This document shows positions 1-54,944 of a stretch of 54,944 nt of DNA, piece after piece. The notes below the pieces were generated by a model that saw only the letters and a program-made list of their open reading frames with translations, was not told the DNA's origin and did not search any database. The stretch lies in assembly GCA_020832345.1 (NCBI GenBank), contig JAFIEY010000225.1, positions 1 through 54,944 on the forward strand. The letters are read 5' to 3'. The translations under genes were made by a program, and so were the position numbers. Positions within the stretch are counted from its first letter, which is position 1. Each line of letters starts with the position of its first letter. This DNA is from Cryomorphaceae bacterium. Lineage in GTDB: Bacteria > Bacteroidota > Bacteroidia > Flavobacteriales > Schleiferiaceae.

Positions 1-141
1 AGTCTGCTCTAAAAAGTCCCTTTCTGCCAAAATCTTCCTTGTCGGTAGATTTTTGAATCCTCACTAACAGCTGGTTAGCTCCGGTTCAAAAATCCCCTCC
101 GCGTCGATTTTGATTGAAATCATCCTTTTTAGAGTGGACTC
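1..141 (+). repeat. MITE-like inverted-repeat element, copy A (long form)
   Basis: Long form of the dispersed element, cut by the window edge by one base. It begins with the left terminus (GAGTCTGCTCTAAAAAG minus its first G) and ends with the complement of GAGTCCACTCTAAAAAG. Inside are paired blocks: GATTTTTGAA near 58 with TTCAAAAATC near 86, around a core palindrome CTAAC-AGCTG-GTTAG near 64-78. The left flank lies outside the window, so no target duplication can be judged. Confidence 0.85.
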
Positions 142-150
142 TTTATTTGA

Positions 151-205
151 GGGTCCACTTCAAAAAGTCCCTTTCTGCCAAAATCTTCCTTTTTGTAGTG
201 GACTC
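151..205 (+). repeat. MITE-like element, copy B (55-bp form)
   Basis: Minimal form carrying only the left arm (AAAAAGTCCCTTTCTGCC and AAAATCTTCC) joined directly to the right terminus. It starts 9 bp after copy A. Flanks ATTTGA and ATTGAA agree only partly. Same length and structure as copy I at 44150. Confidence 0.7.
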
Positions 206-270
206 ATTGAAAAAGAATAAAGCGCATTAACGTCCACGCAGTATCCCGAAACCTCTTGCATTATCCAGAT

Positions 271-930
271 TCAAAAATTCGTTTGAATGCCCAACGCAAA
301 AAAACCACCACCCACCCGCAATGTTTCGCCAAATAAATCGCCAAAGGTGTTATACGCAATAGTGACATTGCTGCGGTCGCCATCGGAAATCTCCAGTCCT
401 AAACCCACCATTCCCCCAAAGCTTTTAAATGGAGCAGAATAGACCTTGTCATTGCCCAATAGCTCACCGTCTGAATGAAAGGCGTAATATCCTCCAAAAT
501 CTGTGAAAAAACGTATTGGGTAATCATTAAATACGTAATAGTTCTGATAAAATTTGCGAAAATATAGGGGAATATGATGCCTTACTCCATTGAAAGTATG
601 ATCTTCGTCATCTATAGAAAAACGCAATGTCTGAACCTGCGAATGTAGTCCTGAGCGTATATGTAGCGATTTCGTCAAAGCGTATCCGATTTCCAAGTTT
701 ATGTGTAATGCTCCGGTAAATTGGGTAAATCCGTTTTGCTTTATTTGATCTCCTAAAAATGTGTGAGCGGCAGAATTTCCGGTTCCAAATTGAATGGCCG
801 TAAAAAATCGTCTGAATTTTGTGGTATCACTATTTTCATCGTGGGATTGATTTTGCGCCTGCGAAATAATTGGGAAAACAAGTAAAAGTCCCAAGGTGTA
901 AAAGGATGCAAAAATGTGATTTCGTTTCAT
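271..930 (-). CDS. Predicted outer-membrane beta-barrel protein, function unknown
   Basis: A 219-aa protein starting at ATG 930. An N-terminal signal peptide is visible: Lys-Arg, a hydrophobic run (about residues 8-22), then a SQAQ cleavage region. The rest is rich in alternating aromatic and small residues (for example LHINLEIGYALTKSLHIRSG, and a C-terminal GGGFFALGIQTNF ending in Phe), as expected of a small outer-membrane barrel. I do not recognise a specific family. It is divergent from coaD and stands alone on its strand, with repeat copies A and B downstream. Function is open: it could be a porin-like or structural barrel. Confidence 0.6.
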   Translation of the reverse strand: MKRNHIFASFYTLGLLLVFPIISQAQNQSHDENSDTTKFRRFFTAIQFGTGNSAAHTFLGDQIKQNGFTQFTGALHINLEIGYALTKSLHIRSGLHSQVQTLRFSIDDEDHTFNGVRHHIPLYFRKFYQNYYVFNDYPIRFFTDFGGYYAFHSDGELLGNDKVYSAPFKSFGGMVGLGLEISDGDRSNVTIAYNTFGDLFGETLRVGGGFFALGIQTNF

Positions 931-1103
931 GGTAAAACTTATTTAGGCAGTATAACAAATGGAACATTCCTAATCTTTCCTCAATTACCCCAAATCTATA
1001 TCCGCCTTTTTCAGTACCTTCGCATCAATATTATTTTATTTGGACGGTCTTTTCAAAAAATTTATCCCCTAACAGTTGTTTCGGTGATTTTTGTCCTGCC
1101 GTT

Positions 1104-1111
1104 TATTTTTG
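1104..1111 (+). promoter_or_regulatory. -7 box TATTTTTG upstream of coaD
   Basis: Exact match to the Bacteroidota -7 consensus TAnnTTTG, 27 bp before the chosen coaD ATG (1138). No convincing -33 TTG at standard spacing. It lies inside the longer open frame starting at 916 and so supports the internal start. Confidence 0.4.
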
Positions 1112-1137
1112 CTATTTTAAACCTTTTTTTCCACCAC

Positions 1138-1614
1138 ATGAGCAATCGCATAGCTGTTTTTCCCGGTTCTTTTGACCCCATTACGCTCGGACATTTTGAT
1201 ATCGTTTCCCGAGCTTTGCCCCTTTTCGATAAAATCATTATCGCCATAGGTCAAAATGCTGCCAAAAATTATATGTTTACGCTCGAAGAAAGGATGGGGT
1301 TCATTAAAACGATTTTTGCCAATACCCCCAAAATTGAAGTTCATACATACAGTGGGCTTACCGTAAATTTTTGCAAAGAAGTGGGAGCGCAATTTTTACT
1401 TAGAGGACTCCGAAATCCGGCTGATTTTGAATTTGAAAAAGCAATTGCACAGGCAAATCGACAAATGGAAAAAGATATTGAAACGGTCTTTCTCCTCACC
1501 ACAGCCAGATATTCCTATATCAGTTCGAGTATTGTGCGCGACATCATACGGCACGGGGGAGATTATTCAGGTTTGGTGCCAGAAGGAATGAAATTTAACC
1601 CGACTTCAAAATAG
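1138..1614 (+). CDS. coaD: Phosphopantetheine adenylyltransferase
   Basis: Makes dephospho-CoA from 4'-phosphopantetheine and ATP, the fourth step of CoA synthesis, in the cytoplasm. The 158-aa length is normal for the family. The nucleotidyltransferase signature is intact: PGSFDPITLGH near the N-terminus (T16, H19) and the ISSSIVR motif near residue 128. The frame is open from 916, but ATG 1138 gives the standard CoaD N-terminus and the extra 74 codons are low-complexity with no homology that I recognise. The 3' end overlaps the converging NUDIX gene by 20 bp. Confidence 0.93.
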   Translation: MSNRIAVFPGSFDPITLGHFDIVSRALPLFDKIIIAIGQNAAKNYMFTLEERMGFIKTIFANTPKIEVHTYSGLTVNFCKEVGAQFLLRGLRNPADFEFEKAIAQANRQMEKDIETVFLLTTARYSYISSSIVRDIIRHGGDYSGLVPEGMKFNPTSK

Positions 1615-2209
1615 TTTTTGCCAAAATATCGCGAATGTTTTGAAAACTGTTTTTAATTCTCAATTCTATTTCCTTCTTATCCGAAACCCATTCCACCTGA
1701 GTTATCCCTTCCTCTGTTTGGGGTGTTAATAGGGCTCTATTAAATGCGTTCATTCGATACCAATAGGTTTTTTTGAGAATCCTCACACCGTGCAATTCAT
1801 AGGTGTGATAAGTGATGATGGGTTCTCCTTCCATAATTTCCAATCCTTCAATTCCACATTCTTCTTCCACTTCTCGCAACGCGGTTTGCTTCGAATTCTC
1901 CCCGGCTTCCATTTTTCCCTTTGGCAAATCCCACTTTCCCAACCGATGAATCATGAGTAAGCTATCCCCTTTATAGGTCACGATGCCACCGGCGGCTTCT
2001 ATCGTTGTAAAATGATTTTTAAAATCACTAAAAATATCGTCCTCCGAAGCGCCAAACACGCAATAATATATGGGAACTTCCGAAAACTTCAGTTGCTGAT
2101 AAACCTTATCCCACGGAAAATCTGGATAAAAATCCAAGGACTGATTGGCCTTTGGATCCAACTGAGAATTTATGCCTAATGTGGCGTTATTGATGTGAAC
2201 TTTGTACAT
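1595..2209 (-). CDS. NUDIX hydrolase
   Basis: A 204-aa protein with a complete Nudix box at residues 98-120 (G98, E104, R112-E113, E116-E117, G119), so it should hydrolyse a nucleoside diphosphate linked to some other group using Mg2+. The 70 residues before the NUDIX fold form a separate N-terminal region seen in many Bacteroidota homologues. Substrate cannot be read from sequence; the family includes ADP-ribose, Ap4A and oxidised-nucleotide hydrolases. It converges with coaD, and the two stop regions overlap by 20 bp. Confidence 0.85.
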   Translation of the reverse strand: MYKVHINNATLGINSQLDPKANQSLDFYPDFPWDKVYQQLKFSEVPIYYCVFGASEDDIFSDFKNHFTTIEAAGGIVTYKGDSLLMIHRLGKWDLPKGKMEAGENSKQTALREVEEECGIEGLEIMEGEPIITYHTYELHGVRILKKTYWYRMNAFNRALLTPQTEEGITQVEWVSDKKEIELRIKNSFQNIRDILAKTILKSG

Positions 2210-2313
2210 ATTTTTGCAAAAGGATTTACTGTCCTGATTTAAAAGTTTTAATTCGTTTTTTCAACCAATTCCCTGTCTTTCCCAACCCCTAGCCAGATTC
2301 AAGAAAAATAAAC

Positions 2314-2958
2314 ATGAAAATCATCAGCGAAGATACAGCCAGAAACACAGCGCATCATCTGTTAAAAATTCAGGCCATCAAATTACAACCCGGTGTACCC
2401 TTCACTTGGGCAAGTGGTTGGAAATCGCCTATTTATTGTGACAACCGAATGACTCTTTCCCATCCGGAGGTTCGGACTTATATTAAAAATCAGGTTGCCG
2501 ATGCAGTGGCCAAGCTGTACCCAACCACCGAAGTTATTGCTGGAGTGGCTACCGGCGCCATCGCTCTTGGTGCTCTGGTGGCGGATGCCCTAAACATCCC
2601 CTTTGTGTATGTCCGTCCCGAACCGAAATCCCATGGCCGGAAAAATCAAATTGAAGGCTACCTGCCAAAAGGAAAACGTGTAGTGGTTATCGAAGACTTA
2701 ATCAGTACGGGTAAAAGCAGTCTCCTCGCAGTAGATGCGCTCCGAAAAGAAGAGGCAAATGTTATGGGCATGCTGGCAATTTTCACGTATCAATTCGTCG
2801 TTGCCGAGCAAAACTTTAAAGAAGCCAATTGCCAGATCCACACCTTGTCTAATTACGAACACCTTATTGCCGAAGCCGCCAAACAAGATTACATTCTCGA
2901 AAGCGAAATGCAAACCCTTGAAAATTGGCGTTTAGCACCTGAAAATTGGGGCAAGTAA
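2314..2958 (+). CDS. pyrE: Orotate phosphoribosyltransferase
   Basis: Transfers phosphoribose from PRPP to orotate to make OMP in de novo pyrimidine synthesis. The 214-aa length matches the family. The PRPP-binding motif VVVIEDLISTGKSS is at about residues 123-136, and the substrate-binding N-terminal segment (SGWKSPIYCDNR) is present. The start ATG 2314 gives the usual N-terminal helix. It is divergent from the NUDIX gene, with a repeat (copy C) 36 bp after its stop. Confidence 0.93.
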   Translation: MKIISEDTARNTAHHLLKIQAIKLQPGVPFTWASGWKSPIYCDNRMTLSHPEVRTYIKNQVADAVAKLYPTTEVIAGVATGAIALGALVADALNIPFVYVRPEPKSHGRKNQIEGYLPKGKRVVVIEDLISTGKSSLLAVDALRKEEANVMGMLAIFTYQFVVAEQNFKEANCQIHTLSNYEHLIAEAAKQDYILESEMQTLENWRLAPENWGK

Positions 2959-2994
2959 TCGAGACCAAAACCCTTTTCCCTTAACTCAAAATGT

Positions 2995-3125
2995 GAGTCC
3001 ACTCTAAAAAGGATGATTTCAATCAAAATCGACGCGGAGTGGATTTTTGAACCGGAGCAAGTGAGGATTCAAAAATCTACCGACAAGGAAGATTTTGGCA
3101 GAAAGGGACTTTTTAGAGCAGACTC
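2995..3125 (-). repeat. MITE-like element, copy C (long form, inner palindrome deleted)
   Basis: Reverse orientation, beginning GAGTCCACTCTAAAAAG and ending with the complement of GAGTCTGCTCTAAAAAG. It is flanked by a perfect 6-bp direct repeat AAATGT (2989-2994 and 3126-3131). Compared with copy A it lacks about 11 bp at the centre, the CTAACCAGCTGTT palindrome, while the outer arms are kept. It sits just after the pyrE stop. Confidence 0.88.
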
Positions 3126-3172
3126 AAATGTATTATTTTTCACTACAAATTGGTTTGAGGAAAGTAATTATT

Positions 3173-3307
3173 GCGGCCACGCTAAAAAGGATAATTTCAA
3201 TCAAAATCGAGGGGATTTTTGAACCGGAGCTAACTAACTGTTAGTGAAGATTAAAAATTTACCAACAAGGAAGATTTTGGCTGAAAGGGACTTTTTGGAG
3301 CAGACCC
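3173..3307 (-). repeat. MITE-like element, copy D (diverged long form)
   Basis: Second long copy 47 bp after copy C. The termini are diverged (GCGGCCACGCTAAAAAGG and GGAGCAGACCC), but the interior matches well, including GATTTTTGAACCGGAGCTAA and AAGGAAGATTTTGGC. Flanks ATTATT and TTATTT share TTATT with a one-base shift. It is probably an older insertion than C. Confidence 0.78.
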
Positions 3308-3414
3308 TTATTTCAAGGGCAACAAAATACTTATGATAAAACCAAAAAAAAAGTGCGTCAAAAACCTCAACTTTGGTATATTCGCACCCTTATTCAGTAA
3401 AAAGAAAATATTGT

Positions 3415-5610
3415 ATGGCAACGCTGGAAAAAATCCGTAAACGCTCAACTTTACTCCTCATTACCATTGGTTTGGCAATGGGAGCCTTTATATTAACCGA
3501 CCTACTCGGATCGGGTGATTCATTACTACGTGGCAATCAGTTGCTCGTGGGAAAAATCGATAATCGCAGCATTGAACTGCCGGAGTTCAGTCAAATCATC
3601 GACGAACGCATCGAAGGCTATAAATCTCAATCCGGTGACATGGCCCTTGAAAATGTATCAAGAAAGCAGTTCGCCGACGTTGTTTGGGAAGAACTCATTC
3701 GCGAAGCAGTTCTTTTACGCGACCTAAAAAAGGTTGGAATTACCGTAAATGATGATGAACTTTACAACCGCATCATCAACAACTCAGAAATTCGTCAAGC
3801 CCCTGTTTTTAAAGATGAACTCAGCGGACAATTCAGTGAAGCTAAACTCCAAAACTACCTTTTGGAACTCCGCGAGCGCAGAAATGACAATGTGGAGGCC
3901 CGTCAATTCTGGAATCAATGGAAAACCTTTGAAAAAAGTATCGCTGATGAAGCACTTAAAAACAAATACGAAACTGCCATCACTCTTGGACTTTACAAGC
4001 CTGAAGCACTCGCAAAATTCAACTTTCACCTAACAAATAGGTCGAGGAGCTTGGATCTTGTCCCTATTTTGTATTCCAGCATTGAAGATGATAAGGTCAC
4101 CGTAACAGAAGCCGACTTAAAAAAATATTACAAAGAAAACAAAAGTGATTTTGCCATCGATGAAGGCTACAGAAATTTTGAATTTGTATCCATCGAAGTT
4201 GCGCCAAGTCAAGAAGATCGCCAGGCGGTCATCGATGAGTTAATGAAATTTACCGAACCCCAAATCGTTTTCAACCAAAGAACCAGAGAAAACGACACCA
4301 TTCCCGCTTTTTCTGATGCCGTTGACGATTCAGTCTATGTCGCCATGCGCAGCGATTTGCCAATGGATATGAAATATTATCGCGAAGCCTCCGGATTCAA
4401 CCTCGAGTTTGATTCCATAGTATTTTACGGAAAAGTAGGCGATGTTTTTGGCCCATACGAAGACAAAGATGGTTATATCAAACTTAGTAAAGTAAGCGAA
4501 ACTGCCTTTCTTCCGGATTCTGTTAAAGCCCGTCACATCCTTATTTCCTTTCAGGGCGCCGAGCGTTCCGAAGCCACACGCACATTCCCCGAAGCAAAAG
4601 AATTAGCCGACAGCATTTTGGAAGTATTGCAAAACGACCGTTCTCTTTTTGATTCCTATTCAACCGAAAACAACGACGATCCCACTGCCGCAACAAATGG
4701 TGGCGACCTGGGATGGTTTACCGATCGGGTTATGACCCCAAAATTCTCCAACTTTTGCTTTACCAATCGGGTTGGTGATCTCGGATTGGTGCAAACCGAA
4801 TTTGGATTTCACATCATCGAAATCACCGGACAAGAAGGAAGTACCAAAGGTGTTCGCGTAGCGAGTATTGCCCGTGAGCTTATCATCAGTGAACAAACCG
4901 ATAACGAAATTTACAACAAAATTTCAAAAATTGCCGAGTCAGCTGGAGACCCGGAAAAATTTCAGGAAATGGCACAATCTTTAGGTGCGCAAATCCGTAC
5001 GGCCAACAATGTACACATCTTTGACGAAAACATCATCGGTTTGGGACGTGAACGCGATATAGTTCGCTGGGTTTTCGATAAAGATCGCAAAGTTGGTGAT
5101 GTAATGTTGCACCGCTCCAATGAAAACAGCTATGTAGCCGTTCACCTTACCGATAAAGTTGATGGCGACTACGAACCTTTCGAATTGGTTCGTGAAGATA
5201 TAGAGGATAAAGTCTTTAACCAGAAAAAGGCCGCTTACATCAAGGAATTATTGCAGCCACTTATCGAAAGCCACGGAAATGATTTGAACGCCATTGCCCA
5301 AGCGATGAACGCCACTTCATCTAATGTAACCGTAGTTTTTTCGCAAAACAATATCGATCGCGCCGGACAAGAACCCAAAGTAGTTGGCGCCATTCACGGC
5401 ATTCCAGAAAACACCCCCTCCATCCTAGTGGGCGATGTGGGCGTGTATGTTGCCCTAGTAGCTTCTACAACAGAAGCGCCTGACCAAGGTGTTTACGACG
5501 ACGAGAAGCAAGCTTATATAGATAATATCCGCGGCAAAGTTCCCAACGGCATCATCACCAGCAAACGCGAAAATGCCAAGATAAAAGACAACCGTCACAA
5601 ATTCTTTTAG
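3415..5610 (+). CDS. Peptidylprolyl isomerase, PpiD/SurA-type folding factor
   Basis: Membrane-anchored periplasmic chaperone that helps envelope and outer-membrane proteins fold. From ATG 3415 the protein is 731 aa: one N-terminal transmembrane helix (about residues 12-30), a SurA-N-like helical region (about 45-220), then a parvulin (PPIC) domain at about 370-470 starting at VKARHILIS and containing GGDLGWF and EFGFHIIEI. The frame opens at 3373, but ATG 3415 gives the conserved MATLEKIR start. A possible promoter (TATATTCG) lies just upstream. A strong hairpin terminator follows, so it is probably monocistronic. Confidence 0.85.
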   Translation: MATLEKIRKRSTLLLITIGLAMGAFILTDLLGSGDSLLRGNQLLVGKIDNRSIELPEFSQIIDERIEGYKSQSGDMALENVSRKQFADVVWEELIREAVLLRDLKKVGITVNDDELYNRIINNSEIRQAPVFKDELSGQFSEAKLQNYLLELRERRNDNVEARQFWNQWKTFEKSIADEALKNKYETAITLGLYKPEALAKFNFHLTNRSRSLDLVPILYSSIEDDKVTVTEADLKKYYKENKSDFAIDEGYRNFEFVSIEVAPSQEDRQAVIDELMKFTEPQIVFNQRTRENDTIPAFSDAVDDSVYVAMRSDLPMDMKYYREASGFNLEFDSIVFYGKVGDVFGPYEDKDGYIKLSKVSETAFLPDSVKARHILISFQGAERSEATRTFPEAKELADSILEVLQNDRSLFDSYSTENNDDPTAATNGGDLGWFTDRVMTPKFSNFCFTNRVGDLGLVQTEFGFHIIEITGQEGSTKGVRVASIARELIISEQTDNEIYNKISKIAESAGDPEKFQEMAQSLGAQIRTANNVHIFDENIIGLGRERDIVRWVFDKDRKVGDVMLHRSNENSYVAVHLTDKVDGDYEPFELVREDIEDKVFNQKKAAYIKELLQPLIESHGNDLNAIAQAMNATSSNVTVVFSQNNIDRAGQEPKVVGAIHGIPENTPSILVGDVGVYVALVASTTEAPDQGVYDDEKQAYIDNIRGKVPNGIITSKRENAKIKDNRHKFF

Positions 5611-5628
5611 ACTTAAAAGCTGAATAGA

Positions 5629-5659
5629 CAAAAAAGCCTCCCGAAAAGGAGGCTTTTTT
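5629..5659 (+). terminator. Rho-independent terminator after the PpiD-type gene
   Basis: Stem GCCTCC/GGAGGC (5636-5641 with 5648-5653) with a 6-nt loop, followed by six T. A matching A-run lies on the left side, so it could also work on the minus strand. Confidence 0.85.
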
Positions 5660-5811
5660 ATTGGTCCTAAACAAAATACGATTCCTTTGGCTTCTTTGGG
5701 ACAACAACGGTAACTGCATAAAAAAAGCAAATTGAATATTTGAGAAGAACCAGTTTAGTCCAAATCCCCAGTAAATTCAAAAGTTGTACTGTATCTATTT
5801 ATTTTTTTGCG

Positions 5812-6008
5812 CCTGCCGCCCTATAAAAATATCAGACATAGTATAGATTTTTGTACAGGGCGTCACCGGGCCGTCCGCTTATAGCCGCAGTCACCGGGAC
5901 TACAGTGGATGGGGCGTACGGGGTCTGCCTCGTTCCTCTGCAGCCTCCGCCGCCCACACCACTGTAAGTCCCTTGTGCCTGCGGGCTATCGCTCCCGTCC
6001 CTGGCGCG
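5812..6008. other. G+C-rich folded intergenic element, possible structured RNA or dispersed Bacteroidota element
   Basis: Gene-free and compositionally foreign: I count 79 G+C in the 120 bases 5881-6000 (66%), well above the neighbouring genes. A first hairpin pairs GCCCTATAAAAAT (5818-5830) with ATTTTTGTACAGGGC (5847-5861). A second, long imperfect stem pairs 5880-5908 with 5959-5989 (TATAGCC with GGGCTA, GGGACTACAGTGG with CCACTGTAAGTCCC), and the intervening loop folds again. The outer framing, CCGGGCCGTCCGCTT on the left and GCTCCCGTCCCTGGCGCG on the right, resembles short G+C-rich intergenic elements I remember from many Bacteroidota genomes whose role is unknown. No convincing protein is encoded in it. 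Confidence 0.6.
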
Positions 6009-6065
6009 AGATTACGCACCTTCGATACTTTGCGGTTATTTGCCAAATAAAACTATTGTCAAACC

Positions 6066-6106
6066 AAAAAAAAACTGCCCCCGGATTTCATCTCCAGAGG
6101 CAGTTT
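6066..6106 (-). terminator. Terminator after the 1936-aa secreted protein
   Basis: Read on the minus strand: AAACTGCC plus CTGGA pair with TCCGG plus GGCAGTTT across a GATGAAA loop, followed by a run of T. It ends 25 bp beyond the stop of the minus-strand gene. Confidence 0.75.
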
Positions 6107-6130
6107 GATGGTCGTAAGTTTGTCACTTAA

Positions 6131-9100
6131 CTATTTTCCAATTACCACTCTTCGTGTAATAATTCCATCACGGTTATTTATTCGGAGCATATATGCACCC
6201 GAGGCCAAATCACCGCGATCGAAAGTTTTACTGTAAGTGCCACTAAAGGTTTTCTTGTGTTCCATCCAAACGACCTTTCCACTGAGGTCCAAAAGTTGAA
6301 TGGTTACATCATCCACAGTGTTTTGCTCAAATGTAAGCGTAAAAACACCTTGATTTGGATTGGGGAATACCTTGAGACTAGCGGCTAAACCATGTGTGTT
6401 GACAGAAACATTTTCAGCCCATACCCACTGGCAGGTTGTATCGTTTCCACAAAGACCGTAGGCAACGAGACACACCTCAAAGCTGTCCGTGCGGGGAAAT
6501 TGGTAACTGACAGTATCGGTATTAAACGTAAGTGTATCTATAAACCAGTTCACACTATCAGCATTGTGGCTCGTGTTATAGAAGTTAACCGTATGACTTA
6601 CTTCATCGAAATCAAATGAGGCTACAATGGAATCACTTGCAGGTGTGGGCGAAACTGGTGTCCTGATATCAGAGCATGATTCAGACCCGTAATGCACCAA
6701 ACCTTTCCAGCTTCTCGGTGAAAGGGTAGAGCCAAAAAGTCCAGCTTTTGTTACCCCCGTCAGAATTTCCAGGTCGGCATTGGAGCCGAGACTAGAGCCT
6801 AATGGATTTCCTGAAGCATAACTGATATTTCCGGTAATCGGTTGAATATAGATTCCGTATTCTTGACCTGCCGCAAGGAATAGTGGTGTGGACAGGTTAA
6901 ATTTCACCGGGGTTGCTGCTCCCTGTAAATTCACGTTTTGAACAGTTTCAACCAATGTCCAAGAACCCGAATTATTTTCATGTCCTTGAAGCGAACCTAC
7001 CTTATAATAAACCGCAACATCCGTCATTCCGATACTGGCACCATACATGGTAAAACCGGTGATGGAAAGGGAAGTAAATATATCTAAGTCAAACATATTC
7101 CCTCCATTTCCAGTTTGCACATTCCCGGTTGCAGTAGAAGCCAAACTATCTTTGAGGTCACTGTATGCGAGATAATATGTAAGTCCACCTGCCGTCGGCA
7201 CGTTTATAGAATCACCAATATGAAAGGGTGTTCCACCCGTGGCCACATCATACCAGTTGTAGATTAAATTGGGGAAAGATCTTCCTTTGACATACATGGA
7301 ATCTGTTCCCGGACAAAAGAATGCATCTTCAGCATCGGGTTGGAATGGGATTACTACCATGCTGTCCAAACGCAAGGTGTCATTTGAAGTGAGTTGATCA
7401 CCGGGCAAACTGGTAAATGCTTCCACTGAGACCCAGCCTCCCCAATAAGAATTAAAAGTACCGACCACAACGGTATCAACCTCATTTTCGAGCAAATTGC
7501 CAGTATAAGTAAAGTTGATGATTTGATTGTAATCACCAGATAAATTAACCGTAATGGGCATACTGGTAATGGGGTTAAATCCATTATTTCGGATTTCCAC
7601 AATCACTTGCATGGTACTGTCACCACACTGCATATCCTCAGGAGAAATAATGCTTACCATCTCAGCGTCATCTTCAATGGGCACGCATATTTCGATGGGT
7701 TGTGACCAGTCGCTGTAGCCACCGGAAGGACATTTTTCGCGAATGAATACACAGACACATTCTCCCATCGGAAGATTGGGTAGTTGATAATTTGAGCTTG
7801 AGGTAACTACAGAGTCCAAATTTCCAAAACCTGAACCCGGCGTAAATCCACAAACATCCCATTCAACTTGCCATTCATTTACGGGTGCAACACTAGTCCA
7901 AGACAAGGCTGAACCGCCAGGAAATAAGGTGTCAATTGTAATATCATACGCGCCTGAACAAGGCAATGGATCAAACTGGAATACACCGGGATCTGGTGTA
8001 GTTGTTCTTGCCACACCTTCAATATCCGTAGGAACATCTCCTAAAACATTAGCACCAACACCTTTCACGGCGCCAACCGTAGGGCGATAGGCATCATTTC
8101 CCGTTCCCCCTACAAATACCGGATCGGCTTCCAGTCCGTTTGGATCAAATCCGTTAGATTGCCAGTCGGCAAAATCCGTAATGTCTGATCCGTGATACCC
8201 AAATGTCATGGCACTGGGATCCGGAGTATGGAATACGTTGTTGTCATAGTCAATCGACGCTCCTGCATTGAGCATGTGGATGTAATAACCTGGAGCTGAA
8301 GATCTGTCAAGGTAGAAAATATTGTTTTTTACCTCAAAATTATTTTGCGCACCCGAGAAGTACATCAACCGGGTTGCAGAAGATGAGGACGCGTTAGGTT
8401 GATCTAAAATCACCGTATTGTGGTAAAATTTCCAATGATCATTTAAAGCACCAAGTATATAAAGCAAATAAATGGTTCCCCCGTTATTGATGTTGTAAAA
8501 GAGGTTATTGGCGAAAATACTCGGACTAGCTGCCGTTGCGGTTGCACTCGACATATACAAGGGATAAGCTGCGTTGGTCGTAGTGGTATTCTGGGTGCTA
8601 TTGTCGTGGATACGGTTATTGATGACCTGACAGCCAGCATTTCCCTGTGTTAGGAAGATACCGTAGAAAGTGGACAAGGTTGTCCTGCCTCCTCTGGAAA
8701 TATCATTTCCATCAATGACCAAACTATCTTGCGAACGCAAATACATTCCGTAGAAATAAAAATCCTCAAACGTTGAGTTGATAACTTTATTACCCACATT
8801 TCGTTGTGCCGAACTCACACCACTCATGGTGATTCCATAATAACCTCCAATATGAACATTGTTTTCAAAGGTATTGTAGTTACCAATATCACCACCTAAG
8901 GTTCCCGAAGTTGGGCTACCACTCATGACCACATTTGAAAAGTTGAGGGATGTTGAGTTGTCATCCGTTTCAAAATGGCAATTTTTAAAGGTGTTGTGAT
9001 TTGCATCATTTGACACAGTCATTACCCAACCAAAAGAAGCGCCATTGGCTTCTACTCGTAAACTATCAATGGTTAAATAATCTGTTCCATTTATGGCGAG

Positions 9101-11941
9101 CGTTGTTCTATCCGCAGTTCCGGAAGCCGAATAGCTCAAAGTATTGCCATTTCCGTTAAGGGTAATGGTATTTGTCGCAGATGCACCGTTTACTTCCTGG
9201 AACTCAATCTGCTCATTATAAGGCCCTGATCCCGGTGCTACATTAGCTACCACTGCGCCACAAACGCCAAAATCATTTAATGCCTCGGCAAATTCTTCAA
9301 AACTTGTAAAATTGGTGGCAGAAGGTGCGGAAAGTTGGTTGATGGTAAATGTCCCGGACAGCCCTGCGCGATATCCCATTAAATCCATGGAATTATTGGT
9401 TATATCTAAATCAACACCCGGATAAATACTGTCAATCGTGGCTTCAATATCGTACATTCCAGTGCCGGAAACCGTAAAGGTGCCCAAGTTTATGTCGATC
9501 ATATTGCCCGGATAAAAAGAATCCGTTACCACTACTGGTGTTTGTGCCACATTATTTATTGACCAAATAACGCGAATGGTTTCTACTGTATCAGAGGCGA
9601 GGTTGTTGACCCGAATTATTACATCTTCTGTACCCGGACATCCGGCGGAAGGACTTTGATAGCTCATGATGGCCATGTCGGCTCCTTGTGGGGGTTCAAA
9701 CTGATAGGCGCCGGGATCCGGTGATGAAGGCCGCGGTGTGCCATCAAAATCCTCATCCACATACGTCAATACATTATCGCCAATAAACTTAATGGCCGAG
9801 TTCTGCGGACGCAGTGAGTCAATGGACAATCCAACAAAAAATGGATCTACGTGAACAGCATTTTGATCAAAGGCGCCACTATTTACAGACTGCCAGTCCG
9901 ACAAATCACTTTGGTTGCTGCCGGAGTATCCTATGTGAACATTAGAACTCGACAAATCAGGGAAATAATAGGCATTTCCTTCAATATCTATATTTGCGCT
10001 GGCATTGTTTAAATATACACCATGGATTTGCCCTGTGCCAGGACGATCAACATAAATAAGATTGTTTTTAAACTCGAGATCATTACCCGTACTGGTGTGA
10101 TAAAACACCTGAGTTAGGTTGGTTGCTGATGTGGAAAAATCAAGGGCAAAGGTATTGTGGTAAACATACCAATTACTGCTATTAAAGTTGTAGATACCAT
10201 AAAAACCACCCTGATTATCCATGTTATAAATGAGGTTGTTGGCAATAATGTTTGGCGCATTGGCCGAACCGTTTGCCGAACTCATATAAATCACATAATT
10301 TGTACTTGTATTAGTGGAACCTCCTGTTCCGGTATGAAAATCCCGAATTTTATTACCCATAATTCTTGCATTGGTCAATCCGGTGAAAAACTGAAAGGCA
10401 CGGTGGAAGGTATGATCTGCACGGTTTTCACGGTGGATATCATTACCCGATAATACCAAGCTATCCTGTGCACGTACATAAAATCCATAATACCTCCAAT
10501 CTGCCAGTTCGTTATTGATAAAGGTATTTCCGACTTCCATATCTGCCGCACTTGCTCCATTTATAGTCACTGCGTAATAACCACCTTCAATTAGGTTGTT
10601 TTCAAAATGGTTGTAACTTCCCGAAGGCCCGGCAATGGTGGGTGATGTTGGACTATTTGACATCACAATATTGGAAAAAAGTGATGAAGTTGAGGTCGTA
10701 CTACTCAAAAACTCGCAGTTTGTGAAGGTATTGTGGTCGGCATTATTGGTAAGGTGTAAAGTCCATCCGTAAGTAGCGCCTGTAGCTTCAATTTTCAGGT
10801 TATCTATGGTAATCCAATCTGTGCCGTCAAATGTAAGCGTGGCTCGGTCATTAATCCCTCCACTATGTGCAAGTGTATTGCCATTTCCATTTATGGTAAT
10901 GGTATTTATTGCACTTACATTGCTGACTTCGGGTGCAATAACATGCTCGTTATACGGCCCCGTGCCAGTAACCACGTTTACGGTAACGGGGCCACCAACA
11001 CCGCCACATTCCAGTGCATCAAAGAAATCCTGAAACGATTGAAAATTGGTTCCACCTGCCGGAGCATTTTGATTGATGGTATAGGTTCCACTTAAGGGAG
11101 CGCCCACGGCATTTACTTGAATTGGCAAGCTGGTATCAGAGCCGTTCCCACAAAATACGATGGCACGGTAAAAAGTTGTATCATTAATGGAAACAGTTGT
11201 AGAAGCAGTTGTGTCCCCGGGAAGATTCATCCAGGTTGTACCGTCCAGAGAAACCTGCCATTGGTAAGTTTGCCCCAGACCAAAGGTCGCACTGTCTAAT
11301 GACAAATCTGTAGTGTTCCCAATACACACTTCCGTTTCAGAAGCAGCAGTAAAACCAGCGATTGGGGGATCTGTACATGGACCGGAAAAAATATAGGTTA
11401 CACTGCCCAAAAACTGTCTCGGGTGAAACGTTGGTGAAGGGGCTCCTCCTCCGTATCCGTAATTGGTTCCTGTTTTTATGGTTATGGTCGCATCGGAAAA
11501 TTGATCGGGTGTACCTGCATGCGTTTGATATCGCATACCTCCACCAATAAAGAATCCAACATCCGTATTAGCAGGGATTGTCAAACTGTAATTTCCCGGG
11601 ATGGGGACTGGCGTTGTATTATTTCCCGTGACCGCTTGACCCGTAACCAACTGAACCCATCCATTAGCAGCGGTTATGTTGGGGGCGACACCTGTTGCAT
11701 GCTGAACTCCACCGATTCGATACCAAATATCCGCAGACTGAACTCCGGTATTAAAGGTATTGGCGATTTCTGTAACAATAATCGATGCAGAAGTGGAGAG
11801 CTCAAATGTTACACCTGATTGGCCATTATTAGCCGTAAGGGGTGGAGAAGTCGTTACGGTGAATTGTGCGTTTGAAGCAAACAATCCCAACACAACCAAC
11901 ACTATAGTTGTCAAAATTTTTGTAGTTTTCACTTTCATCAT
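6131..11941 (-). CDS. Giant secreted beta-helix protein with type A T9SS sorting domain
   Basis: A 1936-aa extracellular or surface protein exported by Sec and then the type IX system. Order: signal peptide (1-26); N-terminal beta-sandwich (about 27-188); Ig-like segment (about 189-280); right-handed beta-helix module 1 (about 285-750, with repeated N-asparagine turns such as NNADHNTFTNCEF); CARDB-like linker; beta-helix module 2 (about 865-1325); FN3-like domain (about 1327-1420); further CARDB- and Ig-like domains; a PKD-like domain near 1790-1850; and a C-terminal sorting domain (last about 78 aa, starting VFPNPNQGVF and ending RRVVIGK). Beta-helix folds are common in polysaccharide-binding or cleaving proteins and adhesins, but no catalytic site is evident. 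Modules 1 and 2 are clear internal duplicates. Related to the next minus-strand gene. Confidence 0.85.
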   Translation of the reverse strand: MMKVKTTKILTTIVLVVLGLFASNAQFTVTTSPPLTANNGQSGVTFELSTSASIIVTEIANTFNTGVQSADIWYRIGGVQHATGVAPNITAANGWVQLVTGQAVTGNNTTPVPIPGNYSLTIPANTDVGFFIGGGMRYQTHAGTPDQFSDATITIKTGTNYGYGGGAPSPTFHPRQFLGSVTYIFSGPCTDPPIAGFTAASETEVCIGNTTDLSLDSATFGLGQTYQWQVSLDGTTWMNLPGDTTASTTVSINDTTFYRAIVFCGNGSDTSLPIQVNAVGAPLSGTYTINQNAPAGGTNFQSFQDFFDALECGGVGGPVTVNVVTGTGPYNEHVIAPEVSNVSAINTITINGNGNTLAHSGGINDRATLTFDGTDWITIDNLKIEATGATYGWTLHLTNNADHNTFTNCEFLSSTTSTSSLFSNIVMSNSPTSPTIAGPSGSYNHFENNLIEGGYYAVTINGASAADMEVGNTFINNELADWRYYGFYVRAQDSLVLSGNDIHRENRADHTFHRAFQFFTGLTNARIMGNKIRDFHTGTGGSTNTSTNYVIYMSSANGSANAPNIIANNLIYNMDNQGGFYGIYNFNSSNWYVYHNTFALDFSTSATNLTQVFYHTSTGNDLEFKNNLIYVDRPGTGQIHGVYLNNASANIDIEGNAYYFPDLSSSNVHIGYSGSNQSDLSDWQSVNSGAFDQNAVHVDPFFVGLSIDSLRPQNSAIKFIGDNVLTYVDEDFDGTPRPSSPDPGAYQFEPPQGADMAIMSYQSPSAGCPGTEDVIIRVNNLASDTVETIRVIWSINNVAQTPVVVTDSFYPGNMIDINLGTFTVSGTGMYDIEATIDSIYPGVDLDITNNSMDLMGYRAGLSGTFTINQLSAPSATNFTSFEEFAEALNDFGVCGAVVANVAPGSGPYNEQIEFQEVNGASATNTITLNGNGNTLSYSASGTADRTTLAINGTDYLTIDSLRVEANGASFGWVMTVSNDANHNTFKNCHFETDDNSTSLNFSNVVMSGSPTSGTLGGDIGNYNTFENNVHIGGYYGITMSGVSSAQRNVGNKVINSTFEDFYFYGMYLRSQDSLVIDGNDISRGGRTTLSTFYGIFLTQGNAGCQVINNRIHDNSTQNTTTTNAAYPLYMSSATATAASPSIFANNLFYNINNGGTIYLLYILGALNDHWKFYHNTVILDQPNASSSSATRLMYFSGAQNNFEVKNNIFYLDRSSAPGYYIHMLNAGASIDYDNNVFHTPDPSAMTFGYHGSDITDFADWQSNGFDPNGLEADPVFVGGTGNDAYRPTVGAVKGVGANVLGDVPTDIEGVARTTTPDPGVFQFDPLPCSGAYDITIDTLFPGGSALSWTSVAPVNEWQVEWDVCGFTPGSGFGNLDSVVTSSSNYQLPNLPMGECVCVFIREKCPSGGYSDWSQPIEICVPIEDDAEMVSIISPEDMQCGDSTMQVIVEIRNNGFNPITSMPITVNLSGDYNQIINFTYTGNLLENEVDTVVVGTFNSYWGGWVSVEAFTSLPGDQLTSNDTLRLDSMVVIPFQPDAEDAFFCPGTDSMYVKGRSFPNLIYNWYDVATGGTPFHIGDSINVPTAGGLTYYLAYSDLKDSLASTATGNVQTGNGGNMFDLDIFTSLSITGFTMYGASIGMTDVAVYYKVGSLQGHENNSGSWTLVETVQNVNLQGAATPVKFNLSTPLFLAAGQEYGIYIQPITGNISYASGNPLGSSLGSNADLEILTGVTKAGLFGSTLSPRSWKGLVHYGSESCSDIRTPVSPTPASDSIVASFDFDEVSHTVNFYNTSHNADSVNWFIDTLTFNTDTVSYQFPRTDSFEVCLVAYGLCGNDTTCQWVWAENVSVNTHGLAASLKVFPNPNQGVFTLTFEQNTVDDVTIQLLDLSGKVVWMEHKKTFSGTYSKTFDRGDLASGAYMLRINNRDGIITRRVVIGK

Positions 11942-12024
11942 TGTAAATTTTTAGTTAAACGGATTCACCTCATTCTGTGTTAAACTCGGTGTTTTGAGCC
12001 GTAAAGTTACAACAATTTAGTTTA

Positions 12025-12032
12025 CAAAGTTA
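12025..12032 (-). promoter_or_regulatory. Candidate -7 box TAACTTTG for the 1936-aa gene
   Basis: Minus-strand TAACTTTG fits TAnnTTTG, with TTA 18 bp upstream as a weak -33. It lies 84-91 bp before the ATG at 11941. A second, weaker box (TAACTTTA) lies about 23 bp closer to the gene. Confidence 0.4.
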
Positions 12033-12154
12033 TCTTTTTGCTTTTTTAACTAATATAAAATGAGACTAAAATATAGAATTTGATGAAAAATGGTTTTTAA
12101 AATATTACAATACTGATAATTGAGTACGGGAAATTACTTTAAATAACAGGATGT

Positions 12155-12201
12155 TAAATAAAAAATAAAAAGACCCATACGTTAAAATAACGTATGGGTC
12201 T
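12155..12201 (-). terminator. Strong hairpin terminator after the 1628-aa secreted protein
   Basis: Perfect 14-bp stem AGACCCATACGTTA (12171-12184) with its complement (12188-12201) around AAA, followed on the minus strand by TTTTTATTTTTTATTT. It lies about 220 bp past the stop of the minus-strand gene at 12422. The rest of the 480-bp gap 11942-12421 holds the candidate promoter above and a perfect 20-bp palindrome, ACCCCGAAAGCTTTCGGGGT, at 12271-12290; I see no gene in it. Confidence 0.8.
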
Positions 12202-12421
12202 AAAAAAATAAATTAACGCAAAGCTCTTATATCCAAGTCTTTGATAAAACGTCAGAGACGAAGCTTTTTTACCCCGAAAGCTTTCGGGGTTGAATCCAAG
12301 GCGCTTATAGAAATAAGTAACTGATTCAAAAACTTAAAGTAACGAAGAACCGAGTGTAGCGGCCTCATGAACACCTATAAAATAAACAAGCAATTAATAA
12401 TATGACGTTTTCTTGCAAAAA

Positions 12422-15400
12422 CTATTTATTAATGACAATGCGTTTGGTGACAGTCCCCCGCTCATTGCGCAATCGCAACATATAGGAACCAGAGGCCAAG
12501 CGGCCATTGTCAAAATCCTTGCTGAAACTTCCGCTAAAGCCGCGATACACTTCTGTATAAACTGCCTTCCCGCTAAGATCTAACAATTCAATCTTGACAT
12601 CACTGACAAACTCTTGGTTAAAGCGCAAACTAAAGCGGCCATCATTGGGGTTCGGGAAAACCTCCAAGGATGTAAATGCAAAGGTTTCGACGCCTATTCC
12701 AAATACATTAATGGTTTCACAAGAATTATCAGAAGAGCAGAAATTACTTGCTGTTAAACATATTTGGTAATTACCAGCTTGTGGGAAAGTGAAATAAGCC
12801 GTATCACCAGTAGCCGTGCCAAGTCCACCAAAGTCCCAGGTAGCATTTGTGCCAGCAGGAGTTGAAGTATTTATTACTTCAATCTCAAGATTTGGTAAAA
12901 TGTTGTAAATATAAGATGCTACCGGAACAGAATCAGCAGTGAGGTTGGCTTGTGTTCTGTTTGGGCTACATGCTACTCCACCGAGAATTTCAATGGTATA
13001 GTCCTCCGTTTCACCCCATGTGAAAGTTCCACAAGGATTCACACCTGCAGGGGAACCAGTCTCAACATTCACTACACGCATGGTTGTTGTAAGACCGGGT
13101 GTAGCACTCATTGGTATGGTGATATTTGCCGTTTGTGGACCATAGAAATGAGGGCCAAAGACAGCAACCTCTTCACCTGGATCGGCGAAACTACCATTTC
13201 CATTATAATCGATATAGACCTTTGTCGAATTATTAAACTGCCCACCCGAGCAGTTCTGAACATCAACAGATATTTGGTAAGTACCGCCCAAGTTTACTGC
13301 TGTTGAGAAAGCTGTATTGTCGGTGTAAGTTTGTCCGCAACCGGTTGGAGAAGTCACGTTTATGCTACCAAAGGTCACGTTTTCAATGTAACTATAGGTC
13401 GTTGCCGTGGCATTGGAAGCACAATAATTTCGATTTCCGGCTGCATTTGGAACAGAATCATATCCTAACCACAAGTTGGGAAGCATGCTTGCGGCCACCG
13501 TAATGGTGTCGCTATTACTCAGCAATGTGCCCCCTGTAGCTGCATTATACCAACCGTAAGTAACAAGCTGGGGTAAATAAACACCAAAAAGAGTAACTGA
13601 ATCATCACCAGCGCAGAACGGCAGATTTTCAATACGTGGTTCGGCAGGAATAATGCGCACATCTTGAACAAATGTACTGTCATTGGTGCTGTCCTCATCG
13701 TTAGGTAATTGCACATAAGCCATCAAATCAATGATACCACCGTCTTCAAGATCAACTTGCCCTACAGTAAAGACATCTGTTTGCCCCATGGTCAAGTTTC
13801 CTGTATATGTGGCAGTGAGCGTTTGGGTAATGGCTCCGGTTATTTCTACGGTTACGGGAACCGAGGTAATTGGGAAATAAGCATTATTGCGTATTTCAAC
13901 CTGAACATCCATATTGTCATCGCCACAGTCACGATCGTTGGGCTCCACAAATCCAAGTAAGGCTGCATCATGAGCCTTGGGCGTACAAATGGTTACGGGG
14001 CCGGTCCAAATGCTTGTGTCGGAGCCACAAATTTCGGCTACGAAGAAATCATAACAGGTGTTGGACTGTAAACCGGTTACCTCAAAAAAGTTATTAGTAG
14101 TGGCCCCCACCTGCGTACCCGCAGCAGAACCCGGTAAAAAACCAACAGGTCCCCACTCTATTACCCAGTTATTTTCAAACGAATCCCAGGTAAAGAACCC
14201 TGAGCTAGAGGTAACACTATCATTGCCAAACCCAAATGGACCTGCACAGGGTTGGGGCACAAACTCAATCGCACCTAAATCCGGTGTGGTGGTTCTGGTG
14301 ACACCAAAATAATCGGTAGGAACAATGGCCAAAAGGTTGTCTCCTTGTCCACTATACGCCGGACTACCTGGGGCATAATCAAAGTTGGCCGGATCCACAA
14401 ACATCGGTGGAGCATCTTGGCTATTGGCATCGTAAGCTGTTGCCGCCTGCCAGGCGGCAAAAGTTGCGTAATCCGTGGTTCCTGAACGCCCAACATTGCC
14501 ATTTGGCACATGAATCCCATTATAATCAATGGTAATTGGATTGTTTGCTGTTATTAAATAATATCCATAAACATTACCACCCCGATCTGCTGAAATGATG
14601 TTGTTTTTAAAACTTGAGTTGGCTGTAGAACCCGAAGAATACACGGCATAAGTGGTAGGTGATGCGGCATTTGCATCATCCATCACAATGTGGTTGTGGT
14701 AATAGTTCCAGTAGTCATTGGCAAATGCGTAAATCCCATAAGCATTTCCATCACCATTAATATCGGAAATGATATTATTGGCAAAAAGGTTTTCATTTCC
14801 CGCTGTACCTGAAGAACCTGAAAAATATGTTGCATACTGAGCGGAAGTTACATTATCACAATTTTCACAAGAATTATAAATTCGGTTGCCAACAATTTCT
14901 GTATTGGTAAATGTATTGGTAAAAAACAAACCATAATAAGTGATAAAACCAGAAAAATAACGATCGCCACGGGTGAAGGTATTGCCTTTTAAATGAAGAC
15001 CATCCTGTGAAGCAAGATAACCTCCATAAAACCGATAATTGGTAAAGGTATTACCGATGATGTGATTATCTTCTCCCGGGTTTGCAGGGTTTTGCCCCAA
15101 TACACATAACCCATAATAACCACCTATGACCATATTATTCTCGATGGTATTATGTGACGGCGGATTGGCGCTTTGTGTGGTTGAACTTGTAGCTGAACCA
15201 CCCAGAACAATTCCGGCGTAATTGGTAAGCGTTTGGGTTGTATCCACCTCTATCGTCGAATTTTTTAAAGTGTTGTTATTTGCACCTTGCGCCATCCAAA
15301 TACCCCATCCAAACTCGCCGGTTCCTCCGCCTTCGGCAATAATATTAAGGCTATCTATGGTGAGATATGAGGTGCCTAACATGGCAATCGTATAGCGCTC

Positions 15401-17308
15401 ATCGTTTTCGGTTGATAGATAGGTCAAGGTATTTCCATTACCGTTTATAGTAATTGTGTTTGTAGCAGAAGTTCCAAAGATTTCTTCAAATACAATTTGT
15501 TCATTGTAGGGTCCAGTGCCGGGCACAACATTGGCGATTACGACACTATCAACACCTCCGCAATTAAGGGCAAATACAAAATCTTCAAAACTGGGGAAGT
15601 TGGTCGCTGAAGGCGCTGCCAATTGGTTAATGGTATAAACGCCGCGAAGCGGATCCCCACTGATGGTAATTTTAATGGGATCTGAGATTGTAGTTTGACT
15701 GTTACATGTTGATTGCAACCTGTAAAACATATCTACGCCACTAGAAGCAGAATACGTTGGATTCGTTGCACCGGGAATATTTGTCCAAGTGAGGGAATCC
15801 GCAGATTCTTGCCATTGGTAAGACTGTAAAATACCCATGTTCATATTGGGTGCAGAAATATTTACGGGGACACCCGGACAAACGGTTTGATTGGTAGCCA
15901 TAAGTGAACCAATAAATACCGGCGCGGTACACGTATCGGCGATAATGTTTATGGTGTAATCTTCCGTTTCGCCCCAAGTGTATGTTCCACAAGGCGTAAC
16001 ACTTGCTGCAACTCCAGTTTCAACGGTCACAACACGCATGAGTGTAGGGCCGGGAACAATGTTGGTGGTTGGAACAGTAAAAGTACCCGTGACTACACCA
16101 TATTGATGCGGACTTTCTACCAAAACCTCTTCACCGGGATCGAGAAAGCTACCGTTTTGGTTAAAGTCAATCCAAACTTTTGTTGAATGGGTGAAATTCC
16201 CCCCGCTACAACCTTGAACATCAATGGTCATTGGGTAACTTACCGATGCAATTAAATTCGTGCTGATACTGGTGTAATCCGTGTATTGTTGTCCACAACC
16301 GGTTGGAGACATATTGCTAATACTGGCCAGATTGACCTCTTGGATATAGCCATAAGTTGTAGAAGTTGCGGTAGAAGGACAATAACATGCTATAAACGAT
16401 TTTACAAATACGAACTTGGGACTGGAAGTGGCCGAGTTATTTGAGCAGGTTACAATGCAACGGAAATGTGTGGGCACAGCAATGGTGGTACTTAACCCCG
16501 GAAGAGTATCATTTACGCGATTGGTCCAGGTTACCCCGTCAAAGGATTCTTGCCATTGCCATGATTGACCTGTACCAGCTGTCCCTCCGGCGAGTGACAG
16601 ATTTACCATTTGTGCAGGACACACACTGTCTGGCCCAGCAGTGGATCCCGCAACGGGAGGAGACGTACATGGCCCGGAAATAATGGTAAATTGTGCGTCT
16701 GGACGGTTTGTTGGATTTAGGTTTGAAGTTGCAGTATTAGAACAAATTCCAGCGGCATCCATCCTGTAGGTCCGAGATGTTCCAGTTGGTAATCCTGTAG
16801 TCCACTGAACCGATGCATTCCCATCACTAATAAAACCCGTATTCTGGGTACATATTTCTACTATTAAATTTGACGACCCATCCCACATAAAAGGTGTGCT
16901 AAGGGTGTGCGTATTCCAACCCGTTGAGGTAGGTGTATAGGTCGCCGCTGGTAATACAGTTGTCATCCCCCCTTCCCACGCTGCGGATAAATCATTCGTG
17001 GTGGAATTTTTCATCTTTATCTCAAAATCATTGAGGGCGGGTACTGCATTTAGTGCAGTAATGTTAAACGAAATGGAGGTTATCGAACCTGCTGAGGCAC
17101 CTGCAGCGGTAAGTTCAGTAGCTCGATAAATTAACTGAACTCGGTTACCCCAATACCAATTACCATAAGGTGTTGGGTAGGTCGTCCCAGTATTGGATGT
17201 GGTTCCGCTACCAACCGTAATGGTCGTCTGGGCTGAAAGTGCCCCAAAGGAAAATAACAACCCCAATAGGATGATCATTCCTTTACTTCGGTGTAAAAAA
17301 TTTTTCAT
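12422..17308 (-). CDS. Giant secreted beta-helix/GEVED protein with type A T9SS sorting domain
   Basis: A 1628-aa exported protein and a mosaic relative of its neighbour. Order: signal peptide (1-26, ending LSAQ); N-terminal sandwich (27-210); Ig-like segment; GEVED domain 1 (about 307-459, with FNQNGSFLDPGEEV and the diagnostic WGETEDYTI); Ig-like segment; beta-helix module opening GVYTINQLAAPSATNF (about 556-1010); FN3-like domain (about 1018-1110); CARDB-like domain; GEVED domain 2 (about 1290-1447, again WGETEDYTI); PKD-like domain (about 1450-1540); and the C-terminal sorting domain (about 1549-1628, VFPNPNDGRF to RIVINK). GEVED domains are typical of secreted Bacteroidota multidomain proteins. 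No enzyme active site is recognisable; adhesion or glycan binding is inferred. Confidence 0.85.
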   Translation of the reverse strand: MKNFLHRSKGMIILLGLLFSFGALSAQTTITVGSGTTSNTGTTYPTPYGNWYWGNRVQLIYRATELTAAGASAGSITSISFNITALNAVPALNDFEIKMKNSTTNDLSAAWEGGMTTVLPAATYTPTSTGWNTHTLSTPFMWDGSSNLIVEICTQNTGFISDGNASVQWTTGLPTGTSRTYRMDAAGICSNTATSNLNPTNRPDAQFTIISGPCTSPPVAGSTAGPDSVCPAQMVNLSLAGGTAGTGQSWQWQESFDGVTWTNRVNDTLPGLSTTIAVPTHFRCIVTCSNNSATSSPKFVFVKSFIACYCPSTATSTTYGYIQEVNLASISNMSPTGCGQQYTDYTSISTNLIASVSYPMTIDVQGCSGGNFTHSTKVWIDFNQNGSFLDPGEEVLVESPHQYGVVTGTFTVPTTNIVPGPTLMRVVTVETGVAASVTPCGTYTWGETEDYTINIIADTCTAPVFIGSLMATNQTVCPGVPVNISAPNMNMGILQSYQWQESADSLTWTNIPGATNPTYSASSGVDMFYRLQSTCNSQTTISDPIKITISGDPLRGVYTINQLAAPSATNFPSFEDFVFALNCGGVDSVVIANVVPGTGPYNEQIVFEEIFGTSATNTITINGNGNTLTYLSTENDERYTIAMLGTSYLTIDSLNIIAEGGGTGEFGWGIWMAQGANNNTLKNSTIEVDTTQTLTNYAGIVLGGSATSSTTQSANPPSHNTIENNMVIGGYYGLCVLGQNPANPGEDNHIIGNTFTNYRFYGGYLASQDGLHLKGNTFTRGDRYFSGFITYYGLFFTNTFTNTEIVGNRIYNSCENCDNVTSAQYATYFSGSSGTAGNENLFANNIISDINGDGNAYGIYAFANDYWNYYHNHIVMDDANAASPTTYAVYSSGSTANSSFKNNIISADRGGNVYGYYLITANNPITIDYNGIHVPNGNVGRSGTTDYATFAAWQAATAYDANSQDAPPMFVDPANFDYAPGSPAYSGQGDNLLAIVPTDYFGVTRTTTPDLGAIEFVPQPCAGPFGFGNDSVTSSSGFFTWDSFENNWVIEWGPVGFLPGSAAGTQVGATTNNFFEVTGLQSNTCYDFFVAEICGSDTSIWTGPVTICTPKAHDAALLGFVEPNDRDCGDDNMDVQVEIRNNAYFPITSVPVTVEITGAITQTLTATYTGNLTMGQTDVFTVGQVDLEDGGIIDLMAYVQLPNDEDSTNDSTFVQDVRIIPAEPRIENLPFCAGDDSVTLFGVYLPQLVTYGWYNAATGGTLLSNSDTITVAASMLPNLWLGYDSVPNAAGNRNYCASNATATTYSYIENVTFGSINVTSPTGCGQTYTDNTAFSTAVNLGGTYQISVDVQNCSGGQFNNSTKVYIDYNGNGSFADPGEEVAVFGPHFYGPQTANITIPMSATPGLTTTMRVVNVETGSPAGVNPCGTFTWGETEDYTIEILGGVACSPNRTQANLTADSVPVASYIYNILPNLEIEVINTSTPAGTNATWDFGGLGTATGDTAYFTFPQAGNYQICLTASNFCSSDNSCETINVFGIGVETFAFTSLEVFPNPNDGRFSLRFNQEFVSDVKIELLDLSGKAVYTEVYRGFSGSFSKDFDNGRLASGSYMLRLRNERGTVTKRIVINK

Positions 17309-17379
17309 AGTGTGTTTGATTTAATTTAACAGATTACCTCCAAACAAAGTGCAATATGTTCTTGAGGTTAAACGAAAGT

Positions 17380-17387
17380 CAAATGTA
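17380..17387 (-). promoter_or_regulatory. Candidate -7 box TACATTTG for the 1628-aa gene
   Basis: Exact TAnnTTTG match on the minus strand, 72 bp before the ATG at 17308, in an A+T-rich region. The -33 element is unclear. Confidence 0.45.
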
Positions 17388-17520
17388 GAAACAATTTTCC
17401 TAAAAAAATAATGTTTATAGTGAAATCATTCATTTAAAAATAATATAGAGACATGTATTATCAAGTGTATTTTTAAAAAACTAAACAAGATTAATCTTAC
17501 TTAAAAATTCAAAACTCAAT

Positions 17521-18966
17521 TTAAAGTCGTTTTATCTTTATCGAAAAATAGGCAAAAATTAACGTCATCAATGGACTGAGAAGATTAAAAAAGGCAAAAG
17601 GCAAAAAAGTGAGTGTGCCGACGCCCAATACAGCAGATTGATATGCACCACAGGTATTCCACGGCACCAATACAGAAGTAACCGTTCCTGCATCTTCCAG
17701 TGTTCGACTCAGATTGACCGGCGCTAATTTTCGCGCCTCAAAAGAGTCTTTAAACATCCGCCCGGGAATTACAATAGACAAATATTGATCCGAAGCACTG
17801 ACATTTACCAAAACAGAACTCGACGCCGTTGCCGCAAAAACGGAAAAGTCATTCTCTGATTTCCCAAGCATGGCAAGGGTTAGGATTTGCAAAAAACCAC
17901 AAGCCTCCATTATTCCGCCAAAAAACATGGCCGCAATAATGAGCCAAATGGTAGGCAACATACCTGCCATACCGCCAGTTCCCAATAAATCCGACAAAAC
18001 CTCAGAGGCATTTGCCGGCTCGTAATCCCGTAAAACCAAATCGTAAACCTGCACATAAACAGAATGCCAACCAGACGAAAAATCCAGGGTGTCCGTTTGT
18101 CCAACCAAAAAACAAATCACCCCGCCAACTATACCAACCATAAGGGCCGGAATGGCAGGAATCTTTTTTGCAATAAGAAAGATCACCAAAAGGGGAACTA
18201 GAAAAAACCAGGGAGATATGTGATATAATTGTTGTAATTCGTGTTGCATGGAAGCATCTACAGAGAGCCCCTCAACGCCAAATCCTTGATAAAGAGCAAT
18301 CCCAGTAAAAATAGCTAGAGCAATAACAAAACTCGGTATGGTTGTAATCGACAAATATTTGATGTGACTCACAACGTCTGTTCCGGCTACTGCTGCTGCC
18401 AAATTGGTGGTGTCCGACAAAGGAGAGAGTTTATCTCCAAAATATGCCCCGGAAATAATTGCCCCCGCACTTATCGCTGGGGATATCCCCATGGTATTGC
18501 TCACCGCCATTAATGCAATTCCGACTGTTGCCGTGGTGGACCAACTGCTACCGGTAACCAAGGCCACCACCGCAGCGATAATAGCGCTGGCCGGTAAAAA
18601 AAAACCCGGATGCATAATGTCCATCCCGTAATAAATCATGGCGGGCACAATTCCGCCGGCCATCCAACTTCCTGCAAGTGCGCCGATCAATAATAATATG
18701 ACAATAGCCTGAATCGTGGAAGCTATATTCTTCTCTACCCCGAGCATCATTTTCCCCCACGAAGTCCCGCGGCGCAATCCCAATATGGCCGCAACCATAC
18801 CACTCGCCATTAGGATAATTTGGTTGCCTCCATCCTGAGACTCGTCACCCATTACCCAAACATTTACCGAAAGTGCCAAAAGCAATATCACCAATGGCAA
18901 AAGAGAAATAAAAATTGACTTCCGGGATACATCCATATTAATGGGCATTGTTTTAAAGTTGGCCAA
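17521..18966 (-). CDS. nhaC: NhaC family Na+/H+ antiporter
   Basis: Integral inner-membrane antiporter that exchanges internal Na+ for H+, serving sodium and pH homeostasis, as expected of an organism from a salty habitat. The 481-aa protein has about 11-12 hydrophobic segments and family motifs GSSWSTTATVGIAL (about 140-153) and GAYFGDKLSPLSDTTNLA (about 173-190), plus SDQYLSIVIPGRMF and LVPWNTCGAYQ near the C-terminus. Other organic-acid/H+ antiporters share the fold, so the ion is inferred from the family. It stands alone on the minus strand; repeat copy E lies 88 bp upstream and may supply part of its promoter. Confidence 0.88.
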   Translation of the reverse strand: MANFKTMPINMDVSRKSIFISLLPLVILLLALSVNVWVMGDESQDGGNQIILMASGMVAAILGLRRGTSWGKMMLGVEKNIASTIQAIVILLLIGALAGSWMAGGIVPAMIYYGMDIMHPGFFLPASAIIAAVVALVTGSSWSTTATVGIALMAVSNTMGISPAISAGAIISGAYFGDKLSPLSDTTNLAAAVAGTDVVSHIKYLSITTIPSFVIALAIFTGIALYQGFGVEGLSVDASMQHELQQLYHISPWFFLVPLLVIFLIAKKIPAIPALMVGIVGGVICFLVGQTDTLDFSSGWHSVYVQVYDLVLRDYEPANASEVLSDLLGTGGMAGMLPTIWLIIAAMFFGGIMEACGFLQILTLAMLGKSENDFSVFAATASSSVLVNVSASDQYLSIVIPGRMFKDSFEARKLAPVNLSRTLEDAGTVTSVLVPWNTCGAYQSAVLGVGTLTFLPFAFFNLLSPLMTLIFAYFSIKIKRL

Positions 18967-19054
18967 AATACAACAGCCGCAGAAAATGTTCGGAAAGGCA
19001 ATTGAAATTACTGCTTTTTATTTTTGAGTATGTTAAAGTTACAACTGATTATTT

Positions 19055-19191
19055 GAGTCCACTTCAAAAAAATATGATTTCAATCAAAATCGAGGGGATT
19101 TTTGAACCGGTGCTAACCAGCTGTTAGTGAAAATTCAAAAATCTACCGCCAAGAAAGATTTTGGCAGAAAGGGACTTTTTAGAGCAGACTC
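19055..19191 (-). repeat. MITE-like element, copy E (long form)
   Basis: Long form in reverse orientation, starting GAGTCCACTTCAAAAAAA and ending with the complement of GAGTCTGCTCTAAAAAG, with an intact core CTAACCAGCTGTTAG. It sits between nhaC and comEC and ends 2 bp from the comEC stop codon. The flanks show no clear target duplication. Confidence 0.86.
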
Positions 19192-19193
19192 AT

Positions 19194-20933
19194 CTATTCT
19201 TTTGCTATTGCTCTATCCTGATAAATCACCAATTCATCTTTGATCAGAGGCCGCGAAGGCACGGAAAAGGTTTCATCCGACTGCATCAAAACCAAGCTGT
19301 GGTGCTTATACCTGTACCGCTCTGCTTTCCCATAAATATCTTCGTGGTGATGTTCATCCCAGCCGAGCTGAAATGTCGGAATGGTTGAAATAAAAAAACA
19401 AACGCCAAATAAAAGCGCATAATTTAAAGTTCGTCCTTTGCGGGCACGAAAAGCTTCCATTAGTAATACGATAAATACACTCATTAAAATGGCACTTAAC
19501 AAAGAGAGGTGAATAGAACGAATTACCGCATTTGGCAAATCTGTTATAAATAATACAATGCTGTTTTCCAACTGGTAAAAAGAATCCAAGACCCAGATTA
19601 GCCATGTTGGTGGATGTAAAAATAAACCGAGCATTAAAACCCCGATGGAAAATATCATTAAGGTGGAAAGAAGGGGAATGATGAGCAAATTAGCGAGGAG
19701 GAAATAGGTTGGGAATTGACTAAAATAGACCGTAGAAATGGGCATGGTTACCAATTGTGCAGCGAGTGATACACTGATCAATTGCCAGATTCCACGAAGC
19801 CACTTTTGCCGCGGGCTCCATAACATTTCAAATTGAGGTTGATACCGAACAATGCCCAAAACCGCGGCATAACTAAGTTGAAATCCCGGTGAAAACAACA
19901 ATTGGGTGTCCAACAACAATAGCAAAAATGCCGAAGCTGCAATGGTTTGGTAAATCCCGGTAATTCGCCCCAAATGTTGTCCAATGGTAAGTAAGGTAAA
20001 CATGGTGGCTGCACGCCATACACTAGGAGATAATCCGGTGAGAAAAGCGTAAAACCACAAACCCAGAATTATACATACGGCTTGAAAGGCCAAGCCACGA
20101 GGGCCCAGCGTAAATTTGAAAATCAGGGAAAAAAGTAAATACAACACACCAACGTGTAATCCGCTGACCGCCAACACATGCACCACTCCCGCCTCGGCGT
20201 ATTTGGTCCTTAATTCGGGATCCAATTCCCGTTTGTCTCCCAATACTAAGGCTTCCATCACCTGCCGGGAATGTTCCCGCATACCCCATGACCGAATAAC
20301 TCCCTCAGCCTGATCCCGTAAATTTTCAAAAAAAGGTTTGGGGCGAGCGTCATAATGGGTCAAAGTTTCCCAATCTGAATCCCGTAAATACGCGGTGTGG
20401 AAAATGCCCAATCGACCGTAAAAGGCTTCCTTGTCAAAAAGACCATTTGCATCATTTACAATACTGTCCCAACGCACATTGGCGCGAAACACTTCTCCAA
20501 CTTTCATTGACGCGGCACGTTCACTTTTGGCTACATATAATTGTATTTTTCCCTCAACTTTTTCCAAACTACCCAAATGTACAAATGCCAAAACCCGCGC
20601 CCGAACAGAAACACTTTTCGGCTTATCCACCGGTGACTCCACTATCTCCAAAATCAAATTATCCCCGGATTCTGCGTATTGATAAAAACCATCACTTTCA
20701 GGCTCGGTATAATGGTGATGAAGTCCAACACCCAAAATGGCAGAAACCATTATCACGAGACTACCCAAAAAACGTTTTCGGATAAAAAGAAGTAAAAGGG
20801 TAAGAAAAAACAGCACCAGAAATAACCAAGAAACAGGTATCGGCAAAAAAAGGTCAGGGAGATACTGACACACCAGAATGCCCAGGGTCAACCCAAAGAG
20901 CATTTTGTATAACCATTTGCCGGAGCGCTTCAT
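19194..20933 (-). CDS. comEC: ComEC/Rec2 family DNA-uptake channel protein, possibly C-terminally short
   Basis: Inner-membrane channel through which single-stranded DNA enters during natural transformation. The 579-aa protein has N-terminal helices and a DUF4131-like soluble region (about 70-190), then the competence domain with the family motif EAGVVHVLAVSGLHVGVLY (about 235-255) and a series of membrane helices to about residue 520. Only about 60 residues follow the last helix, whereas Bacteroidota ComEC proteins as I remember them run on further, and the stop falls 2 bp from repeat copy E. The start at 20933 overlaps the SpoIID-like gene by 80 bp; an internal ATG at 20903 would shorten this to 50 bp. 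Confidence 0.85.
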   Translation of the reverse strand: MKRSGKWLYKMLFGLTLGILVCQYLPDLFLPIPVSWLFLVLFFLTLLLLFIRKRFLGSLVIMVSAILGVGLHHHYTEPESDGFYQYAESGDNLILEIVESPVDKPKSVSVRARVLAFVHLGSLEKVEGKIQLYVAKSERAASMKVGEVFRANVRWDSIVNDANGLFDKEAFYGRLGIFHTAYLRDSDWETLTHYDARPKPFFENLRDQAEGVIRSWGMREHSRQVMEALVLGDKRELDPELRTKYAEAGVVHVLAVSGLHVGVLYLLFSLIFKFTLGPRGLAFQAVCIILGLWFYAFLTGLSPSVWRAATMFTLLTIGQHLGRITGIYQTIAASAFLLLLLDTQLLFSPGFQLSYAAVLGIVRYQPQFEMLWSPRQKWLRGIWQLISVSLAAQLVTMPISTVYFSQFPTYFLLANLLIIPLLSTLMIFSIGVLMLGLFLHPPTWLIWVLDSFYQLENSIVLFITDLPNAVIRSIHLSLLSAILMSVFIVLLMEAFRARKGRTLNYALLFGVCFFISTIPTFQLGWDEHHHEDIYGKAERYRYKHHSLVLMQSDETFSVPSRPLIKDELVIYQDRAIAKE

Positions 20934-22119
20934 TTCGATGAAGAGTTTCTGTAAGATTTATCAATTGAGAATTTTCGTAATAAAAGTACAAAATATCTTT
21001 ATATTCAAAACCCATTTTCGACATATTTATAGCACCGTCTTGCGAAAGCCCCACGCCATGACCATAACCTTTACCTTTAAGCATATAATAATCAGCGTGT
21101 TCTTCCATGGAAAAATAGGTCGATCGCAGGTTAAATCGGTTGCGGACTTGGGTGAGTTTTAGTTTTTTTCCGTTGTATTCAAAATACGGTTTGCGCTCAT
21201 TCTGGGTAAAATTTTTCATTTTTTCTCGCATTCCTACATCCGTGTGCGCAACACCCAATTGGGAAGCAAAATACTTTTGCATTTCACTTTTGTTGATTTT
21301 TTTTGTCCATGAATAGGAATTTTGATTCACACTAAAGGGATCTGTTTTACTGCGCAAACACGGCACATCTCTACTCCACACATCCCCGGCATTTGCCGTT
21401 TGCCCCCCACTATTTGCGTGAAATAATGCCAAAAGCAGTTCGCCTTCCATATCGGCAATGACGGTGTCGGCGGTCAATTGCGTGGCGGAATCAATCAACG
21501 CTGCATTTCGCAAGTATGCCCGACTATGGTAAACTTGGGAGGTTACATCATCCCGAAGGTTATATCTATGGTGAATGTGCTTTTTTAAATTTTTTACCGC
21601 AAAGGTTCTCGCCAAAACTGCTTGCGCTTTAAAGTATTCCAATTCCCCAAATGCGCCACCTTCCGACTCTACAACTCCGGCCACATATTTTTCGAGATTA
21701 ACCTGATTCACTACGGTAAAGTCTCCTCCCTCTGTTTGGCAAAAAAAGTGAAGTTTGTCTTGATACCAGCGATCACGACCGCCATTCAAAGAGATTAAAA
21801 AACTGGGATCACTACAAGTCGTTGCAGGCACCAACCACAATTCGGGAAAAGTCAAAGTTCCCAGTTTGTTCATGGTCAGCTGAATATGACTGCCCCGTCG
21901 GGATATATAAAAAATTCTCGTCGGGTCATCGTCCCGAATATCCCATACTGTATCAATAATTTCCCCGCCAAAATTTGCAGCAATGATATAGTAATGTCCC
22001 TCCTTTACACTTACTGCAATGTTTTTTGGCACATCGCCCAAGCGCACGCGGATATCTAGCTGGGCATAGGCTAGGCCCGGCAGCAAAATCAGTAAAATAA
22101 AAACCAAAGCTTTTCGCAT
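20854..22119 (-). CDS. SpoIID/LytB domain protein, putative secreted glycan hydrolase
   Basis: A 421-aa exported protein with a signal peptide (1-19, ending LAYAQ). The SpoIID domain (about 115-380) carries the signature VNLEKYVAGVVESEGG with the expected catalytic Glu (E153), followed by KAQAVLARTFAVKN and the late motif GKGYGHGVGLSQDGA. The family includes lytic transglycosylases acting on denuded peptidoglycan strands; this organism is Gram-negative, so a cell-wall remodelling role is inferred. Its 3' end overlaps comEC, which suggests co-transcription. Repeat copy F separates it from lpxB downstream. Confidence 0.82.
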   Translation of the reverse strand: MRKALVFILLILLPGLAYAQLDIRVRLGDVPKNIAVSVKEGHYYIIAANFGGEIIDTVWDIRDDDPTRIFYISRRGSHIQLTMNKLGTLTFPELWLVPATTCSDPSFLISLNGGRDRWYQDKLHFFCQTEGGDFTVVNQVNLEKYVAGVVESEGGAFGELEYFKAQAVLARTFAVKNLKKHIHHRYNLRDDVTSQVYHSRAYLRNAALIDSATQLTADTVIADMEGELLLALFHANSGGQTANAGDVWSRDVPCLRSKTDPFSVNQNSYSWTKKINKSEMQKYFASQLGVAHTDVGMREKMKNFTQNERKPYFEYNGKKLKLTQVRNRFNLRSTYFSMEEHADYYMLKGKGYGHGVGLSQDGAINMSKMGFEYKDILYFYYENSQLINLTETLHRNEALRQMVIQNALWVDPGHSGVSVSP

Positions 22120-22141
22120 TTCCCGGTTTATTTTAATCTAG

Positions 22142-22225
22142 GAGTCCACTCTAAAAAGGATGATTTCAATCAAAATCTAATGACAAGGAAGATTTTGGCA
22201 GAAAGGGACTTTTTAGAGCAGACTC
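22142..22225 (-). repeat. MITE-like element, copy F (84-bp form)
   Basis: Medium form in reverse orientation, between the start of the SpoIID-like gene and the stop of lpxB. The termini are intact. The interior hairpin is removed so that CAATCAAAATC joins nearly directly to GACAAGGAAGATTTTGGC. Flanks ATCTAG and ATCTAA match at 5 of 6 positions. Confidence 0.86.
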
Positions 22226-22254
22226 ATCTAATAAATTTGCGTTTCATAATTCGT

Positions 22255-23355
22255 TTAATTGACCGAAAAAGATGTTATCAGTTTGGCCGCTTTATCCGAG
22301 GCGCCCGCTCCCAAAGTATTGCGAATTCCTTTGTAATCCGCCGCCATTTGACTCCGTCGCTCAGAATATAACAGCTCCTTAAGGTCGGATAAAAGTACTT
22401 TCTGATTGAGATTTTCCTGTATCCGCTCACGAACTATTTCTCTATCCGCAATCAGATTGACCAAAGAAATGTATTTTACCTTGATAAAGTATCGCGCCAG
22501 CATATATGAAATAGCGCTGGTTTTGTAACACACTACCTGCGGCAATCCCAACAATGCTGCTTCCAAAGTCGCGGTGCCTGAGGTTACCAAACCCGCATCT
22601 GCTTCCCGCATTAGGTCATACGTTTCACCTTGGTAAAGCGAAACATTTGTTAGTTTGGTCATAAACGGTTCGTAAAACTGCTTCGATTGGGATGGCGCCA
22701 TTCCGATTAGAAAATTTGCATTGGGCATCGCGTTGGCCAATTTGAGCATTTCGGGCAAAATCATTTCAATTTCTTGCTTTCGGCTACCTGGAAGCAGGGC
22801 AATGGTCGGGTTATCACCAACCATATTTTCCCTTGGCACAAACGCCAAATGATCGATCAGGGGGTGGCCAACATATTCGACATCCATTCCGCGCTGAGCG
22901 TAAAAGGATTTTTCAAAGGGCAAAATCGTCATCATAAGATCCACGGTTTCTTTTAGTTTTTTAACCCTGCCGGCCTTCCATGCCCACACCTGAGGCGCGA
23001 TGTAGTAAGCCACTTTGATGTTGTTTTTTTTGGCAAAGGTCGCCATGCGCATATTAAACCCTGGATAATCGATTAAAATCAGCAAATCCGGCTGATAGGC
23101 GAGCAAATCCGATTTACACTTCCGCATCAAACCCAAAATGGTGAAGATGTTTTTAATGACTTCCAAAAAGCCCATAAAGGCCATTTCTCGATAATGCGTG
23201 ACCAATTCAGCGCCCGCCTCCGTCATTTTGTCACCTCCCCAAACGCGAAATTCTGCCTGTGGTTGCCTTCTTTTTATGGCACTAATAAGTTTTGCCCCGT
23301 GTAAATCCCCCGAAGGTTCCCCGGCAATTATATAATATTTGATAGACTTAGACAT
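22255..23355 (-). CDS. lpxB: Lipid-A-disaccharide synthase
   Basis: Joins UDP-diacylglucosamine and lipid X to make the lipid A disaccharide at the inner membrane's cytoplasmic face. From ATG 23355 the protein is 366 aa, normal for LpxB, beginning MSKSIKYYIIAGEPSGDLHG; the AGEPSGD motif near the N-terminus is diagnostic. Also visible are PQVWAWKAGRVKKL and the C-terminal donor-binding segment with SGTATLEAALLGLPQVVCYK. The frame opens at 23430, but that start would lie inside the upstream gene. It overlaps the 105-aa membrane protein gene by 8 bp and forms an operon with it and surE. Confidence 0.93.
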   Translation of the reverse strand: MSKSIKYYIIAGEPSGDLHGAKLISAIKRRQPQAEFRVWGGDKMTEAGAELVTHYREMAFMGFLEVIKNIFTILGLMRKCKSDLLAYQPDLLILIDYPGFNMRMATFAKKNNIKVAYYIAPQVWAWKAGRVKKLKETVDLMMTILPFEKSFYAQRGMDVEYVGHPLIDHLAFVPRENMVGDNPTIALLPGSRKQEIEMILPEMLKLANAMPNANFLIGMAPSQSKQFYEPFMTKLTNVSLYQGETYDLMREADAGLVTSGTATLEAALLGLPQVVCYKTSAISYMLARYFIKVKYISLVNLIADREIVRERIQENLNQKVLLSDLKELLYSERRSQMAADYKGIRNTLGAGASDKAAKLITSFSVN

Positions 23356-23665
23356 ATTTGTACAACAATATGGCGACAAATACCAGAACGGTTCCGTACA
23401 ACACCCCTCGTGAAAAGAGTTCTTTGTCAAATTTTAGTCCCAGGAAAAACACCCCGACATTAACAATGACACTTGCACTGAGCAATCGCACATTGAGCAC
23501 TTTTATCAATTCTCGATAAGCACCGGGGTCATTGATTTCATAACCGTGAATTTGGGAAAATAAAATTAAGGTAACCGGTGGTAAAACCACGGCAATGATT
23601 AATCCAAATATGAACTGGCCACTCAACCACAAAGGCCGTCCATCCGGTGTTCTCGGATCGTTCAT
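23348..23665 (-). CDS. Small membrane protein between surE and lpxB
   Basis: A 105-aa hydrophobic protein with about three transmembrane segments (about residues 14-35, 60-76 and 85-104) and a short polar N-terminus (MNDPRTPDGRPLWLS). Its start overlaps the surE stop by 4 bp and its stop overlaps lpxB by 8 bp, so all three are very likely translated from one mRNA. I do not recognise a characterised family. The position hints at a role with lipid A or envelope metabolism, but nothing in the sequence shows it. Confidence 0.75.
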   Translation of the reverse strand: MNDPRTPDGRPLWLSGQFIFGLIIAVVLPPVTLILFSQIHGYEINDPGAYRELIKVLNVRLLSASVIVNVGVFFLGLKFDKELFSRGVLYGTVLVFVAILLYKYV

Positions 23666-24459
23666 GACTTCTGCTTTTCAAATGAAAAATCCCACTCCAT
23701 CATCGCAGGCAAGTAGCTACCGGCAGTTAGGTCAATGCCCACCGGAACGACACTTATATAATTGTTGGCCAAAGCCCATTCGTCGGTATCTTCTCCATAA
23801 TCATAATTGACAAAAGTCCCGGTAAGCCAATAGTATTTTCGGCCACGCGGATCCATGCGTACATCAATTTCTTCTTCCCAATTTGCCCGGGCTTGGCGAC
23901 ACACTTTAATTCCGCGATATCTTTCCGGTGAAGCTTTAGGTATATTCACATTTAGACAAACCCCATCGGGCAGTTTTTTTTCGAGGACCATTTCGCAAAT
24001 GCGCTTAATGTGTTCTTTGGCTGGACCGAAGTCTGCCTCCCATGAATAATCGAGCAGTGAAAATCCAATAGATGGAATGCCCTCAAGCGCACCCTCCACT
24101 GCGGCAGACATAGTGCCGGAGTAAATTACATTAATAGACGAATTACTGCCGTGGTTTATGCCCGAAATAATCATATCTGGTTTTCTATCCAAGATGGCAT
24201 TAATGGCCAATTTCACACAATCTACCGGTGTGCCGCTACAGCTGTACTCCTGTTGCGCTGCATTTTGTTCGATTACGATGGGGTCACACCGCAAAGTACT
24301 GTTGATGGTAATAGCATGACCCATACCGGATTGAGGACTATCGGGTGCGACCACCACAACTTCGCCCAGTTCATTGGCGATTGAAATAAGATTTCGGATA
24401 CCGGGTGCGGTGATTCCATCGTCATTGCATACGAGAATATACGGCCTTTTGCTGCCCAT
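23662..24459 (-). CDS. surE: 5'/3'-nucleotidase SurE
   Basis: Metal-dependent phosphatase that dephosphorylates nucleoside monophosphates, linked in other bacteria to stationary-phase survival. The 265-aa protein starts at ATG 24459 with the metal-binding motif CNDDGITAPGI (about 11-21), followed by VVAPDSPQSGMGHAIT and SGINHGSNSS. All expected ligands (paired Asp, Ser, Asn) are present. First gene of the surE-105aa-lpxB operon; a divergent metallopeptidase gene lies about 110 bp away. Confidence 0.92.
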   Translation of the reverse strand: MGSKRPYILVCNDDGITAPGIRNLISIANELGEVVVVAPDSPQSGMGHAITINSTLRCDPIVIEQNAAQQEYSCSGTPVDCVKLAINAILDRKPDMIISGINHGSNSSINVIYSGTMSAAVEGALEGIPSIGFSLLDYSWEADFGPAKEHIKRICEMVLEKKLPDGVCLNVNIPKASPERYRGIKVCRQARANWEEEIDVRMDPRGRKYYWLTGTFVNYDYGEDTDEWALANNYISVVPVGIDLTAGSYLPAMMEWDFSFEKQKS

Positions 24460-24534
24460 ATTAAGTTTTTCACAAAACTACGACTGCCAATAATGTCATG
24501 AAAGATTATCGGAATAAAATTTGCTATTTTTGTC

Positions 24535-24542
24535 CACAAGAT
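24535..24542 (+). promoter_or_regulatory. -7 box TATTTTTG for the first metallopeptidase
   Basis: Exact TAnnTTTG match 27 bp before ATG 24569. It overlaps the longer open frame from 24521 and so argues against that start. Confidence 0.45.
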
Positions 24543-24568
24543 TAGTAACAATTTTAAACGAAATAGAT

Positions 24569-25255
24569 ATGATGATTGTCATTCTCTTAGCCTTTATGCT
24601 TATTGGGTTTGTGGTTCAAAGTACCCTAAAATCCAAATTCAAAAAGTACAGTAAAATGCCTTTACAAACCGGGCTTAGCGGTAAAGACGTAGCGATAAAA
24701 ATGCTTCAAGACAACGGGATATATGATGTGGAAGTCATGTCCACCCCGGGCAAACTAACTGATCATTACGATCCGACAAAAAAAACCGTCAATTTAAGTC
24801 CCGATGTTTACAACGGAAGATCGGTAGCAGCTGCTGCAGTTGCCGCCCACGAATGCGGTCACGCCATCCAACATGCCGAGGCATACAGCTGGTTGGAACT
24901 TCGATCTAAATTAGTTCCTGCCGTTTCCTTTAGCAGTCGCGCCATGAGTATTATCTTTTTACTTATGTTGTTTGGATTTGGTGTGGTCAACCTCTTTCCG
25001 TTCACAACCGTAATTTGGACAGTCGTGATATTGCAAAGTATGATTACGGCTTTCACATTAGTGACATTGCCCGTGGAGTACGACGCATCTGATCGCGCCT
25101 TGGTTTACCTGCAAAGCAGCGGGATTACCGGGGCATTGGAGCACGATAAAGCAAAAGACGCGCTAAAATGGGCGGCCAACACCTACCTGGTTGCCGCGCT
25201 AGCCGCACTTACTCAACTTGCATATTATGTGTTGATTCTGCTTAACAGTGACTGA
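24569..25255 (+). CDS. Zinc metallopeptidase, YugP family (first of a tandem pair)
   Basis: Membrane-embedded predicted neutral zinc peptidase. The 228-aa protein has an N-terminal membrane helix, the zinc-binding HECGH motif at residues 94-98 (H94, E95, H98) in the context AAHECGHAIQH, two further hydrophobic helices (about 120-175), and a conserved ASDRA segment with the presumed third metal-ligand region. Physiological substrate is unknown. ATG 24569 is chosen over the open-frame start at 24521 because a -7 box lies between them. It is followed by a strong terminator and then a paralogue, so each copy appears to have its own transcript. Confidence 0.85.
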   Translation: MMIVILLAFMLIGFVVQSTLKSKFKKYSKMPLQTGLSGKDVAIKMLQDNGIYDVEVMSTPGKLTDHYDPTKKTVNLSPDVYNGRSVAAAAVAAHECGHAIQHAEAYSWLELRSKLVPAVSFSSRAMSIIFLLMLFGFGVVNLFPFTTVIWTVVILQSMITAFTLVTLPVEYDASDRALVYLQSSGITGALEHDKAKDALKWAANTYLVAALAALTQLAYYVLILLNSD

Positions 25256-25277
25256 TACAACAAATTGAATTTTATTA

Positions 25278-25328
25278 ACGTCCGAATTTTCAGGTAAAAA
25301 AACCTGAAAATTTTGGACGTTTTTTTTT
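25278..25328 (+). terminator. Terminator between the two metallopeptidase genes
   Basis: Stem ACGTCC plus AATTTTCAGGT pairs with ACCTGAAAATT plus GGACGT around an A-rich loop, followed by a run of nine T. Confidence 0.88.
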
Positions 25329-25342
25329 ACTCAAATTTGATG

Positions 25343-25373
25343 TTGGAATTAAGCAAAATTATAAATACATTTG
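25343..25373 (+). promoter_or_regulatory. Promoter of the second metallopeptidase
   Basis: TTG at 25343-25345, 20 bp, then TACATTTG at 25366-25373: a full match to the Bacteroidota primary-sigma-factor consensus. The ATG is 22 bp further at 25396. Confidence 0.6.
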
Positions 25374-25395
25374 ACATCCCAAAAACCCAACATCA

Positions 25396-26109
25396 ATGAT
25401 TACCCTCATTACAATCCTAGGAGTCTTTATCCTTGTAGGATCTTTCGTGCGCAAAATTGGCGCCTCTCGCTTTAAAAGATTTGACGTCATCGTGCCAAAA
25501 AACCGAATGAAAGGTTTTGAATTTGCCGAACAATTTCTTCACAGCATAGGCATGAATGACGTTTCGGTCAAAACCAGTAGAAAAGCTAGGAAACCAGTGC
25601 CATTCAGTCACTATAATTCCGAAAACAAAACCCTTACACTTCGCGCTCCCATGTACCATGGACGCGCTATTTCCGCCATTGCCATTGTTGCACATGAATG
25701 CGGTCATGCCATTCAGCATAAAAAGAGATCCGGTGGATTAAAACTGAGATCCCTGCTTTTGCCGATAATAAAATTTGGCATATTATATATGACTGCTCTT
25801 TCAATTTTTATTTTACTCGGACATTGGTTTGCCGATATCTATACCATGGAAACCGCTTTGTTAATCATTGTAATTCTGCAAGCTACCATTCCGATTTTAA
25901 GTCTGATTTTATGGCCGATCGAACGAGACGCTTCCAAACGCGCTATGGCCCAGTTGGAAAAACACAATTTTTTAGATGGAACAGATTTAACCGCAGCAAA
26001 AATGGCCATTAAGCTTTCGGCCAACACGTATCTCATTCAGTCAATTTCTGCATTGTCGAGAATCTTCTTTATCATCCCCGCGCTTTTTAAAGAAGAAGAG
26101 CAGTTTTAA
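25396..26109 (+). CDS. Zinc metallopeptidase, YugP family (second of a tandem pair)
   Basis: A 237-aa paralogue of the gene before it, with the same plan: N-terminal membrane helix, AHECGHAIQH zinc motif (H100, E101, H104), two central membrane helices and an ERDASKRA segment near 180. Divergence from its neighbour is considerable outside the motif, so the duplication is not recent. It carries extra basic residues (KRFDVIVPKNRMKG, KTSRKARKPV) absent from the first copy. It has its own promoter and is separated from the first gene by a terminator, so the two are probably regulated independently. Confidence 0.83.
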   Translation: MITLITILGVFILVGSFVRKIGASRFKRFDVIVPKNRMKGFEFAEQFLHSIGMNDVSVKTSRKARKPVPFSHYNSENKTLTLRAPMYHGRAISAIAIVAHECGHAIQHKKRSGGLKLRSLLLPIIKFGILYMTALSIFILLGHWFADIYTMETALLIIVILQATIPILSLILWPIERDASKRAMAQLEKHNFLDGTDLTAAKMAIKLSANTYLIQSISALSRIFFIIPALFKEEEQF

Positions 26110-26137
26110 AGACGGTAGTATTTGCTGCTAATTTTTG

Positions 26138-26145
26138 TATATTTG
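26138..26145 (+). promoter_or_regulatory. -7 box TATATTTG for pssA
   Basis: Exact TAnnTTTG match 56 bp before the pssA ATG (26202). No good -33 TTG at usual spacing. Confidence 0.45.
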
Positions 26146-26201
26146 ACCGCGTCTTGTTGACCCATTTTTTCATTTTCGCAAAAATTATCCAATAATTCAA
26201 C

Positions 26202-26927
26202 ATGCAACGGATCATCCAAGCTATTCCTCATGCGCTTACCTTAGCCAACTTGCTATTTGGTATTTTGGGCATTTTTCACGCCTTCGACCGAAATTGGAAC
26301 GGTGTGCTAATGATGTTAGCCGCTGCTTTACTCATGGACGTTTTTGACGGAATGGCCGCAAGAAAGCTAAATGTTTCCGGGGAATTGGGCAAACAGCTAG
26401 ATTCACTAGCGGACATGGTCAGCTTTGGTGTGCTTCCCGGCATCACCTTATTTTGGCTAATGCGCGACCAATGTGAACCCTTGAGTTTGGTGCAAAATTT
26501 CCTGCCATTGCTTGCGTTTTCTATACCGCTATGCACCGCGCTCCGATTGGCCAAATTCAATATCGACACCCGACAAGGGAATTACTTTATCGGACTGCCC
26601 AGTCCTTCCCAGGCCATTGCCGTTATCGGACTTACCGCCTGGGCACCAACCATAGAAAAGGCGCGAAACTTCGGGATTAACCCGGCGGCCATTTACCTCC
26701 TTTTTGCCTTGATTTTTTGCTGGGCCATGCTTTCTGAAAAACTCAAACTTCCCGCCTTCAAAAGTCTTTCCCTTCCCGGCGCCAAAGCCGTAATGATTAT
26801 TGTTTTTGCCACTGCTTTGATACTATTTTTCTTTTTTGAATGGAAATCTCTTAGCGCTGCCATACTTTTGTACCTGCTTTTGGGCGTTGTCATTTTCAAA
26901 CCCCAATCTGCAGTAAAGAATTTGTAA
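26202..26927 (+). CDS. pssA: CDP-diacylglycerol-serine O-phosphatidyltransferase
   Basis: Makes phosphatidylserine from CDP-diacylglycerol and serine, the committed step towards phosphatidylethanolamine. The 241-aa membrane protein carries the complete CDP-alcohol phosphatidyltransferase signature: D46, D49-G50, A53-R54, G63, D67 and D71. About seven hydrophobic segments are visible. Assignment to serine rather than glycerol-phosphate as acceptor rests on overall resemblance to PssA (N-terminal IPHALTLANLLFG, then SGELGKQLDSLADMVSFGV). It leads a run with purS and acpH. Confidence 0.88.
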   Translation: MQRIIQAIPHALTLANLLFGILGIFHAFDRNWNGVLMMLAAALLMDVFDGMAARKLNVSGELGKQLDSLADMVSFGVLPGITLFWLMRDQCEPLSLVQNFLPLLAFSIPLCTALRLAKFNIDTRQGNYFIGLPSPSQAIAVIGLTAWAPTIEKARNFGINPAAIYLLFALIFCWAMLSEKLKLPAFKSLSLPGAKAVMIIVFATALILFFFFEWKSLSAAILLYLLLGVVIFKPQSAVKNL

Positions 26928-26948
26928 TTATCTAAAAAGAAACGCATT

Positions 26949-27209
26949 ATGACTTTTCGAGCCGACATAACCATCATGCCTCACCGCGCACTTCTCGATC
27001 CACAGGGTAAAGCTGTTACCAAAAGTATGGGAAACATTGGTTTGCCGGGCATCGAAAACGTTCGCATTGGAAAGCACATTCAACTGGATGTAAATGCTGA
27101 AACCAAAGAGGAGGCTGAAAAGCAAGTTAAAACCGCTTGCGACAAATTATTGGCAAATCCAATTATGGAAGTTTGCGAATTTTCCATTTCCGAATTGGAA
27201 ACTGCTTAG
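26949..27209 (+). CDS. purS: Phosphoribosylformylglycinamidine synthase subunit PurS
   Basis: Small structural subunit of the multi-part FGAM synthase (PurLQS) in purine synthesis; it bridges PurL and PurQ and supports ammonia transfer. The 86-aa protein has the PurS pattern: an initial strand (FRADITIMPHRALLDPQGKA), the central VRIGKHIQLDV, and the helix EEAEKQVKTACDKLLANPIME. PurL and PurQ are not in this window. It is 21 bp after pssA and directly abuts the next gene, whose GTG follows the purS stop without a gap. Confidence 0.9.
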   Translation: MTFRADITIMPHRALLDPQGKAVTKSMGNIGLPGIENVRIGKHIQLDVNAETKEEAEKQVKTACDKLLANPIMEVCEFSISELETA

Positions 27210-27794
27210 GTGAATTTTTTGGCGCACATCCATTTGGCGCATCCCGATCCTAAATTGATGTTGGGCGGTCTTCTAGGAGATAGCACGCGAAGAAAGGATT
27301 TTACACATCTCCCCCCGGAAATCATTCGGGGGGTAGAAATGCATTGGTTTATTGACGAATTCACAGATCAACACCCAACGGTAAAAAATGCCTCAGCGAT
27401 ATTTAAACCGCTACAAGAGAAATTTGCGCCGGTGGTATTGGATATCGTTTTTGACCATTTTCTCGCGGCAAATTGGGACAACTATTCCACCATTCCGCTC
27501 GATGTTTTTGCCCATAATTTCTATGCACTTTGCCGGGAAAACAAATCACTCCTCAATGCGAAAACCACCCGTCTGATGTTTTATATGGAGCGGGACAACT
27601 GGCTTTTTCACTATCGAAACATTCCGGGCATTCAAAAAGCGCTCAGCGGCATTTCGCACAAATCTACTTTTGCCAATAAAATGGATGTAGCTACCGCAAC
27701 TTTAAAAGAAAATTACCCCCAGTTGGAATCCTTGTTTTTCGCGTTTTACCCAGCATTACAAAAGGCTGTAGAAGACTGGAAAGGAGTGAACTAG
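27210..27794 (+). CDS. acpH: AcpH-like acyl carrier protein phosphodiesterase
   Basis: A 194-aa cytosolic protein resembling AcpH, which removes the phosphopantetheine arm from holo-ACP. The start MNFLAHIHLAHPDPKLMLGGLLGD matches the family pattern of a short His-rich N-terminus followed by a conserved Asp, and FDHFLAANWD (about 83-92) supplies a further conserved His/Asp set typical of its HD-like fold. Start GTG 27210 is taken because it begins this motif exactly and follows the purS stop with no spacer, indicating translational coupling. The gene tail overlaps the converging nuclease gene by 4 bp. Confidence 0.8.
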   Translation: MNFLAHIHLAHPDPKLMLGGLLGDSTRRKDFTHLPPEIIRGVEMHWFIDEFTDQHPTVKNASAIFKPLQEKFAPVVLDIVFDHFLAANWDNYSTIPLDVFAHNFYALCRENKSLLNAKTTRLMFYMERDNWLFHYRNIPGIQKALSGISHKSTFANKMDVATATLKENYPQLESLFFAFYPALQKAVEDWKGVN

Positions 27795-28552
27795 CCATAT
27801 AATTCATTGAGTACCCCGGCAATCCTAACCCCAGCGAGCAACAAGCGTTCTTTCACTGTATCAAAATGACGGTAAGCGTATTTGTAGCCCAAATTTTCTC
27901 CCGGATAGTTGTAAACCCCTTCGCGCAGAGCCATAGCCTCTACCGACCAATCTCTCGGCCCGCTATTTTGCCAGGCGCGTATTTCAGATTTTGTGGGACG
28001 ATATAAATTAGAGGCCAATTCTGTATAACTCATCTTGTGCCCCTCAATCATGTCACTATCCCAAACCCGATGCAGATTGCTTGCCTTGCCAAACCATTTT
28101 ACCCGAACGGAATTCCCTCCCTTATCCTCCGCTCTTCCAACGTGTAAAGGTTGGTGAATGTCACCGATTAGGTGTACCAACATACGCACTAAATCTCGTT
28201 CAACACTGTCGGGCAAAACATTACCTTTGATACTGTCGATAATGGTTTCTATGGCCCAAATCACATCGCCGTCCGGATTTTTCTCTGAGCGCTCATAGTC
28301 TAGTGAATCGGGGATACTGACATAGTGCCACGGACTTAAATGGCGGGTACCCGGTGCTGATTTTATTTCGTCCATCCAGGTGGATGCCACGGCTAGATTT
28401 TCCTGGCCAAAAAGCTTTTTGAGGTTTTTTTTAGCCTTCCGGCTCAGATACATTTCGGCAATTTCTCCGGTTACCCGGTGCCCGGTAGCGCCCCATGGAA
28501 ATGCAGTTTGATGAATAAGAACAAACAGCAGGATATAAGCTAATCTTTGCAT
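27791..28552 (-). CDS. S1/P1-type secreted zinc nuclease
   Basis: Exported endonuclease of the S1/P1 family, which cleaves single-stranded nucleic acids and 3' phosphates using three zinc ions. The 253-aa protein has a signal peptide (1-19) and the mature protein would begin with W20 of WGATGHR, whose Trp backbone and His are zinc ligands in the family. Further ligands appear in STWMDEI, SPWHYVSIP, HLIGDIHQPLHVG (about 130-142) and HRVWDSDMI. It probably supplies phosphate or nucleotides from extracellular DNA/RNA. Directly upstream is a promoter-hairpin-U-tract leader (28564-28656) that could attenuate it. Confidence 0.88.
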   Translation of the reverse strand: MQRLAYILLFVLIHQTAFPWGATGHRVTGEIAEMYLSRKAKKNLKKLFGQENLAVASTWMDEIKSAPGTRHLSPWHYVSIPDSLDYERSEKNPDGDVIWAIETIIDSIKGNVLPDSVERDLVRMLVHLIGDIHQPLHVGRAEDKGGNSVRVKWFGKASNLHRVWDSDMIEGHKMSYTELASNLYRPTKSEIRAWQNSGPRDWSVEAMALREGVYNYPGENLGYKYAYRHFDTVKERLLLAGVRIAGVLNELYG

Positions 28553-28563
28553 CGATAAAGGTA

Positions 28564-28602
28564 TAAAAAAAAGCAGGTGTCAAAAGTCCATAAAACACCT
28601 GC
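28564..28602 (-). terminator. Hairpin terminator or leader attenuator before the S1/P1 nuclease
   Basis: On the minus strand, GCAGGTGT (28573-28580 complement pair with 28595-28602) closes a stem with ACACCTGC, followed by eight T, ending 12 bp before the nuclease ATG. It can serve as the terminator of the upstream gene at 28690 and also as an attenuator in the nuclease leader, because a -7 box lies upstream of it. Confidence 0.8.
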
Positions 28603-28648
28603 TGCAAGCCGAGGAAAGGTTTGTTCGACAACAGACTTTTGATTTAGG

Positions 28649-28656
28649 CAAAGGTA
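28649..28656 (-). promoter_or_regulatory. -7 box TACCTTTG in front of the nuclease leader
   Basis: Exact TAnnTTTG on the minus strand, about 95 bp before the nuclease ATG and about 47 bp before the hairpin stem. The -33 element is weak. Confidence 0.45.
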
Positions 28657-28689
28657 CGGTCTGTCTCTTCATTGTGTATTGCGAAAAGG

Positions 28690-30105
28690 TTACCTTTCCG
28701 CAGATTTGTACCCGAAGAGTTGCTTTTCTTTTATAATGGTGTCCACGTATTGGGGCAGACATTTTTCCCAACCACTTTCATTATCCTTAATCCTTTGAAG
28801 CACTTCGCGACTAAAGATGTCAAGAATTTCGGGGTTAAAGGTTTTAATGTCTTTAATTCGACCATTAAATACCAGATAATCAAATAGCGGACGAAGGCGT
28901 GGATGCACTTTTAAGGATTGGATTGAATCTATTTCCCCGGAATCTTCATTTCGGGCTGGATAAACATAAACCTTTAAATCGCGGGAGAACATCACACCCA
29001 TGGCTTCCAAAATACCACCGGGCAAACTGCGATAATATTTTTCATTAAAAATGTCACTCAGATTGGTCAGCCCCATTATGAGTCCCATTCTAGCCTGAGT
29101 AAACTCACCAAAATAATGCACCAATTTGTAGTATTGTGGAAAATTGGAAATCAACACCTTTTGTCCAAGTGCACACAAAATTTCCGCTCTATCAACGAAA
29201 TCCTGCTCATCTATTTCCCCTTCCGCTTTTAGATTGTTTAGGGTGATTTCAAAAAGGACTTCAACATTTTCCTCATCTACACGAGGGTCTTCCAAAAAAT
29301 ACTTGTATCCGGTTTGAATCATATCCATATTTACTCGGGTCACCGGACGGAAACTTCCGCGAATGGTGAGGATGTGTTTTTTGTATAGCAATCCAGCCGG
29401 TAATAAGTTGTTTCCTTCGGGGCCAAAAATCACCGCATTGGTGAAGCCGTTTTTAACCAACTGGAGACTCAACAAACGATTATCCACATCAATAAAGTCG
29501 GGCCCCGACATGTGAACCATGTCAATTTCTACTTTATCCAAGCTCAGGTTGTCGTATAAAGCCCGCAACATTTCGTTGGCGTCATTGTGAATATAATAGC
29601 AGGCATGGATGAGATTAACCCCCATAATCCCAAGCGTTTCCTGCTGCAAGGAGGCTTCATTTTCCTTCATCCGAACATGGATGATGACTTCATTTGGATC
29701 GCGATCCGGAGCAAGTTGGAATTTACAGCCCATCCATCCGTGACCTTTATACCGCTTGGAAAAATCGATGGTGGCAACTGTATTGGCAAAGGAGAAAAAA
29801 CAGGCATTTGGTCTGGCCTCACGGGAAATTCTCTCCGTCATAAGGCGATATTCCTGCGAAAGCATTTTGCGCAAACGGACTTCGGTCACGTATCTACCGT
29901 CTTCTTCCCTTCCGTAAATGGCATCCGAAAACTCCTTATCGTATGCAGACATCGCCTTTGCCACGGTTCCGGATGCAGCACCAGCGCGAAAAAAATGACG
30001 TACAACTTCTTGACCGGCACCAATTTCCGAAAACGTACCGTATATAGATTTGTCGAGGTTTATTTTTAGGGCCTTTTGAGGTGTGGTTATAATGTAGCGA
30101 TCCAT
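28690..30105 (-). CDS. Conserved cytosolic Bacteroidota protein of unknown function
   Basis: A 471-aa soluble protein with no signal peptide or membrane helix, beginning MDRYIITTPQKALKINLDKSI (start ATG 30105). It belongs to a widely conserved Bacteroidota family with hallmarks YGTFSEIGAGQEVVRHFF (about 23-40), GVNLIHACYYIHND (about 178-191) and EGEIDEQDFVDRAEILCALG (about 305-325). Database labels for this family are inconsistent in my memory (including receptor and nucleotidyltransferase names), and I see no support for a TonB receptor: no plug, barrel or export signal. Predicted mixed alpha/beta fold; biochemical role unknown. Copy G of the repeat lies about 100 bp upstream, in the divergent intergenic space. 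Confidence 0.75.
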   Translation of the reverse strand: MDRYIITTPQKALKINLDKSIYGTFSEIGAGQEVVRHFFRAGAASGTVAKAMSAYDKEFSDAIYGREEDGRYVTEVRLRKMLSQEYRLMTERISREARPNACFFSFANTVATIDFSKRYKGHGWMGCKFQLAPDRDPNEVIIHVRMKENEASLQQETLGIMGVNLIHACYYIHNDANEMLRALYDNLSLDKVEIDMVHMSGPDFIDVDNRLLSLQLVKNGFTNAVIFGPEGNNLLPAGLLYKKHILTIRGSFRPVTRVNMDMIQTGYKYFLEDPRVDEENVEVLFEITLNNLKAEGEIDEQDFVDRAEILCALGQKVLISNFPQYYKLVHYFGEFTQARMGLIMGLTNLSDIFNEKYYRSLPGGILEAMGVMFSRDLKVYVYPARNEDSGEIDSIQSLKVHPRLRPLFDYLVFNGRIKDIKTFNPEILDIFSREVLQRIKDNESGWEKCLPQYVDTIIKEKQLFGYKSAER

Positions 30106-30207
30106 TATTGAATATTTTTTGTTGGCAACAAAGGTAAATTATGGATAAGCGCTACCCAAATAAACCATACCATAGGTTTTCTAAAAAAAAACGGAATTAT
30201 CATTTTT

Positions 30208-30343
30208 GAGTCCACTCTAAAAAGGATGATTTCAATCAAAATCGAGGGGATTTTTGAACCGCAGCTAACCAGCTGTTATTGAAAATTCAAAAGTCTATCA
30301 ACAAGGAAGATTTTGGCAGAAAGAGACTTTTTAGAGCAGACTC
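30208..30343 (-). repeat. MITE-like element, copy G (long form)
   Basis: Long form in reverse orientation with a perfect 6-bp flanking duplication ATTTTT (30202-30207 and 30344-30349). It occupies the shared upstream region of the divergent genes starting at 30105 and 30412, so it could affect either promoter. Confidence 0.88.
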
Positions 30344-30381
30344 ATTTTTTAAAGGCTTTTCAATTCTAAATAGATTTGACC

Positions 30382-30389
30382 TAAATTTG
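30382..30389 (+). promoter_or_regulatory. -7 box TAAATTTG for the MBL-fold gene
   Basis: Exact TAnnTTTG, 22 bp before ATG 30412 and 38 bp after the end of copy G. A poor -33 (TTT) lies about 22 bp upstream. Confidence 0.45.
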
Positions 30390-30411
30390 CCTTTCTCATT
30401 AAAACAAATAT

Positions 30412-31173
30412 ATGACTTTGGAATTTTTAGGTACCGGAACTTCGCAAGGTGTGCCAGTGATTGGTTGTCATTGCAAAGTGTGCTCAAGTTCCGATCCCCG
30501 CGACAATAGATTCCGAAGCAGTGTTCTCATCAAAACCAATCATCACACCATCATCATTGATGCCGGTCCGGATTTGCGAATGCAATTACTGTGTGCAAAA
30601 CTTGATGCGCCATCCGCCTTACTCCTAACCCACAATCACCAGGATCACACCGCAGGATTGGATGACCTTCGACCCATTATTCACAAGAACGATAAAGCCT
30701 TTCCCATATATTGTGAGGAAGCCACGGAATTGCGACTGCGCAAACAATACGACTACGCATTTGAAGAAAACTTATATCCCGGTGCACCCAGATTTGAAAT
30801 GCATCGCATACGAAATCAACCATTTAAAATTGGGAAAGATTTAATCACGCCCATTAGAGCACAACACGGAAATGTGCCGGTATTGGGTTTCCGAATAGGA
30901 AACATCAGCTATCTCACCGATGCTAAAACCATTTCTCACGAGGAAACGGAAAAAATGTTTGGAAGCAAAATCCTTGTATTAAACGCGCTTAGACACGAAG
31001 AACACCATTCGCATCTCAACCTAAAACAAGCCGTTGCTTTAGCGGAAAAAATCGGGGCTGAGAAAACGTATTTTACCCATATCAGTCACCATTTGGGCAA
31101 ACATGAGGAGGTGGAAAAAAACTTGCCAAAAGGGATGTTTTTATCCTTCGATGGACTGATGGTCAATGCTTGA
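30412..31173 (+). CDS. MBL-fold metallohydrolase, PhnP-like phosphodiesterase
   Basis: A 253-aa cytosolic metal-dependent hydrolase. The metallo-beta-lactamase motif HNHQDH is at residues 74-79, with a second metal-site Asp in NISYLTDAKT and a late His in THISHHLG. The segment GTGTSQGVPVIGCHCKVC (about 7-24), with its CxCxxC zinc loop, is the PhnP hallmark, so cleavage of a cyclic phosphate such as 5-phosphoribosyl 1,2-cyclic phosphate is plausible. No phn cluster is nearby, so the true substrate may be another small cyclic phosphodiester. The 3' end overlaps the converging beta-lactamase-fold gene by 11 bp. Confidence 0.82.
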   Translation: MTLEFLGTGTSQGVPVIGCHCKVCSSSDPRDNRFRSSVLIKTNHHTIIIDAGPDLRMQLLCAKLDAPSALLLTHNHQDHTAGLDDLRPIIHKNDKAFPIYCEEATELRLRKQYDYAFEENLYPGAPRFEMHRIRNQPFKIGKDLITPIRAQHGNVPVLGFRIGNISYLTDAKTISHEETEKMFGSKILVLNALRHEEHHSHLNLKQAVALAEKIGAEKTYFTHISHHLGKHEEVEKNLPKGMFLSFDGLMVNA

Positions 31174-32452
31174 CAACTTTTCTAACAAAGCCACCCATTT
31201 CGGTTTCAATGTGCAAAATATATAATCCATTGGGCACATCATTAACCATAAACCTGGATTCCTTTCCGCTTTTCATCAACCTGCCGGTAGTATCATATAA
31301 CCGCCAATGGATTAGATTCTGAACCTCCTCAACATGAACTTCATCGCGCACCGGATTGGGGTATATTTTGGGATTAGGTCTTTCGGGCGCTTCAATCTTT
31401 AGGTCACAAATTAAATCATTTAAATACGCCCAAATCTGATTGTTGTATGAGATGCCAATCGCTCCGCCAATACCCGGCGGCGCTTCACCCATCCGAACAA
31501 TTACCAAACCTTGAGTGGGTGCGACATTGAGTAATTGAGCATTTTTCCCAACTGCAGCATAAACATCATCCGGAGCGTTTGGCAGAATTTTACCTGGGAA
31601 AGGCATATTTACCGTAGGCAAATAAAACTGAGACGAACCATTGAGCCACCATAGTTTTCCGTATGCGGGATTCATTGGTTGCGCGGGGGAAAGCATGTTG
31701 TAATTTGTATCGGTGAGGATGCCAGTGTTTTCCCAATATCCGTTGTTTTGCATTAAAAGGCCAAAACGCGCCATGGATCGCGGGCGACTAAAAAACACAC
31801 TTATATCATCGAGCCATAAATATGCGCCGGTAATGCCTGTTTGGGTGGTCAAATTTTGAAATAAAAACTGATTGATGTTTTGGCCGGTCGCTTGTTCTAT
31901 TACCGGACGAAGCAGGGTATATGGTGCATTGTGATATGACCAATGCTGCCCCGGTGGCCGCATGCAGTGCAGACAGCTGTCGGAAAAGCAATTTAAATCC
32001 GAAACTGTATCTGCCAGTCCGGTACTCATGGTCAACTGGTGGCCAATGGTGATACTTCCCTCCTCTGCCGGCGAGCAAGAAGTCCAACCTCTTCCCAAAT
32101 ACTGAGTCACCGGGTCGGATTCCATCAAATGCCCTCGTTCCTGGGCCATCCCTATCAAAAAGGCGGTCAGCGATTTTCCCGCCGATGCCCAATACCAAGC
32201 ACTGTCGGAATTAAATTGATGAAAATATTTTTCAATGACAATTTTACCATCTTGCAAAACAATAAAACCCCGTGTTTCGCTACTGTCTAAAAAATGAAAT
32301 AAATCGGTAAAGTCATCCGAACACCACCCGGCATCAAGAGCCGAGATGGTATCCCATGATTGCGACAACAAAGGCGGAAAATACAGCGATTGTCCATTCG
32401 CAAAAAGGGATGAAAAAATAAATAAAAAAAGAAATTTATTTACAAGGCGCAT
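31163..32452 (-). CDS. Secreted serine beta-lactamase-fold hydrolase with type A T9SS sorting domain
   Basis: A 429-aa exported protein: signal peptide (1-20, ending ANGQ), a class C beta-lactamase/penicillin-binding-like hydrolase domain (about 30-340) and a C-terminal T9SS domain (about 355-429, IYPNPVRDEV to RKVVKH). The active-site SxxK is S90-A-G-K93 and the second motif is Y173-H-N175. In this superfamily the same residues serve in esterases, D-amino-acid peptidases and beta-lactamases, so antibiotic resistance should not be assumed; an extracellular esterase or peptidase is just as likely. Several Cys residues (43, 126, 155, 160, 163) could form disulphides outside the cell. Confidence 0.83.
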   Translation of the reverse strand: MRLVNKFLFLFIFSSLFANGQSLYFPPLLSQSWDTISALDAGWCSDDFTDLFHFLDSSETRGFIVLQDGKIVIEKYFHQFNSDSAWYWASAGKSLTAFLIGMAQERGHLMESDPVTQYLGRGWTSCSPAEEGSITIGHQLTMSTGLADTVSDLNCFSDSCLHCMRPPGQHWSYHNAPYTLLRPVIEQATGQNINQFLFQNLTTQTGITGAYLWLDDISVFFSRPRSMARFGLLMQNNGYWENTGILTDTNYNMLSPAQPMNPAYGKLWWLNGSSQFYLPTVNMPFPGKILPNAPDDVYAAVGKNAQLLNVAPTQGLVIVRMGEAPPGIGGAIGISYNNQIWAYLNDLICDLKIEAPERPNPKIYPNPVRDEVHVEEVQNLIHWRLYDTTGRLMKSGKESRFMVNDVPNGLYILHIETEMGGFVRKVVKH

Positions 32453-32513
32453 AAAGATGTTTTTTTACCAAAGTTTACCACCTATTTACTAAAACGGTAA
32501 AGATAATAAAAAC

Positions 32514-32521
32514 TATCTTTG
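32514..32521 (+). promoter_or_regulatory. -7 box TATCTTTG for the TPR lipoprotein
   Basis: Exact TAnnTTTG, 24 bp before ATG 32546. It overlaps the TTG at 32519 that would give a longer frame, which supports the ATG. Confidence 0.5.
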
Positions 32522-32545
32522 CCTTTACAAAAAAACAAAACAACA

Positions 32546-33631
32546 ATGCGGAAATTACTTTTTTTGGCGGGCATTCTCTTTCTCCAATTCACCATACCGG
32601 CATGTAACTCCGGTGAGCAAAGTCAACCCAAAGAAAAAGCCGAAGAAACCAATTCCAAAAAAGCCCCCCAACAAGACGAAAAAATAAAAGCAAAACTCGA
32701 TTCCTTAAACGGGATTTTAGATCGCAACCCCAACAATTTAGAGGCTTTATTGGCACGTGGAAACACATATCTCGATGCTTTAAACCCTGCCTATGCAAGG
32801 GCTGATGCTGATGCAGCTTACTTTTTAGACTCCACAAGCGAGGATGTATTGCTTCTAAGGGGGGATGTCAACTACGTCCTCAATCGCACCCGTCTTTCAC
32901 GCGATATGTGGGAGCGGTGCAGCCAGCTTTTCCCCAAAAACACCGAATGCCGACTTCGCGCCGCAGAATTGTATCTCGCCGTGCAGGATTTGGAAAAAGC
33001 ACTGGAAAAAGTCAATGAGGTATTAAACGTCGATGCACAAAACCCCAAAGCCATTTTCATGAAAGGTGTAATTGTTAGAGACAAATACGCCGACACCACA
33101 CTCGCATTGCAGTATTTTCAACGTGCCATTGACCTTAAAGATGGAGATTATATTGAGGCCATTGATATGATGGGAACGCTACTGGCCAATAAAAGGGATC
33201 CCATGGCCATTCAGTATTTTAAAAATGCATTAGAAATAGATCCGAATCGCTATGACCTTTATGCCAAAATGGGATTGGTTTATACGTATGAAGAAGATTA
33301 TAATGCCGCTTTGGAATACTACGAAAAATCCCTTCAACTCAAACCGCGAAACGACGAAGTTTATTTCAACATTGGCTTTATTCACATTACCCTTAAAAAC
33401 TATGATTTGGCCATAGATAATTTCAACAAGTCATTAGAGATAAGGGAAATGAATGTGAAAGCACTTTACGGAAGGGGTTTTGCTTATGAGATGCGCGGAG
33501 ATGTAATGAACGCCGCCAGAGACTACCAAAGCTGTTTGGGAATGTTTCCCGATTACAATCCGGCCAAAGAAGGCATAGCCCGATTAAAGCGCATCACAAA
33601 GGATGATGATATTGATCTGGATAATCTGTAA
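32546..33631 (+). CDS. TPR-repeat lipoprotein
   Basis: A 361-aa envelope lipoprotein: signal peptide with a lipobox ending TIPAC (Cys about 20), an acidic/Lys-rich linker (about 22-50), then at least seven tetratricopeptide repeats to about residue 345, with typical units such as YEEDYNAALEYYEKSLQLKP and LKNYDLAIDNFNKSLEIRE. TPR arrays bind other proteins, so it is likely a scaffold for an envelope complex; the partner is not indicated. Its 3' end overlaps the converging GDPD-like gene by 38 bp. Confidence 0.85.
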   Translation: MRKLLFLAGILFLQFTIPACNSGEQSQPKEKAEETNSKKAPQQDEKIKAKLDSLNGILDRNPNNLEALLARGNTYLDALNPAYARADADAAYFLDSTSEDVLLLRGDVNYVLNRTRLSRDMWERCSQLFPKNTECRLRAAELYLAVQDLEKALEKVNEVLNVDAQNPKAIFMKGVIVRDKYADTTLALQYFQRAIDLKDGDYIEAIDMMGTLLANKRDPMAIQYFKNALEIDPNRYDLYAKMGLVYTYEEDYNAALEYYEKSLQLKPRNDEVYFNIGFIHITLKNYDLAIDNFNKSLEIREMNVKALYGRGFAYEMRGDVMNAARDYQSCLGMFPDYNPAKEGIARLKRITKDDDIDLDNL

Positions 33632-34463
33632 GGAAACCATCCACGCCATATTGACGTAATTGTTCAGCAACGTGGATATCATCTACCATCCAGGGAATTA
33701 CCCGAATCCCTTCATTGTGCATTTGATCCACCAGTTCTTTAAAAACCATATCGACATGTGGTGAAATAATGTCGGGAGAAAAACCCAGGTCCACCCATTT
33801 TTCTTCAATGCTCATGGTGGTATCCACAACGAGGGCAAGTTTTATTTCCGGGAAAAACTCGTGTAAATACACCAATACACGACTGTCTGATGAACGAATG
33901 ATGGTCCTTTTCTCCACACTATTGAGCTTTACAATACCCAAAACAGTTTCCACATAGGTCTGGGGCACGGGGTGAAATAAATTATCACCCTGGGTTGAAG
34001 ATCTAATTTCGATGGTATAACGAAAAGCTTCGGGGAAAGGTTGAAGTTTCTCTAAAGTATCTAACACCTCTGAGAGTAGTGGCTTAAAAGTAGAAACCTT
34101 TTTTTGGTTGGGAAAATCGGGGTGTTGTCTCATTCCGCACTGTGCCCGAACAATTTCTCTATATCGCATTTGATAAAGATTATAAGCCCTTTCTGTTGAA
34201 GCGTAAAGTGGATTACCGTTGGGATCAGAACACATTGCGCTAGACAACCACGGATCGGCAGAAACTACGGCAAACCCATCGGCAGAAATAACCACATCGA
34301 GATGAAAATGCGTCAGGCCTATTCCGGCGGCCTGAACAAATCCGGTCATACTGTTTTCGGGATACATCCCTCGCCAACCGCGGTATCCGATAATCTCAAA
34401 GGACTCCGGTTCTTGTGTGCAACCGAAAACAAAAGCCAAAAGCAAAATCAAAAGTTTCCTCAT
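33594..34463 (-). CDS. GDPD-like lipoprotein with degenerate active site
   Basis: A 289-aa protein with lipobox FVFGC (Cys 15) and the fold of glycerophosphodiester phosphodiesterases (PENSMTGF near 36, late DGFLTDYPD). In active GDPDs the sites are HRG, E-x-D and HD. Here they read Y27-R-G, H54-L-D56 and A69-D70, so both catalytic His residues and the metal-binding Glu are replaced. It is therefore probably not a normal phosphodiesterase and may be a binding or structural pseudoenzyme. Its ATG overlaps the last base of the SDR gene stop, so the two genes are co-transcribed. Confidence 0.75.
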   Translation of the reverse strand: MRKLLILLLAFVFGCTQEPESFEIIGYRGWRGMYPENSMTGFVQAAGIGLTHFHLDVVISADGFAVVSADPWLSSAMCSDPNGNPLYASTERAYNLYQMRYREIVRAQCGMRQHPDFPNQKKVSTFKPLLSEVLDTLEKLQPFPEAFRYTIEIRSSTQGDNLFHPVPQTYVETVLGIVKLNSVEKRTIIRSSDSRVLVYLHEFFPEIKLALVVDTTMSIEEKWVDLGFSPDIISPHVDMVFKELVDQMHNEGIRVIPWMVDDIHVAEQLRQYGVDGFLTDYPDQYHHPL

Positions 34464-35350
34464 TATTTTTTATTCTTCATGGCAATGGCTTTCCAGTCCT
34501 CCAGGGAAAGTTGCAAAAGAAAATTCATTTCACCTGCACCTTTTAGCCATTCTCCACCATCTATAGTGATAACCTCTCCATTTACATAAGCTGCGTAATC
34601 ACTGAGCAAATAGGAAGCTAAATTGGCGAGCTCGCGGTGGTCTCCCGGACGCTTTAATGGAATTTGATCCAACACGCCGAGTTTTTTATCCAGTCCACCG
34701 GGAAACAGTCGATTCCATGCACCTTCCGTGGGAAAAGGGCCCGGCGCAATTGCCACCTGCCGAATTCCGTATTTGGCCCATTCCACGGCCAAGCTTCGCG
34801 TCATGGCAAGTACACCGGCTTTGGCCATGGCCGAAGGAACGACAAAAGCCGATCCGGTTGAAGCATAAGTAGTGACAATATTGAGAATGACTTTCATTCC
34901 ACTTCCCTCTCGAATCCATTTATTGCCCAAAATCAAAGTGCAATTCTTTGAACCTTTTAACACAATATCAATTATCGAGTCGAAGCCGTTTGGCGTTAAA
35001 TGTTCGGTGGGCGAAATAAAATTACCCGCTGCATTGTTGATTAATGCATCAATCCCACCAGTTTTTTCGTAAAAGTATTCCACCGCTGCGGTTACCTCAT
35101 CAACCTCACGGACATCAGCGGTATGCACTTCCACTCTACCTCCGGTTTCGGATTCGAGTTTGTTTTTTGCCGCGTCTAAAGCTTCCTGTTTGCGACTCAT
35201 CAAACAAATGGTTGCGCCGAGTTCCAGCAACATTTTACTCATAGAATACCCTAGTCCGGTAGCGCCTCCGGTCACAAGAATTGTTCTTCCATTAAAGGTG
35301 TCTTTTGGAAGCATCGGCGTTTTAACCGGTTGGGGATGCATGTCTGTCAT
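34463..35350 (-). CDS. SDR oxidoreductase, 2,4-dienoyl-CoA reductase-like
   Basis: A 295-aa cytosolic NADP(H)-dependent enzyme, likely reducing 2,4-dienoyl-CoA during breakdown of unsaturated fatty acids. The cofactor motif TGGATGLG is at about 27-34 and NNAAGNF at about 108-114. In place of the classical YxxxK it has VPSAMAKAG, keeping Lys but not Tyr; this replacement and the NNAAGNF motif are characteristic of the dienoyl-CoA reductase branch. First gene of a two-gene unit with the GDPD-like lipoprotein. Confidence 0.8.
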   Translation of the reverse strand: MTDMHPQPVKTPMLPKDTFNGRTILVTGGATGLGYSMSKMLLELGATICLMSRKQEALDAAKNKLESETGGRVEVHTADVREVDEVTAAVEYFYEKTGGIDALINNAAGNFISPTEHLTPNGFDSIIDIVLKGSKNCTLILGNKWIREGSGMKVILNIVTTYASTGSAFVVPSAMAKAGVLAMTRSLAVEWAKYGIRQVAIAPGPFPTEGAWNRLFPGGLDKKLGVLDQIPLKRPGDHRELANLASYLLSDYAAYVNGEVITIDGGEWLKGAGEMNFLLQLSLEDWKAIAMKNKK

Positions 35351-35538
35351 GATATTTTAATTGAACGGGTAAAAGTAATACACATAGTTATGTGGATGAA
35401 ACTATATAAACTTTTTTATTTTTTTTCATGCCCAAAAATATAATGTGAATTGATTTAACCAAAAAAAAGTCCGCATGTTTACGGTTGCTAATTTTTTGTG
35501 GTGCAAATTTGCAACGGCAAAATGAATACCCCCATAAC

Positions 35539-37659
35539 ATGAAAAAAGCCCTTCCTTTTATATTTTCCATAACCGCAATTTTTAGTGCCTGCGAATCCAT
35601 GAAAAAAAAAGAACGCATCAACCAACCAAAAGCCGAGAAAATTCCCAAAGTTTTAGAAGCCCACAATGACCAGAGAATCGACCACTATTACTGGCTAAAT
35701 AATAGAGAAAACCCTAAAGTAATCGATTATCTCAACCGCGAAAACGAATATCGCGAAAAAATCATGAAAGGCACCGAAGGTTTGCAAGAAGAGATCTTCG
35801 CAGAAATAAAGGGGCGCATTAAAGAAGATGACCAGTCCGTTCCATATATATTGGACGGATTTGAATATTATACCCGATTTGAAACCGGAAAAGAATACCC
35901 CATATATTGCCGAAAACAAAACCGCCCGGACGCCCCGGAGGAAATCCTTTTCGATGTGAACCAAATGGCCGAAGGTTATGATTACTACCAAATGGGTGGC
36001 ATGACCATTAGTCCGGACAACATGAAGGTTGCCTTCGCCGTAGATACTGTAAGTAGAAGGATTTATAACATATATATAAAGGACTTAAAAACCGGAGAAA
36101 TTCTACCTGATGTCATGCACAGCACTTCGGGTAACGTGACCTGGGCCGCCGACAATAAAACCCTTTTTTACGGAGTTCGAGATCCGCAAACATTGCGATC
36201 CAGTAAAATTTTTCGCCATGAACTCGGCGCGGAAAAAGATGTGCTTGTTTACGAAGAAAAAGACGAAACTTTCGTTTGTTCTGTAGGGAAAACCCGCGAC
36301 AAAAAACACCTGCTAATCCACTCGTCATCTACCGTTTCCGATGAGTATCGCTATTTGTCGGCAGAAACACCTGAAGGACAATTTAATATTTTCCAACCAC
36401 GAAAAAGAGATTTAGAGTATGGTTTAAACGGATTTAATGGCAAGTGGTATATCTTGACTAATGCAAATGGAGCGAAAAACTTTAAGCTTATGGTTTGCGA
36501 TGAAGGGAAAACGGAAATGTCCAATTGGAAAGATTTAATCGCGCACCGGGAAGATGTGTTCTTGGAAGATTTTGAAATTTTCGAAAACTTCATCGCGATT
36601 GAGGAAAAGTATAACGGACTGACCAGAATTGACATTCGCAAATGGACCGACTTCGAGACTACCGCCTACCTAAAAATGGACGATCCTGTCTATGGATTGG
36701 GCATTGGCAACAATCCGGAATACCGCAGCCATACCCTGCGATTTGGTTATAGCTCGCTCAATCAACCGAGTTCAGTTCGGGAGTTCAACACACAAACTGG
36801 AGAAACCGAGATATTAAAAGAAACAGAAGTTGTCGGTGGTTTTGACAAGCGCATGTATGTTTCCGAGCGATTATGGGCAACGGCCAAGGACGGCACAAAA
36901 ATACCAATCAGTTTGGTTCGCCACAAAAACACACCACTAGATGGCAGTGCACCGGCAGTGCTATACGGTTACGGTTCTTATGGCTACTCCCTTGACGCCA
37001 ACTTTAGCATTGCCCGCATAAGTCTGCTCGACCGCGGTTTTGTTTATGCCATTGCGCACATTCGCGGCGGCAGTGAAATGGGACGTCATTGGTACGAGGA
37101 CGGAAAGATGTTTAACAAAATGAACACCTTCAACGATTTTATAGCCTGTGGAGAACATTTGGTGCAAAAGAAATACACGCAAAAAGATAGAATGTTTGCT
37201 TGGGGAGGTAGCGCCGGCGGCCTGTTGGTAGGTGCGGTTGCCAACATGCGTCCTGAATTATTTCGCGGAATTATTGCAGAGGTGCCTTTTGTGGATGTAG
37301 TCACGACCATGTTGGATGAAACCATTCCTCTGACCACCGGAGAATACGACGAATGGGGAAATCCAAATGAAAAGAAATCGTATTACTACATGAAAAGTTA
37401 CTCACCTTACGACAACATCACGGCGCAAGATTATCCGGCGATGTTAATCACCACAGGTTTGCACGATTCGCAAGTTCAGTATTGGGAGCCGGCCAAATGG
37501 ATTGCCAAGCTCAGGGAAATGCGAACCAACGGTGAACCCTTGCTCATGCATTGTGAAATGACCACAGGTCATGGAGGTGCATCGGGAAGATTTGCAGCGT
37601 TAAAAGAAGTGGCAATGAAATACGCATTTATTTTGGATTTGGCCAATACAATAAATTAA
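35539..37659 (+). CDS. ptrB: S9A prolyl oligopeptidase/oligopeptidase B-like lipoprotein
   Basis: A 706-aa serine peptidase cutting short peptides, in this case attached to the envelope: the signal peptide ends in a lipobox FSAC (Cys 18). The N-terminal part (about 80-420) is the seven-bladed propeller that gates access; the C-terminal alpha/beta hydrolase carries Ser558 (GGSAGG), Asp643 (TTGLHDSQV) and His678 (GHGGASGRF). The catalytic domain resembles oligopeptidase B (cutting after basic residues) more than prolyl oligopeptidase, hence the symbol, offered with reserve. ATG 35539 is chosen because it starts the signal peptide; the frame opens at 35485. Confidence 0.87.
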   Translation: MKKALPFIFSITAIFSACESMKKKERINQPKAEKIPKVLEAHNDQRIDHYYWLNNRENPKVIDYLNRENEYREKIMKGTEGLQEEIFAEIKGRIKEDDQSVPYILDGFEYYTRFETGKEYPIYCRKQNRPDAPEEILFDVNQMAEGYDYYQMGGMTISPDNMKVAFAVDTVSRRIYNIYIKDLKTGEILPDVMHSTSGNVTWAADNKTLFYGVRDPQTLRSSKIFRHELGAEKDVLVYEEKDETFVCSVGKTRDKKHLLIHSSSTVSDEYRYLSAETPEGQFNIFQPRKRDLEYGLNGFNGKWYILTNANGAKNFKLMVCDEGKTEMSNWKDLIAHREDVFLEDFEIFENFIAIEEKYNGLTRIDIRKWTDFETTAYLKMDDPVYGLGIGNNPEYRSHTLRFGYSSLNQPSSVREFNTQTGETEILKETEVVGGFDKRMYVSERLWATAKDGTKIPISLVRHKNTPLDGSAPAVLYGYGSYGYSLDANFSIARISLLDRGFVYAIAHIRGGSEMGRHWYEDGKMFNKMNTFNDFIACGEHLVQKKYTQKDRMFAWGGSAGGLLVGAVANMRPELFRGIIAEVPFVDVVTTMLDETIPLTTGEYDEWGNPNEKKSYYYMKSYSPYDNITAQDYPAMLITTGLHDSQVQYWEPAKWIAKLREMRTNGEPLLMHCEMTTGHGGASGRFAALKEVAMKYAFILDLANTIN

Positions 37660-37800
37660 AGCAATTCTCGTTTTTTAGGTATTGTGTATAATTAGGTAAT
37701 TTCTGAAACAAGTACAAATGAAACTTTTTTTTAATTTTTTCATTAGTTATGTTTTTTGTATGCAATTATTTTCTATTTTTACCACGAAAAACTAAAGCCT

Positions 37801-38304
37801 ATGCAATCTGAACAATTCCAAAACGAACCATTGGCAAAAATCTTTGCCTTTGTGAGCAAGCAATACGTCGGTGTTGCTTCCAAAAAACTTGTAAAACTCG
37901 ACATCAAACGGTATTTCTATGCCTTACTCATTATTGAGGATGAGCAACCGGAGATTACCCAACAAATGCTTGCCGATATTATGAAAATCGACAAAGTAAG
38001 TGTTTTTAGAATGGTCGATTATTTTTGCAAACACGAAATTCTCGAACGTAAAGTCAATATTGAAGACCGCCGTTCACAGTATTTATACCTGACCGAAAAG
38101 GGACAAAAGCTGACGCCGGCCATTAGAAAAATTTACAAAGAGGTTAACTCCAAAGCTTTTGAAGGCGTTTCCAAAGAGGAAAAAGCTGTATTTTTCGATG
38201 TTCTATCCAGAGTTTACAGCAACCTTGCAGATGCACCAAAAGTTGATGCGCCGCTGGATATAAAAGAAATGGGGTCTGCATCACCAAGAGAAATTCTTAT
38301 TTAA
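37801..38304 (+). CDS. MarR family transcriptional regulator
   Basis: A 167-aa winged-helix regulator. After an N-terminal helix, the DNA-binding domain spans about 30-110, with the recognition helix region QQMLADIMKIDKVSVFRMVDY followed by the wing (KVNIEDRRSQYLYLTEKG), whose DRR is typical of the family; the C-terminal helices would form the dimer. It precedes the efflux operon on the same strand and is separated from it by repeat copy H, a hairpin terminator and a promoter, so it is a plausible repressor of the pump acting in trans on the promoter at 38503. ATG 37801 is chosen over the open-frame start at 37756. Confidence 0.85.
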   Translation: MQSEQFQNEPLAKIFAFVSKQYVGVASKKLVKLDIKRYFYALLIIEDEQPEITQQMLADIMKIDKVSVFRMVDYFCKHEILERKVNIEDRRSQYLYLTEKGQKLTPAIRKIYKEVNSKAFEGVSKEEKAVFFDVLSRVYSNLADAPKVDAPLDIKEMGSASPREILI

Positions 38305-38309
38305 ATTTT

Positions 38310-38393
38310 GAGCCTGCTCTAAAAAGTCCCTTTCTGCCAAAATCTTCCTTGGCGGTAGATTTTGATTGGAATCATCCTTTTTAGATTGGAATC
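38310..38393 (+). repeat. MITE-like element, copy H (84-bp form)
   Basis: Medium form 5 bp after the marR-type stop, flanked by a perfect 6-bp duplication AATTTT (38304-38309 and 38394-38399). The right terminus is slightly diverged (TTTTTAGATTGGAATC). Same internal deletion as copies F and J. The left duplication overlaps the last base of the stop codon. Confidence 0.86.
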
Positions 38394-38438
38394 AATTTTT
38401 CTAATTATAATTCTCCCCCCTTATAGTTGTGAAAACCA

Positions 38439-38471
38439 AAAAAACGCCGGCGAAAATTCGCCGGCGTTTTT
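38439..38471 (+). terminator. Terminator between marR and the efflux operon
   Basis: G+C-rich palindrome ACGCCGGCG/CGCCGGCGT with A and T runs on its two sides, so it works in either direction. It separates the regulator transcript from the pump transcript. Confidence 0.85.
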
Positions 38472-38502
38472 ATATTCAATAATTTCCCGTTTATTTGAAC
38501 AA

Positions 38503-38530
38503 TTGGTGGACTTATCCTTTATTACTTTCG
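38503..38530 (+). promoter_or_regulatory. Promoter of the RND efflux operon
   Basis: TTG at 38503-38505, 17 bp, then TACTTTCG at 38523-38530: near-consensus Bacteroidota promoter, 43 bp before the GTG start of the adaptor gene. A MarR operator would be expected nearby, but I see no obvious inverted repeat overlapping it. Confidence 0.58.
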
Positions 38531-38572
38531 CAGCCTATAAATAATTCTCCCACCACCTACAGAAAAACAAGC

Positions 38573-39595
38573 GTGAAAACGACCAACGTACTAATTCTTT
38601 TTGCACTTATCCTTTTGAGTGCTTGTTCATCAAACCACGGAAATGGTGCAGAATCCGAACCACTGACCATTGATTATCTTCCATTAAAAGAACGCATTTT
38701 TAATTCTGATTTGCGGCTCAATGGCAGTCTTCTACCCAATGAAGAAACAACCATGCGCAGCGAAGTTAATGGTCGGGTTTGGAAAATTGATTTTGAAGAA
38801 GGTAACTTTATTAAAAAAGGACAACGACTGGTACAACTCGACGTACGGGACTTATTGGCAGAAAAAGAAAAAACCGAAGTTTTGTTCAATCAGGCAAAAA
38901 CCGATCGCGAACGAAGAACCCCACTTCTAAAGTCCAAAGCCATTTCCCAAGAAGAATTTGATCAATTTCAAAACCGGGAATTGGAATTAAAAGCCACCCT
39001 AAATCAACTTGAAGCAAGAATAGACCAATATAAAATCACTGCCCCATTTGACGGAATTGTTGGTTTGCGAAACGTCTCTGTTGGCAGTATGGTAAGTCCG
39101 GGAGAAATGATTGGCACTTTGGTTATGACCCATCCACTCAAAGTGGAATTTGCCGTACCCGAACAATATGCGCAACTGGTTTCTGTTGGCGACACTATTT
39201 ATTTTTCTTTGCGAAATAGCGAAGACACCTTGTCTGCCCGGGTTTTTGCCACCGATGGAAGAATTTCTCCCACCACCCGATCATTACGCGTGCGGGCCAT
39301 TTACGAAAATCCAGATCACAAACTAATTCCCGGCGCTTATGTCAGGGTAATATATCCGCTCGAAGTAAAAAAGGACGCCATTTTAATTCCCACAGATGCT
39401 GTTGTTTCCCAATCTGATGGAGAATGGGTAATGCGAATTATCAATGGAAAGGCCCAACCCACTAAAGTGCAAACCGGAGAGCGAACGGCAGATGAAGTGT
39501 TGATAAGACGCGGATTATCAGCCAATGACACCATCGCACTAACCGGACTTTTATACCTTCGTGAAGGCATGCCCGTGACATTAGAACAAAAATAA
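38573..39595 (+). CDS. RND efflux periplasmic adaptor (membrane fusion) lipoprotein
   Basis: A 340-aa adaptor linking the inner-membrane pump to the outer-membrane channel. The signal peptide ends in the lipobox LLSAC (Cys about 19). The typical MFP order follows: beta-barrel and lipoyl half (MRSEVNGRVWKIDFEEGNFI), coiled-coil hairpin (about 90-145), second lipoyl half (ITAPFDGIVGLRNVSVGSMV), and the membrane-proximal barrel. Start GTG 38573 is preferred because it opens the signal peptide; the frame runs back to 38495, but the -7 box lies in that stretch. It is 14 bp before the pump gene. Confidence 0.9.
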   Translation: MKTTNVLILFALILLSACSSNHGNGAESEPLTIDYLPLKERIFNSDLRLNGSLLPNEETTMRSEVNGRVWKIDFEEGNFIKKGQRLVQLDVRDLLAEKEKTEVLFNQAKTDRERRTPLLKSKAISQEEFDQFQNRELELKATLNQLEARIDQYKITAPFDGIVGLRNVSVGSMVSPGEMIGTLVMTHPLKVEFAVPEQYAQLVSVGDTIYFSLRNSEDTLSARVFATDGRISPTTRSLRVRAIYENPDHKLIPGAYVRVIYPLEVKKDAILIPTDAVVSQSDGEWVMRIINGKAQPTKVQTGERTADEVLIRRGLSANDTIALTGLLYLREGMPVTLEQK

Positions 39596-39609
39596 CCGCA
39601 AGGCATCGC

Positions 39610-42600
39610 ATGAATCTTTCATCACTTTCCATAGAGCGACCTGTATTGACTACCGTTTTTTCGATAGTCATTGCGCTATTTGGCATTATCGGCTTCACCT
39701 ATCTCGGCGTTCGCGAATTTCCAAACGTGGATCCGCCCATCGTTACGGTAACAACCAATTACCCCGGTGCAAATGCCTCCATTGTGGAAACACAAATTAC
39801 CGATGTAGTAGAAGAAAACATCAGCGGGATTGCCGGTATTCGCACCATTAGCTCAACCAGCAGCGACGGACGTTCGACGGTTAGGATTGAGTTTGAACTG
39901 GGCGTGGACATGGAAGCCGCAGCCAATGATGTCCGGGATAAAGTTGGCCGAGCGGTACGATTACTTCCACCCGATAGCGATCCTCCAATCGTGGTTAAAT
40001 CAGACGCAGACTCCGATGTGATCATTTCCATTACGGTGCAAAGTAAAAAACGCAGTCTTTTAGAGTTGTCCGAATTTGGCAACAATGTTTTTAAAGAGCG
40101 ACTACAGACCATTCAAGGGGTTAGTGAAATACGTATTTGGGGTGAAAAGAAATACGCCATGAAACTCCTCATGGATCCAATGCGTCTCAATGCGTATGGC
40201 ATCACCCCGATGGAGGTGCAAAATGCGCTCAACAGGGAAAACGTGGAATTACCCAGTGGTCGAATTGAAGGAAATCGAACCGAACTTACCATCCGAACCT
40301 TCGGAAGATTAAGTACAGAGGAAGAATTTGATAACCTTATCATTAAAGAAGAAGATGGCCAACTGATTAGATTTAAAGATATTGGTCAGGCACGATTATT
40401 ACCCGAAAACGAAAGATCACTGCTTCGTGGCAACGATGGAATCCCCATGATTGGCGTTGCCATAACACCACAACCCGGGGTTAATTACTTAGAGATTGTC
40501 GATGAAGTATATGCGCGCTTGGAACAAATAAAACGAGAAATTCCCGAGGATTTAAAACTGGGGGTTGCACTTGACAGCACCATTCCAATTCGCCAGGCAA
40601 TCAGTGAAGTAAAAAGCACCATCCTCATTTCCTTTGGTTTGGTGGTACTCATTATATTCTTGTTTTTGCGGAACTGGCGAACCACCCTTATTCCCATTGT
40701 AGCCATACCGGTCTCGCTTATTGGCGCCTTTTTCGTACTCTATATCAGCGGGTATTCTATAAACATCCTCACTTTGTTGGGCATTGTTTTGGCCACAGGA
40801 TTGGTTGTGGACGATGCCATTGTAATGATGGAAAACATTTACACGAAAATCGAACGGGGAGAAAAACCCAAAGCTGCCGGCCACGAAGGGTCCCGGGAAA
40901 TATATTTTGCCATTATTTCAACCACCATTACACTTATTTGTGTGTTTATGCCCATTATTTTCCTTCAGGGATTGACGGGCAGACTATTTCGAGAATTTGG
41001 CGTTGTGGTCAGTGGAGCCGTAATTATTTCAACCTTTGTTTCGCTTTCACTTACCCCCATGCTCAGCACAAAATTACTTCGCAAAAAAGCGAACAAGGGT
41101 GCCTTCTTCTACCGTACTGAAAAGTTTTTCAATAGACTGAATAGCTTTTATGCCAAAACCCTTGAAGCCTTTTTGGAAAAGAGGTATCTCGGCATTTTGG
41201 CCATGATTGTCATTGCGGCCATGGTGTATTTTATCGGAACAAATTTACCATCCGAGCTGGCACCACTTGAAGATAAAAGCAGTTTACGAATAATTTCAAC
41301 CGCACCGGAGGGTACATCTTACGAGCGAATGAACGACTATATGTCTGAACTGATTGCGCTCACCGACACCATTCCCGAAAAAGAAACCCTACTTTCCGTT
41401 ACATCTCCCGGCTTCGGCGCTTCCATTAGTGTAAACTCAGGTTTTCTGCGAATTAGATTAAAAAACCCCAAAGAAAGGGAAAAGTCACAACAACAAATAG
41501 CCGCTGAACTATCCGCCAAACTTCCCCTTTACGGATTTGCCCGTTCCTTTGTGGTTCAGGAGCAAACGATAGGTGGAAACCGGCTAACCTCACTTCCTGT
41601 GCAATACGTTATTCAGGCACCAAATTTTGAGCGATTGAAAGAAAAGCTTCCCGAATTTATGGATCGAGTTAACGAAAGTCCCGTATTTTCCGTTGCCGAT
41701 TTAGATTTAAAATTTAACAAGCCGGAAATCCATGTGACCATTGACAGAAAAAATGCCAATGAATTGGGCGTTTCTGTTGCCGATATTGCTGAAACACTCC
41801 AGTTGTATTTTTCGGGTATGCGTTACGGGTATTTCATTCGCGACGGAAAACAGTACGAAGTCATTGGTCAAGCCAATCGGGAATCGAGAAATGAAACCCG
41901 GGATTTATTCAATCTCACCGTACCAAACAAAAATGGAGAAATCGTTTCGATGGAGAATCTCATTTCCACAGAAAATCGAATCAGTCCCCCTATTTTATAT
42001 CGTTTTAACCGCTACGTTTCGGCAAAAGTTTCGGCGAATACTGCCGATGGCTACAGCATGGGCGACGGCATAGATGAAATGCGGCGAATTGCAGATGATA
42101 TTTTCGACGAGGCATTTAGTGGTGCTTTAGATGGCCCATCAAAGGAATTTGAAGAAAGTTCAAACAGTTTAATATTCGCATTCCTATTGGCTTTGGCGCT
42201 CATTTATCTCACCCTGGCCGCGCAATTTGAAAGTTTCCGAGATCCACTGACCATAATGCTTACCGTACCTCTAGCCATTGCCGGTGCACTTTTAGCCCTC
42301 TGGATGTTTGGACACACCTTTAATATTTTTAGTCAAATAGGAATTATCGTCCTCATCGGAATTGTCACCAAAAACGGAATTTTAATTGTAGAGTTTGCCA
42401 ACCAACGAAAAAAAGCAGGCTTATCCACATTTGATGCGGCAAAAGATGCAGCAAAAGAACGCTTTCGCCCCATCCTAATGACGAGCATGGCCACCGTTTT
42501 AGGTGTTCTCCCAATAGCCATTGCCCTCGGCGGCGCTTCAACTAGTCGAATCCCCATGGGTGTTGCGATTATTGGCGGCTTGGTCTTTTCCCTTGGATTA

Positions 42601-42672
42601 ACATTATACGTAATACCGGCACTTTATACCTACATAACACCCAATATTAAAAACACCGCCGAAGATGAATAA
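39610..42672 (+). CDS. RND efflux pump, HAE1-type inner-membrane transporter
   Basis: A 1020-aa proton-driven exporter of hydrophobic compounds, the AcrB-like core of the tripartite pump. It has an N-terminal helix, a large periplasmic loop, helices 2-6 with the proton-relay Asp pair D401-D402 (VVDDAIVMMENI), a second periplasmic loop and C-terminal helices with GIVTKNGILIVEFAN. The DD pair marks the hydrophobe/amphiphile branch rather than the heavy-metal branch. Length is close to the usual 1030-1050. The stop overlaps the TolC gene by 8 bp. Confidence 0.92.
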   Translation: MNLSSLSIERPVLTTVFSIVIALFGIIGFTYLGVREFPNVDPPIVTVTTNYPGANASIVETQITDVVEENISGIAGIRTISSTSSDGRSTVRIEFELGVDMEAAANDVRDKVGRAVRLLPPDSDPPIVVKSDADSDVIISITVQSKKRSLLELSEFGNNVFKERLQTIQGVSEIRIWGEKKYAMKLLMDPMRLNAYGITPMEVQNALNRENVELPSGRIEGNRTELTIRTFGRLSTEEEFDNLIIKEEDGQLIRFKDIGQARLLPENERSLLRGNDGIPMIGVAITPQPGVNYLEIVDEVYARLEQIKREIPEDLKLGVALDSTIPIRQAISEVKSTILISFGLVVLIIFLFLRNWRTTLIPIVAIPVSLIGAFFVLYISGYSINILTLLGIVLATGLVVDDAIVMMENIYTKIERGEKPKAAGHEGSREIYFAIISTTITLICVFMPIIFLQGLTGRLFREFGVVVSGAVIISTFVSLSLTPMLSTKLLRKKANKGAFFYRTEKFFNRLNSFYAKTLEAFLEKRYLGILAMIVIAAMVYFIGTNLPSELAPLEDKSSLRIISTAPEGTSYERMNDYMSELIALTDTIPEKETLLSVTSPGFGASISVNSGFLRIRLKNPKEREKSQQQIAAELSAKLPLYGFARSFVVQEQTIGGNRLTSLPVQYVIQAPNFERLKEKLPEFMDRVNESPVFSVADLDLKFNKPEIHVTIDRKNANELGVSVADIAETLQLYFSGMRYGYFIRDGKQYEVIGQANRESRNETRDLFNLTVPNKNGEIVSMENLISTENRISPPILYRFNRYVSAKVSANTADGYSMGDGIDEMRRIADDIFDEAFSGALDGPSKEFEESSNSLIFAFLLALALIYLTLAAQFESFRDPLTIMLTVPLAIAGALLALWMFGHTFNIFSQIGIIVLIGIVTKNGILIVEFANQRKKAGLSTFDAAKDAAKERFRPILMTSMATVLGVLPIAIALGGASTSRIPMGVAIIGGLVFSLGLTLYVIPALYTYITPNIKNTAEDE

Positions 42673-43990
42673 TTGCCGAAAATTTACCCTGTTGTCCACG
42701 GTAATTTTCTGGTTACCGCTAAAGGCTCAAAACGTAGAAAATTTGTCGTTGAAAGATGCGGCATTGATGGCCATAGAAAAAAACCTCGAAATTCGACTTG
42801 CGAGAATAGATAGTGAAATGGCCGAGCTCGCCAACCATCTTGGAGAAGCCGGATTTTTACCGGAATTCAATATCTCCATGAATGCAAATGAATCCAATCA
42901 AGACATCAACCTGACCTTTTTTTCCGGAGAAACCATTGAACGTGATGGAGCAAAAAGCTCGGGAATTTCGGGTGTTGCACGAGCAGACTGGACGCTATTT
43001 GACGGAATGAAAATGTTTGCCACCCGCGACCGCTTGCGCGCATTGGAAGAAATCAGCAAGCAACAGCTCAAATGGAAAATTGAGGAAATCGTTTCGGAGG
43101 TGACCGCCGCTTATGCAGAAATCCTAATCGCAGAAAAATTATTAGAATTTCACAAGGGAAATTTGCGATATTCCCAAAGGTTGTATGAGATTGCCAAAGA
43201 CAAGGAGGGTCAGGGAATTGGAAACCGGGGAGAAGTGCTTCGGTTGGCCGCGGACTATTATGCAGATAGCAGCATGACCATCCGCCAGGAAAGCGATGTT
43301 TCTGCACAGAAGCACCGATTTTGTCACCTCATAGGAATAGCACCAACGGATGGATTTGAGCTTGCGCCCCTTCCCGCAAAAATATTTGATTTTAATTTGG
43401 GTACCGTGCTTGAAAAATTAGAAAACCAGAATCCGGAGTTGATCATCAATAGTTATCAAAAGACAGCCGCGGAAAAACAGGTTCGCGAAGAGCAATCCGT
43501 CTTTTTGCCTACACTGGGTAGTTTTGGCGAATATCAAAACATTCGTCAAGTAAATGAAGTAGGTGTATTGGAACGAAATTTAAACCAAGGTTTCAATTAT
43601 GGTTTGCGTTTGCAGTGGAATTTATTTAATGGCAACCGCGACCGCAGATATGTCCAGCAAGCCAGGTTGATGACCGATCGATTGGAAATAGAGCGGGAAG
43701 ACCTTAGCAGGAAAATCCGTGCTGAGGCCATCGCTTTGTGGAAAGAATACGTAGCAGCTGGTCGGATTATAGAAATAGAACGCCGGAGCAATGCCTTAGC
43801 AGAAGAGAACCTTGAAATTTCATTGCAGCGATTTGAGCGCGGTATTTCAGAGGATATCGAAGTTAGAGAGGCGCGTCGAAATCTAACGGAAGCCCAACTT
43901 CGTTTATTACAAGCTGAGTCGGAGCGCTATGCAACTTCGGCGGAGCTACTAAAGCTCAGTGGGGAGGGACGAATTGTTTTTGAGGATTAG
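42665..43990 (+). CDS. TolC family outer-membrane efflux channel
   Basis: A 441-aa outer-membrane protein completing the tripartite pump. It has a signal peptide (about 1-20, ending LKAQN) and two outer-membrane efflux repeats rich in long amphipathic helices (about 40-230 and 240-430), with the usual internal similarity: LKDAALMAIEKNLEIRLARID at the start, and a second-half helix that includes RSNALAEENLEISLQRFERG. It overlaps the pump gene by 8 bp and is the third and last gene of the operon. No terminator is obvious after it; the 280-bp gap to the tRNA holds repeat copy I and the tRNA terminator. Confidence 0.88.
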   Translation: MNNCRKFTLLSTVIFWLPLKAQNVENLSLKDAALMAIEKNLEIRLARIDSEMAELANHLGEAGFLPEFNISMNANESNQDINLTFFSGETIERDGAKSSGISGVARADWTLFDGMKMFATRDRLRALEEISKQQLKWKIEEIVSEVTAAYAEILIAEKLLEFHKGNLRYSQRLYEIAKDKEGQGIGNRGEVLRLAADYYADSSMTIRQESDVSAQKHRFCHLIGIAPTDGFELAPLPAKIFDFNLGTVLEKLENQNPELIINSYQKTAAEKQVREEQSVFLPTLGSFGEYQNIRQVNEVGVLERNLNQGFNYGLRLQWNLFNGNRDRRYVQQARLMTDRLEIEREDLSRKIRAEAIALWKEYVAAGRIIEIERRSNALAEENLEISLQRFERGISEDIEVREARRNLTEAQLRLLQAESERYATSAELLKLSGEGRIVFED

Positions 43991-44149
43991 ATGAGTTTGT
44001 GAAAACCCATTCTTAACCGGTAATAAGCAGGTGGTTGTGAATTAAAATGCATTTCAATTTAAAGGGAATCCAAAGCACATTTTTCAAAACCATACAATTG
44101 AATTTGCTTAAAGGCGAAACAATTACTTATTATTACAGACTTAAATATT

Positions 44150-44204
44150 GAGTCTGCTCTAAAAAGTTCCTTTCTGCCAAAATCTTCCATTTTGGAGTGG
44201 ACTC
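44150..44204 (+). repeat. MITE-like element, copy I (55-bp form)
   Basis: Minimal form: left terminus and CCTTTCTGCCAAAATCTTCC joined directly to the right terminus GGAGTGGACTC. Flanks AATATT and AATAAT match at 5 of 6. Directly after the right flank comes another terminus-like stretch, GAGTCCACATAAAAAAA (44211-44227), running into the tRNA terminator. Confidence 0.8.
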
Positions 44205-44220
44205 AATAATGAGTCCACAT

Positions 44221-44259
44221 AAAAAAAGGGAGCTATCATCGATTTTGATGATAGCCCCC
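44221..44259 (-). terminator. Terminator of the tRNA-Val transcript
   Basis: Minus-strand stem GGGGGCTATCATC with GATGATAGCTCCC (one G-U pair), 6-nt loop, then seven T. It starts 12 bp after the tRNA 3' end. Confidence 0.85.
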
Positions 44260-44271
44260 AGATTATAAGTG

Positions 44272-44346
44272 TGGGAGATACTGGGTTCGAACCAGTGACC
44301 CCCTGCTTGTAAGGCAGGTGCTCTGAACCAGCTGAGCTAATCTCCC
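44272..44346 (-). tRNA. tRNA-Val (anticodon TAC)
   Basis: A 75-nt cloverleaf on the minus strand. Acceptor GGGAGAT pairs with ATCTCCC; D arm GCTC/GAGC; anticodon arm CCTGC-CTTACAA-GCAGG with anticodon TAC; 5-nt variable loop; T arm ACTGG-TTCGAAC-CCAGT; discriminator A. CCA is not encoded. The TAC anticodon reads GUA and other GUN valine codons after modification. It has its own promoter and terminator. Confidence 0.95.
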
Positions 44347-44356
44347 AAAGCGGTGG

Positions 44357-44386
44357 CAAATATACTGCGATTGGAATTTTCTGCAA
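44357..44386 (-). promoter_or_regulatory. Promoter of tRNA-Val
   Basis: Minus strand TTG (44384-44386), 19 bp, TATATTTG (44357-44364), ending 10 bp before the tRNA 5' end. One of the best consensus matches in the window. Confidence 0.65.
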
Positions 44387-44439
44387 GTATTTTTCTAAAA
44401 AATAGGTGATTATTAATTTTAAAAATACTATCCTATAAT

Positions 44440-44856
44440 TTAAAATATTAATTGTAACTCCTTGCAAATTTTCTCACATTCTTCAATTATATTTGGCGTA
44501 AAAACTCCAGTTTGATGAGAATCTATGTCCAATTGAGCGACCAGTTTACCTGAAGAATCATATACCGGTATTACCAATTCTGATTTGGTTTGCAAACTAC
44601 ACGCAATGTAATTGTCCTCCTCGTGAACATTTTCAGCATGAAAAGTTTTCCCGCTAATCGCAACTTGACCACAAATTCCTTTACCAAAAGGGATTACTTT
44701 GTGATCAGTTGCTTCTCCCACAAATGGACCGAGATGCAATGTTTTATCTTTAGGATTCATCAAGTAGAAACCAACCCAATCAAATCCGGGGTAATTTGAT
44801 GATAAATTTTGGACAACTTGATTTAATTTTGACTCAACAGCGTTAGATATTTCCAT
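44440..44856 (-). CDS. GAF-domain protein, free methionine-R-sulfoxide reductase-like
   Basis: A 138-aa single GAF domain matching the fRMsr family, which reduces free methionine-(R)-sulfoxide. Family motifs are present: DWVGFYL (26-32), LGPFVGE (42-48), PFGKGICGQ (56-64), NYIACSL (82-88), SELVIPV and LVAQLDIDS. Of the three Cys used by characterised enzymes, two remain (C62 and C86), but the first is His52, so disulphide-based turnover may work differently or the protein may only bind a ligand. It is on the minus strand just upstream of the tRNA; transcription from here could read into the tRNA. Confidence 0.78.
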   Translation of the reverse strand: MEISNAVESKLNQVVQNLSSNYPGFDWVGFYLMNPKDKTLHLGPFVGEATDHKVIPFGKGICGQVAISGKTFHAENVHEEDNYIACSLQTKSELVIPVYDSSGKLVAQLDIDSHQTGVFTPNIIEECEKICKELQLIF

Positions 44857-45052
44857 ATATTTTTATCGTTAATTGTAAAACAACAAATATAAATTGATTT
44901 TGTGAATTTCCTTCAACACCCAAAACACTCTTTTTACTGCAATTAAACCATCGCTGAATAAATATTTTGTGCAAAAACTAACAAAAACCACTCTTTAATT
45001 CGTTCTACTAATATCGGTTCTTAATGTTTTCAGTAGATTTGTGTTTCTATTG

Positions 45053-45060
45053 TACATTTG
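45053..45060 (+). promoter_or_regulatory. -7 box TACATTTG for the type B T9SS cargo gene
   Basis: Exact TAnnTTTG, 58 bp before ATG 45119. It lies within the frame extension from 45041, so translation must start at the later ATG. Confidence 0.5.
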
Positions 45061-45118
45061 CCGCCAAACTGGTGAAACTTTTTTAAGTGAACACAACAAA
45101 TTTTCAAAAAATCGCAAA

Positions 45119-47110
45119 ATGAAAAACGTTTTACAATCGATTGGATTGATGATAGCTGCTACTTTCCCTTTTATGCTGTCTGGTCAAATCGTCTCTACCA
45201 ATGCGCCTTCACAGGCTTGTATGGGAGATACCATTACGGTATCCGTTCTGGTTGGCTCAAGTAACTTCAATGTGGGTAACACCTATCGCGTTGAGTTGTC
45301 GGACAACAACAACAACTTTGACCCCCCTGCGAATTTTATTGAAATTGCACCTGTTGCCGGTACCGGATCAACCCCAATTGAATGTATCGTTCCAACAGGA
45401 ATTCCTCAAGGTTCATATTCTATTAGGGTACATTCCACAAATCCGCCAACCATTGGGGATACAGTTGCCGGTATTATTATTGGCAGATTGCCAGACTTAA
45501 GTGCAGGCTTGGATATAGAAAATGCAAGATTCAACCCTATTTTGGGTGACTGGCGTTTTTGTGAAGGCGATACCGTGATTCTTCGCGCTCCTAAAGCCCC
45601 CCCTGGAGAAACCTACAATTACCGTTGGTATGAAGGCGGTGCACAGATTCCCGGACAAACAGGCTCCGGTGCTGATACACTTATTGTCACCCAGCAACAA
45701 AGTTATCGCTTGCGCGTAACGCTCGGTCTTTGTACAGACTTTACCGATTCTTATGTCTTCTCTGATTACCTTCCCGATGCAGATATCACCCCGCAGCCTG
45801 GACCGGGCATCTTAATTTCTGTAGATACTATACGGTTTTGCGAAGGAACTGTTGGCACCTTAGAAGGCCCCACTCCGCCAGCTGGTTCTGCCTATACCTA
45901 TCAATGGTTTTCAGATAGTATTAATCTTTTAGGGCAAACTGTCCTATTCCCGTTACCGGCAGACACGAACCGGATTTTAGAGGTTGACTCCGCAATGAGG
46001 GTCTATTTACAAGTAAATGATAGCTTTTGTACGAATCTGTCTGATGCCTTTTATGTAAAAGTTGACACAATGCCAATGTCCTCCGTGACTACCGCTCCGT
46101 CAACTGCATCCCTAAGTATTTGCATCAACGACAGTGTATTTCTTACCGCTGGAGATACTGTTCCGGGTTGGACCTACCGCTGGCAGTTTTTTACCATCGG
46201 CAATTGGGTCGATGTGCCCAATGGTGATCAACCATCCTTAAAAGTTGACACCAATCTCATACCAGACACTACAGACTTTAGGCTTGTTATAAATAATGGG
46301 ACGTGTTGGTGGACTAGTGACACCCTCAGAGTCAATATAGTTCCGTTACCAAACATTCGATTTAATATTAGTGAAGACACAGTTCGCTTATGTCCGGGCG
46401 ATTCAATTCTTTTGGTCGCGCAAGGAAATTCAAGTAGTTATACTTGGAGTACCGGAACTGTTGGCACTTCGATATACGTCAATGCTCCGGGAACGTATTC
46501 CGTAACCGGTGTAGGTGCAAACGGTTGTAGCAACGACACCAGTATTACGGTGATTTATTTTAACCCAAATGCAGATGCCGGACCTGACCAAACGACCAAC
46601 CCGGATTCGGTTGTTCAACTCAATGGTAGTGGCGGGGTTTCTTATTTTTGGTATGCTAATAAACCCGTGTTTTTCAGCAACCAGTTTTCTTCAAATCCCT
46701 TTACCATTGCATCCAATAAACCAGATACCGTAACCTATTACCTTCAAATTGTCGGAGCAAACGGTTGTACCGATTTGGATTCAATGCAGGTTTTTGTCCT
46801 TCCGCTAGACGTCCCCGATCCTGAATACTTTGAAGTGTTGGATCGCGTACCTAATTTAATTACGCCAAACGGCGATGGATATAATGACGCACTAAATCTC
46901 TCGGAAATAATGGACGGTGATGCTTGCAAATTAACCATCATGAACCGTTGGGGCGCCGAAGTGTTTACTGCGGAAAACTACAACAACAATTGGACTGGCG
47001 TGGATAACGGCGGCACAGAACTTTCTGATGGTGCCTACTTCGTCATTCTCGATTGTGACGGAAACGTTCGATACAAAGGCTCAGTAACCATTTTGAGAAA
47101 TAACCAGTAA
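45119..47110 (+). CDS. Secreted Ig-like repeat protein with type B T9SS (CHU_C/gliding-type) sorting domain
   Basis: A 663-aa exported surface protein. Signal peptide 1-23 (ending MLSGQ), then several Ig/PKD-like beta-sandwich domains (about 24-570) with paired Cys and the recurring Y-x-W (YNYRWYEGG, YTYQWFSDS, WTYRWQF, YTWSTG). The C-terminal 85 residues, starting NLITPNGDGYNDALNLSEI and containing MNRWGAEVFTAENYNNNWTG and ending RYKGSVTILRNNQ, are the gliding-associated type B domain. Type B cargo often stays attached to the cell surface and requires a PorP/SprF partner, and exactly such a gene follows 52 bp downstream. A weak hairpin sits between them. Confidence 0.85.
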   Translation: MKNVLQSIGLMIAATFPFMLSGQIVSTNAPSQACMGDTITVSVLVGSSNFNVGNTYRVELSDNNNNFDPPANFIEIAPVAGTGSTPIECIVPTGIPQGSYSIRVHSTNPPTIGDTVAGIIIGRLPDLSAGLDIENARFNPILGDWRFCEGDTVILRAPKAPPGETYNYRWYEGGAQIPGQTGSGADTLIVTQQQSYRLRVTLGLCTDFTDSYVFSDYLPDADITPQPGPGILISVDTIRFCEGTVGTLEGPTPPAGSAYTYQWFSDSINLLGQTVLFPLPADTNRILEVDSAMRVYLQVNDSFCTNLSDAFYVKVDTMPMSSVTTAPSTASLSICINDSVFLTAGDTVPGWTYRWQFFTIGNWVDVPNGDQPSLKVDTNLIPDTTDFRLVINNGTCWWTSDTLRVNIVPLPNIRFNISEDTVRLCPGDSILLVAQGNSSSYTWSTGTVGTSIYVNAPGTYSVTGVGANGCSNDTSITVIYFNPNADAGPDQTTNPDSVVQLNGSGGVSYFWYANKPVFFSNQFSSNPFTIASNKPDTVTYYLQIVGANGCTDLDSMQVFVLPLDVPDPEYFEVLDRVPNLITPNGDGYNDALNLSEIMDGDACKLTIMNRWGAEVFTAENYNNNWTGVDNGGTELSDGAYFVILDCDGNVRYKGSVTILRNNQ

Positions 47111-47121
47111 AACACACATAT

Positions 47122-47150
47122 AGGAGGGAGGTTTGCGCTTCCCTCCTTTA
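47122..47150 (+). terminator. Hairpin between the T9SS cargo gene and PorP/SprF gene
   Basis: 8-bp stem AGGAGGGA/TCCCTCCT around GGTTTGCGCT, followed by only TTAATT. The T-run is weak, so it may partly attenuate read-through from the cargo gene into the PorP/SprF gene or stabilise the upstream message. Confidence 0.5.
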
Positions 47151-47162
47151 ATTGAATTCAAC

Positions 47163-48608
47163 ATGAAGAAAATTATTATCTCAACCATAGCAATTTTTTC
47201 CGGCGTTTTTTCCGGTTTAAATGCACAGCAAATCCCACTATACTCAAACTACTTTTTTACACCCTACATTTACAACCCCGCACAAAGTGGGACTTCGGGT
47301 GCAACTGAGGTTTCAGCGATGTACCGCCAGCAATGGTCTGCCCTTCAAGGTTCTCCACAAACAGCGGCAATTGCGTTAAACGGCAACATTGGCTCAGACA
47401 ATGTAGGGTACAGTGTTTATGGATTTAACGATGAAGCAGGGGTCATTCAAAACTATGGTTTTTATGGCGCCTACGCATACCACTTACAGCTAAGTGAAAA
47501 CAACTTCCTTAGCTTTGGTTTGGCCGGTGGATTTCTAAATTCTGGACTAAACAGAACTGCAATTCGTACCATTGACCCATCTGATCCTAACTTGGCCGGA
47601 GATTTTAGAGGTAGAGGTATTTTTGATATCAATACAGGATTAAACCTCCGCATTGATAAATTCCAGATTGGTGTTGCTGTTCCCCAACTTCTCGGAAGCC
47701 CGGTTAGATTTTTAAATCAACCTGATGACCAGAATCAATTTAGGACCGTTCGCCATTTTATGTTCAACACGCAATACGATTTTGAAATTCAATCAGATCG
47801 TGCCGTATTAAGTCCAATGGTGATGGTTAGAGCCGTTCCAAATGCACCTATAATGGTAGATGCTGGTGCTCTCCTCAACCTCAAAGGACTTGGTTTTGTC
47901 GGCGCTATGTATCGCTCAGATTATGCCGTTACCGGAAACCTCGGATTTCACATAAACGATCAACTTACTGTGGGTTATGCCTACGATTTTTCAATCAATG
48001 ACTATTCCTCAAATTTAGGCACTAGTCAAGAAATAATGTTGACTTGGCGTTTTGGAAGTAATTCTAAAGTAGATCGGTTGGAAAACGAAGTGAAGCGCAT
48101 GCGTCAAATGGATCGCAGACGAGGCGACGACATGGAAAAAACCATTGAAGAGAAAATGGAGGAAATCCGTGACCAGCTGAAAAGAGATTACGAAAAAGCC
48201 AAAGAAGAAGCAGAAGGTGATGCTGATGCCATTCGTGAAGCTGCACAACGTAGAGCTGCTGAACAACAGAGACAACAGCAACAACAAAGTCAACAAGGTC
48301 AACAAGGTCAAACCAAAACGACCGGTTCGGATGATTTATCTGGTGGAACTACGGCAAGTAAAGTAAAAGCCGGGGATAAAGGATTCTATGTTACCGCAGG
48401 TGTGTTTGGTTCTGAGGCCAATGCAAATCGCAGGGTTAGTGCTCTTAAAGACAAAGGATTTGATGCCGGTGTTTTCCACGATCCAGGCAATAATATGTAC
48501 TACGTATTCCTCTATAAGTTCTCATCTTATAAAGAAGCCAATAAAGCTCGCACCGGTAAACTGAATGGTAAATATGACGGTGATCTTTGGATCAAAGTTG
48601 TTGAGTAA
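47163..48608 (+). CDS. PorP/SprF family outer-membrane protein with C-terminal SPOR-like domain
   Basis: A 481-aa protein in three parts. Signal peptide and PorP/SprF barrel (1-about 300), with the family opening QQIPLYSNYFFTPYIYNPAQSG and MYRQQWSALQGSP; a charged coiled coil (about 303-375) turning Gln-rich (about 365-395); and a C-terminal domain (about 405-481, DKGFYVTAGVFGSEANANRR to DLWIKVVE) that looks like a SPOR peptidoglycan-binding domain. PorP/SprF proteins bind type B T9SS cargo at the outer membrane; the extension would tie the barrel to the cell wall. Most PorP/SprF proteins are about 300-340 aa, so the extra 150 residues are notable. ATG 47163 opens the signal peptide. Confidence 0.85.
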   Translation: MKKIIISTIAIFSGVFSGLNAQQIPLYSNYFFTPYIYNPAQSGTSGATEVSAMYRQQWSALQGSPQTAAIALNGNIGSDNVGYSVYGFNDEAGVIQNYGFYGAYAYHLQLSENNFLSFGLAGGFLNSGLNRTAIRTIDPSDPNLAGDFRGRGIFDINTGLNLRIDKFQIGVAVPQLLGSPVRFLNQPDDQNQFRTVRHFMFNTQYDFEIQSDRAVLSPMVMVRAVPNAPIMVDAGALLNLKGLGFVGAMYRSDYAVTGNLGFHINDQLTVGYAYDFSINDYSSNLGTSQEIMLTWRFGSNSKVDRLENEVKRMRQMDRRRGDDMEKTIEEKMEEIRDQLKRDYEKAKEEAEGDADAIREAAQRRAAEQQRQQQQQSQQGQQGQTKTTGSDDLSGGTTASKVKAGDKGFYVTAGVFGSEANANRRVSALKDKGFDAGVFHDPGNNMYYVFLYKFSSYKEANKARTGKLNGKYDGDLWIKVVE

Positions 48609-48617
48609 TTCAGTTGT

Positions 48618-48701
48618 GAGTCTGCTCTAAAAAGTCCCTTTCTGCCAAAATCTTCCTTGTCGGTAGATTTTGATTGAAATCATCCTTTTTAGAGTGGACT
48701 C
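48618..48701 (+). repeat. MITE-like element, copy J (84-bp form)
   Basis: Medium form 9 bp after the PorP/SprF stop with a perfect 6-bp duplication AGTTGT (48612-48617 and 48702-48707). The termini are undamaged and match the consensus, suggesting a recent insertion. Its right end lies immediately upstream of a -7 box (48710) and could supply the -33 region. Confidence 0.9.
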
Positions 48702-48709
48702 AGTTGTTT

Positions 48710-48717
48710 TATCTTTG
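48710..48717 (+). promoter_or_regulatory. -7 box TATCTTTG before the glycosyltransferase leader
   Basis: Exact TAnnTTTG. The T-run of copy J's right end lies 19 bp upstream in the -33 position. About 40 bp further a hairpin and T-run follow, before the ATG at 48817. Confidence 0.45.
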
Positions 48718-48754
48718 CAAGACAGTACATTCTCTTGTGAAAATTTTTCATGAT

Positions 48755-48794
48755 TAAAAAAAAGGCCTGCTTTTAATTAGCGGGTCTTTTTTTT
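48755..48794 (+). terminator. Hairpin with U-tract in the glycosyltransferase leader
   Basis: GGCCTGC pairs with GCGGGTC (wobbles included), extended by A-run/T-run pairing and ending in eight T. It lies between the -7 box at 48710 and the start codon at 48817, so it may end a short RNA or attenuate the glycosyltransferase pair. Confidence 0.7.
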
Positions 48795-48816
48795 GCAAAT
48801 AATCAAAGACCAACGC

Positions 48817-49776
48817 ATGAATGCCATCGCCTTTCTCGCCGACCAACAATACGCCAAATACGTTCGGCAGATGGTGTATAGTGTGCGAACTTTTGGTCAC
48901 TGGGAAGAAGACATTATATTGCTCGCTTACGAAATGACCGATACCTCATGGTTTGAGAAACGGGGGGTAAAAGTTATTCATTTAAGTAAAAAGGATTTTG
49001 ACTTTGGTGATCTACCCGCAAAGCAAACTGTCTATTTTGCCAAACTCTTACTTTTTCATCCCAAATTTTCACAATGGCATAAAATCATTTACCTGGATAC
49101 CGACATGCTCATTCGAAAGGACATACGAGACTTGCTAAAATACCGAAAATTTGCCGCCGCAGACGATTGTTTCCGCTATCCGGTGATTCACCAAATGGCG
49201 CCCCTTGACAGCGATTGGGCAAAAGCTCGTATCAACAAAATTTTGCCCAAAAATCAACTTCGGGCTGTCAGTTTCAATTCTGGTATGATGGTCATCCCTA
49301 CCGCAGAAAACCAACTGGAAAATTTCGAAAAACTTTGTGCCCTTACGGCTGAATACTGGCGAGAGTCCGCCTATTTCGACCAAGGCATTCTCAATATGCA
49401 CCTCAACCCATCCCGGGACAGGGTGCCCTACGTATATAACGATTATTATCTCTCCGAGCATTTTAACCGAAGGGGCTTGTTTCGACGGTTTTCCGACAAA
49501 CACGCAGTCATTTTACACATCATACACCCCAGCAAACCCTGGGATGCCTCAAACCCATATTTCAAGGAATGGCGCAGTCGAATGGAAGCAGCAGAGAAAA
49601 CCACTGAGTATATAATTGCCGGCAAAGCTCCTTCGCGAATTGGAACTGCTTTGGTAGATTTTGTAAATAGATGGAATGTTGCTGGTGTCTATGTTCGCGG
49701 ATGGTGGTTGGATCGCTATCGCGGCTTTCGATGGAAAATAAAAACCTTATTTTTACCAAAAAATCACAAGCCATGA
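48817..49776 (+). CDS. GT8-like glycosyltransferase (first of a coupled pair)
   Basis: A 319-aa cytosolic GT-A-fold enzyme that would transfer a sugar from a nucleotide donor. The metal-binding DxD is D94-T-D96 in IIYLDTDMLIR. Other visible family features are the start MNAIAFLADQQYAKYVRQMV, the FNSGMMVI segment (about 150), and the late FDQGILNM and HIIHPSKPWD motifs that bind acceptor and donor in GT8 enzymes. ATG 48817 is preferred to the TTG at 48793 because it matches the start of its neighbour and because 48793 lies in the leader hairpin's T-run. It ends with an ATGA overlap with the next gene. Product unknown. Confidence 0.82.
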   Translation: MNAIAFLADQQYAKYVRQMVYSVRTFGHWEEDIILLAYEMTDTSWFEKRGVKVIHLSKKDFDFGDLPAKQTVYFAKLLLFHPKFSQWHKIIYLDTDMLIRKDIRDLLKYRKFAAADDCFRYPVIHQMAPLDSDWAKARINKILPKNQLRAVSFNSGMMVIPTAENQLENFEKLCALTAEYWRESAYFDQGILNMHLNPSRDRVPYVYNDYYLSEHFNRRGLFRRFSDKHAVILHIIHPSKPWDASNPYFKEWRSRMEAAEKTTEYIIAGKAPSRIGTALVDFVNRWNVAGVYVRGWWLDRYRGFRWKIKTLFLPKNHKP

Positions 49777-50660
49777 ATGCAATCGCCGTACTTGCCGATG
49801 AAGGGCATCTTGAAATGACCAAGCAAATTATTTATAGTAGTTTTGTCTTTGGAAAATGGAAGGGCGAGTATATTTTATTGGCACACAATATCGAAGACAC
49901 AAACAAGCTACAGTGGTTTGCCGACCGTCGAATCCACATCATTCAAACAAAAAACCTACTGGACATACCCGGAGAAACCGGAATTTATTACAGCAAACTT
50001 CACTTATTTCACCCCGAATGCCGTCATTGGAATTCCATCCTATACCTCGATACGGATATGATGGTTCAATGGGATCTAAACGATTTATCCAAAAAACGTG
50101 GATTTGCCGCTGCAAACGATTGCGCAAAATTTAATTTATTACATCAGTTTAGTCCGCGAGACAGAAACCTCAAAACCGAGGAATTTGCCGAAATAAAAAA
50201 CGTACTTCAAGGTTACGATTTATTCCAAACAGCATTTAACGCCGGCATGATGGTAATTGACAGTCGCAACAACACTTCCGAAAGGTATAAGGCAATTATC
50301 GATTTGGCGCAAACCTTTCACCCTTGGTCAACCTACGGAGATCAAGGGATTTTAAACTTATACTTTCAAAAATCCCGGATTAAACTCCCTTATGTTTACA
50401 ACGATTTCTATCAATCTGATGACTTTAATCGCCGAGGTTTTTTTCGCCGGAAGTCACCCGCCGACGCTGTGATTTTGCACCTAACCTATCCATACAAACC
50501 CTGGGATAAAAGAAGTGAATTTTACCCGCTTTGGCACGAATATACCCAAAAGGCGGACTTCCTTTTTGAAATGCCTCAAAAAGGCAAATCTCTACCCGGC
50601 TGGCGTTTATGGCGAACTGAATGGATCAATACAATAAATAGTTGGTGGTACGTAAAATGA
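49773..50660 (+). CDS. GT8-like glycosyltransferase (second of a coupled pair)
   Basis: A 295-aa paralogue of the preceding gene: identical start pattern (MNAIAVLAD), DxD at D93-T-D95 (LYLDTDMMVQW), FNAGMMVID, GDQGILNLYF and HLTYPYKPWD in the same order. ATG 49773 overlaps the previous TGA as ATGA, so translation is coupled. The two proteins are clearly diverged, so they probably act on different acceptors or in sequence on one glycan. The frame runs back to 49671, but those codons lie inside the first gene. A surface-glycan or storage role is inferred only from the family. Confidence 0.82.
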   Translation: MNAIAVLADEGHLEMTKQIIYSSFVFGKWKGEYILLAHNIEDTNKLQWFADRRIHIIQTKNLLDIPGETGIYYSKLHLFHPECRHWNSILYLDTDMMVQWDLNDLSKKRGFAAANDCAKFNLLHQFSPRDRNLKTEEFAEIKNVLQGYDLFQTAFNAGMMVIDSRNNTSERYKAIIDLAQTFHPWSTYGDQGILNLYFQKSRIKLPYVYNDFYQSDDFNRRGFFRRKSPADAVILHLTYPYKPWDKRSEFYPLWHEYTQKADFLFEMPQKGKSLPGWRLWRTEWINTINSWWYVK

Positions 50661-50708
50661 AATTTTACAACCTGCAAAAACTTAATTCAGTAAAACGATT
50701 CTCAAAAC

Positions 50709-51938
50709 CTACCCCATAGCTTGGGCCAAATCTGAAATAATATCTTCAGCATCCTCTATTCCCACACTTAGCCTAATCATGGCGTCAGTCAGGTTGAGGG
50801 ATTCTTTCACATCATCGGGTACATCGGCATGGGTCATTGAATATGGGTGTTGCGCCAAACTTTCATTGCTGCCCAAACTTACCGCCAGTTTGATGAGTTT
50901 TAATTTATTGAGAATAGCAAAAGCCGTTTTTTCACCGCCTGCCACATCAAAACTAACCATGGCGCCCGGTGCAAGACATTGCTTCTTGTAAATTTCAACC
51001 TGCTCCACACCCTGACTTTCCAAGCCCGGAAAATATACACGAGTAACTTTTGGGTGATTGAGTAACCAATCGACAATTTTTTGGGCATTTTCTCCTTGGC
51101 GATCCATGCGGAGTTTTAGGGTCTCAATCGATCTTGTAAGCAACCAACTGGTGTGTGGCCCGGCCATATTACCGATAAAAGTGCGCATGGTCTTTACAGC
51201 GACCATGGACTCTTTATCCCCACAAACCACACCTGCAATAAGGTCTGAGTGGCCATTGAGAAATTTAGTGGCGGAATAACATACCAAATCGGCACCAAAT
51301 TCGAGCGGCTTTTGCCAGATGGGACCCATATAGGTATTGTCCACCGCGAGCTTAGCATTGATGTTTTCCGATTTCAACTGATCGCGAAAATCTGCCCATG
51401 CTTGTATATCAATAAGTTCGTTGGTAGGATTGGCCGGCGTTTCGAGGTAAAGCAATCGCACGCGATCGAGTACGCCGTCGGACTCTAGTTTTTTTCGAAT
51501 ATCTGCCGGATGGACTGAGGAACTAAAAGGATATACCTTGATGCCAAAATCCGTAAGAACGTGTTGGATAAAATGGTGGGTGCCGCCATAGGTCGGATTG
51601 CTAAACACCAAAACATCACCGGGTCGCAAAAAGGACAACATCACCGTAGAAATGCCACTCATGCCACTTTCGAATATGGCTGCATCATCACTGCCTTCGT
51701 ACAAAGCCATACGCTCCTCGAGAATCTGCATATTGGGATTATTAATCCGGCTATAGATAAGACCCATGGGTTCCTCTAGTGGTTTTTCCATTTTCCCATA
51801 GGCAATGGCGAAAAACCGTTTACCCTCCTCGGCGTTTTTAAAAACAAATGTAGAAGTTTGAAAAATTGGGGCTTTTATTGCGCCTTCGCTCCATTCGGGG
51901 TTGTACCCGTGGGTCATCATTAGTGATTCCGGTTTCAT
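50709..51938 (-). CDS. Cys/Met metabolism PLP-dependent lyase/transferase
   Basis: A 409-aa pyridoxal-phosphate enzyme of the cystathionine gamma-synthase/methionine gamma-lyase family. The PLP Lys is K225 in YSATKFLNGHSD; the cofactor-binding Asp is D200 (VDNTY); N-terminal phosphate-binding residues lie in YSRINNPNMQILEERMALYEG and SGMSGIST. Motif spacing and the segment EFGADLVCYSATK fit methionine gamma-lyase-like or cystathionine lyase-like members; the exact reaction cannot be set from sequence alone. Stands alone on its strand. Confidence 0.85.
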   Translation of the reverse strand: MKPESLMMTHGYNPEWSEGAIKAPIFQTSTFVFKNAEEGKRFFAIAYGKMEKPLEEPMGLIYSRINNPNMQILEERMALYEGSDDAAIFESGMSGISTVMLSFLRPGDVLVFSNPTYGGTHHFIQHVLTDFGIKVYPFSSSVHPADIRKKLESDGVLDRVRLLYLETPANPTNELIDIQAWADFRDQLKSENINAKLAVDNTYMGPIWQKPLEFGADLVCYSATKFLNGHSDLIAGVVCGDKESMVAVKTMRTFIGNMAGPHTSWLLTRSIETLKLRMDRQGENAQKIVDWLLNHPKVTRVYFPGLESQGVEQVEIYKKQCLAPGAMVSFDVAGGEKTAFAILNKLKLIKLAVSLGSNESLAQHPYSMTHADVPDDVKESLNLTDAMIRLSVGIEDAEDIISDLAQAMG

Positions 51939-52118
51939 TCAGTATTGGATTTTATGGCTTTAACATTGGCGTAAAGGTAGGCAGATAGGCCATAAAAGAA
52001 CCGTTAAATCCCCGTGTAAGTAGTCTTTGCAAGAAATGCTCAAATGCTTTGAATTGATGGCATTATCTTGGACTATGCTTAAAGTTTCAAATTGAAATTA
52101 TATCGGAAATAAAAAACA

Positions 52119-53834
52119 TTATGCTCCATCCAGCATTTCGGAAAGGGCTTCCAAAGAAATCTGCTGATATTGTAAGCGATAAACCTTGCTTTGATCAACG
52201 GGTTGTTTCGCCGCCCAAATTTTACCGTCTTTTACTTTATAAGAGAAAATCTCAGCGCGTTCGTTTTTGGGGAACTTTGGTGAAAGCACCTTTCCAGCCT
52301 GATTCGAATAGCAGCGCATGATGGAATTGATGTCGGTAAAAATAAGTTGCACCCTGGCGTCCTCTGCACCGGAGTTTACTTCGACAAACATCATGTCCTC
52401 TTCGCTGACATTATAAAATTTATCGATATTAATCCAGCCGAGCATAGAAACATTCATCACGAAATTGGCGGCAAATTGCTCGGTTACATCAACACCAAGC
52501 GCTTCATATTTTGCCACATGTGCCATATAGGCTTCCTTTCTTCGCTGGCGGTAGGCATCTACTTCTTCTTCAAAAATCAATATCGCCCTCTCCTTCATGG
52601 TTTTATTATTTTCAACTATACGCAAAACCTCTTCTGAACTGAAGTAAGCGATACTATCCTCCCTTCTTTGTTTCTTATAAAATTCATAATCCTTTTCAAA
52701 TTGACGCAAACGCTTCGGAAAGGTAATTTCACTTTGGTCAAATTCTGCCAAACGCAATTGATACCTGTCATAATTTTTTTCGTACTTACGCATAGCCTTT
52801 TCGTTTTCGTCATCAGCTCGCTGTCGCAAAGCCACTTTATTTAAAGTAAACCAACGAATTTGCGGCTGAATGTAGGCGGGTTTTTTTGGTTCGATTGGCT
52901 TTCTCAATTTCGTTGGCACACTTGGAGGTTGAGGGCCATCATAAACAAATTTGGGGATATTAATATAAGAACTCCTTAATATTGGGTACACTTCATCAAA
53001 TTCAAAAGCGAAATCACTTTGTACGGGTTGTTCAGTATCCTCCCAATCTTCTCCGGTAGTGGAAGTAAAAACCGTCATACCATCATCAGCAAAGTCGGTA
53101 GGTACACTGATTTGAATATCCTTTTGAAGATAAACTTCCTCGCCGTTTAAATCGGTAGCTTCCAGCTTAATCATTCCTCCGGTTTCCAGTATATTTTCAC
53201 CGCTTTGTGTAGATAAACCATTGATCATCATACTTCCGTAGTCAATTGCCTCTGTCACTTGCATGTTAATATCACCCTCAATGGGCATGCCATTTTGGTC
53301 AACAAAAGCAGCATTAGGCACGGTCACCCGACTACCTTTTGGACAAGTAATTGTTATACCTTGTTCATTAGAAAAGGAAGTTGAAACCCGGTATTTTTGC
53401 AGAAGAAAATCATTTAATTCACGGGTATTTTCAAAGTAGGTATAAGTAATTCGCAATTCTACTCTGCGGTTTTGTTGGCGATTTTTTTCATCAGAATTGG
53501 TAGCCACGGGTTTTCTCTCCCCCAAGTATTGTTCTTTGATATCATGCTCTGCGATCCCAAAATTCTTCAAATACGCCGCTACCGACTTCACCCTTCGTTT
53601 TGACAAATTCAAATTATATAAATCATCTCCTTCGCTATCGGTGTGCCCTGATAGTTCGATTTGGAAAGTTTCACCTTCTGGAACAGATTTAATTGCAGCA
53701 AGCAATTCCTCTTCCGCTTGTTTGGTGATTTCGTGGCTATCGCTATTAAAGAAAACTGTAGTTTCAATGGATTTTTGCTGTGCCCAAATGAGCGATACCG
53801 GAATGATAAAAAGAGTGAATGCAAGCTTTTTCAT
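52119..53834 (-). CDS. OmpA-like peptidoglycan-binding protein with N-terminal OmpA domain
   Basis: A 571-aa exported protein: signal peptide (1-18, ending LIWAQ), an OmpA-like domain at about 25-132 (FFNSDSHEITKQAEEELLAA, the strong ELSGHTDSEGDDLYNLNLSKRRVKSVAAYL, and NRRVELRITY) that should bind peptidoglycan, and a long remainder: a beta-rich region (about 150-300), a charged coiled coil (about 325-430) and a C-terminal domain with no family I recognise. In most OmpA proteins the domain is C-terminal, so this reversed layout is unusual. Likely an envelope-stabilising or sensing protein. Confidence 0.8.
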   Translation of the reverse strand: MKKLAFTLFIIPVSLIWAQQKSIETTVFFNSDSHEITKQAEEELLAAIKSVPEGETFQIELSGHTDSEGDDLYNLNLSKRRVKSVAAYLKNFGIAEHDIKEQYLGERKPVATNSDEKNRQQNRRVELRITYTYFENTRELNDFLLQKYRVSTSFSNEQGITITCPKGSRVTVPNAAFVDQNGMPIEGDINMQVTEAIDYGSMMINGLSTQSGENILETGGMIKLEATDLNGEEVYLQKDIQISVPTDFADDGMTVFTSTTGEDWEDTEQPVQSDFAFEFDEVYPILRSSYINIPKFVYDGPQPPSVPTKLRKPIEPKKPAYIQPQIRWFTLNKVALRQRADDENEKAMRKYEKNYDRYQLRLAEFDQSEITFPKRLRQFEKDYEFYKKQRREDSIAYFSSEEVLRIVENNKTMKERAILIFEEEVDAYRQRRKEAYMAHVAKYEALGVDVTEQFAANFVMNVSMLGWINIDKFYNVSEEDMMFVEVNSGAEDARVQLIFTDINSIMRCYSNQAGKVLSPKFPKNERAEIFSYKVKDGKIWAAKQPVDQSKVYRLQYQQISLEALSEMLDGA

Positions 53835-54297
53835 AAGATTGAAATATTTGGGTTAGATTCTCAGGGAATATGCAAAGATTGAAATTCTTTGTAGAGACTT
53901 CTCACCATTATATAACTGGAAATTATGGTTGTATATTGTGTGGTGGGGGTGATTAGAATATTGAAAACCTTTCCATTCTTGCTTGACAACTATGTAGGTC
54001 AATCGCACGAATGGCTGCAACACTGGAATTTTTAAATGAAAATGAAGAAACCCAAAAACTTTTACCGCAAATCTCCGGAGTAGGATTCATGGTCAATATC
54101 AACGAAACATCCAATCAAGGCGCGATAGCATAATCAAATATCCACATCACCATGAAAATATGCCATTTTATAGGCAAATAATTGTAATCCCGCAGGAATA
54201 AAGGCTCCCTGCCAGCTAGTGTGCTAAAGTTGGGCTAAAGAAATTAAACACAAATGAAATGGTTTGCGGAAAATTTCAAATTTAGATGTTCAATATT

Positions 54298-54433
54298 GAG
54301 TCCACTCCAAAAAGGATGATTTCAATCAAAATCGAGGAGATATTTGAACCGAAGCTAACTATATGTCAGTGATAATTCAAAAATTTACCGACAAGGAAGA
54401 TTTTAGCTGAAAGGGAATTTTTGGAGCAGACTC
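54298..54433 (-). repeat. MITE-like element, copy K (long form)
   Basis: Long form in reverse orientation, termini GAGTCCACTCCAAAAAGG and the complement of GAGTCTGCTCCAAAAA. Flanks AATATT and AATGTT match at 5 of 6. It ends 4 bp before the stop codon of the truncated gene at 54438. The 460-bp gap 53835-54297 before it holds no gene I can support. Confidence 0.84.
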
Positions 54434-54437
54434 AATG

Positions 54438-54863
54438 TTAATTAATAACTATAATATCATCCTTTGAAACATTTTCAAATCTTTTCAACCAAAATTCTAA
54501 ATTTTGCTCATTTGGCGCCTCCCAATATAAATAATATAAATGTGGAGCTCTAGCTGAATAGCCATTTATAGTTTTTAAATTCAATTCTTGAGTAGCTAAC
54601 ATAGCGTCAATTTGATAATCAATAATACTTCCTTCTACAATTAATGGTTGATATGAAACAATAGCCTCAGAAGGTAAATCTTTTAGCTTTTCAATTAAAT
54701 TTTGATGACGATCTTGAACATGACTTTTACTAATTGTTGAAAGTTTAGATGGATAGTTAAAATTATCAAATATGAGTAAAGTTAATCCAATAGTAAAAAT
54801 AAAGAGCCCGCTAAAAAAACCCCAATAATTTTCTTCGCGAGAATGGCGTATTTCGAATTGAGT
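54438..54863 (-). pseudogene. 5'-truncated membrane-protein gene remnant
   Basis: An open minus-strand frame of 141 codons ending at TAA 54438-54440, without an ATG/GTG/TTG that would give a sensible start and with an in-frame stop directly upstream (54864-54866). The translation has one hydrophobic helix near the start (SGLFIFTIGLTLLIF), then a soluble C-terminus containing AMLATQELNLKTINGYSARAPH and YLYWEAPNEQNLEFWLKRF. This ending resembles the C-termini of polytopic membrane glycosyltransferases (GT39-like), so the fragment is probably the tail of such a gene. The remaining 81 bases to the window edge are not a continuation in any frame I could read and include a perfect palindrome TCGAATATTCGA (54876-54887). 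Confidence 0.6.
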
Positions 54864-54944
54864 TTACCCTTGGTGTCGAATATTCGATTCTCAGAAGGTT
54901 CATGAGGCCCAAAATCGCTAAATCAACAAAATTATTAAGAGATT

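Follow-up and report, generated by a model that had tools for sequence, protein, structure and literature searches.

Locus and anatomy of the element

In the window, i.e., the whole stretch of 54,944 nucleotides analyzed here (Cryomorphaceae bacterium, contig JAFIEY010000225.1 of assembly GCA_020832345.1), a folded element lies between two convergent genes, which encode a SurA/PPIC-type peptidyl-prolyl isomerase on the + strand and a beta-helix protein on the - strand. The features are as follows.

3373-5610, + strand: SurA/PPIC-type peptidyl-prolyl isomerase gene, start uncertain (context)
5630-5659, + strand: terminator-like hairpin ending in T, behind the upstream gene (context, outside the element)
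5802-5808, + strand: T tract adjoining the left end (sequence; T enrichment at -5/-4/-3)
5809-6007, + strand: whole element, three-way junction P1-P2-core-P3-core-P1' (23 own-genome copies and fold)
5809-5813, + strand: P1 5' arm GCGCC (fold; last two positions Watson-Crick in 121 of 137 anchored elements)
5814-5821, + strand: P2 5' arm TGCCGCCC (fold, covariation)
5822-5857, + strand: P2 loop of 36 bases, with sequence and length varying among copies (copy alignment)
5858-5865, + strand: P2 3' arm GGGCGTCA (fold, covariation)
5866-5879, + strand: left conserved core CCGGGCCGTCCGCT (copy alignment, edge pattern)
5880-5989, + strand: P3 long hairpin, 5' arm approximately 5881-5909 and 3' arm approximately 5960-5989; the arm that differs between lineages (fold, covariation)
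5990-6002, + strand: right conserved core CGCTCCCGTCCCT (copy alignment, edge pattern)
6003-6007, + strand: P1 3' arm GGCGC (fold, pairing)
6072-6106, - strand: terminator-like site behind the downstream gene (terminator scan; context, outside the element)
6131-11941, - strand: beta-helix protein with Por_Secre_tail (context)

The boundaries were set by comparing copies and give a length of 199 bp, within 3 bases of the interval 5812-6008 that an earlier note, made from the sequence alone, had marked as a G+C-rich, strongly folded element in a gene-free gap. The G+C content is 65.0% over 5880-5999 (the note had counted 66% over 120 bases), compared with 35-38% in the nearest clear windows (5700-5819 and 6060-6179). 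The two consecutive hairpins that the note described are found as P2 (5814-5821 with 5858-5865) and P3, the larger stem of which it had placed at 5880-5908 with 5959-5989; the fold adds an outer stem that it did not list, P1 (5809-5813 with 6003-6007), which closes both hairpins. The + strand RNA fold of 5809-6007 has an energy of -93.4 kcal/mol (z = -5.0), and the - strand DNA fold has a z of -7.4; in each case, 0 of 200 shuffles were as good.

The element lies between two terminator-like features: the + strand hairpin at 5630-5659 was not flagged by the terminator scan, and the site at 6072-6106 was flagged, by a scan that yields 2 sites versus 2.3 in shuffles. The same isomerase gene is present in the congener G003 (L235), where the start of a short-type element lies directly behind the terminator and is followed by the contig end; no left edge was seen behind the orthologous gene in the other three of the four congeners (G001, G002, and G004). 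The right-hand genes differ at the isomerase site of the congeners, so there is no clean empty site for the window element.

Dispersed copies, base pairing, and Flavo-1

A BLAST search with 216 bases of the window gave 40 places in the own genome, the window included, at an E value of 4.1e-7 or better (40 of the 50 first-look candidates were scored) and one further match of 14 bases at an E value of 9.2, i.e., 41 matches in total. A pattern of the two edges that ignores the middle gave 37 own-genome matches, with 0 for the reversed-pattern control, and the union of both searches comprises 48 places, several of them at contig ends. The copies fall into two main types, type A with P2, to which the window copy belongs, and type B without P2 (GGGCGCC-AATTC-GGGCTATCC). 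The apical part of P3 is conserved among the own-genome copies and may serve a sequence-specific function. P2 and P3 plus the right flank reassort among these copies: L024/L026 and L011/L020 have P3 and the right flank in common and differ in the P2 loop and the left flank, and L012/L022 have P2 in common up to the left end and neither flank. The paralogous flank of L013 occurs in two copies, both of which contain the element. Among 60 relatives, five match at an E value of 0.01, i.e., the own genome, three of its four congeners, and a single other genus from the same family.

Base pairing is preserved across the copies, as counted after eleven locus ids repeating a place were dropped (likewise for the orientation and wobble counts below). 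One core pair joins N, a position within CGGGCTNTCC, to N', which precedes ATCCC; it is of Watson-Crick type in 177 of 179 distinct elements, whereas shuffling of partners yields 62 on average and 84 at most. The patterns used restrict N to A, G, or T and place no constraint on N'. With the left end chosen blind to the right, 121 of the 137 anchored elements have Watson-Crick pairs at both the fourth and the fifth position of P1 (shuffles: mean 30.5, maximum 48; 42 elements have no anchor), and the P1 types include GCGTT, GCGTG, GCGCC, GCGGC, and GCGCA. Both sets of shuffles ignore relatedness among the elements. From the 23 type A copies of the own genome, RNAalifold predicted 48 pairs, with two-sided changes at 19 of them (50 cells) and one-sided changes at 4 (14 cells); compensatory changes, by which the earlier note had proposed to judge its long stem, are thus abundant. 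Dispersal and pairing of a modular mobile-type DNA element are well supported.

The edges read as the earlier note wrote them, and the framing that it described for many Bacteroidota recurs in 11 of 395 Bacteroidota genomes (the own genome included; reversed control 0). All 11 belong to the same order, and none outside that order was found in the 395-genome sample, i.e., by this strict pattern the element has a patchy distribution. In named genomes, at least 118 stretches match the two-edge pattern; among the matches listed, 72 of 80 are labelled Bacteroidota (Flavobacteriia, Bacteroidales, Chitinophagaceae, Saprospiraceae, and others), and the other 8, labelled Spirochaetes or Clostridiales, all come from metagenome bins and may reflect binning errors.

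The known relative is the Flavo-1 RNA motif (RF01705), which is included in the table of Weinberg et al. 2010 (PMC2864571) and, in the table of a 2022 review (PMC9029176), stands among the abundant sRNA families with no function given there. Of 14 loci selected by their edges, 9 have a gathering-level Flavo-1 match coinciding with the element, in every case on the other strand than the + pattern strand; the other five (L062, L063, L077, and, from the own genome, L079 and L083) have none. The window element itself lies below the Flavo-1 gathering score (42 bits), and the window has no match; in the own genome, where 150 of the 848 candidates were scored, 0 matches were obtained. Over 5600-6130, 33 sub-threshold Rfam matches up to an E value of 10 were seen, none above its own gathering score and none to Flavo-1. 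Assignment to another Rfam family was rejected, as only a tRNA in the window reaches gathering level. The window copy nevertheless matches the edge pattern and has the same cores as the gathering-level Flavo-1 matches, i.e., the edges (with AGCGGA and GGGAT as their cores when read on the opposite strand), the base of P3, and a base-paired covarying core are common to both. On the other hand, the window copy is GC-rich and unmatched by the model, and P1 and P2 are absent from the base pairs of the Rfam model as aligned here. It is thus a relative of Flavo-1 and not a formal member, i.e., the element is a GC-rich, newly seen variant of a known but functionally unexplained motif. No description of Flavo-1 as a mobile or dispersed DNA repeat was found in the parts of the open-access literature covered here.

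Several observations accompany these copies. The own genome (4.0 Mb) is approximately 1.4-1.7 Mb larger than those of the four congeners (2.3-2.6 Mb), and it gives 14 matches to its own element versus 0, 4, 7, and 1 in those of the congeners (G001-G004) in the same search, with a query taken from the own genome. Partly common right flanks adjoin the element in L011, L012, L016, L018, L020, L022, and L028, and by eye, the opposite strand of these seven flanks contains short cysteine-rich open frames running towards the element, which are possibly a peptide family or chance. Right of the element in L078 (G300), there is a tandem array with a unit of approximately 120 bases that repeats the right end of the element, CATCCCTAACGC, several times. 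L071 (G386) and L162 (Epilithonimonas tenax) both have the palindrome CATACTATATATATAATARGTATG within 200 bases left of the element; their flanks are 79% and 82% similar, with the stem ends of P3 kept and the loop not.

Probable arm exchange and the nature of the conserved molecule

The middles of the element are unrelated between lineages, and they also differ at a single site upstream of tgt in the genus of F. saccharophilum (L121; the genus of the other genomes is inferred from this synteny). The tgt flank is matched by 146 of 150 genomes, and the best 30 of the 146 loci were taken, 29 of them new. Among these 29 best-matching loci, 13 species have an element with recognizable edges, always in the same orientation, three loci (L245, L249, and L270) retain remnants only, and no element was seen at the other 13. 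The middles at this site are several unrelated hairpins, including a CTTTTG type of P3 (for example, L065, L261, and, with one change, L248), a TTCCCGATTAACAAAAAC type (L062, L258, L264, L267, and L121, with small changes), and a short AAGTCCTCGCAC type (L246, L263, and L265). In the clearest pair, L062 and L065, the flanks are.93 and.94 identical and P2 is.90 identical, whereas P3 is.43 identical, which is the level of unrelated pairs in the same comparison; both genomes contain the P3 type of L062 at other places as well.

Such a pattern suggests that dispersed copies probably trade arms through their common edges, by recombination or gene conversion, a reading that is moderately supported. 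Repeated independent insertion is a serious rival, in which the site upstream of tgt is a preferred target and each species has received its own copy. It would account for an element there in 13 of 29 further species at the best-matching loci, all in the same orientation, for a left flank that is T-rich in general, and for the two groups of bases behind the right end (AAACGG-like and AAAAAGAC-like). However, six species with different or decayed middles have AAACGG or AAACAGG directly after the right end, which favors one old insertion with later arm exchange, and the P2 and both flanks common to L062 and L065 also argue against a hot spot; we consider independent insertion rather unlikely. 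The site offers no clean empty counterpart, as the element-free species differ in the left flank too.

If arms are exchanged, three orthologous sets argue against frequent exchange: homologous P3 arms are kept in L154/L165 and in L088/L092/L130, and the stem ends of P3 are kept in L071/L162. The exchangeable middle proposed by the earlier note agrees with the differences between lineages and at the tgt site; these three sets keep theirs wholly or in part, and P3 is so well conserved within the own genome that the middle is less exchangeable there than the note implied.

The earlier note had left a choice among a mobile element, a recombination site, and a structured RNA, and the evidence favors dispersed mobile-type DNA. 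Among 114 elements scored for the orientation of the adjacent genes, 31 are convergent, 29 and 29 tandem, and 25 divergent, which is close to even and weakens a cis-acting RNA (a further 53 were unscorable, and 12 lie inside long ORF calls, some of which are probably spurious in GC-rich DNA). Wobble pairs were counted in two ways, both of which recount related copies. In the loose count, for which the aligner treats G-T and A-C alike, P3 has 278 G-T and 273 A-C among 5538 stem positions, and P2 has 39 G-T and 59 A-C; as controls, 231 terminator-like hairpins give 251 G-T and 152 A-C, and the acceptor and T arms of 18 tRNAs give 12 G-T and 0 A-C. The strict count, which is limited to positions between two Watson-Crick neighbors, gives 122 G-T versus 87 A-C for P3, similar to 126 terminator-like hairpins (70 and 43), and 7 G-T versus 31 A-C for P2, which leans to the other strand. 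The evenness of the loose count pointed against a transcript, but P3 behaves like the terminators once only the strict positions are counted, and the wobble pairs overall favor neither DNA nor RNA.

The rival reading is a structured non-coding RNA, the category in which Rfam files Flavo-1; it would be transcribed, act in trans or in cis, and be multicopy by happenstance. The strong structure and covariation agree with it, as do the filing of the relatives as sRNA and the mild G-T excess of P3 on the + strand in the strict count, at the level of terminator-like hairpins; moreover, Flavo-1 matches in F. psychrophilum fall together with several structured 5' transcribed regions, as reported in PMC9723704. 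The same paper, however, places Flavo-1 matches indistinctly in sense or antisense and many of them outside transcribed regions. The lean of P2 to the other strand, the even loose count of P3 beside the 12 versus 0 of the tRNAs, the even orientation to genes, and the unrelated P3 arms at the one site upstream of tgt also speak against an RNA, which we regard as unlikely. With even orientation, dispersal, and arm exchange taken together, DNA is the likelier substrate; i.e., what is kept is probably folded DNA rather than a transcript, a conclusion that is moderately supported.

Ends, possible mode of spread, and comparison with known elements

Eight near-identical type B copies of the own genome (pairwise core identity of.90 to.99) have left flanks that differ up to GGGCGCC, with the exception of L040/L298, in which approximately 13 further bases left of the left end are similar. 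Right of GGGCGC, the eight copies have 1 to 43 bases in common, and three of them reach a contig border no more than 33 bases from the right end. Over 174 rows, T precedes GCG at -5/-4/-3 in 75/68/57%, followed by GG, and the sequence further left is AT-rich; the right end stands out clearly only by purines at +1 (86%) and +2 (73%). These end-composition rows (174 and 175) include the eleven repeated locus ids. No target duplication was seen by eye in three of the eight copies (L038, L039, and L299). A fixed left end, a variable right end, and no visible duplication fit single-strand transposition better than cut-and-paste, as judged from few copies. We thus tentatively suggest that the element spreads by single-strand or hairpin-recognizing transposition with an enzyme supplied in trans, the left end (GGGCG after a T/A-rich stretch) being fixed and the right end less precise; this mode of spread is weakly supported.

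The enzyme might be a RAYT (TnpA_REP), with the element being of REP type, or the element might derive from IS200/IS605. Single-strand folding, the fixed left side, and the lack of a target duplication in the copies inspected would agree with this, and Y1_Tnp matches occur in 13 of the 14 genomes examined, all of which belong to the element-bearing set. However, the flanks of approximately 1.5 kb around 30 Y1_Tnp loci (38 matches in the 14 genomes) contain no element, and G002 (88% complete) has elements and no Y1 match. The sole PF01797 match of the own genome (E = 0.01; L041:1501-1794, contig C99) is broken by two in-frame TGA stops, and the RAYT/Y1 link is unsupported on these grounds. In addition, the element is 199 bp here and approximately 90-200 bp overall, versus 20-40 bp for REP palindromes (PMC3733652). 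We consider a REP-type origin quite improbable. A copy of the GAGTCCACTC repeat lies at approximately 1674-1800 of L041, where the PF01797 reading frame breaks.

Retrons contain an msr-msd region whose topology resembles P1-P2-P3. Under a retro-type origin, reverse transcription of an RNA from the opposite strand would give a fixed 3' end (the left end) and a variable 5' end, as the common left and variable right ends of the copies would have it. On the other hand, the own genome has two RVT_1 matches, one of which is by eye a group II intron type protein, and neither locus has an element, i.e., no reverse transcriptase adjoins the structured region there; the reverse transcriptase link is thus unsupported, and no such enzyme was recognized by eye among the recurrent neighbors. 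This origin is very improbable.

Other candidates did not fare better. A hidden transposase was sought by clustering 706 ORFs near elements; among the 25 largest clusters, those listed hold 3-5 loci each and, on inspection by eye, consist of orthologous loci, reading frames within repeats, and proteins of housekeeping type, without a recognizable mobility gene. Insertion behind terminators shows no clear preference (12 of 162 left ends and 5 of 161 right ends versus 22 of 461 in the control). No autonomous copy with a gene between the edges was seen among the loci examined for it, in which only L147 has a left edge with a later right edge within 4 kb, at a distance of 283 bases. An attachment site gained little support: only 4 viral contigs (IMG/VR, L325-L328) carry the edge pattern, and one Flavobacterium-type query had no match in plasmid or phage records. 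The pattern begins no more than 131 bases (L325) and 22 bases (L327) from the start of two of these loci, where a host flank or an attachment site is possible.

Single-strand-acting transposition is one part of an overall reading towards which we lean slightly, namely, that the element is a non-autonomous, structure-defined dispersed DNA repeat, of a superfamily known to Rfam in part as Flavo-1, with arms swappable between copies. The fixed edges pair with each other, so that a single strand can fold into a three-way junction with two arms (P2 and P3), and the pairing is preserved through two-sided changes. The P2 and P3 arms are probably swapped between dispersed copies by recombination or gene conversion via the common edges, and copies may spread through a single-strand- or hairpin-recognizing transposition by an enzyme supplied in trans. 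A broader proposal, which we find conceivable without expecting it to hold in full, is that this is a widespread shape-defined mobile DNA whose interchangeable arms are swapped in place and which spreads from one fixed end by a single-strand-acting enzyme, and that the catalogued, abundant "sRNA" motif is that element. If Flavo-1 is DNA, its annotation in many genomes would be wrong in kind; Flavo-1 is filed as an sRNA, whereas the element is read here as dispersed DNA. In-place arm exchange with mostly two-sided changes would provide a natural system for the evolution and recombination of imperfect palindromes, and the combination of fixed left and variable right ends gives the hunt for the mobilizing enzyme a concrete starting point.

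The element resembles several known classes and differs from each in some respects. Similar to REP elements and REPINs with their RAYT, it is dispersed, folded, and mostly intergenic, but it is longer, forms a three-way junction, and was not seen next to a Y1 gene. Integron attC sites have R boxes (GTTRRRY/RYYYAAC), an integron integrase, and conserved ends around a middle that is structurally conserved and variable in sequence. The element has the conserved ends and variable middle in common with them; however, its copies are mostly solitary and scattered, P1 is not restricted to GTTRRRY, and no integrase was recognized by eye among its recurrent neighbors. As with MITEs, it is short, non-coding, multicopy, and mostly intergenic, but its sole terminal repeat is the 5-bp P1, no target duplication was seen in three copies, and its arms vary while its ends stay.

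Another short repeat occurs in approximately 10 copies in the window, with inverted ends GAGTCCACTCYAAAAAG / CTTTTTRGAGCAGACTC and lengths of 55, 82-84, and 131-137 bp (124-205, 2995-3125, 3173-3307, 19055-19191, 22142-22225, 30208-30343, 38310-38393, 44150-44204, 48618-48701, and 54298-54433). Its ends give 21 matches with up to 3 mismatches versus 0.23 expected. Some copies, for example 48618-48701, have apparent direct repeats of approximately 5 bases at their borders, by which this repeat looks like a classical MITE, and the GAGTCCACTCYAAAAAG / CTTTTTRGAGCAGACTC repeat is also found in many of the own-genome stretches examined.
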